A stretch of 42,337 nt of DNA from Methyloversatilis sp. (GTDB lineage Bacteria; Pseudomonadota; Gammaproteobacteria; Burkholderiales; Rhodocyclaceae), in contig NZ_JAUYNV010000049.1 in NCBI RefSeq assembly GCF_030698125.1, positions 1-42,337 of the forward strand, read 5' to 3'. A program made the translations under genes and the position numbers. Positions 1-42,337 of the stretch are shown here, one piece after another; position 1 is the first letter of the stretch; each line of letters starts with the position of its first letter. The notes beneath the pieces were generated by a model. It was not told where the DNA came from, made no database searches, and worked only from the letters and a program-made list of their open reading frames with translations.

Positions 1-969
1 CACCGCAAGCACCACGCCAAGTGCGAAACCCCCGAAGATCCGCACAGCCCGGTGGTTCTGGGCATCAAGAAAGTGCTGACCGAAGGCGCCGAGCTGTACC
101 GCCTCGAAGCGAAGAACAAGGAAACCATGGCGCGCTACGGCCAGGGTACGCCGGACGACTGGATCGAGCGCAACCTTTACAGCAAGCACTCCGGGCTGGG
201 CATCCGCCTGATGCTGATCACCAACGTGATCCTGTTCGGCCCGCTCGGCCTGACGATCTGGGCCGTGCAGATGGCGTGGATCCCGATCTGGGCGGCTGGC
301 GTCGTGAACGGTCTCGGCCACTACTGGGGCTACCGGAATTACGACTGCACCGACGCGGCGACCAACATTTCGCCGTGGGGCATCCTGATCGGTGGCGAGG
401 AACTGCACAACAATCACCACGCCTTCGCCACGTCGGCCAAGCTGTCGTCGAAGTGGTACGAGTTCGATATCGGCTGGATGTACATCCGCATCCTCGAAAT
501 CATGGGGCTGGCCAAGGCCAAGAAAACCATTCCGCAGCCACGCTTCCAGGCGCGCGACGTGGTGGATACCCAGACGCTCGAAGCCATCATCACGCATCGC
601 TACGACGTGATGACCCGCTATATGAAGTCGCTGCGCTCGATCTACGCCGAAGAGGTTGAAAAGCTGCGTACGTCGCATGTGGCGCTTGCCGACGGCGACC
701 GTTATCAGCGCTTCAAGCGCTGGCTCAGCCGCAGCGAGAACGCGCAGCCGGCAAGCGACGACGCCGAAATGGCCTCCGTCCTGGCACACAGCAGCCGACT
801 GGAAACGGTGCACACGATGCGCCAGGAACTGACTGCGCTGTGGGCGCGTTCCACTGCGTCGAGCGAACAACTGTTGAAGCAGTTGCAGGACTGGTGTGCT
901 CGCGCAGAGTCCAGCGGCATCAAGCAGCTGCAGGACTTTTCGAGGCGCCTGAAGACCTACGCGGTCTGA
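1..969 (+). CDS. Fatty acid desaturase, 5'-truncated by the window edge
   Basis: This is the C-terminal 322 residues of a membrane di-iron acyl-CoA/acyl-lipid desaturase, which puts a double bond into a fatty acyl chain at the inner membrane. The window opens inside the second histidine box (HRKHHA). The third box, EELHNNHHA, lies near bases 397-423, and two hydrophobic segments between them (about 200-300) fit the usual membrane hairpin. The first histidine box is outside the window. The reading frame runs open from base 1 to the TGA at 967-969. The last 120 residues or so are charged and helical, an extension beyond the catalytic core seen in proteobacterial DesA-like proteins. A rho-independent terminator follows directly, so this is the last gene of its transcript. 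The family is clear; the position of the double bond cannot be told. Confidence 0.92.
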   Translation, partial: HRKHHAKCETPEDPHSPVVLGIKKVLTEGAELYRLEAKNKETMARYGQGTPDDWIERNLYSKHSGLGIRLMLITNVILFGPLGLTIWAVQMAWIPIWAAGVVNGLGHYWGYRNYDCTDAATNISPWGILIGGEELHNNHHAFATSAKLSSKWYEFDIGWMYIRILEIMGLAKAKKTIPQPRFQARDVVDTQTLEAIITHRYDVMTRYMKSLRSIYAEEVEKLRTSHVALADGDRYQRFKRWLSRSENAQPASDDAEMASVLAHSSRLETVHTMRQELTALWARSTASSEQLLKQLQDWCARAESSGIKQLQDFSRRLKTYAV

Positions 970-990
970 CGCACTTCCCGCGTGGGGGAA

Positions 991-1024
991 AGCCGGAGGT
1001 GCTTGATTGCACGTCCGGCTTTTT
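991..1024 (+). terminator. Rho-independent terminator after the desaturase
   Basis: AGCCGGA (991-997) pairs with TCCGGCT (1014-1020), and GTGC (999-1002) with GCAC (1009-1012). The loop is TTGATT, and a T run starts at 1020. It sits 22 bases after the desaturase stop codon. Confidence 0.85.
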
Positions 1025-1030
1025 CTTTGT

Positions 1031-1049
1031 GGTACCGCGTTCCGGTACC
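1031..1049. repeat. Perfect 7-bp inverted repeat upstream of the usp gene
   Basis: GGTACCG and CGGTACC flank a 5-base spacer just after the desaturase terminator and about 110 bases before the stress-protein start. It has no T run, so it is not a second terminator. It could be an operator or chance. Confidence 0.4.
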
Positions 1050-1157
1050 CGATCAGCGCGTGCGACGGAACGCAACGGCCCGCAGAGGCCGTGCGTTCAA
1101 ACCGGCCGGATGCCGTGGCGGTAGCCGGTCAAACAATACTCAGAGGAGTCATCCAGG

Positions 1158-1610
1158 ATGTTTCGCCACATACTCGTGCCGGTCGATGGTTCAGACCTTT
1201 CAAAGGCTACGGTGACGCACGCCATCTGCTTTGCCAGAGATGTATCGGGCCACGTCACCTTCCTGTACGTGATGAAGGATTATCCGGTGTCGCTGCTGCA
1301 CAGCGAGGCGGACGTCGAGAGCATCGATCCGATCGCGCCGAACGACTTCACCGACGCGATGCGCACGCACGCCGACCGCATCCTGCAATCGGCCCGGGCC
1401 GAGGCGGAAGCCGCCGGTGTCGCCGTCGACAGCATTGCGGTGACGCAGGACGAGCCGCACAAGGCGATCATCGAGGTCGGTCTGTCGCGCAAGGCCGACG
1501 TGATTTTCATGGGTTCGCACAGCCGGCGCGGGTTGGCCAGCCTGCTGCTGGGCAGCGTCACGCAGAAGGTGCTGTCGAATTCGAAGATACCGGTGCTGGT
1601 CTATCGCTGA
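1158..1610 (+). CDS. Universal stress protein, UspA family
   Basis: This 150-residue cytoplasmic protein consists of one Usp domain, the usual length for the family. The N-terminus FRHILVPVDGS is the first strand and nucleotide-binding loop. The C-terminal part GSHSRRGLASLLLGSVTQ carries the glycine-rich ATP-binding signature, followed by the closing strand IPVLVYR. Such proteins bind ATP and help cells through starvation, oxidative or respiratory stress; the exact role of this one is unknown. The ATG is preceded by GAGGAG about 10 bases upstream, which supports the start. It lies alone between the desaturase terminator and the convergent cco-fix operon. Other Usp genes are often under FNR/Anr control, but I see no such box here. 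Confidence 0.93.
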   Translation: MFRHILVPVDGSDLSKATVTHAICFARDVSGHVTFLYVMKDYPVSLLHSEADVESIDPIAPNDFTDAMRTHADRILQSARAEAEAAGVAVDSIAVTQDEPHKAIIEVGLSRKADVIFMGSHSRRGLASLLLGSVTQKVLSNSKIPVLVYR

Positions 1611-1654
1611 GCGGACCGGTAGCGGGCGGCGACGTCCGCCCCTGCGGCACGCGA

Positions 1655-1939
1655 TCAGCGTGCCGGCAGCTTTTCCGCCAGCCAGGCCGTCAGCAGGCTG
1701 GATGCACCGGCGACCGCCCAGAAACCGAAGAACCCGATCGAATAGGTCGCAACCGGCGAAAAGCCGACCGGCTCGCCGAACAGGTACAGTTCCTGCGGAT
1801 TGATGACGCTGAAGAACACCAGTTCGGCGACCGCGGCGACCAGAAACGAGGGCCAGGACACCAGCGCGAACAATCGCGCTGCGCCCCCCGGCGTACGGTG
1901 GGTATCGTGCGGATCTTCGTCGTTGATCGCTTCAGCCAC
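1655..1939 (-). CDS. Small two-helix membrane protein at the end of the cco-fix operon
   Basis: This 94-residue protein starts at a GTG (1937-1939) that overlaps the fixH stop codon by 8 bases, so translation is probably coupled. After a charged N-terminus (VAEAINDEDPHDTHRT) come two hydrophobic stretches, around LVSWPSFLVAAVAELVFFSV and YSIGFFGFWAVAGASSLLTA, separated by a short loop. The C-terminus is basic. It occupies the place where ccoS or ccoI often follow ccoG/fixH, but it looks like neither: CcoS is shorter, and CcoI is a large copper ATPase. I do not recognise a named family. Its position suggests a role in cbb3 oxidase assembly or stability, which is inference only. The longer in-frame ATG upstream would run deep into fixH and is less likely. 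Confidence 0.7.
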   Translation of the reverse strand: MAEAINDEDPHDTHRTPGGAARLFALVSWPSFLVAAVAELVFFSVINPQELYLFGEPVGFSPVATYSIGFFGFWAVAGASSLLTAWLAEKLPAR

Positions 1940-2447
1940 GGTTTTTCCCCGCGTCGAGCAGCAGCGAATCCTGACGCCGCCAGTCGCGCACATCATCTTC
2001 GATCACCAGCTTCCAGTGCGTCGGTGCCAGATCCTGCACCACACCCGAGTAGAGGCCACCAACGCCGTCGAGCAGCAATTCGCGATCGAGTTCGCTGCGT
2101 GTGGGGTGCGCGAGAAATATCCGCAAGCGACCGGGCAGGTTCGCCGGATCGGTCATCGACAACTGGATGTCGAGTCGCGTTGTTCCGCCACTTCCGCCCT
2201 CACCCTGGGGCAGCGCGGCGATCGCCACCTTTACACCCAGTTCGTCGGCGCGCCGCTCGCGTTCCAGTGTGCGGTTGATCGTCAGGCCCTGCTTGTAATA
2301 GTCGTCGGCGACCAGCGCGGTATTGCCCGTGGCCGCCAGCCAGGTCGTGATGACGCCGGCCACGATCACGGTGACCGGCCCGAGCATCAGCAGCCAGGGC
2401 CAGCGGTGGCGATACCAAGGGAGCTGCAGTGTCGAGTTGTCTGACAT
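1932..2447 (-). CDS. ccoH: FixH/CcoH family cbb3 oxidase assembly protein
   Basis: This 171-residue protein has one N-terminal membrane helix (about residues 13-37, within WPWLLMLGPVTVIVAGVITT) and a periplasmic domain. DDYYKQGLTINRTLERE is the typical FixH signature just after the helix. FixH/CcoH is required for stable assembly of the cbb3 oxidase and may bind its subunits or assist copper delivery. It follows ccoG closely: its ATG at 2445-2447 overlaps the region around the ccoG stop codon (2450-2452), and GAGG lies five bases upstream of that ATG. An alternative GTG two codons earlier is possible but worse placed relative to the Shine-Dalgarno sequence. The 3' end overlaps the next small gene. 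Confidence 0.92.
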   Translation of the reverse strand: MSDNSTLQLPWYRHRWPWLLMLGPVTVIVAGVITTWLAATGNTALVADDYYKQGLTINRTLERERRADELGVKVAIAALPQGEGGSGGTTRLDIQLSMTDPANLPGRLRIFLAHPTRSELDRELLLDGVGGLYSGVVQDLAPTHWKLVIEDDVRDWRRQDSLLLDAGKNRG

Positions 2448-2449
2448 GG

Positions 2450-3898
2450 TCACCTCGGTTGCAGGAAGGACGACTTCTCATGCACCCGGACATCCGGTGC
2501 ATCGACCGCCTGCAGATTGAAATATACGGTATGCGAGCCCGGCGCCAGCGACTCGGCGTCGACCTGCACGCGCAGACCCACATCGCGCGATCCGGCCGCC
2601 TCGACTTCGATCTCGCGCAGTCCGGGAATGGTAGCGCCCGGAAGGCCTTCGACCTCAAGCACGAAACGGCGCGCCGATTCCGACGTGTTCATCACCCGCA
2701 ACTGGTACACGTTCTCGATCTTGCCGCCTTCGACTTCGCGCGCCAGGGACGCACGGTCGCGCATCACGTTCATCTTGACCGGTGTGCGGGTCAGCAGCGC
2801 CCAGGCGAAGCCGGACACGATGAACAGCAGCAGGCTGGTGTACAGGATGACGCGTGGACGAAGGATATGTGCAAGCACCTCCCTCCAGCCTTCATGTGCC
2901 GGCTTGCCGGCGAGCTGGGCGCGCTCGGTCGAGTAGGCGATGAGTCCGCGCGGGCGTCCGACCTTGTCCATCACCTGATCACAGGCATCGATGCACAGCG
3001 CACAGCCGATGCACTCGTATTGCAGACCATTGCGGATGTCGATGCCGGTCGGACAGACCTGCACGCACCAGTCGCAGTCGACGCAGTCGCCGACCGGCTG
3101 GCCTTCCTTCGCCTTCTTCTTGTTTCCGCGCGGCTCGCCCCGGTTGGCGTCATAGCTGACGATCAGCGTGTCCGGATCGAACATGACGCCCTGGAAGCGC
3201 GCGTACGGACACATGTACTTGCAGACCTGCTCGCGCATGTGGCCCGCGAACAGATAGGTGAAGGCGGCGTAGAACAGCATCCAGAAGCCTTCCCACGGGC
3301 CCAGTCCGAAGCTGCCGACTTCGGCCGCCAGTTCCTGGATCGGCGAGAAGAAGCCAACGAAGGTGAAGCCGGTCCACAGCGCCAGCGCAGCCCAGATGCC
3401 ATGCTTGGCAAGCCGGCGGCCGAATTTCGACAGGCTCATCGACGCGGCGTCCAGCTTCATCCGCGCCGACCGGTCGCCTTCGACGTGACGCTCTATCCAC
3501 ATGAAAATTTCGGTGTAAACCGACTGTGGACAGGCGTAGCCGCACCACACGCGACCCGCCACCGCGGTGACCAGGAACAGCCCGAGCGCGCTGATGATCA
3601 GCAGCAGCGTCAGGTACACCACGTCCTGCGGCCACAGCACCAGCCCGAAGATGTAGAACTTGCGTTCCACCAGATCGAACAGCACCGCCTGGCGACCGTT
3701 CCACGGCAGCCAGGGCAGGCCGTAGAACACCAGCTGGGTGATCCACACCATGGCCCAGCGCAGCGAGTTGAAGCGCCCCTTGATGCTGCGCGGCTGAATC
3801 TTCTTCCGCGCCGCGTACAGATCGGATTCGTCAGCCGGCACTTCGGTGATCGGAATCACCCGTGCCGGCCGACCCGCGGTCGAAGGTCGCGGTTCCAT
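2450..3898 (-). CDS. ccoG: CcoG/FixG/RdxA polyferredoxin, cbb3 oxidase accessory protein
   Basis: This 482-residue inner-membrane Fe-S protein has several membrane helices in its first half and a dicluster ferredoxin region, CVDCDWCVQVCPTG followed by CIGCALCIDACDQ, around residues 250-300. The NapH-like CGYACPQSVYTE motif lies before it. A final helix is followed by a periplasmic Ig-like FixG C-terminal domain. CcoG is known to reduce copper for delivery to the oxidase. The start chosen is the ATG at 3896-3898 (MEPRPSTAGR), which overlaps the ccoP stop codon as TGATG. A longer version with 20 more residues would read back into ccoP. The downstream neighbour is fixH. All cluster cysteines are present. 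Confidence 0.95.
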   Translation of the reverse strand: MEPRPSTAGRPARVIPITEVPADESDLYAARKKIQPRSIKGRFNSLRWAMVWITQLVFYGLPWLPWNGRQAVLFDLVERKFYIFGLVLWPQDVVYLTLLLIISALGLFLVTAVAGRVWCGYACPQSVYTEIFMWIERHVEGDRSARMKLDAASMSLSKFGRRLAKHGIWAALALWTGFTFVGFFSPIQELAAEVGSFGLGPWEGFWMLFYAAFTYLFAGHMREQVCKYMCPYARFQGVMFDPDTLIVSYDANRGEPRGNKKKAKEGQPVGDCVDCDWCVQVCPTGIDIRNGLQYECIGCALCIDACDQVMDKVGRPRGLIAYSTERAQLAGKPAHEGWREVLAHILRPRVILYTSLLLFIVSGFAWALLTRTPVKMNVMRDRASLAREVEGGKIENVYQLRVMNTSESARRFVLEVEGLPGATIPGLREIEVEAAGSRDVGLRVQVDAESLAPGSHTVYFNLQAVDAPDVRVHEKSSFLQPR

Positions 3899-4833
3899 CA
3901 CTGTGTCGTGCTGCTGTCTGCCGACGCGGCCTTGGTGGTGTTGTTGGACAAGCCCCACACATAGGCAGTCAGCAGATGGATCTTGTGCTCGCCGAGCAAT
4001 TCACCGTGCGCCGGCATGTGGCCATTGCGACCCCGTGCGACGCTCTGTGCAACGATCGCTTCGGTGCTGCCGTATAGCCACACGCCGTCGGTCAGGTTGG
4101 GCGCACCCATGGCCTGATTGCCGCGACCTTCCGCGCCGTGGCATGCCGCACAGTTGGCAGCAAACACCGGTTTGCCGCGCTGCACCCGCAGGTTGTCGGC
4201 AGTCAGGCCCGACAGTGAGCGCACGTAATGCACCACGTCACGCTGCGCTTCCGAATCGAGCACGGCGGAGAACGCCGGCATCATGGCGTTGCGGCCATTG
4301 ACCAGCGTTTCCTTGATGGCTTCCGGATCGCCGCCATACAGCCAGTCGCTGTCGACCAGGTTCGGAAAGCCGCGCGAGCCGCGCGCGTCGGTGCCGTGAC
4401 ACTGCGCACAGTTGTTCAGGTACAGGCGCTCGCCCATGGCGCGCGCCTCCGGATCGGCGGCAACCTGCATGGCGTCCATCTTCGAATAGCGCTCGAACAG
4501 CGGCGCCACCTTTGCGTCGGCCACGCTCACTTCGCGCTCGTAGGCATTGACCGAGGTCCATCCCAGCTTGCCGCCGAAACGGCCCAGGCCCGGGTAGGCG
4601 ATCAGATAGACGATGGCGAAGACGATGGTGATCCAGAACAGCCACACCCACCAGCGCGGCAGCGGGTTGTTCCACTCGGCCAGTGTTTCGTCCCACTGGT
4701 GACCATGCAACTCGACCGTACCGGTCGGCCGCGCACCACGATTGGACAGGATGATGAAGGCACAGAACACCAGGCTGGCGATGACGAGCACCACCACATA
4801 GACGTTCCAGAAATCGCTGATGAAGTCGCTCAC
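3898..4833 (-). CDS. ccoP: Cytochrome c oxidase cbb3-type subunit III, CcoP
   Basis: This 311-residue diheme cytochrome c passes electrons to CcoO/CcoN. It has two N-terminal membrane helices (about 8-30 and 60-80) joined by the conserved segment HQWDETLAEWNNPLPRWW, then two cytochrome c domains with CAQCH (142-146) and CAACH (228-232). Axial methionines are offered by RNAMMPAF and NGHMPAHG. The start is a GTG (4831-4833) overlapping the ccoQ stop codon as GTGA, which implies translational coupling. The 3' end overlaps ccoG. Length and domain order match typical proteobacterial CcoP. Confidence 0.96.
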   Translation of the reverse strand: MSDFISDFWNVYVVVLVIASLVFCAFIILSNRGARPTGTVELHGHQWDETLAEWNNPLPRWWVWLFWITIVFAIVYLIAYPGLGRFGGKLGWTSVNAYEREVSVADAKVAPLFERYSKMDAMQVAADPEARAMGERLYLNNCAQCHGTDARGSRGFPNLVDSDWLYGGDPEAIKETLVNGRNAMMPAFSAVLDSEAQRDVVHYVRSLSGLTADNLRVQRGKPVFAANCAACHGAEGRGNQAMGAPNLTDGVWLYGSTEAIVAQSVARGRNGHMPAHGELLGEHKIHLLTAYVWGLSNNTTKAASADSSTTQ

Positions 4834-5006
4834 TTTGTTTCTCCGCTATCCAGGTGCACGCGGTCGTCGTCGGCGAAGGGCAGCATCGCCGCCTCTTGGT
4901 GGGCGCGTTGTGCGCCCGGCCGCCAGGCCATGATGACGATGACGATGAAGCAGGCAAATCCGGCAACCGTCACGGCCGCCCGCAGGGTGTTGATGTCGTA
5001 GTCCAT
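4830..5006 (-). CDS. ccoQ: cbb3 oxidase small subunit CcoQ
   Basis: This 58-residue protein has one membrane helix (about residues 11-27, FACFIVIVIMAW) and a polar C-terminal tail. It lies between ccoO and ccoP, as in the canonical ccoNOQP operon. CcoQ stabilises the interaction of CcoP with the core complex. The ATG at 5004-5006 (MDYDINTLRAAVT) has AAGGA about eight bases upstream and lies 11 bases after ccoO. Sequence conservation in this family is low, so the call rests mainly on size, topology and position. Confidence 0.9.
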   Translation of the reverse strand: MDYDINTLRAAVTVAGFACFIVIVIMAWRPGAQRAHQEAAMLPFADDDRVHLDSGETK

Positions 5007-5017
5007 GATGGAATCCT

Positions 5018-5632
5018 TCAGTTGACGCGCTTGATCGCGGTACCCAGACCCTGCAGGTAGGCAATCAGCGCCTCCATTTCGGTCTTGCCCTTCAGCGATT
5101 CGGCTGCACCCGCCATCTGTTCTTCGGTGTAAGGCACACCGACGCGGGTGAGCGCACGCATGTGCTGCTCGATGGTCGATGCCTTGACCGGACGCTCGAG
5201 GAAGGCGAAGGCGGGCATGTTCGACTCGGGCACCACGTCGCGCGGGTTGATCAGGTGTACGCGGTGCCATTCGTCGGAGTAGCGGCCGCCGACGCGTGCC
5301 AGATCCGGGCCGGTGCGCTTGGAGCCCCACTGGAACGGACGGTCATAGACGAATTCGCCGGCCACCGAGTAGTGACCATAGCGTTCGGTCTCGGCGCGGA
5401 ACGGGCGGATCATCTGCGAGTGGCAGTTGTAGCAACCTTCCCGCACGTAGATGTCGCGGCCGGCCAGTTGCAGCGGCTCATAGGGCTTGACGCCCTCGAC
5501 CGGTTCGGTCGTCGAGTGCTGGAAGAACAGCGGCACGATTTCGACCAGACCGCCGACGGCGATCACCAGCACGGTGAGTATCGCCATCAGGCCAACGTTG
5601 CGTTCAATCAGTTCGTGTTTGGATGCAGCCAT
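5018..5632 (-). CDS. ccoO: Cytochrome c oxidase cbb3-type subunit II, CcoO
   Basis: This 204-residue membrane-anchored monoheme cytochrome c has an N-terminal helix at about residues 14-36, a heme site CYNCH at 67-71 and the highly conserved segment [19 protein letters not shown]. The likely axial methionine lies in [11 protein letters not shown]. It accepts electrons from CcoP and passes them to the CcoN active site. It starts 16 bases after the ccoN stop codon with GGAG in front of the ATG. Length and motifs are those of intact CcoO. Confidence 0.97.
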
Positions 5633-5648
5633 GATGATTCTCCGGTAA

Positions 5649-7091
5649 TCAGGCGTGCGCGGCAGCAGGCGCTATGACGGGGGCGTTGTAGGGCTTCTGG
5701 CCGGCGATGGTTTTCCACACGTTCCAGGCCATGACGAACATGCCCGCGAGGAAGAGTGCGCCGCCAAGGAAGCGGATGAACCAGAACGGATAGGTCGCCT
5801 TCACGCTTTCGACAAAGGTGTAGGTGAGCGTGCCGTCGTCGTTGATCGCGCGCCACATCAGGCCCTGCATGACACCGGCGATCCACATGGCGGCGATGTA
5901 GAGAACCACGCCGAGGGTCGACATCCAGAAGTGGATGCTGATGGCGGGCACCGAGTACATCTTTTCCTGGCCGAACAGGCGCGGGATCAGGTAGTAGATC
6001 GAGCCGATCGAAATCATCGCAACCCAGCCCAGCGCGCCCGAATGCACGTGGCCGATGGTCCAGTCCGTGTAGTGCGACAGCGCATTGACCGTCTTGATCG
6101 ACATCATCGGACCTTCGAAGGTCGACATGCCGTAGAAGGACAGCGAGGTGATCAGGAACTTCAGGATCGGATCGGTGCGCAGTTTGTGCCAGGCACCCGA
6201 CAGCGTCATGATGCCGTTGATCATGCCGCCCCAGCTCGGTGCCAGCAGGATCAGCGAAAACACCATGCCGAGCGACTGCGTCCAGTCGGGCAGCGCGGTG
6301 TAGTGCAGATGGTGCGGGCCCGCCCACATGTAGGTGAAGATCAGCGCCCAGAAGTGCACCACCGACAGGCGGTAGGAATACACCGGGCGCTCGGCCTGCT
6401 TGGGCACGAAGTAATACATCATGCCGAGGAAGCCGGCGGTCAGGAAAAAGCCGACCGCGTTGTGACCGTACCACCACTGGATCATTGCGTCCTGCACGCC
6501 GGCATAGGCCGAGTAGGACTTCATGAAGTCGGCAGGGATGGCTGCGCTATTGACCAGGTGCAACATCGCCACCGCGAGGATGAAGGCGCCGTAGAACCAG
6601 TTCGCGACATAGATGTGCGGCGTCTTTCGCTTCACGATGGTGCCGAAGAACACGATGGCGTAGGACACCCACACCAGCGTGATCAGGATGTCGATCGGCC
6701 ATTCGAGCTCGGCGTACTCCTTGCCCTGCGTGTAGCCGAGCGGCAAGGTGATGGCCGCCAGCACGATGACCGTCTGCCAGCCCCAGAACACGAAACCGGC
6801 CAGCCAGGGCGCAAACAGCCTGGTGTGGCAGGTGCGTTGCACGACGAAGAACGACGTCGCCATCAACGCACAGCCGCCGAAGGCGAAAATCACCGCGTTC
6901 GTGTGCAGGGGCCGCAGGCGCCCGAAGTGAAACCACTCACCGAAGTTCAGTTCAGGCCATACCAGCTGGGCGGCGATGATCACGCCGACCAGCATGCCCA
7001 CGATGCCCCAGACCACGGTCATCAGCGAGAACTGCCGCACCACCCGGTAGTCGTAAGTCTCGCCGACCCCACCCATTGCCGCTGTTTTCAT
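5649..7091 (-). CDS. ccoN: Cytochrome c oxidase cbb3-type subunit I, CcoN
   Basis: This 480-residue integral membrane protein is the catalytic subunit that reduces oxygen to water and pumps protons with very high oxygen affinity. About twelve helices are visible. Metal ligands are present: the first histidine in [10 protein letters not shown], the CuB region WYGHNAVGF and AGPHHLHY, and the heme ligands in [11 protein letters not shown]. The start [16 protein letters not shown] is the usual CcoN beginning, with GGAG about 11 bases upstream. It is the first gene of a minus-strand operon ccoNOQP-ccoG-fixH. An FNR-type box lies 100 bases upstream, so induction at low oxygen is likely. Confidence 0.97.
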
Positions 7092-7190
7092 TTTTGACTA
7101 CTCCACATTGAAATTCCGCTTCGCGCCCGCCGGCCCGCACGAACCCGCATGATCCGGAACGAAGGGTATGTGCAGGGGCCCGCGACGATC

Positions 7191-7204
7191 TTGACCCACG
7201 TCAA
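7191..7204 (-). promoter_or_regulatory. FNR/Anr box upstream of ccoN
   Basis: TTGAC-CCAC-GTCAA is a perfect 5-bp dyad that matches the FNR/Anr pattern TTGAY-N4-RTCAA. It is centred 106 bases upstream of the ccoN ATG. If it acts from the usual -41.5 position, transcription would begin near 7156. This is the standard way cbb3 operons are switched on at low oxygen. Confidence 0.75.
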
Positions 7205-7389
7205 GCGCCGCCGCTTTGGCCGCAGTGCACCAAATTGGCGCAGATCGCCTGCCATGGCGCAACCGGGGTCATCCCTGAGCCCACGAACCGTCCGGCCTGG
7301 ACGCAGGGCGCGACGCCCGACTTCCCTGCTGCATTACCCGCCTGCATTACGATTCCATTCGTTTCCCGGATTGAAATTCGCTGAATCGA

Positions 7390-7419
7390 TTTACCTTGAT
7401 TGTCGAATCGGTCTATCAT
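7390..7419 (+). promoter_or_regulatory. Likely sigma-70 promoter of hns
   Basis: TTTACC (7390-7395) and TATCAT (7414-7419) are separated by 18 bases and match four and five of six consensus positions. Start would be near 7426, 24 bases before the hns ATG. The surrounding 60 bases are AT-rich for this genome, as expected for a site that H-NS could bind to control itself. The rest of the 358-base gap between ccoN and hns holds only the FNR box. Confidence 0.5.
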
Positions 7420-7449
7420 CCAATTTCATTACTCAATGGAGAAGTATCG

Positions 7450-7782
7450 ATGTCCGGTCAAAGTTACGACGAATTGATGGCAAGAATCTCGGATCTTCAA
7501 CAGCAGGCCGAGGTGGTGCGTCGGGCTGAACTCGAATCGGTTATTGCCGACGTCAGGGCAAAGATCAAGAAATACAATCTGTCAGCCGCCGACGTCGGTT
7601 TGTCCGGTTCTTCGGCGAAACGTGCCGCACGCCCGACTGCCGGCGCAAAGGTGAAGATTGCTCCGGGCAAGTACCGTAATCCGGAAAACGGTGAAATCAA
7701 GGAAGTCGGCGCGGCCGGCCGCAAGCCGGGCTGGCTCGCCAGCATGACGGCCGACCAGTTGAACGCCGCGCGCGTGAATTGA
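7450..7782 (+). CDS. hns: H-NS family nucleoid protein
   Basis: This 110-residue protein has a coiled-coil oligomerisation part at about residues 5-45 (DELMARISDLQQQAEVVRRA) and a C-terminal DNA-binding domain with YRNPENGEIKEVG followed by GRKPGWLASM. These match the H-NS core, in which a GRxPxWL-type loop enters AT-rich minor grooves. H-NS proteins silence AT-rich, often horizontally acquired DNA and shape the nucleoid. The start ATG at 7450 has GGAGAAG about seven bases upstream. An upstream in-frame extension from about 7396 runs into the promoter and lacks family similarity. A three-copy 8-base repeat begins at the stop codon, and a shared terminator follows. Confidence 0.93.
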   Translation: MSGQSYDELMARISDLQQQAEVVRRAELESVIADVRAKIKKYNLSAADVGLSGSSAKRAARPTAGAKVKIAPGKYRNPENGEIKEVGAAGRKPGWLASMTADQLNAARVN

Positions 7783-7804
7783 ACGGTTGAACGGTTGAAC
7801 GGTT
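7781..7804 (+). repeat. Three tandem copies of GAACGGTT after the hns stop
   Basis: The octamer GAACGGTT occurs three times without a gap. The first copy starts with the last two bases of the hns stop codon. Such a short array can gain or lose copies by slippage without altering the protein. Confidence 0.85.
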
Positions 7805-7820
7805 GCATGTAAGACAAATG

Positions 7821-7846
7821 AAAAAGGCACCGAGAGGTGCCTTTTT
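7821..7846. terminator. Bidirectional terminator between hns and fadD
   Basis: AAAAAGGCACC and GGTGCCTTTTT form an almost perfect hairpin with a four-base loop and T runs on both strands. It lies between the convergent hns (ends 7782) and fadD (ends 7868) and can serve both. Confidence 0.93.
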
Positions 7847-7867
7847 CATTCGAGCGTGCCCATGTGT

Positions 7868-9544
7868 TCAGGGCGGTGTCTTCTGCATTTCCTCCTTGAG
7901 CGCGCGGCGCAATATCTTTCCGACATTCGTTTTGGGCAGTTCGTCGCGAAACTCCACGTGGCGGGGAATCTTGTACGCAGTCAATTGCGTCCGGCAATGC
8001 GCAATGATCTGTTCCGTCGTGAGCGCCATGTCCTTGCGCACGACGTATGCCCTGACCACCTCGCCCGAATGCTCGTCCGCAACCCCGATCACGCAGCACT
8101 CGAGCACGCCCTCGCACTCGACAATGACCTCTTCCACCTCGTTCGGATAAACATTGAATCCGGATACCAGAATCATGTCCTTCTTGCGGTCGACAATTTT
8201 CACGAATCCGGCTTCATCCACCATTGCCACATCGCCGGTACGCAGATACCCGTCCGGCGTCATCACTTTTTCGGTTTCTTCCGGCCGTCGGTAATAACCC
8301 TTCATCACTTGCGGGCCACGCACGCACAATTCGCCCGTCTCGCCCATCGGTAATTCGACACCATCATCATTTCTGATCGAGACTTCGGTCGACGGAACCG
8401 GCAGCCCGATGGTGCCGCTGAATTCCTCCTGGTCAGGCGGGTTGATGCACACCGCAGGCGATGTTTCGGTCAATCCATAGGCTTCGATGAGCGGCCGTCC
8501 GGTCACCTTCTTCCAGCGTTCGGCGACCGCCCGCTGGACGGCCATGCCACCCCCCAGCGACACCCTGAGCGCCGAAAAATCGACCTTGGCGAAATCGGCG
8601 TTGTTGAGCAGCGCATTGAACAGTGTATTGACGCCCGTAATCGCCGTGAAACGGTGTTTCGACAGTTCCTTGACGAAACCCGGAATGTCGCGCGGATTGG
8701 TGATCAGCACATTCCTTGCGCCAAGCTTCAGGAATACCAGGCAATTCGCGGTCAGCGCGAAGATGTGATAAAGCGGCAGCGCGGTGATGACGATCTGCGG
8801 CCCGGTCAGAAAGGGCTTGATCCATGCATCGGCCTGCAGCATGTTGGCGACGATATTGCGATGCGTGAGCATCGCGCCCTTGGCGACGCCCGTCGTGCCA
8901 CCGGTGTATTGCAGGAAGGCGATGTCTTCATGCACGACATTGACCGGATTGAGTGCGTGACCGCGGGCGAGTCCGAGCGCGTCGTTGAAGCGCACCGCAG
9001 CGGGGAGGTCGAACGCCGGCACCATCTTCTTGACGTGGCGCACGACGAAATTCACCAGCCAGCCCTTGGGCGCCGGCAGCATGTCGCCCAGCGCGGTCAC
9101 CACCACGTGGCGCACCGGCGTGCGGGCCAGCACGTGCTGCAGCGTTGAGGCGAAATTCTCGAGCACGACGATGACTTCGGCGCCGCTGTCGACCAGCTGG
9201 TGTTCCAGTTCGCGCGGCGTATAGAGCGGATTGCAGTTCACCACCGTATAGCCGGCGCGCAGCGCGCCGAACATGGCCACCGGATACTGCAGCACGTTGG
9301 GCATCATCAGTGCCACCCGCGCGCCGGGCGCCAGACCGAGCACTGACTGCAGATAGGCGGCGAACGCCGCACTCAGCCTTTCGGTTTCGGTGAAGCTGAT
9401 CGCCTTGCCCATGCAGACGTAGGCGTCGCGATCGGCGAACTCGCGGCAGCTGCGCTCGAACACATCGCCGATCGACTTGAATTCCGATGGGTCGATTTCG
9501 GCCGGTACGCCAGCCGGATAGCTTTTCAGCCATACCTTGTCCAT
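7868..9544 (-). CDS. fadD: Long-chain fatty acid-CoA ligase FadD
   Basis: This 558-residue enzyme of the adenylate-forming family activates free fatty acids to acyl-CoA using ATP and CoA, at the inner face of the membrane. It matches E. coli FadD over its whole length, starting with [18 protein letters not shown]. The P-loop-like motif [13 protein letters not shown], the A5 motif [10 protein letters not shown] and the C-terminal hinge region [18 protein letters not shown] are all present. The start at 9542-9544 is chosen because GGGGGAGA lies just upstream and similarity to FadD begins there; a start nine codons earlier is less likely. A CBS-domain gene lies 74 bases upstream in the same direction. 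Confidence 0.96.
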
Positions 9545-9618
9545 AGCTCTCCCCCCGTGTTCGGCCTGCACCGCCCGGCGTCTGCGCGCGTCCGGCGGCC
9601 GGTCGTCCGTCGTGTGGC

Positions 9619-10068
9619 CTAGCTCGACGCGTCGTCCATCGGCCAGTCGCGGATATAGCTCTTCAGCATGCGGTTCTCGAAACTCTGCTCTTCCAGCATG
9701 GCGCGCGCCACATCGTGAAAGGACAGCACACCCATCAGCGTGTCGCCTTCCATGATCGGCAGGTAGCGGCAGTGCCGCTCCAGCATCAGGCGACGCAGTT
9801 CGTCCACTTCCATGTCGGGGTGAGCGGTGGCCGGGTCACGCTGCATCACATCGGCGACCGTGAGTGTCTGCCAGCCGCCACCGGCCGTTCGCAACGCGCG
9901 CAGCACTTCGCGAAAGCTCAGCATGCCGGCCATCAGGCCATGTTCCATGACAACCAGCGAACCGACATCCAGATCGGCCATCGTGGCGACCGCATTATCC
10001 AGCGACTGCGACGGGACTACGGTGTACAGCACCGTTCCCTTGATGCGCAGGATTTCATGTACTTGCAT
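9619..10068 (-). CDS. Paired CBS-domain protein
   Basis: This 149-residue soluble protein is built from two CBS domains. The first runs about residues 5-60 (ending [25 protein letters not shown] in two parts) and the second about 75-130 ([18 protein letters not shown], then [19 protein letters not shown]). Stand-alone CBS pairs bind adenine nucleotides such as AMP or ATP and act as energy sensors for partner proteins. No partner is fused here. It is on the same strand as fadD downstream and the AddA-like gene upstream; its proximity to fadD may be functional but is unproven. The start at 10066-10068 has AAGGGG upstream. Confidence 0.88.
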
Positions 10069-10170
10069 GACGGCCACCCCTTCGTGCTGCGCATGCGCGA
10101 AACGCACACCGCGGTTGAATATCGCAGATGGTAGTCAAAACTGCCAGCGACGCAAAGTTTCGGGCGGCGC

Positions 10171-13100
10171 TCAGAAGCGCACGTCGAGCGCGCCGTCCGG
10201 CCGGATCAGCGCCGCATGCACCGCCTTGCCGGGCCGGATCGCGGCCACTGCCTCGGCATAGCCGGCAAGTTGCGCCGTATAGGACTCGGCAAAACGGTCG
10301 CCCTGTCCACTCTTGTAATCCAGAATCCAGATGTCGTCATCGAATTCGACCAGCCGGTCGATCCGGCCTGGTCTACCGTCGGGCAGCACGAATTCGAGTT
10401 CGTTCGCCGACCAGCGATGCTGCGCCGGGTCGAAGAAGCGCTGCAGCGATTCACTCGCCACGAGGCGGCGCGCGATCGCTTCGAGATCGCGCCACTGTAC
10501 GGCATCGAGTCCGGCCAGCCGCGCGGGCGACGGCTCACCGCCAGCCAGTGCCTCAAGCCAGCTGTGCAGGCCCACGCCCCAGAGCTGAACGGAATCGAGC
10601 GCAACCAGCGCGCGCCGCTCACCGATGGCAGGTACCGGCGCATCGGCTACGGCAGCCCTGACAGCGGGGTCATCCGGTGTGGGGTCCACGCAGTCGGCAA
10701 GTACACCATGGTCAAGCCGCATGCCGCTGCCGTCGGTGGCGACGGCATCGGCGCAGCGGCCAAGCGCCGCACTGACGCGGTCGAGCCAGCTGCCGGCACT
10801 GCTGCCCTTGGCGGGGCTGACACCACTGACGAACAGCAGCTGGCGGGCCCGGGTCAGCGCGACATACAGCAGGTTCGCGTCCTCGCGCGCAGCGGCCCGT
10901 GCCTCGGCGTCGATGAAGACGGCGCGGGCATGGCCCTGATTGTCCTTGTTCTGCAGCAAGGACAGATGACCGGGCGCAGCGTCGCCGGGCGGCCAGTTGA
11001 GCAGCACGCGCGCACCGCTGTCGGTGCGCGGCCGCGCCACCGCGTCGGCCAGCCAGACGATGGGCGCCTCCAGCCCCTTGGCCGCGTGCACCGTGAGCAC
11101 GCGCACGCGCCCGCGCGCCGGGTCTTCACCGAGGATGAGGCCTTCATCCGGCGCTTCGTCATCTTCGTTGCGCAGGCGTGTCAGCTCGTCGATGAAACGC
11201 GGCAGGCTGGGGTAGCGGCCGCTGTCGACCTTGAGTGCCAGTTCGATGAAGGCTTCGAGATTGGCGCGCACACCCGGCCACGCCATCGCGTCGACGCTGG
11301 CGGCGTAACGCGGCATCAGCGCGCCCTGATCGAATACCCGGTCGAGGAGGTCGTGCACCGGCAGACGGGTCGCTGCGTCGAGCCAGCCCTCCAGCAGTGC
11401 CGCGGCGCGGGCGTACGCCGGATCACTGCCGGCGCGGCGCGCGCGCAGCGTCGGCCACAGACTTTCGGCGCCGTCGCCGGTCACATCGAGCAACTGCGCG
11501 TCGTCGAACGCGAACAGCGGGCTGCGCAGTACATGGGCGAGCGACAGCGCATCGGCCGGTGCAGCGAGAAAGCGCAGCAACGCCAGCAGGTCGGACGCTT
11601 CGAGCGTATCGAGCAGGCGGCCGCGGCTGGCGCCGAAGTAGGGAATGCCGTGAGCGCGCAGGGCTGCCTCGTACACCGCCAGCCCGGTACGCCGGCGCAG
11701 CAGGATCATCATGTCGCCATAGCGCGCCGCGCGCGTTGCACCGGTGTGCGCATCGCGCACCGCGAGCCGCCCGACCATGCCCTTGAGCCGCGTGCACAGC
11801 GCATCGGCTTCGCGCTTGCGGCGGCTGTCCTCGATGGCCAGCCTCGGCTGGCGCAACGGATTGCGCAGGCCGGGCGCAGCGGCCTGCCCGTCGGCTTCCG
11901 CCCTGGCGTCGGCTTCGTGCCCGAAAGCCGGCAGCACTTCGACCCGGCCGGGCAGATCGGTCCGGGACGTGCTGTGCGGCGCAAAGCCTTCGAACACGTC
12001 CATGTCGCCGAACACGGCGTTGACCGCGCTCACCACGGCCGGGCTGCTGCGCCGGGTTTCATTGCGCTGCAGCCGCAGGGCGCCGAAGCGCTGTTCGAAC
12101 ACCGTGGCCGCATGCGTGAAGATGCGCGGGTCGGCGCGCCGGAAGCGGTAGATCGACTGTTTCGGATCGCCGACCACGAACACCACCGGCTGCACCTGAC
12201 CCGGCGCGTAGGCATCGAGCCAGTGCATCAGCACCTGCCACTGCAGCGGATTGGTGTCCTGGAATTCGTCCAGCAACAGGTGGCGGTAGCGCGCATCGAG
12301 CCGCGCCTGCACGAAGGGGCCGGTCTGCGCGTCGGACAGCAGCCGGGCGGCGTGCCACTCGAGATCGCCGAAGTCGAGCACGCCCGCGTTCTGCTTGATG
12401 CGGTCGTAGGCGTCGAGCAGCGCCGCGGCGACCTGCAGCCCCTGTTCGTTGAGCGCCCAGGCGGCAAGATCAGCCTGCGCGTTCAGGCACTGCACCAGAC
12501 GCGCCGCAACCTGCTCGTTCAGCGCGAGCGCACTGTCGGCCACGCCGAGCTTTTCAAGCGCCTTGCCCGGCTTGAAGCTCGCCGGCTCGCCATCCTGCTT
12601 GAGCAGCTGGGCGCGCAGGCCGGCCAAGTAGGCGTGAGCCTCGACCTGCGCGCACGCCTGTTCGATCGCCGTCGCCTTGCGCTGCTGCGCCTCCGTGCCC
12701 TGACCAAGCAGCCGCGCGAGATCGAGGGCGCGACGGCGCAGCAATTCGTCGCCGGCGAGCACGTCGACCGGGGCTTCGGCGTCGGCCCCGAAAAATTGTC
12801 GCAAGTGGGCCAACGCGCCGGCCAGTCCGCCCTGCGCCGCCAGCCACGCTTCCCACTCGGCGCGGCGATCGACCAGCGCGCTGGCCAGCGTTTTGGTGCC
12901 CGCCACCCCGCACCGGCCAAGCAGGCTGCGCAACGCGAGCGCCAGTTCGGCCTGTGGCGCGCGCCCGGCGCGGCGCATCAGCGCGGCCCAGGCCTGATCG
13001 CGCAACTGCGCCGTGCGCTCGGAAAGCTGCAGGCCACGCAGACCGCTGTTCAGCGGTGCGGCACCGAGCAGTGACGAAAACCAGCCGTGGAAGGTGTTCA

Positions 13101-13446
13101 CCGTCAGCCCGGGCCGCGCGTCGGCGACCTGCTCGAACAGCGCCCGCGCACGCGCGATCAGTGTCGGATCGCGCTGCACGTCCAGTCCGCGTTCGGCGAG
13201 GAAGACACTCACCCGCTCATCGTCGGCCACGGCCAGTTCAGCCAGCCAGTGCTGCAGGCGCTCCTCTATTTCACGCGCCGCCTTGCGCGTGTAGGTGATG
13301 GCGAGAATGTCGCCCGGCTGCGCGCCGGCCAGCAGCAGGCGGATCAGGCGCGACACCAGCGTCCAGGTCTTGCCGCTGCCGGCGCATGCCTCGACGACTA
13401 CGCTGCGTGCCGGGTCGAGTGCGCGCAGATCGTCTTCGCGGCTCAT
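10171..13446 (-). CDS. addA: AddA/RecB-like UvrD helicase-nuclease
   Basis: This 1091-residue protein is a superfamily 1 DNA helicase with a C-terminal RecB-family nuclease domain. Motifs in order are Walker A EACAGSGKTWTL near residue 25, motif II LLLDEFQDTNPLQW, motif III VVGDPKQSIYRFRRADP, motifs V/VI LTVHAAKGLEAPIVW and LLYVALTRAR, then the nuclease residues GRIDRLV and ILDYKSG with the QLAGY helix. With its neighbour it should unwind and resect double-strand breaks for RecA loading. It begins with an ATG that overlaps the stop codon of the upstream nuclease gene as ATGA, so the two are co-translated. The length suits AddA. About 100 bases separate it from the CBS gene downstream. Confidence 0.93.
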   Translation of the reverse strand: MSREDDLRALDPARSVVVEACAGSGKTWTLVSRLIRLLLAGAQPGDILAITYTRKAAREIEERLQHWLAELAVADDERVSVFLAERGLDVQRDPTLIARARALFEQVADARPGLTVNTFHGWFSSLLGAAPLNSGLRGLQLSERTAQLRDQAWAALMRRAGRAPQAELALALRSLLGRCGVAGTKTLASALVDRRAEWEAWLAAQGGLAGALAHLRQFFGADAEAPVDVLAGDELLRRRALDLARLLGQGTEAQQRKATAIEQACAQVEAHAYLAGLRAQLLKQDGEPASFKPGKALEKLGVADSALALNEQVAARLVQCLNAQADLAAWALNEQGLQVAAALLDAYDRIKQNAGVLDFGDLEWHAARLLSDAQTGPFVQARLDARYRHLLLDEFQDTNPLQWQVLMHWLDAYAPGQVQPVVFVVGDPKQSIYRFRRADPRIFTHAATVFEQRFGALRLQRNETRRSSPAVVSAVNAVFGDMDVFEGFAPHSTSRTDLPGRVEVLPAFGHEADARAEADGQAAAPGLRNPLRQPRLAIEDSRRKREADALCTRLKGMVGRLAVRDAHTGATRAARYGDMMILLRRRTGLAVYEAALRAHGIPYFGASRGRLLDTLEASDLLALLRFLAAPADALSLAHVLRSPLFAFDDAQLLDVTGDGAESLWPTLRARRAGSDPAYARAAALLEGWLDAATRLPVHDLLDRVFDQGALMPRYAASVDAMAWPGVRANLEAFIELALKVDSGRYPSLPRFIDELTRLRNEDDEAPDEGLILGEDPARGRVRVLTVHAAKGLEAPIVWLADAVARPRTDSGARVLLNWPPGDAAPGHLSLLQNKDNQGHARAVFIDAEARAAAREDANLLYVALTRARQLLFVSGVSPAKGSSAGSWLDRVSAALGRCADAVATDGSGMRLDHGVLADCVDPTPDDPAVRAAVADAPVPAIGERRALVALDSVQLWGVGLHSWLEALAGGEPSPARLAGLDAVQWRDLEAIARRLVASESLQRFFDPAQHRWSANELEFVLPDGRPGRIDRLVEFDDDIWILDYKSGQGDRFAESYTAQLAGYAEAVAAIRPGKAVHAALIRPDGALDVRF

Positions 13447-16112
13447 GGCAGCCAGTCCTTGCGGCACAGGCCGCGCATGTCGCAATGCCGGCAGGCCGCC
13501 TGATCGCCGTGCGCCGGCAGGGCTGCGCCGTTGCGCAGCGCCGGAAACAGCTCGGACACGAGCACCTGCAGCGCCCGCGCAGCGGCGGGTGGATCGGCCT
13601 CTACAAAGGTCACGGGCGCACTCTCTTCCAGCGCCAGATAGGCGGCCTGGCTCACCGAGCCGCCTTCGAGCACGGTATAGAACGCCAGCTGCACGTCGTC
13701 GGCCTGCAGGGTCTTGCGAACGCTCTCGGCACTGCGCAGCTTGTAGTCGAGCAGCGCGACATCGCCCTCGGCATTGCGGTCGATGCGGTCGATCCGGCCT
13801 TCGAGCGACAGTGCAGCACCATCCGGCAACTGGAGCACATGCGTGCGCCTCGCCTCACCGCTGTCGAACAGCCAGCCGTCGGCTTCGCGCTGCACGGCCC
13901 ACGCGATGTAGGCGTCGGCGCGATCGTGCAGGCGATCGGCCCACGCATGCTCCTGGAAGTTGCGCGCGATGGCGCCATCGAAGGCGACGGCAATCTGCGC
14001 GCGCAGGGCATCGGCCAGTGCGGGCGGCGCAGCCTCCGCCAGTCGCGGGTGAGCGACATGAAAATCGTGCAGCACGCGATGCACCAGCTCACCGACGCTG
14101 CCCTTGCCCATGGCATCCTCGACCTCGTCGCCGGCACCCAGGCCAAGTACGTGACGGGCGTAGTAGCGATAGGGACAGGCCATCAGGTCGGCCAGAGCAC
14201 TTGCCGTGAGCCGCGACGGCACGCGCGCCGGATCGAGCACCGGCGCACTGGAAACGACCCGTGCCGGAAGCGGCGGCGGATCGGCAAGCGACGGCGCACT
14301 GCAAATGGCCGACGGCAGGCCGGCGCGCTGCAACACCAGATCGAGGCGCTGCAGATCCAAGCCGGGCAGGTTCGCTTCACCGTTGCGCTGCGTCTGCCAA
14401 CTGAATACGGTCTGGTCGCTGCAGGCGATCAGACTGGCAAGATCGTCGCGCAGCTGCCCGGCGGCGAGCTGCGAATCCGGTAGTCCAAGTTCGCGCCGAA
14501 GGCCTTCGTGGCCGAGCACGCCGCGCAGGCGCGCTGGCGCCAGGTGCCGGCTGTCGGCGCCGATCACATACACGGCGTCGAAACGGCGCAGGCGGGTCGC
14601 CGTCAGTGGCGTCAGCACCACCGGGCTGTCGATGGCGCTGTCCCGGAACAGCGCCTGCTCGAACTCGCTGTTGAGCCACTTGCGCCAGTCCGCGAAAGAC
14701 AGGTCGAGTGCCACGCCGCTGCTGTCGGCACGCAACTGCTCCAGCAGATTGACCACCTGCGCACCGGCTGCGTCGAGCATCAACGCGGCGCGGGCGCCCA
14801 GCACATCGAGCGCTGCCAGCAGGCGTTCGACCCGGAAGCTGGCCGGCGCGTTGTGGGTGGGCATCAGCGCAAAAGCCTGCGACAGCGCGTCGATCAGCTG
14901 GCCGGGCGGGCGGGCGGAAAACTCGCGGCCGGCATCGGTGAGCAAGGCGTGCAGGCCATCGACATGGTTGCGCCTGACCACCCAGTTGTCGATGGCGGCG
15001 ATGGCCTGTGCGTGGGCATCGCGGTCGAGCGCGCCGGCCACATGCGGCGAGCGCAGCAGATCGAGCAGATCGCGGTGATAGCCGTCCGACGCGAAGCATT
15101 GCAGCAGGGCGTCGACCGTGGCCGCCGCACGCGTCGTCGACAGCTTCCAGCCGGTTTCATCGGCCAGCAGAACCTGCCGGCGTTCGAGCAGCGCGCGGGC
15201 GCGCCGTGCCGCTTCGCGATCGAGCGCCACCAGCGCAATGTTGCAGCGGCCTTCAGCCAGCCAGCCGGCGATGCAGGACGCGGCACATTGCGCTTCCTGC
15301 TCAAGCGACTGCGCACCGAGGAGGCGCACACGGCCGGCCAGTTCGAGCGCGTCATCCCGCGATGGGGCGGGCGTCGAAACGTCTGCCGCACGGGGCAGCG
15401 GGCCGGACGGCCAGGCGGCGTGCAGCACGCGGGCGACCGAAGTATCGGCCAGCGCGCGCGTTGCCAGCACATTCAGCACCGGCACGCGCGCGGCATGCAA
15501 TTCAAGCCACGCTGGCGCTGGCTCGACCAGCGCGGACAGGTAAATGAGCGGCCGACGCGCTGCGCCAGCGGCGCGCATCAACGCCTGCGTGACGGCACGC
15601 GCATGACCGGGCGTTCCGGTGCAGTCGCTGTGCCACACCGCATGCACCAGACGCGCTTCGAGCGACAGCGCCGCGCTGTCGGTCAGACCGTGCGCACGTT
15701 CGAAGCCGTGCTGCAGGGCGTTCTCGTCCGGCGGCGCCGGCAATCCGGCCAGCGCATCCGCCAGTTCGAGCAGTTCCTGCGCGGCCGACCACGGATCGGC
15801 ATCGCCCAGCCAGGCTTGCTGGCGCAATTGCGCCACCAGACGCAGCAGACGCCGGGGGTGGGGATCGACCGGTGCATCGCCCATCCAGCGCGCCGCCAGC
15901 AACGACGGCGTGAGCATGCGCGGCATGAACAGCGCCTGTCCGGCTTCGGCCACCAGCGCACCGCGCAGCGCCGACGCATGCACCATGACCGGAATCAGCA
16001 GGTCGCAGTCGGCGAGCGCATCGCCATGGCGATCGATCAGAAGGCGCGCGAGCCGGGCGAACAGCGCGCCATCTGCCGGCAAGCGCAAGGTTTCGAAGCC
16101 CGCCGCGTTCAT
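13443..16112 (-). CDS. addB: AddB-like PD-(D/E)XK nuclease subunit
   Basis: This 889-residue protein is the partner subunit of an AddAB-type repair enzyme. The N-terminal two thirds resemble an inactivated helicase fold; I see no Walker A. The C-terminal part, from about residue 640, is a RecB-like nuclease with GRIDRIDR, LLDYKL and QLAFY. It also has the Fe-S staple cysteines: one in MACPYRYYARH and three in ACRHCDMRGLCRKDW at the end, the C...C-x2-C-x5-C arrangement of AddB. Its stop codon overlaps the addA start. fdxA lies 43 bases upstream on the same strand. Betaproteobacterial members are often annotated only as PD-(D/E)XK nuclease family protein. Confidence 0.9.
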   Translation of the reverse strand: MNAAGFETLRLPADGALFARLARLLIDRHGDALADCDLLIPVMVHASALRGALVAEAGQALFMPRMLTPSLLAARWMGDAPVDPHPRRLLRLVAQLRQQAWLGDADPWSAAQELLELADALAGLPAPPDENALQHGFERAHGLTDSAALSLEARLVHAVWHSDCTGTPGHARAVTQALMRAAGAARRPLIYLSALVEPAPAWLELHAARVPVLNVLATRALADTSVARVLHAAWPSGPLPRAADVSTPAPSRDDALELAGRVRLLGAQSLEQEAQCAASCIAGWLAEGRCNIALVALDREAARRARALLERRQVLLADETGWKLSTTRAAATVDALLQCFASDGYHRDLLDLLRSPHVAGALDRDAHAQAIAAIDNWVVRRNHVDGLHALLTDAGREFSARPPGQLIDALSQAFALMPTHNAPASFRVERLLAALDVLGARAALMLDAAGAQVVNLLEQLRADSSGVALDLSFADWRKWLNSEFEQALFRDSAIDSPVVLTPLTATRLRRFDAVYVIGADSRHLAPARLRGVLGHEGLRRELGLPDSQLAAGQLRDDLASLIACSDQTVFSWQTQRNGEANLPGLDLQRLDLVLQRAGLPSAICSAPSLADPPPLPARVVSSAPVLDPARVPSRLTASALADLMACPYRYYARHVLGLGAGDEVEDAMGKGSVGELVHRVLHDFHVAHPRLAEAAPPALADALRAQIAVAFDGAIARNFQEHAWADRLHDRADAYIAWAVQREADGWLFDSGEARRTHVLQLPDGAALSLEGRIDRIDRNAEGDVALLDYKLRSAESVRKTLQADDVQLAFYTVLEGGSVSQAAYLALEESAPVTFVEADPPAAARALQVLVSELFPALRNGAALPAHGDQAACRHCDMRGLCRKDWLP

Positions 16113-16155
16113 GCGCGAGGACGCGAACTGCTGCGGCCGGCGGGCGGCGGCGTGC

Positions 16156-16479
16156 TCAGCGTTCCAGCATGCCGAGCTTGTCCTTCACCTTGAGCCATTC
16201 GTCGGCATCGGCAGGCGCGTCCTTGCGCTCGATGATGGCAGGCCACTCGGCGGACAGTTCGGCGTTCAGCTTGATGAAATGGATCTGGTCGGACGGCACG
16301 TCGTCCTCGGCGAAAATGGCTTCGGCCGGACATTCGGCCACGCACAGCGTGCAGTCGATGCACTCATCGGGGTCGATCACCAGGAAATTCGGGCCTTCGC
16401 GAAAGCAATCGACCGGGCACACATCGACGCAGTCGGTGTACTTGCACTTGATACAGGATTCGGTGACGACGTAAGTCAT
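16156..16479 (-). CDS. fdxA: 7Fe ferredoxin FdxA, [3Fe-4S][4Fe-4S]
   Basis: This 107-residue ferredoxin is very close to Azotobacter vinelandii ferredoxin I. The cluster motifs are [17 protein letters not shown], then [12 protein letters not shown], and the C-terminal extension ends in KDKLGMLER as in that protein. It is a soluble low-potential electron carrier. The start at 16477-16479 has GGAG nine bases upstream; the upstream in-frame extension has no similarity. It is divergent from trxA and 43 bases upstream of addB in the same direction, so read-through into the Fe-S nuclease gene is possible. Confidence 0.96.
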
Positions 16480-16986
16480 GGTTTCTCCGTGCGGTGGTCG
16501 CATTGCCCGACAGCAGGCGAACCACGGGGTGGTTTGATCGGAATCTCGGGACGATGACAGTCCGGAAAACGGCGTGGATTTTATCACCGCGGCCCGTGGC
16601 AAAGCCGTTCCGTGCATCGTGCAGAGGCGGCATGCCGACATGAATTTTTGTCGGGCGTACCTCCATCACTCTGCGCAACACGGCGTTTTTTGTATTAGCA
16701 TCATGGAAACAGCGCGAAAACAGCGTAACAAACGCGATCGCGCAGGTGTGCGGTCAGCGCGCTGCCAGAGTGATTTGCCCCGTGCCTGCCGCGGTGGCCC
16801 GCAACCTCCGCACACACCTGCTCACGAATTCCCGGCCTGCGCAGTGCGCGTCAGGCACTCAGCCCGGCTAACAACAGCGCCCAGCCCACACCCGGTTGTC
16901 CACGGTATATCCGACCGATATACCCAATTCCAAGAAACGATCCGGCATTCCAGGTCTCTCCCCAAGTCAAGCCCCGCGAGGAAACG
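16480..16986. other. Divergent intergenic region fdxA/trxA
   Basis: I see no credible gene in these 507 bases. For fdxA a possible -10 on the minus strand is TAAAAT (16578-16583) without a clear -35. A weak dyad CCGACA...TGTCGG lies at 16635-16654 with an 8-base loop and no T run. For trxA a promoter-like element with an inverted repeat is listed separately. Confidence 0.5.
16896..16924 (+). promoter_or_regulatory. Possible trxA promoter containing an inverted repeat
   Basis: TTGTCC (16896-16901) and TATACC (16919-16924) are 17 bases apart, each matching four of six sigma-70 positions, about 60 bases before the trxA ATG. The same stretch holds a perfect dyad GGTATAT-N7-ATATACC (16904-16924) whose right arm covers the -10 element, which is where a repressor would sit. 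Confidence 0.45.
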
Positions 16987-17313
16987 ATGAGCGAACACAT
17001 CCACCACGTCACCGATGCCAGCTTCGAAGCCGAAGTGGTCAAAGCCGATCTGCCCGTGCTGGTCGACTACTGGGCCGAATGGTGCGGTCCGTGCAAGATG
17101 ATTGCCCCCATTCTCGACGAGGTGGCGCGTGACTACGCCGGCAAGTTGCGCGTGGCCAAGGTGAATATCGACGAGAACCAGGACACCCCGGCACGCTTCG
17201 GCATTCGCGGCATTCCGACATTGATGCTGTTCAAGGACGGCAATGTCGAAGCCACGAAAGTCGGCGCCCTGTCGAAGTCACAACTGACCGCATTCCTGGA
17301 CAGCCACCTCTAA
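16987..17313 (+). CDS. trxA: Thioredoxin
   Basis: This 108-residue cytoplasmic thioredoxin reduces protein disulfides with electrons from thioredoxin reductase. The active site WCGPC is at residues 32-36 in the context [12 protein letters not shown]. The cis-proline motif RGIPTLMLF and the buried aspartate in VLVDYWAE are also present, as in E. coli TrxA. GAGGAAA precedes the ATG. It is followed 99 bases later by rho on the same strand, the common proteobacterial order trxA-rho. Confidence 0.97.
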
Positions 17314-17356
17314 TCACTTTTCCACGGCGACGGGTGCCTCGCGCACCCCGCCCGCC

Positions 17357-17412
17357 GGAGCCGGTTCCTGGCTCCGCCTCCCCACCCCGCACGTCGCACA
17401 GACCCCGTCACC
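17357..17412 (+). promoter_or_regulatory. Hairpin and C-rich leader before rho
   Basis: GGAGCC (17357-17362) and GGCTCC (17370-17375) form a hairpin without a T run. The 37 bases after it, up to the rho start, hold 22 C and 6 G, the composition of a rut site for Rho binding. No Shine-Dalgarno sequence precedes the rho ATG. Autoregulation of rho through its leader is known in E. coli; here it is inferred. Confidence 0.4.
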
Positions 17413-18672
<1,260 letters not shown>

Positions 18673-18750
18673 CCCGCAGCGGAACACCGCTGCCCCGTCC
18701 GACCAGCGACGGTATCGTGCCGCAACCATCGGCGCGGTACCGTCGCTTGC

Positions 18751-18777
18751 GTTGGGCATCGCTTCGCTCACCCCAAC
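18751..18777 (-). repeat. Inverted copy of the 27-bp palindromic core
   Basis: This 27-base stretch is the reverse complement of the core found three times downstream (18883-18909, 18999-19025, 19117-19143), with one mismatch. The core is itself an imperfect palindrome with arms GTTGGG and CCCAAC. The inverted and direct copies could pair in RNA from rho read-through. Confidence 0.8.
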
Positions 18778-18797
18778 CTACGAAACTCCCGTACCCT

Positions 18798-19170
18798 CCC
18801 GTCCAGCCGCGCCACCCCTTACTCCGGCAAACACCCGCCGTTGCGCTCACCACCGTGCAGCCGCCACCGATCCAGAACGTGGGTTGGGGTGAGCGCAGCG
18901 ATGCCCAACAACACCCGTCAAGCCGCACCACCCCTTGCTCCGGCGATCACCCGCCGTTGCGCTCATCACCGTGCAGCCGCCACCGATCCAGAACGTAGGT
19001 TGGGGTGAGCGCAGCGATGCCCAACAACACCCGTCCAGCCGCGCCACCCCTTACTCTCCGGCGATCACCCGCCGTTGCGCTCATCACCGTGCAGCCGCCA
19101 CCGATCCAGAACGTAGGTTGGGGTGAGCGCAGCGATGCCCAACAACACCCGTCCAGCCGCGGCGCCCCTT
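18798..19170 (+). repeat. Tandem repeat, three units of 116-118 bp plus a partial fourth
   Basis: Units start at 18798, 18914 and 19030, each with the sequence CCCGTCCAGCCGC or a one-base variant; a partial fourth starts at 19148. Lengths are 116, 116 and 118 bases. Each unit carries one 27-base REP-like palindrome (18883-18909, 18999-19025, 19117-19143). The unit length is not a multiple of three, so small open frames here are not genes. Confidence 0.88.
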
Positions 19171-19414
19171 ACGCCGTGCCGCCCTGGTGAGCTTCTCGCC
19201 CAGCGGCGCAAGTTCCGTTCGAAGCCTTGCCGCGGTCACGGCGGCCGTCGTCCGCTGCCTCAGTCCTGACCGATGCGATTCCGTTCTCGGTGGACGCACA
19301 CGTCTTGTACATTTCGCTCTGCAGCAAGGACGGGGCATCGGTGCCGAGCAGCGTGAAGTGGAATTCGTCGATTGCAGCCTCCTTGAACTGAAACTTCGGC
19401 CTTTTCCGTTCCAC
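19169..19414 (-). pseudogene. Degraded DUF1508 (YegP-like) small protein gene
   Basis: The open frame of 81 codons starts with GTG (19412-19414). Its first 65 residues or so fit one DUF1508 repeat: KFQFKEAAIDEFHFTLL, then LQSEMYKTCASTENGIASVR and KASNG, matching the family pattern F-x-F...SE-x-Y-x(n)-ENGIASV...ASNG. After KASNG the frame loses similarity, while the neighbouring frame reads LAPLGEKLTRAARRK, which could be the start of a second repeat, so a frameshift is likely. No good Shine-Dalgarno sequence precedes the GTG. YegP-like proteins are small cytosolic proteins of unknown role. The gene sits against the tandem repeats, whose fourth unit may have replaced its 3' end. A functional single-repeat protein cannot be ruled out. 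Confidence 0.55.
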
Positions 19415-19465
19415 GGGTTACTGATTCGCCCGGGAACGCGCGGAGGCACGGCGAAAGTACAGCCA

Positions 19466-19505
19466 CGAAGAAAAGAGGGGCGCCGGCCTTCCGGCACGGC
19501 GCCCC
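19466..19505 (-). terminator. Terminator after the ytfE-norB unit
   Basis: GGGGCGCCG (19477-19485) and CGGCGCCCC (19497-19505) form a 9-bp stem with an 11-base loop. On the minus strand it is followed by TCTTTTCTTC. It ends the minus-strand transcript that carries ytfE and the norB remnant. Confidence 0.75.
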
Positions 19506-19553
19506 AACCTTGCCGAAGCGTTGCGGCAAGGAGGGAGGACGGTTGCGCTCAGT

Positions 19554-19953
19554 TCATCGACGGGCCCCTGCCAGCGCACTGACCGGCTGCGGCGCACGGC
19601 CGGCGCGGCCGAACACACCGGACACCACTTGCCAGGCCACCGCCAGCGAGCCGACGATGAACGCCACATCGCCGAAGGTGCGCACCCAGCGCAGCGCTTC
19701 GAGCAGCGGCTGCTGCATGAACGCTTCGCGGCGCGCGTACGACAGGCCCTGGCTGACGCTGGCGTGGAACTGGATCAGGCCGATCGGCAGCAGGCTGGTG
19801 GCGATCATCAGCACCAGCCCCGCGCGGCCGTCTTCCCTGACATCTGCTGCGGTATCGGCGGCGCGTTGCGATACACCTCGACGCCGAAGTAGCCGAGCAG
19901 CGAAAAGGTGACGATGAGCACGCCGATCAACGTGAACGACGTCTTTCGGCAAA
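19554..19953 (-). pseudogene. norB: norB remnant: N- and C-terminal ends of a quinol-type nitric oxide reductase, interior lost
   Basis: Two pieces of a qNorB-like protein lie side by side in different frames. The N-terminal piece (about 19940 down to 19840) reads TLIGVLIVTFSLLGYFGVEV and YRNAPPIPQQ, the first membrane helix and periplasmic start of quinol NO reductases; its frame hits a stop at 19808-19810. The C-terminal piece (about 19825 to 19554) reads GLVLMIATSLLPIGLIQFH, then FMQQPLLEALRWVRTFGDVA, the last two helices of the family. An intact qNorB has roughly 750 residues, so about 600 codons including all metal ligands are missing. No normal start codon is visible in the N-terminal frame. 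It follows ytfE at once and is under the same sigma-54/NorR control region. A sequencing or assembly collapse is possible but would need an exact loss. Confidence 0.75.
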
Positions 19954-20646
19954 TTACCGGTGAGTGGTCTCCGCCTCGACTGGTGCCGCATTCAGCCCTT
20001 CGAACAAAATGTTGTTCTCGAGGTGAATGTGCTCCATCAGATCTTCGCGCAGCGCCGCCAGACCAGTGTAGAGCGCGCGCCAGGTGTTGCAGGCACCGCG
20101 CGGCAGCGTGATGTCGTCGGTCAGGGCTTCCAGCCGCTGCAACGCTTCGCCGTGCTGGTCGTGCTCGTTGCGCAGCACCGTGACCGGCCCCTGCACCGCG
20201 GCAGCATGGCTGCGGGCGAGCATCGGGAACAGCACCTGCTCTTCCTTCTGCATATGGCTTTCCAGCTCATGCTGCATCACCGTCAGGTGGTCGGCCAGAC
20301 CGGTCGGGCAGTCCGGCCGGTCACCGTGCACCTGCTCGACCCTGCGCGCCAGTCGAACCAATTCCGGTAGCTGTTCGCGGTGGCGATCGTGGAAGCGGAA
20401 CAGGATGTGTTCGATCAGCGTGGCTGCCGGCACCGAGCGCCAGTCGCGCGCCTCCCGCGTCGCCTGCGAAAGCAGTGCGCCCAGGCGTTCGACGATGGGT
20501 TGAGGGTCGATGCCCCGCTCGGCCGCGGCGTCCTGCAGGCTGTGCTTGCCGCCGCAGCAGAAATCCAGTTTGTGTTCGTGGAACACCTGTGTGGCACCCG
20601 GAATGCTGCGCGCCAGCGCACCAAGGGATTGGTCGATCAGGTTCAT
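19954..20646 (-). CDS. ytfE: Iron-sulfur cluster repair di-iron protein, RIC/YtfE/ScdA
   Basis: This 230-residue protein repairs Fe-S clusters damaged by nitric oxide or peroxide. The N-terminal ScdA domain has the pattern HEHKLDFCCGGKHSLQDAA. The hemerythrin-like domain provides iron ligands in IEHILFRFHDRHREQLPEL, MQHELESHMQKEEQVLFPML, RNEHDQHGEAL and LMEHIHLENNILFE. It is divergent from norR. A sigma-54 element lies 37 bases upstream of its ATG and three NorR-type sites beyond that, so NO induction is very likely. Pairing of this gene with norB and norR is a known arrangement (dnrN/ytfE). GAGG stands nine bases before the ATG. Confidence 0.95.
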   Translation of the reverse strand: MNLIDQSLGALARSIPGATQVFHEHKLDFCCGGKHSLQDAAAERGIDPQPIVERLGALLSQATREARDWRSVPAATLIEHILFRFHDRHREQLPELVRLARRVEQVHGDRPDCPTGLADHLTVMQHELESHMQKEEQVLFPMLARSHAAAVQGPVTVLRNEHDQHGEALQRLEALTDDITLPRGACNTWRALYTGLAALREDLMEHIHLENNILFEGLNAAPVEAETTHR

Positions 20647-20682
20647 GGCGAAGACCTCGTGGGGAAGAAGACGCCTTCACTT

Positions 20683-20698
20683 CGCAAGGTCCGGGCCA
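20683..20698 (-). promoter_or_regulatory. Sigma-54 promoter of ytfE(-norB)
   Basis: On the minus strand TGGCCCGGACCTTGCG has GG and GC exactly ten bases apart, matching TGGCAC-N5-TTGC except for A to C at one position. The start point would be near 20672, about 26 bases before the ytfE ATG. The sites for the sigma-54 activator NorR lie 40-100 bases upstream. Confidence 0.8.
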
Positions 20699-20739
20699 TG
20701 CATCCGGATCAAATAAAATCAATGGCCTATGGAAACTGA

Positions 20740-20796
20740 GGTATTTTCCACCCTCAAATGAACTGGTATTTAGAACCACAGAGGGTCGCTTTCACC
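20740..20796. promoter_or_regulatory. Three NorR-type enhancer sites GGT-N7-ACC
   Basis: GGT-ATTTTCC-ACC (20740-20752), GGT-ATTTAGA-ACC (20765-20777) and GGT-CGCTTTC-ACC (20784-20796) are three copies of the palindromic core known for NorR. The last one ends at the base before the norR ATG, so NorR may also repress its own gene. Confidence 0.8.
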
Positions 20797-22326
20797 ATGA
20801 TGGGATCGCTGCTGCTTGCCGACCTGGTGTCGGAACTGCCGCCCGCCGTGCGCCTGCAGCGCCTGGTATCGAGCCTGCGCGCCCACTTCGGCTGTGGCGC
20901 GGTCGCGCTGCTGAAGCTGGAAGAGGACAGCCTGCGCCCGCTGGCGGTCGACGGCCTGGTGCGCGAAACGCTGGGCCGGCGTTTCGTCGTCGCGCAACAC
21001 CCGCGGCTGGCAACCATCCTGTCGCGGCGCGACATCACCGCCTTCGACCACGACAGTGCGCTGCCCGACCCCTATGACGGCCTGCTCGACACCCGCGTCG
21101 GCGAACCGATTCCGGTGCACGACTGCATGGGCACCAGCCTGCAGGTCGAAGGCCAGACCTGGGGGGCGCTGACGCTGGACGCGCTGCAGACCGGCACCTT
21201 CACCGCGGCGGCGCGCGACGACCTGCGCCGCCTGACCTTGCTGGTCGAAGCCGCCGTGCGCGTGACCCGGCTGGAGCAGGATCTGCACGCGCTGCGCCTG
21301 TCGCGTGGCGGCGAAACGGCCGACGCACAAGGTGCCAGTGCGGATGACGCCGAAATCGTCGGGCACAGCGAAGTGATACAGCGCCTGCTGCACGAAATGA
21401 AGGTGGTGGCCGATTCGGAACTGTCGGTGCTGCTGCTCGGCGAAACCGGCGTGGGCAAGGAGTTGTTTGCCCGCCACCTGCACCGTCATTCGCGCCGCGC
21501 CGCGCAACCGCTGATACATGTCAATTGCGCCGCGCTGCCCGAATCGCTGGCCGAAAGCGAGCTGTTCGGCCATGTGAAAGGCGCGTTTTCCGGCGCCACC
21601 GCCGACCGGCCCGGCCGCTTCGAAGCAGCCGATGGCGGCACGCTGTTTCTCGACGAGGTCGGCGAGCTGCCGCTGACCGTGCAGGCCAAGCTGCTGCGCG
21701 CGCTGCAGAACGGCGAAATCCAGCGCCTGGGCGCCGACCAACCGCGACGCGTCGACGTACGCGTGATCGCCGCGACCAACCGCACGCTGCGCGACAGCGT
21801 GCGCGACGGCGCCTTCCGGGCCGACCTGTATCACCGGTTGTCGGTCTATCCGGTGCCGATACCGCCGTTGCGCGAGCGCGGCAGCGACGTGCTCCTGCTG
21901 GCCGGCCGCTTTCTCGAACTGAACCGCGCCCGTCTCGGCCTGCGCAGCCTGCGCCTGTCGCCGGAGGCGGAAGACGCGCTGTGCCGCTACCCGTGGCCGG
22001 GCAATGTGCGCGAACTCGAACACGTGATCAGCCGAGCCGCGCTGAAAGCGGTGAGCCGGGGCGCCGTGCGCACCGACATCGTGTCGCTGCCGGCCGAACT
22101 GCTCGATCTGGACGGCCTGACCACCCCTGCGGCAACGCCGCCGACCTGCGACGCGGCATCCGGCGCCATACTGCCGTCCATGCGTGAAGCCATCGATGCC
22201 ACACAGCGCCGGCTGGTCCGCGCCGCGCTCGATGCCTGTGCCGGCAACTGGGCCGACGCGGCGCGCCGGCTGGATGTCGACCCGAGCAATCTGCACAAGC
22301 TGGCGCGCCGCCTCGGACTCAAATGA
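20797..22326 (+). CDS. norR: NorR, nitric-oxide-responsive sigma-54 activator
   Basis: This 509-residue regulator has an N-terminal GAF domain (about residues 15-165) that in NorR holds a non-heme iron sensing NO, an AAA+ domain (about 185-420) with Walker [16 protein letters not shown] and Walker [13 protein letters not shown], and a C-terminal Fis-type helix-turn-helix ([20 protein letters not shown]). The sigma-54 contact loop reads GAFSGA, not the usual GAFTGA. I place the start at the ATG 20797 ([20 protein letters not shown]): similarity to NorR begins there, and the three NorR sites occupy 20740-20796. An upstream start at 20758 would put two sites inside the gene. It is divergent from ytfE-norB, its expected target. 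Confidence 0.93.
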
Positions 22327-22402
22327 CGGCGACGCCAGCCGCGTACGGAACGTCATGCACCAGTGCGGTGCACACGCCCCTTACTGTGCAGGAGTCGTCG
22401 AC

Positions 22403-22453
22403 ATGCTGAAACCATTGACATTGAAAATCATGAACTTGAGTCGCGCACGCTAA
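22403..22453 (+). CDS. Possible 16-residue small ORF between norR and the DUF2126 gene
   Basis: ATG at 22403 is preceded by CAGGAG with eight bases of spacing and opens a frame MLKPLTLKIMNLSRAR ending in TAA. Codons such as TTG and AGT differ from the GC-rich neighbours. It ends 47 bases before the start of the large downstream gene and could be a leader peptide, the remnant of a longer gene, or chance. I know no family match. Confidence 0.3.
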   Translation: MLKPLTLKIMNLSRAR

Positions 22454-22500
22454 TTGCTTGAGTGCACCAACCCCTTCACTGCCCGCAACCGGAGTATTCC

Positions 22501-25500
22501 GTGTCCATCCACGTCGCACTGAATCACGTCACCCACTACCGCTACGACCGCCCGGTGCTGCTGAGCCCGCAGGTGGTGCGTCTGCGCCCGGCGCCGCACA
22601 CGCGCACGCCCATCCTGTCGTATTCGCTGCGCGTCACGCCAGCCGAGCACTTCGTCAACTGGCAGCAGGATCCGCAGTCCAACTATCTTGCGCGACTGGT
22701 GTTTCCGGAATGCACGCGCGAGCTGCGCATCGAGGTCGATCTGATCGCCGAAATGTCGGTCATCAATCCGTTCGACTTCTTCCTCGAACCGGCGGCCGAG
22801 AAGATTCCGTTCGGGTACAACGAAGAACAGACGCGCGAGTTGTTCCCCTATCTGGTCACATTGCCGTTGACCCGGGACAACGCCCCGAAATTCAGCCGCT
22901 GGGTGGATGACGCACGCACGCTGTTCGGCAGCAACGGCAAGGCCAGCGTCGATTATCTGGTCGCACTGATCCAGCAGATGCAGGGCGACATCCGCTACCT
23001 CATCCGCATGGAACCGGGCGTGCAGACACCGGAAGAAACCTTGCAGAAGGGCAGCGGCTCGTGCCGCGACACGACCTGGCTGCTGGTGCAGGTGCTGCGC
23101 CATCTGGGGCTGGCGGCGCGTTTCGTGTCCGGTTACCTGATACAGCTCACCGCCGACGTGAAGTCGCTCGACGGTCCGAGCGGCCCGGAGAAGGATTTCA
23201 CCGATCTGCACGCCTGGTGCGAGGTGTATCTGCCGGGCGCCGGCTGGGTCGGGCTCGATGCGACGTCCGGCCTGTTCGCCGGCGAGGGCCATATTCCGCT
23301 CGCCTGCTCGCCCGACCCGTCGTCGGCGGCGCCGATCAGCGGACTGACCGAAAAGTGCGAAACCGAATTCGAGCACCACATGAAGGTCGAGCGCGTGTGG
23401 GAAGCGCCGCGCGTCACCAAGCCCTACACCGACGACGCCTGGTCGCGCATCGAAAAGCTGGGCCATCGCATCGACACCGATCTGGTGCAGAACGATGTGC
23501 GGCTGACCATGGGCGGGGAGCCGACCTTCGTGTCGGTGGACGACCGCGACGGCCCCGAGTGGAACACCACGGCCGATTCGCCGCCGGACAAGCCGGTCAA
23601 GCGCCTGCTCGGCGCGGAATTGCTGGCGAAGCTGAAGGCACGCTATGCGCCGGGTGGCCTGCTGCATTACGGCCAGGGGAAGTGGTATCCGGGCGAACAG
23701 CTGCCGCGCTGGTCGCTGTCCTGCTTCTGGCGGCGAGACGGCGAGCCGATCTGGACTGATCCCGCTCTGTTCGCCGACGAAGCCATCGATTACGCGCTGA
23801 CGGCGGAGCATTGTTCAGCCTTCCTGAAGGCCCTGTCGAAGCGGCTCGACGTGGACGGCAAGTACGTGTTTCCGGCCTTCGAGGACGTCTGGTACTACCT
23901 GTGGCGCGAACGCAAGCTGCCGGCGAACGTCGATCCGTTCGATTCGCGACTCGAAGATCCGCTGGAGCGCGAGCGCATGCGCCGGCTGTTCCATGACGGG
24001 CTGGACAGCGAGGTCGGCCACATCCTGCCGCTGGCGCGCACACCGGCCGGCAACGCCTGGCAGAGTGGCCCGTGGTTCCTGCGCGACGACCGCTGCTTCC
24101 TGATTCCGGGCGATTCGCCGATGGGCTACCGGCTGCCGCTCGATTCGCAGCCCTGGGTGTCGGCGGCCGAGTATCCGTGGGTGCATGCACCTGACCCGGT
24201 GCAGCGGCAGGTGCCGCTGCGGCCGCAGATCGACATTGCCGTACGCATGCAGAAGCCTGAAGACGACGACGCGGCAGGCATCGACTACGCCACTGCCGCT
24301 CCGACTGCAGCCCTCGTACCGGCTACAGACCGCAAGCCGGAAACGCTCGAATCCGCCGGCTGGATCACCCGCACCGCGCTGTGCGCGCAGGTGCGCCACG
24401 GCGTGATGTATCTGTTCATGCCGCCGCTGCCGACGCTGGACGATTACCTCGAACTGGTCACCGCGATCGAACTGACCGCGGCAGCCTGCGGCCACCCGGT
24501 GGTGCTCGAAGGTTACGAGCCGCCGCGCGATCCGCGCGTCGAAGTGCTGCGCATCACGCCCGACCCGGGCGTGCTGGAAGTAAACATCCAGCCCTATCAC
24601 TCGTGGGATGACATGGTGGCCGGCACCACCTTCCTGTACGAGGCGGCCCATGAAACCCGCCTCGGCACCGAAAAGTTCATGATCGACGGCCGCCACAGCG
24701 GAACCGGCGGGGGCAATCACTTCGTGCTGGGCGGTGCCACGGTGGCCGATTCGCCCTTCCTGCGCCGGCCCGATCTGCTGCGCAGCATGATCAGTTACTG
24801 GCACAACCATCCGGCGCTGTCGTATCTGTTTTCCGGCCTGTTCATCGGCCCGACCAGTCAGGCGCCGCGCATGGACGAGGCACGCAACGATTCGGTGTAC
24901 GAGATGGAAATCGCGTTCGCCGAAATCGAGCGCCGTTCGCGCGACACGGGCTACACGCCGCCCTGGTTGATCGACCGCATCCTGCGCAACCTGCTGGTCG
25001 ATGCCACGGGCAATACGCACCGCGCCGAATTCTGCATCGACAAGCTTTACTCGCCGGATGGCGCGACCGGCCGGCTCGGCCTGCTGGAAATGCGCGGCTT
25101 CGAAATGCCACCGCATGCCCGCATGAGCCTGACGCAGCAACTGCTGCTGCGTGCGCTGATCGCCCGCTTCTGGCAGCAGCCTTATGCGCCGCCGAAACTC
25201 AAGCGCTGGGGCACCGAACTGCACGACCGGTTCATGCTGCCGTACTTCGTGTGGGAGGACATGCGCGACGTGGTCGATGACCTGCGTGCCTTCGGCTACC
25301 CGATGGAGCTGGAGTGGTTTGCGCCGCACTTCGAATTCCGCTTCCCGCGCATGGGGCAGTTCTCCGCCCGCAACGTGCTGGTGGAATTGCGCAGCGCACT
25401 CGAACCCTGGCATGTGCTGGGTGAGGAAGGCGGTGCCGGCGGCACGGTGCGCTATGTCGATTCGTCGGTCGAACGGCTGCAGGTGAAGGTGCAGGGCCTG

Positions 25501-25878
25501 GTCGACGACCGGCATGTGCTGGCCGTCAACGGCCGGCGCGTGCCGTTGTCGCCGACCGGTCGCGTGGGCGAATATGTCGCCGGCGTGCGCTACCGCGCCT
25601 GGCAACCGGCCACCTGCCTGCATCCGACCATCCCGCCACACGCCCCGCTGGTGTTCGATCTGGTGGACGACTGGATGAAGCGTTCGATGGGCGGCTGCCA
25701 GTACCACGTGGCACACGCCGGCGGCCGCAACCACGAAAGCTTTCCGGTCAATTCGTACGAGGCGGAAGGCCGTCGTCTGGCGCGATTCTTTGCCATGGGG
25801 CACACGCCGGGCCACGTAGCCGCCCCGCCGGAAGACCGCAACCCGAACTTCCCGTTCACGCTCGACTTGCGACGGTAG
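22501..25878 (+). CDS. Large transglutaminase-like / DUF2126 protein
   Basis: This 1125-residue protein has two parts. The first 300 residues are an N-terminal beta domain plus a transglutaminase-like core with the catalytic triad candidates Cys188 in GSGSCRDTTW, His237 in DLHAWCEVY and Asp253 in GLDATSG. The remainder is DUF2126, with conserved stretches such as LTMGGEPTFVSVDD, LEVNIQPYHSWDDM and GRHSGTGGGNHFVLGG; the last looks like part of a metal- or ATP-grasp-related site. Family members are assumed to act in peptide or amide chemistry, but the substrate is unknown. The GTG start at 22501 (VSIHVALNHVTHYRYD) has GGAG ten bases upstream and fits the family beginning. The usual neighbours (alpha-E domain and circularly permuted ATP-grasp genes) are not present on either side. 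Confidence 0.9.
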   Translation: MSIHVALNHVTHYRYDRPVLLSPQVVRLRPAPHTRTPILSYSLRVTPAEHFVNWQQDPQSNYLARLVFPECTRELRIEVDLIAEMSVINPFDFFLEPAAEKIPFGYNEEQTRELFPYLVTLPLTRDNAPKFSRWVDDARTLFGSNGKASVDYLVALIQQMQGDIRYLIRMEPGVQTPEETLQKGSGSCRDTTWLLVQVLRHLGLAARFVSGYLIQLTADVKSLDGPSGPEKDFTDLHAWCEVYLPGAGWVGLDATSGLFAGEGHIPLACSPDPSSAAPISGLTEKCETEFEHHMKVERVWEAPRVTKPYTDDAWSRIEKLGHRIDTDLVQNDVRLTMGGEPTFVSVDDRDGPEWNTTADSPPDKPVKRLLGAELLAKLKARYAPGGLLHYGQGKWYPGEQLPRWSLSCFWRRDGEPIWTDPALFADEAIDYALTAEHCSAFLKALSKRLDVDGKYVFPAFEDVWYYLWRERKLPANVDPFDSRLEDPLERERMRRLFHDGLDSEVGHILPLARTPAGNAWQSGPWFLRDDRCFLIPGDSPMGYRLPLDSQPWVSAAEYPWVHAPDPVQRQVPLRPQIDIAVRMQKPEDDDAAGIDYATAAPTAALVPATDRKPETLESAGWITRTALCAQVRHGVMYLFMPPLPTLDDYLELVTAIELTAAACGHPVVLEGYEPPRDPRVEVLRITPDPGVLEVNIQPYHSWDDMVAGTTFLYEAAHETRLGTEKFMIDGRHSGTGGGNHFVLGGATVADSPFLRRPDLLRSMISYWHNHPALSYLFSGLFIGPTSQAPRMDEARNDSVYEMEIAFAEIERRSRDTGYTPPWLIDRILRNLLVDATGNTHRAEFCIDKLYSPDGATGRLGLLEMRGFEMPPHARMSLTQQLLLRALIARFWQQPYAPPKLKRWGTELHDRFMLPYFVWEDMRDVVDDLRAFGYPMELEWFAPHFEFRFPRMGQFSARNVLVELRSALEPWHVLGEEGGAGGTVRYVDSSVERLQVKVQGLVDDRHVLAVNGRRVPLSPTGRVGEYVAGVRYRAWQPATCLHPTIPPHAPLVFDLVDDWMKRSMGGCQYHVAHAGGRNHESFPVNSYEAEGRRLARFFAMGHTPGHVAAPPEDRNPNFPFTLDLRR

Positions 25879-25960
25879 GCAGGCCACCCACGACCGCGCC
25901 CGGCTGTTTCTTGCAGGTTCGGCAGTGGGCGCGACCGCGGTCGGGCGCTGCACCTGTTGG

Positions 25961-26104
25961 GGCTGTGGCTGTGGCTGTGGCGTCCCCGCCGCGATCAGTG
26001 CCGCGTTGCTCGCTGTGCGAAGCGCGTATCGCGGCGGGGACGCCGCTCCCGCAGGGGCCTCTTCCACAGGGGGCCGCATCCACAGGAGTCCGCTCGCAGG
26101 GGCC
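25961..26104. repeat. REP-like element with a perfect 16-bp inverted repeat
   Basis: The arms GCGTCCCCGCCGCGAT (25980-25995) and its exact complement (26028-26043) enclose a 32-base loop. On the left are three GGCTGT hexamers (25961-25978). On the right are four imperfect copies of CRCAGGGGCC at 26051, 26065, 26081 and 26095. The layout resembles extragenic palindromes of Pseudomonas, Thauera and relatives. It fills most of the gap between the DUF2126 and DUF454 genes. A 12-base palindrome CGACCGCGGTCG lies at 25932-25943. Confidence 0.75.
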
Positions 26105-26176
26105 GGTCTCACACGTACCGGCCGACACGCGCCGGGCTGCGGCACAATGCTGCTTTGAAATCCTGCACGGCCCGTT

Positions 26177-26575
26177 TTGATCCACTGGACCCGACAATTG
26201 CTGTGGCGGCTGCTGGCCGCGGTTTCTGTAGTTCTGGGCGTGATCGGTGCGGTGCTGCCGGTGCTGCCGACCGTGCCTTTCCTGCTGCTCGCTGCCTGGG
26301 CAGCCAGCCGGGGCTGGCCGGAACTTGAAGCCAGACTGCTGGCGCACCCGACCTATGGCCCCTACATCACGAACTGGCGCGAACAGGGCGCCATTCCGCG
26401 GCGCGCCAAGTGGCTGGCCAGCGCGATGATGCTGTTCAGCGCCACCACGCTGTGGTTCAGCCCGGTGCCGGCGTGGGTGCGCGGCAGCGTCTATGTGCTG
26501 CTTGCAGTCGTCGCCGGCTGGATGTGGACGCGCCCCGAACCGGCGGTGCGCCCCCTGCCGCAAGACCTTCCCTGA
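26177..26575 (+). CDS. DUF454 (YbaN-like) inner membrane protein
   Basis: This protein of about 132 residues has hydrophobic segments at about 12-45 (RLLAAVSVVLGVIGAVLPVL, then PTVPFLLLAAWAASRG) and 85-115. The pattern LGxIGxVLPxLPTxPFLLLAAW is the DUF454 signature, and the charged linker YGPYITNWREQGAIPRRAKW is also typical. The function is unknown in the family. The start is uncertain: the first plausible codon is TTG at 26177, with no clear Shine-Dalgarno sequence, and the in-frame ATGs lie too far downstream. It is convergent with nemA; the two stop codons are only four bases apart inside a small palindrome. Confidence 0.85.
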   Translation: MIHWTRQLLWRLLAAVSVVLGVIGAVLPVLPTVPFLLLAAWAASRGWPELEARLLAHPTYGPYITNWREQGAIPRRAKWLASAMMLFSATTLWFSPVPAWVRGSVYVLLAVVAGWMWTRPEPAVRPLPQDLP

Positions 26576-26584
26576 GCGATCAGG
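26571..26584. repeat. Palindrome formed by two convergent stop codons
   Basis: CCTGA-GCGA-TCAGG contains the TGA of the DUF454 gene (26573-26575) and, on the other strand, the TGA of nemA (26580-26582). It could form a small hairpin in either transcript; there is no T run. Confidence 0.6.
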
Positions 26585-27674
26585 CAGCGTCCAGCGCCGG
26601 GTAGTCGGTATAGCCCGCTGCACCCCCGCCGTACATCAGTTCGGCGCGCAGGTCGTTGTGCGGCGCGTTGTCGCGCAGGCGGCGCACCAGATCCGGATTC
26701 GAAATGAAGGGCCGGCCGAAAGCCACCGCGTCGATGCCACCCGATGCGACGGCATCCATCGCCATCTGGCGGTCGTAGCCGTTGTTCGCGATCCAGCCAC
26801 CGTTGAACCGTGCGCGCAGCGCCGCGTAGTCGATCGGCGGCTTGACGCTGGCCGGCGCGCGTTCGCCGCCGGTTTCACCCTCGATCATATGCACGAAGGC
26901 GATGCCCAGCGCCGACAGCCGGTCGAGCACATGGCTGTGCAGCGCCTGCGGGTTGCTGTCGAGCGGCGTATCGCAGAAGGTCGTGGCGGGCGACAGGCGC
27001 ACGCCGGTGCGACCGGCGCCGACTTCTGCAACCACTGCCTGCATGATCTCCAGCAACAGCCGGGCGCGGTTCTCGATCGGGCCGCCATACGGGCCGCTAC
27101 GGTCATTCACGCTGTCGCGCAGGAACTGCTCCAGCAGATAGCTGTTGGCCGAATGCACTTCGACGCCGTCGAAGCCGGCATCGATCGCATTGCGCGCCGC
27201 GCGGCGGTAGTCATCGATCAGACCGGGCAGTTCGTCGTCGCGCAACGCGCGCGGTGCCGACACGTCGACGAAGCCATCGCGGGTGAAGCACTGCGCATCC
27301 GGACGCCGCGACGTGGACGACACCGGCGACGCACCACCAGGCAGCAGCGAGGTGTGCGAAATGCGGCCAACATGCCACAGCTGCAGGATGATGCGGCCGC
27401 CGGCGGCATGCACCGCATCGGTCACCTTGCGCCAGCCGGCCACCTGTTCGGCCGAGTGAATGCCCGGCGTATCGAGATAGCCCTGCCCCATCGGATTGAC
27501 CTGCGTCGCCTCGGCGATGATCAGACCGGCGCTGGCGCGCTGCGTGTAGTACTCGACGGCCAGCGGTCCCGGCACCTGACCGGGCAGCGCGCGGTTGCGC
27601 GTCAGCGGCGCCATGACAATACGGTTATTCAGTGCGATATCGCCCAGCTTCAGCGGGTCGAAAAGTGTGGTCAT
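26580..27674 (-). CDS. nemA: Old Yellow Enzyme family ene-reductase (N-ethylmaleimide reductase type)
   Basis: This 364-residue FMN-binding TIM barrel matches NemA/XenB-type alkene reductases over its full length. Visible motifs are the N-terminal LFDPLKLGDIALNNRIVMAP, the substrate-binding pair in EVHSANSYLLEQFLRD (His and Asn), NDRSGPYGGPIENRARLLLE and the C-terminal phosphate site AFGRPFISNPDLVRRL. Such enzymes use NAD(P)H to reduce activated double bonds, nitro-esters or maleimides. HSANS replaces the commoner HGANG, with both ligands kept. The ATG has GGGGAG upstream. No TetR-type regulator (NemR) is next to it. Confidence 0.94.
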   Translation of the reverse strand: MTTLFDPLKLGDIALNNRIVMAPLTRNRALPGQVPGPLAVEYYTQRASAGLIIAEATQVNPMGQGYLDTPGIHSAEQVAGWRKVTDAVHAAGGRIILQLWHVGRISHTSLLPGGASPVSSTSRRPDAQCFTRDGFVDVSAPRALRDDELPGLIDDYRRAARNAIDAGFDGVEVHSANSYLLEQFLRDSVNDRSGPYGGPIENRARLLLEIMQAVVAEVGAGRTGVRLSPATTFCDTPLDSNPQALHSHVLDRLSALGIAFVHMIEGETGGERAPASVKPPIDYAALRARFNGGWIANNGYDRQMAMDAVASGGIDAVAFGRPFISNPDLVRRLRDNAPHNDLRAELMYGGGAAGYTDYPALDAA

Positions 27675-27969
27675 GCAGTACTCCCCTATATGAAATGGCT
27701 TCGCCGCGGATGCACGCCGGTCCGAGCCCGACGACGCACGGGTAGAGCGAATGCGCGAAAATCAGTTCCAGTTCAGCGATCCGCACGAGCGCATCATGCC
27801 CGTGTGCCTCAGAGGTCGTCAGTTCGATATCGACCAGACAATCAACGTGGTCGACCTGCATATCTCGCAGAAGGCGACCGCTTACACGGCCAGTCTTTCA
27901 CGCCCAACAATTGGCTCAGGTGGAGCTGGCGGAGCGCTCAGGCACCTGCGCCACGCGGATCGGGCCGCA
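27675..27969. other. Gap between nemA and the DUF3253 gene with an unassigned open frame
   Basis: This 295-base stretch should hold the nemA promoter. On the plus strand an open frame from 27751 (MRENQFQFSDPHERIMPVCL) has native-looking codon use for about 45 codons, then runs on opposite the DUF3253 gene with no family resemblance. I do not recognise it. It may be the 5' remnant of a lost gene or chance. No repeat or terminator is visible here. Confidence 0.3.
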
Positions 27970-28239
27970 TCAGTCGGCGTTCGGGTCGCGCTTTTCGCCA
28001 GCCTGTGTGATGACAACCAGACCGTCACGCGCCAGCCGGCGCGCCACCTCGCGCACCTGCGGCATCAGCGCGCGCCAGTCTGCAGCCAGCGCCCGCGCGA
28101 CTTCCGACGGGCAGATCGACCGGCCGGCACCACGCACGGCAACTTGCGCGAGCAGTTCGTGCGCAATCGTCGCGTCGTCGGCAACCGGGTCGGTGGCGCC
28201 GCTCAGCGTGCCACTGGTCGTGCCGGATCGCTGCACCAT
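27970..28239 (-). CDS. DUF3253 protein
   Basis: This small protein of about 89 residues has the DUF3253 core: IAHELLAQVAVRGAGRSICP followed by SEVARALAADWRALMPQVRE and ARRLARDGLVVITQAG, a winged-helix-like fold with the conserved SICPSEVAR and W-R-x-LMP. The role is unknown. The start is uncertain; the ATG at 28237-28239 overlaps the end of the rhodanese gene by 37 bases, and a GTG follows immediately. Overlap and same direction indicate translational coupling with the sulfurtransferase gene. Confidence 0.8.
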   Translation of the reverse strand: MVQRSGTTSGTLSGATDPVADDATIAHELLAQVAVRGAGRSICPSEVARALAADWRALMPQVREVARRLARDGLVVITQAGEKRDPNAD

Positions 28240-29045
28240 TCGCTCCACGAACCCGGGTACAGGCGCGCACCGGACAGGCCGGCCAGTTCGAGCGCGAGCA
28301 GGTTGTGGCAGGCTGTGACGCCACTGCCGCACTGCATGACCAGGGTCGCCGGATCACGTCCGTTGGCGATGGCGCACCACTCGGCGCGCAGGACGTCGGC
28401 CGGCTTGAAGCGGCCATCATCGGTCAGATTCAGCTTGAAGAAGCGATTGACCGCACCCGGTATGTGGCCGCCGACCGGATCCAGCGTTTCGTTCTCGCCG
28501 CGGAAACGGTCCGGCGCGCGCGCATCGACCACCAGCAGCGCGGCGCTGTCGAGATTGGCCAGCAAGGCATCGGCATCCAGCGTGGTTTCGACCGCGCCTA
28601 CCGGATAGCGCGTGGCCGGGCGGCTGCGTACGGACTGGTCGAGCGCGCCGCCCGCGGCGCGCCAGGCGGCGAGGCCGCCGTCGAGCACCGCAGCGTCGGC
28701 ATGACCGACCCAGCGCAACATCCACCACAGACGGGCGGCGAACATGCCGCCAGCGTCGTCGTAGGCAACCACCGGGTGCAGGGGCGTGATACCGCAGCGG
28801 CCGAGCAGCGCGGTGAAGGCGGCCGGCGACGGCAGAGGGTGACGGCCGTTGCTGCCGGTTTTCACCGACGACAGGTCGCGATCGAGGTGCATGAACAGCG
28901 CCCCGGGAATATGGCTCCCGGCCCAGGCGGCCTCGCCGGCGTCGGGTTGCGCCAGATCGTGCCGGCAGTCGATCACGACCAGAGTGTCATCGCCGAGGCG
29001 GCCGGCGAGTGCCTCGGCGCTGATCAGCGGACCCATGGCGCTCAC
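28203..29045 (-). CDS. sseA: Two-domain rhodanese, 3-mercaptopyruvate/thiosulfate sulfurtransferase
   Basis: This 280-residue protein has an N-terminal inactive rhodanese domain (about 5-135, with VVIDCRHDL and AWAGSHIPGALFMHLDRDLS) and a C-terminal catalytic domain with the loop CGSGVTA, active Cys239. The CGSG(V/T) loop is the mercaptopyruvate type rather than the CRxGxR thiosulfate type. It moves sulfur from 3-mercaptopyruvate to cyanide, thioredoxin or other thiols. The GTG start at 29043-29045 overlaps the previous stop codon as GTGA; an ATG three codons later is an alternative. It is the third gene of a minus-strand cluster with the EamA and STAS-like genes. Confidence 0.92.
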   Translation of the reverse strand: MSAMGPLISAEALAGRLGDDTLVVIDCRHDLAQPDAGEAAWAGSHIPGALFMHLDRDLSSVKTGSNGRHPLPSPAAFTALLGRCGITPLHPVVAYDDAGGMFAARLWWMLRWVGHADAAVLDGGLAAWRAAGGALDQSVRSRPATRYPVGAVETTLDADALLANLDSAALLVVDARAPDRFRGENETLDPVGGHIPGAVNRFFKLNLTDDGRFKPADVLRAEWCAIANGRDPATLVMQCGSGVTACHNLLALELAGLSGARLYPGSWSEWCSDPARPVAR

Positions 29046-29392
29046 ACCGTTTCGGCGAGCCAGGCGCGCGCGCCGGCCTCGTCGTCGAACACGGTCACGT
29101 CGGCATCGACGAACACCTGCGACAGCCAGGCCGTCCAGATCATCCAGGGACTGCCGGCCAGCACCGCGATGCGCCCGAAGTCGTGGCTGTGCGCGCGGGC
29201 GAAGCGCAGTTCCTCGAGCGCCATGTCGAGCGTGAAGTCGGTCATCTGGCGCAGGTCGATCAGCAGATTGACCACGCCTTCGAACTTGATGCGGTAATTC
29301 ACCAGGTCTTCGAACTCGCGGTAATCCGCCAGCGTGAACTCGCCGAAAGCGGACACCGTCACCAGATTGCCATCGGACTCGGTTGCGATCAT
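29042..29392 (-). CDS. STAS/SpoIIAA-like small protein
   Basis: This 116-residue soluble protein resembles the SpoIIAA-like/STAS fold: MIATESDGNLVTVSAFGEFT is the opening strand pair, VVNLLIDLRQMTDFT the central strand and loop, and FGRIAVLAGSPWMIWTAWLS a later strand-helix. It ends in a helix rich in acidic residues. Members can act as regulatory or lipid-binding scaffolds; no partner kinase or phosphatase is nearby. A strong Shine-Dalgarno sequence AAGGAGA stands seven bases before the ATG. Its stop codon overlaps the rhodanese start. Confidence 0.75.
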   Translation of the reverse strand: MIATESDGNLVTVSAFGEFTLADYREFEDLVNYRIKFEGVVNLLIDLRQMTDFTLDMALEELRFARAHSHDFGRIAVLAGSPWMIWTAWLSQVFVDADVTVFDDEAGARAWLAETV

Positions 29393-29412
29393 TTGAAATC
29401 TCCTTTTTTGAA

Positions 29413-30261
29413 CTAGGTCTTCACCGGCGGCGGCCGGAGCAGCGCAAGCAGGCCGCTGGCAACGATGAGCAGCATGCCCAGCCAGACTACTGCAGACGGT
29501 ACCTCCTGCCATAGCAGGACGCCGTAAAGCGTCGAAAAAGCGACCGTCGTGTAGGCCAGACTGGCCGATACCAGGGTGCGCCCGCCCTTGTAGGCGGCAG
29601 TCATGCACAGCTGAGCCGCCGTGCCGAACACGCCGACGCCACCCAGCAGCGCCCAGGTGCGCGTGTCGTGCCAGTGGAAACCACCGTCGGCCAGCGCCCA
29701 CAGCCCGCCGAGCACGGCCGAACAGGCGGAGAAGTAGAGCACGATGCGCCACTCGGGCTCGCCGAGGCGCCCCAGATCGCGCACGCTCAGATAGGCGACG
29801 GTGGCGATCAGCCCGGAACCCAGTCCGAACAGCCCGCCGACCCACTGGTCGCTGCCCAGCGTAGGCTGCAGCACCAGTACGACACCGGCGAAACCGATGG
29901 CCAGCGCCAGCATCAGTGGTCGCGACAGCTCGCCCGACGCAGTGAAGCCCAGCCAGGCGGCCATGAACAGCGGCGAGGTGTAGTTCAGCGTGACCGCAGT
30001 CGGCAGCGGCAGCAGCGAAATGGCCTCGAAGTACAGGATGAGCGACACCGCGCCCGACACGCCGCGCTTCAGGTGCACGCCGGCGTGCGGCGTGGCGAAG
30101 TCGGCCCCGCGCAGGCGCATCACCACGGCCACCAGCAACAGTGCAATGAAGCCGCGGTAAAAGGCGATCTCCGATGCCGGCAGTGCGTCGCTTGCCAGCT
30201 TCACGCACACGCCCATCGACGCGAACAGCAGGCTGGCCAGCACCATCCACAGCGACTGCAT
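29413..30261 (-). CDS. DMT-superfamily transporter with two EamA domains
   Basis: This 282-residue protein has ten predicted membrane helices arranged as two EamA repeats (about 1-135 and 145-275). The loop after helix 2 (SEIAFYRGFIALLLVAVVM) and the motif PTAVTLNYTSPLFMAAWLG are typical. Relatives export amino acids or other metabolites, or import nucleotide-sugar-like solutes; the substrate is not readable. It precedes the STAS-like gene by 20 bases on the same strand and may be the first gene of that operon. Confidence 0.92.
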   Translation of the reverse strand: MQSLWMVLASLLFASMGVCVKLASDALPASEIAFYRGFIALLLVAVVMRLRGADFATPHAGVHLKRGVSGAVSLILYFEAISLLPLPTAVTLNYTSPLFMAAWLGFTASGELSRPLMLALAIGFAGVVLVLQPTLGSDQWVGGLFGLGSGLIATVAYLSVRDLGRLGEPEWRIVLYFSACSAVLGGLWALADGGFHWHDTRTWALLGGVGVFGTAAQLCMTAAYKGGRTLVSASLAYTTVAFSTLYGVLLWQEVPSAVVWLGMLLIVASGLLALLRPPPVKT

Positions 30262-30290
30262 CGTCAGGCCCTCATCTGCGCAAGGAAACC

Positions 30291-30306
30291 GGGCACCGGG
30301 GTGCCC
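30291..30306 (-). terminator. Possible weak terminator after the Rieske oxygenase gene
   Basis: GGGCAC and GTGCCC form a six-base stem with a CGGG loop; on the minus strand it is followed by GGTTTCCTT. It is 45 bases after the oxygenase stop codon and before the EamA gene. Confidence 0.35.
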
Positions 30307-30350
30307 CGTCCTGCCCGAGGCGCCGGCCAGGGCTCACGGGCATCCGGCCG

Positions 30351-31454
30351 TCACAGATAGTCGGCCATTTCGCGGCGATACCACTCGTGGAAGTGCTGCA
30401 TGCCATCTTCCATCGGCGACTGGTAGGGCCCGGTTTCCGAGCGGCCCTGCTTCATCAGCGCGCGCCGGCCAGCATCCATGCGTTCGCCGATCTCGTCATC
30501 CTCGCGCGCAGTTTCCATGTAGGCCGCACGCTCGGCTTCGATGAATTCGCGCTCGAACAGCACGATCTCCTCCGGATAGTAGAACTCGACCATGTTGAGC
30601 GTACTGTCCGGGCCCTGCGGGTACAGTGTGCTGACCACCAGCACGTGCGGATACCACTCGACCATGATGTTCGGGTAGTAGGTCAGCCATATCGCGCCGT
30701 GCGGCGGGAGCTCGCCCTGGTAGTAGTCGAGCACCGCGCGGTGCCAGCGTTCGTAGGTCGGCGTGCCGGGCCGCGCGAGGCGGTTGTTCACGCCGACCCG
30801 CTGCACGGAGTAATCGCGTGCAAATTCCCAGCTCAGGTCATCGCAGGTGACGAACTTGCCCAGCCCGGGGTGGAAGGGCTCGACGTGATAATCCTCCAGA
30901 TAGACCTCGATGAAGGTCTTCCAGTTGTAGTTGCACTGGTGCATTTCGACGTGATCGAGCCGGTAGCCGGAAAAGTCGAAATCCGGTGCCACCTGCATGC
31001 CGGCCAGATCAGCCGCGATGTCGCGCTGGCCCGAAAACAGCAATCCCTTCCAGTTCTGCAACGGCTGGCGCTTCAGATTCAGGCAGGGTGTATCCGGGAA
31101 ATGCGGCGCGCCCAGCAGTTCGCCGCGCGTGTCGTAGGTCCAGCGATGGACCGGGCAAACGATGTTGGACGCGTTGCCGCGCCCCTTCATCATCAGCGCC
31201 TGGCGATGGCGGCACACGTTGGACAGCAGTTCGACGCCGGACGCGTTGCGTACCAGCATGAGTGCATCGTCGGCCCAGCCCAGGGTCTGATAGTCGCCCG
31301 CGTCGGGCACCATCAGTTCATGCCCCACATAGCCCGGCCCGTTGTCGAACAGCACGCGCTTTTCAAGTTCGAACAGCGATGCATCGACGTACCAGGACAC
31401 CGGAAACTGAGTTTGCGCCGGTTCCAGACGGGTAATGGACTGCAGATCGGACAT
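30351..31454 (-). CDS. Rieske non-heme iron oxygenase, alpha subunit
   Basis: This 367-residue protein is an aromatic-ring-hydroxylating-type oxygenase. The Rieske [2Fe-2S] ligands are Cys81 and His83 (CRH) and Cys100 and His103 (CPVH), in order. The mononuclear iron site is EDYHVEPFHPGL with His190 and His195. Residues about 165-350 form the catalytic SRPBCC domain. It needs an external reductase and ferredoxin; none is adjacent, so electrons must come from elsewhere in the genome. The substrate is unknown; the short loop and single-gene context resemble Rieske enzymes acting on small quaternary amines or other non-ring substrates as much as ring dioxygenases. The start at 31452-31454 (MSDLQSITRLEPAQTQFP) is chosen over a longer frame that has no similarity. 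Confidence 0.92.
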   Translation of the reverse strand: MSDLQSITRLEPAQTQFPVSWYVDASLFELEKRVLFDNGPGYVGHELMVPDAGDYQTLGWADDALMLVRNASGVELLSNVCRHRQALMMKGRGNASNIVCPVHRWTYDTRGELLGAPHFPDTPCLNLKRQPLQNWKGLLFSGQRDIAADLAGMQVAPDFDFSGYRLDHVEMHQCNYNWKTFIEVYLEDYHVEPFHPGLGKFVTCDDLSWEFARDYSVQRVGVNNRLARPGTPTYERWHRAVLDYYQGELPPHGAIWLTYYPNIMVEWYPHVLVVSTLYPQGPDSTLNMVEFYYPEEIVLFEREFIEAERAAYMETAREDDEIGERMDAGRRALMKQGRSETGPYQSPMEDGMQHFHEWYRREMADYL

Positions 31455-31647
31455 TCCCCAACCCCCGAAGTCAAAGTTGGAAAACCGCGCGCCGGCCTGC
31501 GCGGAACACACGGCACAAGAAAGTCTGTGCACCGATGTGCGGGGCCGGATGCGCGTGACAAAGCCGGTGAGTATAACCAGATGCAGGTTTGACCGCCCGG
31601 GGTGGATCAGCTATTTTTCGCGCTCCAACCAGCTGACCGTACCCAGC

Positions 31648-31902
31648 ATGACCCGAAAATCAGAAGCGGCGTCAGAACCCGCCAGCTTCGAGACCGCCAT
31701 CGAAGAACTCGAATCCATCGTGCGTGCGATGGAAGACGGCAAGTTGCCGCTCGACAGCGCACTGGAGCGCTACCAGCGGGGCGTCGATCTGGTGCGCCAC
31801 TGCCAGTCGGCGCTGAACGCGGCCGAACAGAAAGTGCAGATACTCGAAGACGGGTTGCTGCGCGATTTTCCGGCCGATGCCAGCGCACGTGGCGATGACT
31901 GA
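31648..31902 (+). CDS. xseB: Exodeoxyribonuclease VII small subunit
   Basis: This 84-residue subunit of the single-strand exonuclease XseAB has the family core SFETAIEELESIVRAMEDGK followed by LPLDSALERYQRGVDLVRHC. It forms helical hairpins that bind XseA. The ATG at 31648 begins MTRKSEAASEPAS; the longer frame upstream has no family similarity. It overlaps ispA by eight bases, and xseB-ispA-dxs is a widely conserved operon. Confidence 0.95.
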   Translation: MTRKSEAASEPASFETAIEELESIVRAMEDGKLPLDSALERYQRGVDLVRHCQSALNAAEQKVQILEDGLLRDFPADASARGDD

Positions 31903-32791
31903 CGACGGAACGAATTTTCGCGACTGGGTGAGCGCGGTACAGCAGCGCACTGAAAGTGCGCTCGACAGGTTCCTGCCACCCGACACCATCGCCCCGGCCC
32001 GATTGCACGAAGCCATGCGCTATGCCGCGCTTGGCGGCGGCAAGCGGGTGCGTCCCCTGCTCTGTCACGCAGCAGGCGCCTTGTCCGGCGCCGCGCCGCA
32101 AGTGCTCGACGCCGCCGCCTGTGCGCTTGAACTGATCCACGTCTATTCCCTCGTGCATGACGACATGCCGTGCATGGACGACGATGTGCTGCGCCGCGGC
32201 AAGCCCACGGTGCATGTGCAGTACGACGACGCAACGGCGCTTCTGGTCGGCGACAGTCTGCAGTCGCTCGCCTTTCTGCTGCTCTCCGAACACTGCACGG
32301 TCGCCCCGGCCGCGCGTGTCGCGCTCATCACACAACTGGCGGTCGCGTCAGGGTCGCGCGGCATGGCCGGCGGTCAGGCGATTGATCTGGCGTCGGTCGG
32401 CCTGGAACTGGACGTCGAAGCGCTTGAATTCATGCATATCCACAAAACCGGTGCGCTGATACGCTGTGCGGTGAAACTGGGTGCAGCCTGTGGCGAACTG
32501 GACGCAGCCGGCACGGCGAAGCTGGACCATTACGCAGCGCGCGTCGGCCTGCTGTTCCAGGTGGTGGATGACCTGCTCGACTGTGAAGCGAGCACGGCGG
32601 CGCTGGGCAAGACTGCAGGCAAGGACGCTGCGGCCAACAAGCCGACCTATGTCACCACACTGGGCATTGGCCGGGCGCGCGAACGCGCCCGCGAGCTGCA
32701 CGACGAAGCGCTCGACAGCCTCACCGGTTTCGGCAACAAGGCACAACGCCTGCGCGAACTCGCCGATTTCGTGCTGACACGGCAGAACTGA
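31895..32791 (+). CDS. ispA: Farnesyl diphosphate synthase (short-chain polyprenyl synthase)
   Basis: This 298-residue enzyme condenses isopentenyl and dimethylallyl diphosphate to geranyl and farnesyl diphosphate, the precursor of quinone side chains and undecaprenol. The two aspartate-rich metal sites are in [11 protein letters not shown] (first) and VVDDLLDCE (second); [10 protein letters not shown] binds the diphosphate. The ATG at 31895 ([11 protein letters not shown]) overlaps the xseB stop codon, giving coupling; a start six codons earlier is less likely. dxs begins two bases after its stop codon. Confidence 0.96.
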
Positions 32792-32793
32792 AC

Positions 32794-34683
32794 ATGGACA
32801 GATCCTTGCAAACGACAAGCGCCTACCCGCTGCTCGACACGATCGACTCTCCGGCCGACGTGCGGGCGCTCGATGCGCGCGACCTCGCTCCGCTGGCGGC
32901 CGAACTGCGCAGATTCCTGCTCGAATCGGTGTCGCGCACCGGCGGTCATCTGTCGTCCAACCTCGGCACGGTGGAACTGACCGTCGCACTGCACCATATA
33001 TACAACACGCCGCACGACCGCATCGTGTGGGATGTGGGCCATCAGACTTACGCACACAAGATACTGACCGGCCGGCGCGAACGCATGTCGACACTGCGCC
33101 AGTATCACGGCGTGAGCGGCTTTCCGCGTCGCTGCGAAAGCGAGTACGACACCTTCGGCACCGCGCACTCTTCGACCTCGATCTCCGCGGCGCTCGGTAT
33201 GGCGGTCGCCGCCCGTGCGCAGGGTGTGAAGCGGCACAGCATTGCGGTGATCGGCGACGGCGCGATGACGGCCGGCATGGCCTTCGAGGCGCTGAACAAC
33301 GCCGGCGTCGAAGACGCAGACATCCTCGTCATCCTGAACGACAACGACATGTCGATCTCGCCGCCGGTCGGCGCGCTGAACAAGTACCTGACGCGGCTGC
33401 TGTCCGGCCAGACCTACAACGCTGCGCGGCGCGCTGGCGCCAAGGTGCTGGAGCTGGCGCCGTCGTTGAAGGAATTCGCCAAGCGCGCGGAAGAACATGT
33501 GAAAGGCATGATCACGCCGGGCACGCTGTTCGAGGAATTCGGCTTTCACTACTACGGCCCGATCGACGGACATGACCTCGACGCACTGATTCCGACACTG
33601 GAAAACCTGCGCGAACTGCCGGGACCGAAGTTCCTGCACGTGATCACGAAGAAGGGCTACGGCTACAAACTGGCGGAAGCCGACCCCATCCTGTACCACG
33701 GCGTCGGCAAGTTCGACCACCTTGCAGGCATCCAGACGGCCAAGGGCGCCGGCAAGCTGACCTACACCCAGGTGTTCGGTGACTGGCTGTGCGACATGGC
33801 GGCGCTGAGCGACAAGCTGATGGCGATCACGCCGGCGATGCGCGAAGGCTCGGGCATGGTGCGCTTCGCCCAGGAATACCCGACGCGCTACTTCGATGTC
33901 GGCATCGCCGAACAGCACGCGCTGACCTTCGCGGCCGGCATCGCATGCGAAGGCATGAAACCGGTGGTCGCCATTTACTCGACCTTCCTGCAGCGCGCCT
34001 ACGACCAGCTGATCCACGACGTCTGCCTGCAGAACCTGCCGGTCATGATGGCACTCGACCGCGCCGGGCTGGTGGGTGCCGACGGTGCGACCCACCACGG
34101 TGCGTTCGACCTGTCCTACCTGCTGTGCCTGCCGAATATCGTCGTAATGACGCCGAGCGACGAGAACGAATGCCGGCAAATGCTGTACACCGCCTACCTG
34201 CACGAAGGCCCCAGCGCGGTGCGCTATCCGCGCGGCAGTGGCCCCGGCGTACCGTTGCAGAGCGACATGCGCGCCTTGCCGATCGGCAAGGGCGAGCTGC
34301 GCCGTTCCGGCAGCGGTGACGTCGCCCTGCTCGCCTTCGGCGCCATGCTCGCACCGGCGCTTGCGGTGGCCGATGAGTTCGATGCCAGCGTGGCGAACAT
34401 GCGCTTCGCCAAGCCGCTGGACACGGCGCTCGTGCTCGAACTGGCACAGCGCCACGCAGTGCTGGTGACGCTGGAAGAAAACGCGCTGATCGGCGGCGCC
34501 GGCAGCGAGGTCGAGCGAGTGGTGAACGACGCCCGGCTCGCCTGCCGCGTGGTGCGCATCGGCCTGCCGGACCGCTTCGTCGATCACGGCGACCCGGCAC
34601 AGCTGATGGCGGAAGTCGGTCTGGATGAGGCAGGCGTGCGGATTCGGGTGCGGGCAGCACTGCAACCGCTGGATGTCGACTGA
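32794..34683 (+). CDS. dxs: 1-deoxy-D-xylulose-5-phosphate synthase
   Basis: This 629-residue thiamine-diphosphate enzyme joins pyruvate and glyceraldehyde 3-phosphate, the first step of the MEP isoprenoid pathway. Visible are [20 protein letters not shown], the cofactor motif [18 protein letters not shown], the transketolase pyrimidine-binding segment (from about residue 320, with DVGIAEQHA) and [20 protein letters not shown]. Length is normal for the family. It supplies the five-carbon units that the upstream ispA elongates. A strong terminator lies 20 bases after the stop codon. Confidence 0.98.
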
Positions 34684-34703
34684 CATCACCTGCGAGACCA
34701 GAC

Positions 34704-34735
34704 GTGAAAAAGGGACCTAGCGGTCCCTTTTTCAC
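34704..34735. terminator. Bidirectional terminator between dxs and rplS
   Basis: GTGAAAAAGGGACC (34704-34717) and its exact complement (34722-34735) form a 14-bp stem with the loop TAGC and T runs on both strands. It serves the convergent dxs and rplS transcripts. Confidence 0.95.
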
Positions 34736-34775
34736 TACCACTGCGCGGAGCGCCGAGCGCCCCGCCTGACGGATG

Positions 34776-35159
34776 TCAGCCTTGCTTGGCAGCCGGTGCA
34801 GCGCGGCGTACCAGCTTTTCCTTGATGCGCGCCGACTTGCCCGAACGTTCGCGCAGGTAGTACAGCTTGGCGCGGCGCACGTCGCCACGACGCTTGACCT
34901 CGACCGACGCAATCAGCGGCGAGTAGGTCTGGAAGGTCCGCTCGACGCCTTCGCCGCTGGAAATCTTGCGCACGATGAAATTCGAGTTCAGACCGCGATT
35001 GCGCTTCGAGATCACGACGCCTTCGTAAGCCTGGACGCGCTTGCGCTCGCCTTCGACCACGTTCACGTTCACGATCACCGTGTCACCCGGTGCGAAGTCG
35101 GGGATGTTCTTGCCCAGACGGGCGATTTCTTCCTGCTCGAGTTGCTCAATCAGATTCAT
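34776..35159 (-). CDS. rplS: 50S ribosomal protein L19
   Basis: This 127-residue ribosomal protein sits at the 30S-50S interface. It has the L19 core: [19 protein letters not shown], then [20 protein letters not shown] and [20 protein letters not shown], with a short alanine-rich tail. It is the last gene of the rpsP-rimM-trmD-rplS operon and lies about 120 bases after trmD. A terminator follows. The ATG at 35157-35159 is preceded by AGGAG with a short gap. Confidence 0.98.
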
Positions 35160-35282
35160 TGCAAAAACTCCTGGTCAGTGGCATTGCCTTGCCGCAGAGC
35201 ACCTGTTCCGTGATGCGCGCATTTATTGAAGTGATCCATACCGCGACCACTCTATCTACTTCAACCGCCGTTACTTCATCTT

Positions 35283-36002
35283 CTACAGCAGGTCCGGCCG
35301 ACGCTTGCGTGTCAGCGCCAAAGCCTGCTCGGCCCGCCAGCGCCGGATGCGGGCATGATCACCCGACAGCAGCACGTCCGGCACCGTTTCGCCTTCCCAC
35401 GTTTCCGGCCGCGTGTAGTGCGGACAGTCGAGCAGGCCGGCGACGAATGAATCCTCGATCGCAGAATTCGCATCATTCAGGGCACCCGGAAGCTGGCGGA
35501 TGATGGCATCCATCAGCACCATCGCCGGCAACTCACCACCGGACAACACGAAATCACCCAGCGATACTTCCAGGTCGACATGACGATCGATCAAGCGCTG
35601 ATCCACCCCTTCATACCGACCACACAACAAAACCAGTGCCTGCGCGCCCGCCAGTTCCATCACCCGGCGATGCGTCAGGCGCTCGCCAGCCGGTGAAAAA
35701 TGCACCACTTTCACCGCTCCGGCGTGGCGTGCCCGGCACGCCGCAATCGACTGCGCCAGCGGTTCCGCCATCATCACCATGCCGGGACCACCGCCATACG
35801 GCCGGTCATCCACGGTACGGTGAGCGTCGGTCGCGAAATCACGCGGATTGACGTAATTCGCCCGCCACAACAGTCGTTCCATCGCGCGTCGCGTGATGCC
35901 GCTGCGTTCGATGGCCGCAAACATTTCAGGAAACAGCGTGATCACCTCGAAGGCGATACCCGCCGTTCCGGTGCCTTGAACAGCGCCGTCAGGGCCTACC
36001 AC
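35283..36002 (-). CDS. trmD: tRNA (guanine-37-N1)-methyltransferase TrmD
   Basis: This enzyme of about 239 residues methylates G37 of tRNAs to prevent frameshifting. It has [27 protein letters not shown], the trefoil-knot SAM site [12 protein letters not shown] and [18 protein letters not shown], and the domain linker [10 protein letters not shown]. The start is unclear: family similarity begins at AFEVITLFP, but no ATG, GTG or TTG stands right before it. I use the GTG at 36000-36002, inside the rimM end and with GGGA upstream; the ATG at 36014 is the alternative. Either gives an 18-22 residue N-terminal extension. A rare ATC start close to the core is conceivable. Confidence 0.92.
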
Positions 36003-36517
36003 TGCGCATCCCATTCGACACGAACCACGCCCGCTTCGCGATCGACATCGGTCACCACGGCCGACACGAAAGGGATCAGGCGTTCGACCACCTTGTCATC
36101 GGACTGGGCATCGACCACGACCAGCACGTCGTCGGCACCGGTTTCAAGCAGCCGATCGATGTGACCGAGCGTCACGCCTGCACTGTTGACGACCGTCAGG
36201 CCGATCAGGTCACCCCAGTAATATTCATCCTCTGCGGTGTCCGGAAGCTCATGACGCGGTACGGCGACATACAAGCCGACCAGCCTTTCCGAACCGTTGC
36301 GATCGTCGCAGCCTTCGAACTTCACGACCGGACCGGTGTTCTGCAGTTTCAATGCGGCCAGCTTCAACGTGCTCCACTGCGCCACAGGCGCATCGGCATC
36401 GGCATGAACACGCCAGTCACGAATCACTTTCCAGGACTGAGGGTCGTCACCGAATGGGTGCAACCTCAACCAGCCCTGCACACCAAACGGCGCCGACAGC
36501 CGCCCGAGGACGACCAT
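35996..36517 (-). CDS. rimM: Ribosome maturation factor RimM
   Basis: This 173-residue protein helps assemble the 30S head and binds S19. The N-terminal domain has [20 protein letters not shown], and the PRC-barrel C-terminal domain has [18 protein letters not shown] and [17 protein letters not shown]. It lies 20 bases after rpsP and overlaps trmD at its 3' end. No strong Shine-Dalgarno sequence is seen before the ATG, so translation is probably coupled to rpsP. Confidence 0.97.
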
Positions 36518-36537
36518 GGTGCTCGCCGAGCCGGAAA

Positions 36538-36774
36538 TCAGGCGACCTTCTTGACCAGACGGGCGACCGTCGGGCTCAGTTGCGCGCCGACGCCAGTCCA
36601 GTAGGCCAGTCGTTCAGCGTTGACCGACAGGCCGGTGCCTTCCGGGGCGATCGGGTTGTAGTAACCGACGCGCTCAATGAAGCGGCCATCGCGACGATTG
36701 CGGGAATCGGTCGCAACGATATTGAAAAACGGGCGCTTCTTGGCACCCCCACGCGCGAGACGGATAACGACCAT
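36538..36774 (-). CDS. rpsP: 30S ribosomal protein S16
   Basis: This 78-residue ribosomal protein begins [20 protein letters not shown] and continues with [19 protein letters not shown], the S16 signature. AAGGAAG stands just before the ATG at 36772-36774. It is the first gene of the rpsP-rimM-trmD-rplS operon. The 88-base gap behind it leads to the histidine kinase gene on the same strand. The C-terminus ends VARLVKKVA, shorter than some homologues but normal for betaproteobacteria. Confidence 0.97.
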
Positions 36775-36862
36775 TACACTTCCTTCGAAACGAGGAAAAC
36801 CCGCGATATTAGCGAAGAACCTACTACGCAGCAAGACATTCACCACGCAACTTCGATCGTCA

Positions 36863-38788
36863 TCAGGCGACCGGGTTCTGCGATTGCGCAAGAACCTGCT
36901 GTATCAAAGCGCGCAACCGCGCCGGACGCACCGGCTTGTGCAACACCGGGTAGCCACGCGCGGTCGCCATGCGCCTCACTTGCGGATCGGTGTCGCCGGT
37001 TACCAGTGCGGCGGCGATGCCACCCTTCTGCTCGGCGAGCAGCGTATCGAGCACGTCAATACCGGTTGCGACGGCTGCGAGCCGAAAATCGCACAGGACA
37101 AGTGCCGGCGCCTTGTCGCGCTGCCGGATGGCGTCGCGCGCTTCAGACAATGTTCCGGCACACAGCACCTCGCAACCCCAGGAGGCAAGCAGGCCGGCGA
37201 TGCTGGTGCGGGACCCCGGATCGTCATCGATGACGACAACGAACAGCGAAAGCCGGTCGGGCCTCACTTCCGGCACATCTTCGGGCGTCGGCCGGTTGCC
37301 ACTTTCGACACGGGGGACTTCGATCGCGAACACCGACCCCACACCGGTCTGCGAGCGAACGGTCACCTCGTGGCCAAGCAGTCCGACCAGCCGCCGCACG
37401 ATGGCCAGCCCCAGCCCAAGACCCTGGCCGCGCGCGCGCGCGGGATTCTGCAATTGGTAGAACTCCTCGAAAATCATTTCGAGCGCCTCGTCCGGGATAC
37501 CCGGACCCGAGTCGCGCACCTCGATGCGCAGGTGATCGCCACGCGCTCGAACGGCAATCAGCACGCCGCCACGCTGCGTGTAACGCACCGCATTGGACAC
37601 CAGGTTGATCATGATGCGTTCAAGCAGCAGCGGATCGGTCTCCGCCCATGCATCGGTCGCGCGCAGCTTCAGGCGCAGTCCGCGCTGCAGTGCATCGGCC
37701 GCGAAGTCCTCGACGATGCGGGACAACAGCGGCTGCAACGCAAATTCCGAGCGACGCGCCGTGACACCACCGGCGTCCAGCTTCGACATGTCGAGCAGCG
37801 CATCGAGAAGGTCTTCCATCGCGCCGACCGATTCCTCGATCTGCCTTATCAGGGACCGATGTTCCGAGCCTCGCAAGCGCTCGGCCAGCTCGGCAACGAA
37901 CAGTCCGAGCGCATGCATCGGCTGGCGAAGGTCGTGGCTGGCGGCTGCAAGGAAACGCGATTTGGCATGATTGGCGCGTTCGGCATCATCGGTGCGGCTG
38001 CGCAACTGGCGGGTCGCATCGGCGATGCGTGCTTCAAGCTCGTCGCGCGCCCGGGTCAGCCGCTCGGCCATGTTGTTCACGCCTTCGCCCAGGATGCGCA
38101 GCGACCCGCCTCCCGCTACCGTCACACGCTCGTAGAGATGGCCGTCGCCGATGCGCCGGACGACGCGCGATACTTCCCGCACCGGTCGGGTCACCGTATG
38201 GCTGATGCGGATCGCAAAAGCGCTCGCCGCCAGCAGTACACAGGCAATGACGATCGCGCTGGTAACGGCGAAATCGGTCTTCAGCGCATCGACCCGCTTG
38301 CGCGACACCTCGACCAGTACCCAGCCGGTGGGGCGATTGTCGACGGTGCCTTCGGTCAGCCCGTCGAACATGTCGTGGTCGCCGATCACCGCACTGCGCA
38401 CGATGGGTTCGATGAACAGCGTCGACGACTCAAGCTCGACCAGTGCCAGTCCGGCCGGCCGGGCACCAGGCACATACGCTTCGCGGCTGAGCGAACCGCC
38501 CGACACCACGAGGTCTCCGTCGCGACTCGACACCATGATGCCGGTAACATCACGTTCCCGCCGGGCGGCTTCGATCAGCGCCACCAGTGCATCGGTATTG
38601 CCCGAAAACACGCCGTAGTCGGCGGACGCCGCAACCTGACGCGCAGTGGCGTGACCACGTTCGACCAGCGCGCTTTCGAGCGCGGCCAGGCGATCCAGCA
38701 CAAGCCACACGCCACCGACAAGACCGCACACCAACAGGGGCGCAAGTGCCACCAGCAGAACGCGGGATCGGATTCCCCAGTGCTTCAT
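36863..38788 (-). CDS. Hybrid sensor histidine kinase with C-terminal receiver
   Basis: This 641-residue inner-membrane protein has two membrane helices (about 8-31 and 174-194) enclosing a periplasmic sensor of about 140 residues, then HAMP, a HisKA domain with [12 protein letters not shown] (His285), and HATPase motifs [10 protein letters not shown] (N box), DSGPGIP (G1) and [13 protein letters not shown] (G2). A receiver domain follows, with [10 protein letters not shown] and the phospho-acceptor in [14 protein letters not shown] is typical of the RpfC/BarA-like hybrid group common in betaproteobacteria. No separate response regulator with an output domain is adjacent, so the target is unknown. 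Its ATG overlaps the stop codon of the upstream binding-protein gene as ATGA, so the two are a unit. Confidence 0.93.
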
Positions 38789-39705
38789 GGCGATTTCTCC
38801 TGCTGCACCAGTTGGTCGCGCAGGGCTTCGGCATCGGCGATCCGCAGGCCGAGCGAGCGTGCAACATGGGTATTCACCGACACCGTGAAGTGACGGGGAA
38901 AGCGCGCTTGCGGCCAGCTGCGCTCAAGTGTCCAGCCGATCATCGCGTCGGTGGCCTGGCGCGCCATCTGTTCGGGCGTCGAGTAAAGCGACATCACTGC
39001 GCCGGCACGCACGTAGGCGGCGGAAAACCCGACCACCGGTATGCGGGCACGGAAGGAAGTCAGCAGCAGGTTGCGCACGGTGCCGGCGTTGTGCACACGC
39101 GGATCCGGCAGTGCGAGAAACAGTTGGGACTGCTCGATAACCTGTGTGAGCGACGAGAAAAGCGACGCCTCGCTGGTAAAGGACGCAGACACCAACTGGA
39201 GCGGCGTGCCGGTCATCGCCTCGCGCAGCGGCTGCAGGCGTTGCGGTGTTTCGGCATCAGCCACCACGCCGATGCGCCGCACGTCGGGCAGTGCCAGACG
39301 GATCAGCGCCACCTGTCGCGAAAATGGCTGATCAATATGGACGGCCGACCACCTGCGGGCATCACCGGCAACCAGGGCCTCGTAGGCCGCCTTCGGCACC
39401 AGCGTGGACAGCACCGGCACCTTGACCTCGCTCTGCACAAGCGTGCGCAGCGCACTCGCACCGACCGCGACCACAAGATCATGCGACTCGAGCGCTTCGG
39501 GCGAAAAATCTGCCCGCGACAGCACGGCGATCGCATAGCCGCCACGCGCGCCGCGCTCAGCCTTCAATGCATCGGCAAACTCCGCGTAGGCGCCCCCCGA
39601 TTCACTGAGCAGGACCAGCACGGACGCCGCGAACGCGGCTGGCGCACCAAGCAGGAGAAAAGCGCACAGCAACACGCCGGCCGCCCGGGAGAACCGGGAG
39701 CGCAT
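38785..39705 (-). CDS. Periplasmic substrate-binding protein (ABC sugar/amino-acid-type, PF04392-like)
   Basis: This 306-residue protein has a signal peptide (MRSRFSRAAGVLLCAFLLLG, cut near AFA-AS) and a two-lobed periplasmic binding fold: VLVLLSESGGAYAEFADALK at the start, VAVGASALRTLV and LPDVRRIGVVADAETPQRL in the middle, and IPVVGFSAAYVRAGAVMSLY near the end. No ABC permease or ATPase gene is nearby. It is translationally coupled to the histidine kinase, so I infer that it delivers a ligand signal to the kinase sensor domain instead of a transporter. The start at 39703-39705 is chosen because the signal peptide begins there; upstream in-frame codons lack similarity. Confidence 0.85.
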   Translation of the reverse strand: MRSRFSRAAGVLLCAFLLLGAPAAFAASVLVLLSESGGAYAEFADALKAERGARGGYAIAVLSRADFSPEALESHDLVVAVGASALRTLVQSEVKVPVLSTLVPKAAYEALVAGDARRWSAVHIDQPFSRQVALIRLALPDVRRIGVVADAETPQRLQPLREAMTGTPLQLVSASFTSEASLFSSLTQVIEQSQLFLALPDPRVHNAGTVRNLLLTSFRARIPVVGFSAAYVRAGAVMSLYSTPEQMARQATDAMIGWTLERSWPQARFPRHFTVSVNTHVARSLGLRIADAEALRDQLVQQEKSP

Positions 39706-39847
39706 GGACCACCGGGCGGGTGTGTGTGCCGACGCAAGCACGTGAACGCGGTACTGCCCCGACGCTGACTGAAGACACGATGAGTATGCTTCAAGGCTCA
39801 CGCGCACATCATCATCCGAAGGGCTGATGACGTGCGCGAATTCCCTT

Positions 39848-40588
39848 TCAGCACACACCCAGCGCCTGTGCGATCTGCTGCTGCATCCGGCGCGCGGCCG
39901 CGGCCGGGTCGGACGCATTGCGGATCGGGCGCCCGACCACGAGGTAATCGGCGCCGTTGGCCAACGCCTGCGCGACATCGACCGTACGCTTCTGGTCATC
40001 TGACGGCCGGTTATCGACCGGCCTGATGCCCGGCGTCACGACCAGCACGCGCGAGCCGAGTTCGGCGCGGATCGCCGGCGCTTCCAGACCCGAGGACACG
40101 ACGCCATCGCACCCGGCGGCCAGCGCGCGCCGCGCGCGCGACAGAACAAGTGCTTCGACATCACAGGCAAAGCCGAGATCGTCCAGATCGCCGCGATCGA
40201 GACTGGTCAGCACGGTCACTGCGAGTATCTTCAACGCGCCCTTGTCGGCGCCGGCCGCTTCCATGATGGCCTGATTGCCGTGCACCGTCGCAAAGGTCGC
40301 ACCGCTGCAGGACAGCGCGCGGACCGCCGAACGCACGGTTTCGGGCACGTCGAAGAACTTCAGATCGACGAACACCTTCTTGTCCCGCTTCACCAGCCAG
40401 TCGAGCAGCTCGAAGTAGTTGCCGGTCATGAACAGCTCCAGACCAATCTTGTAGAACCGGACCGCGTCGCCCAGCTGGTCGACGACGGCGCGCGCCTGAT
40501 CGGCACTCGGTACATCCAGGGCAACGATCAGCCGGTCGGCCGGGTCGATGATGGGGCGTTCAGCGCTGGCGGGTCGGAAGTCGGTCAT
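39848..40588 (-). CDS. pyrF: Orotidine 5'-phosphate decarboxylase
   Basis: This 246-residue enzyme makes UMP from OMP, the last step of pyrimidine synthesis. The catalytic Asp-x-Lys-x-x-Asp set is in VFVDLKFFDVPETV, the phosphate site near VVTPGIRP and GRPIRNASDP, and the N-terminal strand is DRLIVALDVPSADQA. FFD replaces the KFHD form of E. coli, with the catalytic residues kept. Length is normal. It is divergent from the PilZ-like gene, 94 bases apart, and 142 bases upstream of the binding-protein gene on the same strand. Confidence 0.96.
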   Translation of the reverse strand: MTDFRPASAERPIIDPADRLIVALDVPSADQARAVVDQLGDAVRFYKIGLELFMTGNYFELLDWLVKRDKKVFVDLKFFDVPETVRSAVRALSCSGATFATVHGNQAIMEAAGADKGALKILAVTVLTSLDRGDLDDLGFACDVEALVLSRARRALAAGCDGVVSSGLEAPAIRAELGSRVLVVTPGIRPVDNRPSDDQKRTVDVAQALANGADYLVVGRPIRNASDPAAAARRMQQQIAQALGVC

Positions 40589-40682
40589 GATCCAGAATGA
40601 AGTGAGGCGTATGGCCTGCGCACGAAAAGCCCGAGTTTACTAGAATCATCTCTACCTTCTTCCGCTGCAACGATCGCTCACG

Positions 40683-42203
40683 ATGTCTTTTCCCGCTTCC
40701 GTATCGCCCGTACTCGAAGGGCTCATCCGTGACGCGCGGACCGGACAGGGCATGAGAACGGTGCTCGACTGGCTTGCAAAGCCGGTCGATGCCCGAGTCG
40801 CGGTTGAATCGGCCGCGCTGTCCGCCCACCTTGACATGCTCGACCAGGCGAATGTGGCGCAGACGGCCCGCGTGCGCATCCTCGACATCTTCCACGACCG
40901 TGCACGAGCCTGCGCAGCCGCACTGAAGCCAGAACTTGCGGCGAGCGCGCTGCCGGTCGAACGCGCCATGCGTGGCACGGCGGAACAACTCTGTTTGCTG
41001 CACATGCGGCTCGCTCGTGCCTATCTCGAGGCACTCGCAGAAGGCGCGGCCCATCGGCCCGCACGCACCGCAGGACATGCCATGGTGTGCGTACTCGACG
41101 CCTACGCACTCAATGTGCTCATCGCGGCCGACGACCCGCCAGGCATGTGGGGCACCGCCAATGCGCTGTTGATGCATGCGCGGGCGGTGGCTGCGCCGGT
41201 CAGCAGCCGGCCCGATTCTGTTGACGCGGAACAGCTGTACCGCCAGCTGGTCGCACTGGCGCTGGCGCAGCCGCCCAACCTTGCACCCGCCGATTTCTTC
41301 CGGGTGGCCGAGTACGTGCGCAGCTACTCGGGCGCAGTACAGATGCAGGTACAACCCCCGCACCGCGACCTGGATTCATGGTTCTGGCTCGACGACGAGA
41401 TCGACCATGGCCCCACCGCACTGCTGCGCTCACCGGCCGACACGGAACGCACCGGGCACATTCTTTACTGCTCCTGTCAGCGGCTGGGGCAGGTACTCGG
41501 CCAGCACCTCGACCTGATCGACGAAGGTGGAAGCGCTGGCGAACTGCATCTGCCTGCCTGTCTCGAACAACTGCCGACACGCCGGCTGATGCGCATGCTT
41601 CAGTCGCGCTGGATGTCGATGCCAAGACGCCAGCAGTCGCGCCGCGAGCGTACTCAGGACGTACGCATGTTGATCGGCTTCGACGCGATATGGACACTGC
41701 TCGAACGGCGCGATGCCTCGCCGGACTGGCAGACCTGCAGTTCGCACTGGATCATCCAGAACGACAGTGCGAGCGGCTTCGCACTGAGCCTGGCGAGCGG
41801 GCAGACCGGACTTGTACGTCCGGGCACACCGGTCATGATCAAGGGCGTCGATTCGCGAAAATGGATGATCTGCGTGGTGCGCTGGGCACGCAGCGGTCAG
41901 GCGGACCGGATGGAAATCGGTGTGGAGCTGCTCAGTCACGGCGCCCAGGCGGCCACCGTGGTATTCGGCACCGAGCGCGTATCCGGTCGTACGCCGGTCG
42001 CAGCGCTGCGGCTGCCGCCGCTGACTACGCGGCGCCCGCAGCCGGGCCTGATGCTGCAGACGGGCGCCGCAGTCGGGCGCGACATCCTCATCGCACATGC
42101 TGCCGGCGAGCGCCTGCGGCTGGGCGATGCCCGGTTGTCGGACCTCACGCTGCAGACCCACGCCTTCGAACTGTTCGAACTTGAAGAACTGATGACACCC
42201 TAG
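40683..42203 (+). CDS. Uncharacterised 506-residue protein with a divergent PilZ-like C-terminal domain
   Basis: I do not recognise the N-terminal 300 residues: an alpha-helical, alanine-rich region without membrane segments. From about 310 the protein shows an arginine cluster (RRQQSRRERTQDVR), then about 35 residues later NDSASGF (from Asn360), then VRPGTPVMIKGVDSRKWMIC and MEIGVELLS. This fits the PilZ pattern of RxxxR, (D/N)xSxxG and a closing W...(G)VE, which binds cyclic di-GMP. The loops are imperfect, so binding is uncertain. It is divergent from pyrF, with a possible -10 TAGAAT before it. The stop codon is a TAG that also begins an IS-like sequence. Confidence 0.75.
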   Translation: MSFPASVSPVLEGLIRDARTGQGMRTVLDWLAKPVDARVAVESAALSAHLDMLDQANVAQTARVRILDIFHDRARACAAALKPELAASALPVERAMRGTAEQLCLLHMRLARAYLEALAEGAAHRPARTAGHAMVCVLDAYALNVLIAADDPPGMWGTANALLMHARAVAAPVSSRPDSVDAEQLYRQLVALALAQPPNLAPADFFRVAEYVRSYSGAVQMQVQPPHRDLDSWFWLDDEIDHGPTALLRSPADTERTGHILYCSCQRLGQVLGQHLDLIDEGGSAGELHLPACLEQLPTRRLMRMLQSRWMSMPRRQQSRRERTQDVRMLIGFDAIWTLLERRDASPDWQTCSSHWIIQNDSASGFALSLASGQTGLVRPGTPVMIKGVDSRKWMICVVRWARSGQADRMEIGVELLSHGAQAATVVFGTERVSGRTPVAALRLPPLTTRRPQPGLMLQTGAAVGRDILIAHAAGERLRLGDARLSDLTLQTHAFELFELEELMTP

Positions 42204-42337
42204 GGCGTGTTCTCATTTGTCGAATTAACGGTATGCCAAATGGAAGCGCCATCGAAAAAGTCGTTCACGGTCAAAGGCATAGCAGGGGACTGTTCACAGC
42301 GGCCTGAATCTGGTCATATCCTGACTTTTGGGCTGAT
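42204..42337 (+). other. Low-GC sequence after the last gene, possible insertion-sequence edge
   Basis: From the TAG stop on, the sequence changes in composition and begins GGGCGTGTTCTCATTTG after CTA. A CTAG target and a GGG-type end fit the IS5/IS427 group, which duplicates TA. No transposase frame fits in the remaining 130 bases, so this is a suggestion only. Confidence 0.3.

Follow-up and report, generated by a model that had tools for sequence, protein, structure and literature searches.

The window, meaning the whole stretch of DNA analysed here, is a complete contig (C30) of 42,337 bp from the genome of a methylotroph, Methyloversatilis sp. (G000; 4.2 Mb in 58 contigs). It carries norR on the plus strand, divergent from ytfE on the minus strand, and behind ytfE the remnants of norB, the gene of a quinol-type NO reductase (qNOR). 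The features of this locus and of a second locus on contig C24 are collected in Table 1. The closest named NorR locus belongs to a Methyloversatilis MAG and shares 94% NorR identity.

Table 1. Features of the norR-ytfE locus (positions in the window) and of the norQCBD operon (positions in locus L145 of contig C24)
Feature	Position	Strand	Basis or remark
norR, NO-sensing sigma-54 activator	20797-22326	+	NCBIfam NF003451 NorR, 715.8 bits (cut-off 476)
NorR-type box 1, GGTGAAAGCGACC	20784-20796	-	pattern GGT-N7-ACC
NorR-type box 2, GGTTCTAAATACC	20765-20777	-	pattern GGT-N7-ACC
NorR-type box 3, GGTGGAAAATACC	20740-20752	-	pattern GGT-N7-ACC
sigma-54 -24/-12 element, TGGCCCGGACCTTGC	20684-20698	-	alignable in 12/12 genus loci
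ytfE (norA), di-iron Fe-S repair protein, intact	19954-20646	-	NF008221 YtfE, 340.7 bits (cut-off 254)
mechanical ORF, 145 aa	19554-19991	-	spans both norB remnants; first helix out of frame
lost norB start codon	19959-19961	-	ACC; alignment to relatives
norB remnant 1	19838-19948	-	residues 5-41 (first helix), 86%, E 1.4e-13 vs G003 NorB
deletion junction	19822-19826	-	1878 bp of norB gone, at about 19824
norB remnant 2	19557-19826	-	residues 672-761 (last helices), 89%, E 9e-46 vs G003 NorB
terminator-like hairpin and T tract	19480-19497	-	scan: 1 found, shuffles mean 1.4
norQ	L145 770-1651		CbbQ_C domain
norC	L145 1678-2124		full-length alignment to 3o0r NorC (1e-60); CIGCH motif
norB (cNOR)	L145 2157-3560		450 residues aligned with cNOR 3o0r, E 1e-223
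norD	L145 3633-5471		named from its place in the operon and from tblastn similarity to genes of other cNOR loci

The conserved part of the locus and the lesions in norB

NorR, YtfE, three GT-N7-AC boxes and a sigma-54 element were all found on C30. Both proteins passed the cut-offs of their families, and YtfE matched the YtfE structure 5fnn at 6e-66. The mechanical reading frame of norR opens at 20758, and the start seen in most relatives corresponds to the ATG at 20797. The boxes at 20796, 20777 and 20752 (minus strand) are spaced by 19 and 25 bp. A sequence-only reading of this DNA had stated that NorR, its sites, the sigma-54 promoter and ytfE remain, which our data support. Our genus comparison comprised G000 and 12 other Methyloversatilis genomes (13 in all). 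ytfE with an adjoining norR was present in 12 of the 13, and the box triplet between the two genes in 10 of the 11 other genomes with the locus, G008 showing a relaxed form only. G002 was alone in lacking a match to ytfE, qNorB or cNorB. A second, more distant ytfE (52%) was seen on a small contig of G004 (G004:C18, L050). The promoter layout is known, since Rodionov et al. 2005 (PMC1274295) describe the same arrangement, with three GT-N7-AC boxes in tandem and a promoter of the sigma-54 type, for targets of NorR, among them the norAB genes of Ralstonia eutropha.

Purifying selection continues to act on both norR and ytfE. Between G000 and its nearest relative, G003, dN/dS was 0.055 for norR (dS 0.199) and 0.074 for ytfE (dS 0.264). 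Four pairs of norB-carrying relatives gave 0.062-0.092 and 0.110-0.127, respectively. Over all relatives, dN/dS of the G000 genes ranged from 0.055 to 0.315 for norR (11 relatives) and from 0.074 to 0.316 for ytfE (10 relatives; G010 is absent because the start pattern gave no ytfE ORF there), with the top value in both cases against G005.

The norB gene of G000 is a pseudogene. Since NCBIfam at E 1e-10 named no qNorB, cNorB or NirS-like protein, comparison with PDB structures was used for these enzymes. The reference was the intact 761-aa NorB of G003, which aligned to solved qNOR structures across residues 1-761 and contained both qNOR domains, the cytochrome-c-like domain and the COX1-like core. 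On C30, matches to this protein are confined to residues 5-41 and 672-761, so that norB is indeed reduced to its two ends as first described; the remaining listed match in G000, at 27%, belongs to another enzyme, encoded on contig C24. The kinship of the fragments with qNorB is confirmed by the match of the 145-aa ORF to solved qNORs at 2e-26. A Pfam search of this ORF returned no domain, and no full-length chain of cytochrome-c-like domain plus COX1-like core was found at this norB.

The gene is broken in four ways, by a deletion, two single-base indels and the loss of the start codon. In BLAST coordinates the flanks of the deletion lie 1878 bp farther apart in 7 of the 8 norB-positive relatives and 1875 bp farther apart in G006. 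The loss had been put at about 600 codons and is refined here to 626, and being a whole number of codons the large deletion keeps the frame. The two frames noticed before are both present, but they stem from the two indels and not from the deletion: a single extra base directly after the ytfE stop codon, which is preserved in G000, ahead of remnant 1, and a single base lost after remnant 1, 18 bp before the junction. Because the +1 and -1 indels cancel, the 145-aa ORF runs through. The norB ATG overlaps the end of ytfE in all 8 relatives. According to the alignment the lost residues include the histidine motifs, presumably the heme/FeB ligands, and to this extent the claim that the metal ligands are gone is upheld. 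The terminator that was said to remain exists as a terminator-like hairpin, but its occurrence is not above chance.

G000 is a draft genome, and an assembly collapse or sub-clone artefact at 19824 would leave an intact norB in the living strain. We consider this very improbable, because the lost start codon and the two indels are located away from the junction, and repeats are lacking at the breakpoints. Even with an erroneous junction, these three lesions would leave the gene broken. The longest word common to the breakpoint regions was 7-8 bp (four relatives), the large neighbouring genes are open, and the missing norB segment was not found in any other part of the assembly, whose completeness score is 99.98%. 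Overlap at the junction was none against G003 by script and at most 2 bp when other relatives were compared by eye.

The cancelling indels and a deletion length divisible by three, which leave the ORF open, might also be read as a sign that selection maintains a novel small membrane protein controlled by the NorR promoter. We consider this very unlikely, as the first helix is out of frame, the true start is lost, and the remnant shows W to S and S to R substitutions where 8 relatives do not vary. The dN/dS of the C-terminal remnant was 0.20-0.31, compared with 0.08-0.37 among intact genes, and does not discriminate.

Across the genus, qNorB is intact in 8 of the 13 genomes including G003, a remnant in G000, and absent from G002, G005, G008 and G009. 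In the NorR protein tree G000 and G003 are sisters (support 99/98) in a group of five genomes (100/99), of which the four besides G000 keep an intact norB; these two inner branches, the only ones starred as well supported, are those used here. The norB loss is therefore most simply placed on the G000 branch, and norB is probably a recent pseudogene of this lineage. In G009 (L049, 4744-5189) norB seems cleanly absent, and a match to positions 19269-19398 of the window lies about 320 bp past the ytfE match.

A second NO reductase operon and its promoter

G000 carries a complete cytochrome-c-type NO reductase (cNOR) operon, norQCBD, on contig C24. NorB and NorC are homologous to 3o0r, a heme-c motif is present in NorC, and norQ and norD accompany them, although the Pfam and NCBIfam searches of NorD gave no match at the thresholds used. 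By eye, the histidine motifs of cNorB are conserved relative to 3o0r. The loss of all NO reduction in the cell was considered and rejected, as the cNOR genes are present.

Elsewhere in the genus, cNORs were found in G008 and G009 (68%) and, in divergent form, in G003 (43%), and in the remaining nine genomes the cNorB query matched at most their qNorB or weaker. In G003, G011 and G012, the gene that comes next after pckG, less than 200 bp away, is dnaJ to judge from its sequence. In G000, pckG (an NCBIfam name) is followed by repeats and norQCBD, which therefore looks inserted after pckG; as C24 starts 769 bp before norQ, the insertion is known from one side. Similar-looking repeats, of the TTGGGCATCGC...CTCACCCCAACCTACG type, occur at 18770-19190 of the window and at L145 1-450, near the norB remnant and the cNOR operon, respectively. 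A collection of 317 plasmid records contained no donor, its best cNorB reaching 70.6%. A nitrite reductase of its own as NO source of the strain was rejected, since G000 yielded no full-length NirS-like match and only NirK matches below the cut-off. Full-length cytochrome-cd1-like matches within the genus were limited to G008 and G009.

Upstream of norQ lie three boxes at L145 581 (GGT-N7-ACC), 600 (AGT-N7-ACC) and 626 (GGT-N7-ACC), followed by a sigma-54 element, TGGCCCGCTTCCTGC, at 678. Their spacing of 19 and 26 bp, against 19 and 25 bp at ytfE, together with the -24/-12 element reproduces the layout of the NorR regulon. The middle box departs from GGT, which counts against the predicted NorR control. 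The triplet was absent from 20,000 full-length dinucleotide shuffles and from 20,000 mononucleotide shuffles of this region. In the window and 237 loci (1.94 Mb, many overlapping), triplets were found at norR-ytfE, at norQCBD, at a site on contig C15 and at a dnr-like gene in two Pseudomonas loci only, and 65 loci (L238-L302; 536,879 bases, some overlapping) contained none. The full triplet is far more specific than a pattern of one box plus a -24/-12 element, which had 14 matches in G000, including the norQ, ytfE and C15 sites, against 1 for the reversed-pattern control.

The triplet on C15 (L223 4287, 4268 and 4243, minus strand) has a spacing of 19 and 25 bp and a sigma-54-like element, TGGCCGGATTCTTGC, at L223 4189, the whole module covering 4175-4287. 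A pqqA-like peptide is encoded about 330 bp downstream of it, and a radical SAM/SPASM protein, which is PqqE-like, farther downstream; the genes thus resemble a pqq cluster. The domains come from a domain search. A protein of 1045 aa with GAF-PAS-GGDEF-EAL domains and another with a DGC domain are encoded nearby, the latter resembling, by eye, a DGC-like sequence ahead of norQ in locus L281 of another genome (G424). The C15 boxes were covered by none among the matches listed in the other 12 Methyloversatilis genomes. Since this triplet adjoins a pqq-like cluster and a GAF/PAS protein, triplets may not always mean NorR: either NorR would have a third target here, or triplets can serve another activator.

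Comparison with other cNOR loci and known NorR systems

A search of 200 genomes at the level of the order gave, G000 aside, 35 genomes whose cNorB match reached E 1e-150 or better. Loci were taken from 34 of these (G185 was left out) and from G008 and G009; one locus without norC (L268) was dropped, and 35 were scored. In 30 of the 35, the 350 bp ahead of norC contained an FNR/DNR-type box (TTGAY-N4-RTCAA), against 0.03 hits expected by chance for this set (mononucleotide shuffle); two GGT-N7-ACC boxes occurred in this stretch in none of the 35. At the level of the class, 54 of 369 genomes besides G000 matched at 1e-200. Twenty of them were taken and scored together with 2 of the 317 plasmid records; the box was present in 17 of these 22 loci and the triplet in none. 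Both sets joined gave 47 of 57 with an FNR/DNR-type box and 0 of 57 with an upstream triplet. The divergent cNOR of G003 (L148), outside this count, had neither. In G211 (L262) a NorR-like match (46%) directly precedes norC; this locus has an FNR/DNR-type box but lacks the triplet. In G000 no such box was found in the 350 bp upstream of norQ or across 14 kb of the norQCBD locus; a near miss upstream of norQ, TTGAT-N6-ATCAA, falls outside the N4 pattern used.

These results bear on the proposal of the sequence-only reading that the cell may have made a repair-only operon of a NO-reducing one. As a statement on the operon it stands, as the C30 operon itself no longer encodes a NO reductase; for the cell, the search for another NO reductase speaks against it, because norQCBD with a NorR-box layout was found on C24. 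In a narrower form, the NorR regulon would serve YtfE alone and the cNOR would be regulated otherwise or be silent. A precedent is Ralstonia solanacearum, where norA is reported as the sole NorR target (PMC9045102). We judge this possibility unlikely, since the region upstream of norQCBD has three boxes and a sigma-54 element and no FNR/DNR-type box. The norB of R. solanacearum has a predicted NsrR site, whereas in G000 the other type of NO reductase has NorR-type boxes.

The C30 locus is of a known kind with a broken member. In Ralstonia eutropha (Cupriavidus necator) the gene order is presumably norA/ytfE-norB, with a NorB of quinol type. As in G000, this species has three GT-N7-AC boxes and a sigma-54 promoter, from which NorR activates norAB (PMC1274295). 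In contrast, the norB of G000 is broken, and a NorR-type promoter stands before a cNOR operon at another place in the genome. The norR-ytfE locus of Stutzerimonas stutzeri (L053) shares the box triplet with G000 and gave no qNorB match in 12 kb; unlike G000, it gave no norB-remnant match at the threshold used. The cNorB closest to that of G000 (78%) was found in G424 (L281), a relative at the level of the class, whose norQCBD has the same gene order; that locus contains no NorR triplet, only scattered single GT-N7-AC matches upstream of norQ.

Two Pseudomonas loci (L055 and L058), outside the count of 57, resemble G000 in combining NorR and cNOR (about 70% cNorB identity), which lie there in one neighbourhood. 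Their norC is preceded by an FNR/DNR-type box, and a second triplet (L055 5166, L058 5162) faces a Crp/Fnr-type gene next to norCBD, called dnr-like from its sequence, whereas in G000 the triplet faces norQCBD. This suggests a putative cascade from NorR to DNR to norCBD in these Pseudomonas loci.

In the open literature searched, which mostly leaves out subscription papers, no report was found of a NorR-controlled cNOR or of the norB loss in G000.

Probable exchange of the NO reductase

Most likely, the NO reductase was exchanged inside one NorR regulon and NO reduction was not given up. A swap rather than a loss is suggested because norQCBD is full-length and has the same NorR-box layout upstream. 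The best explanation for the data as a whole, to which we assign a probability of about 0.75, is that norB became a pseudogene while NorR and YtfE were kept, and that NO reduction passed to norQCBD. NorR binding, transcription and enzyme function at these loci are predictions from homology and promoter layout. NO would bind NorR, and NorR at the triplets would activate sigma-54 polymerase at ytfE and, as predicted, at norQCBD, so that NO sensed via NorR would switch on both together. YtfE proteins repair iron centres and cNORs reduce NO to N2O; here YtfE would repair NO-damaged iron centres and the cNOR would remove NO as N2O, and the old qNorB may have become dispensable and decayed. We infer that qNorB could be lost because a cNOR had been gained, in whichever order the two events took place. 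G003, which keeps its qNorB alongside a different kind of cNOR, counts against this explanation. The idea that qNOR and cNOR strictly exclude each other in the genus was rejected, because the two occur together in G003 and are both missing from G002 and G005.

In its widest form, the idea would be that the NorR regulon survived the loss of its original NO reductase and took over a cNOR, and that the sensor may reach the pqq-like cluster as well; to this we give even odds. If true, NO would directly switch on a respiratory-type cNOR, and an enzyme of denitrification would become one of detoxification, in a strain for which neither a full-length nirS nor an above-cut-off nirK was found.

The apparent recent replacement of one type of NO reductase by another, with the sensor and the repair gene under selection throughout, bears on how genes for NO detoxification and denitrification are rewired. 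It yields a specific and easily tested prediction, a cNOR controlled by sigma-54 and NorR. The loss of norB at a single locus need not mean that the capacity to form N2O is lost.
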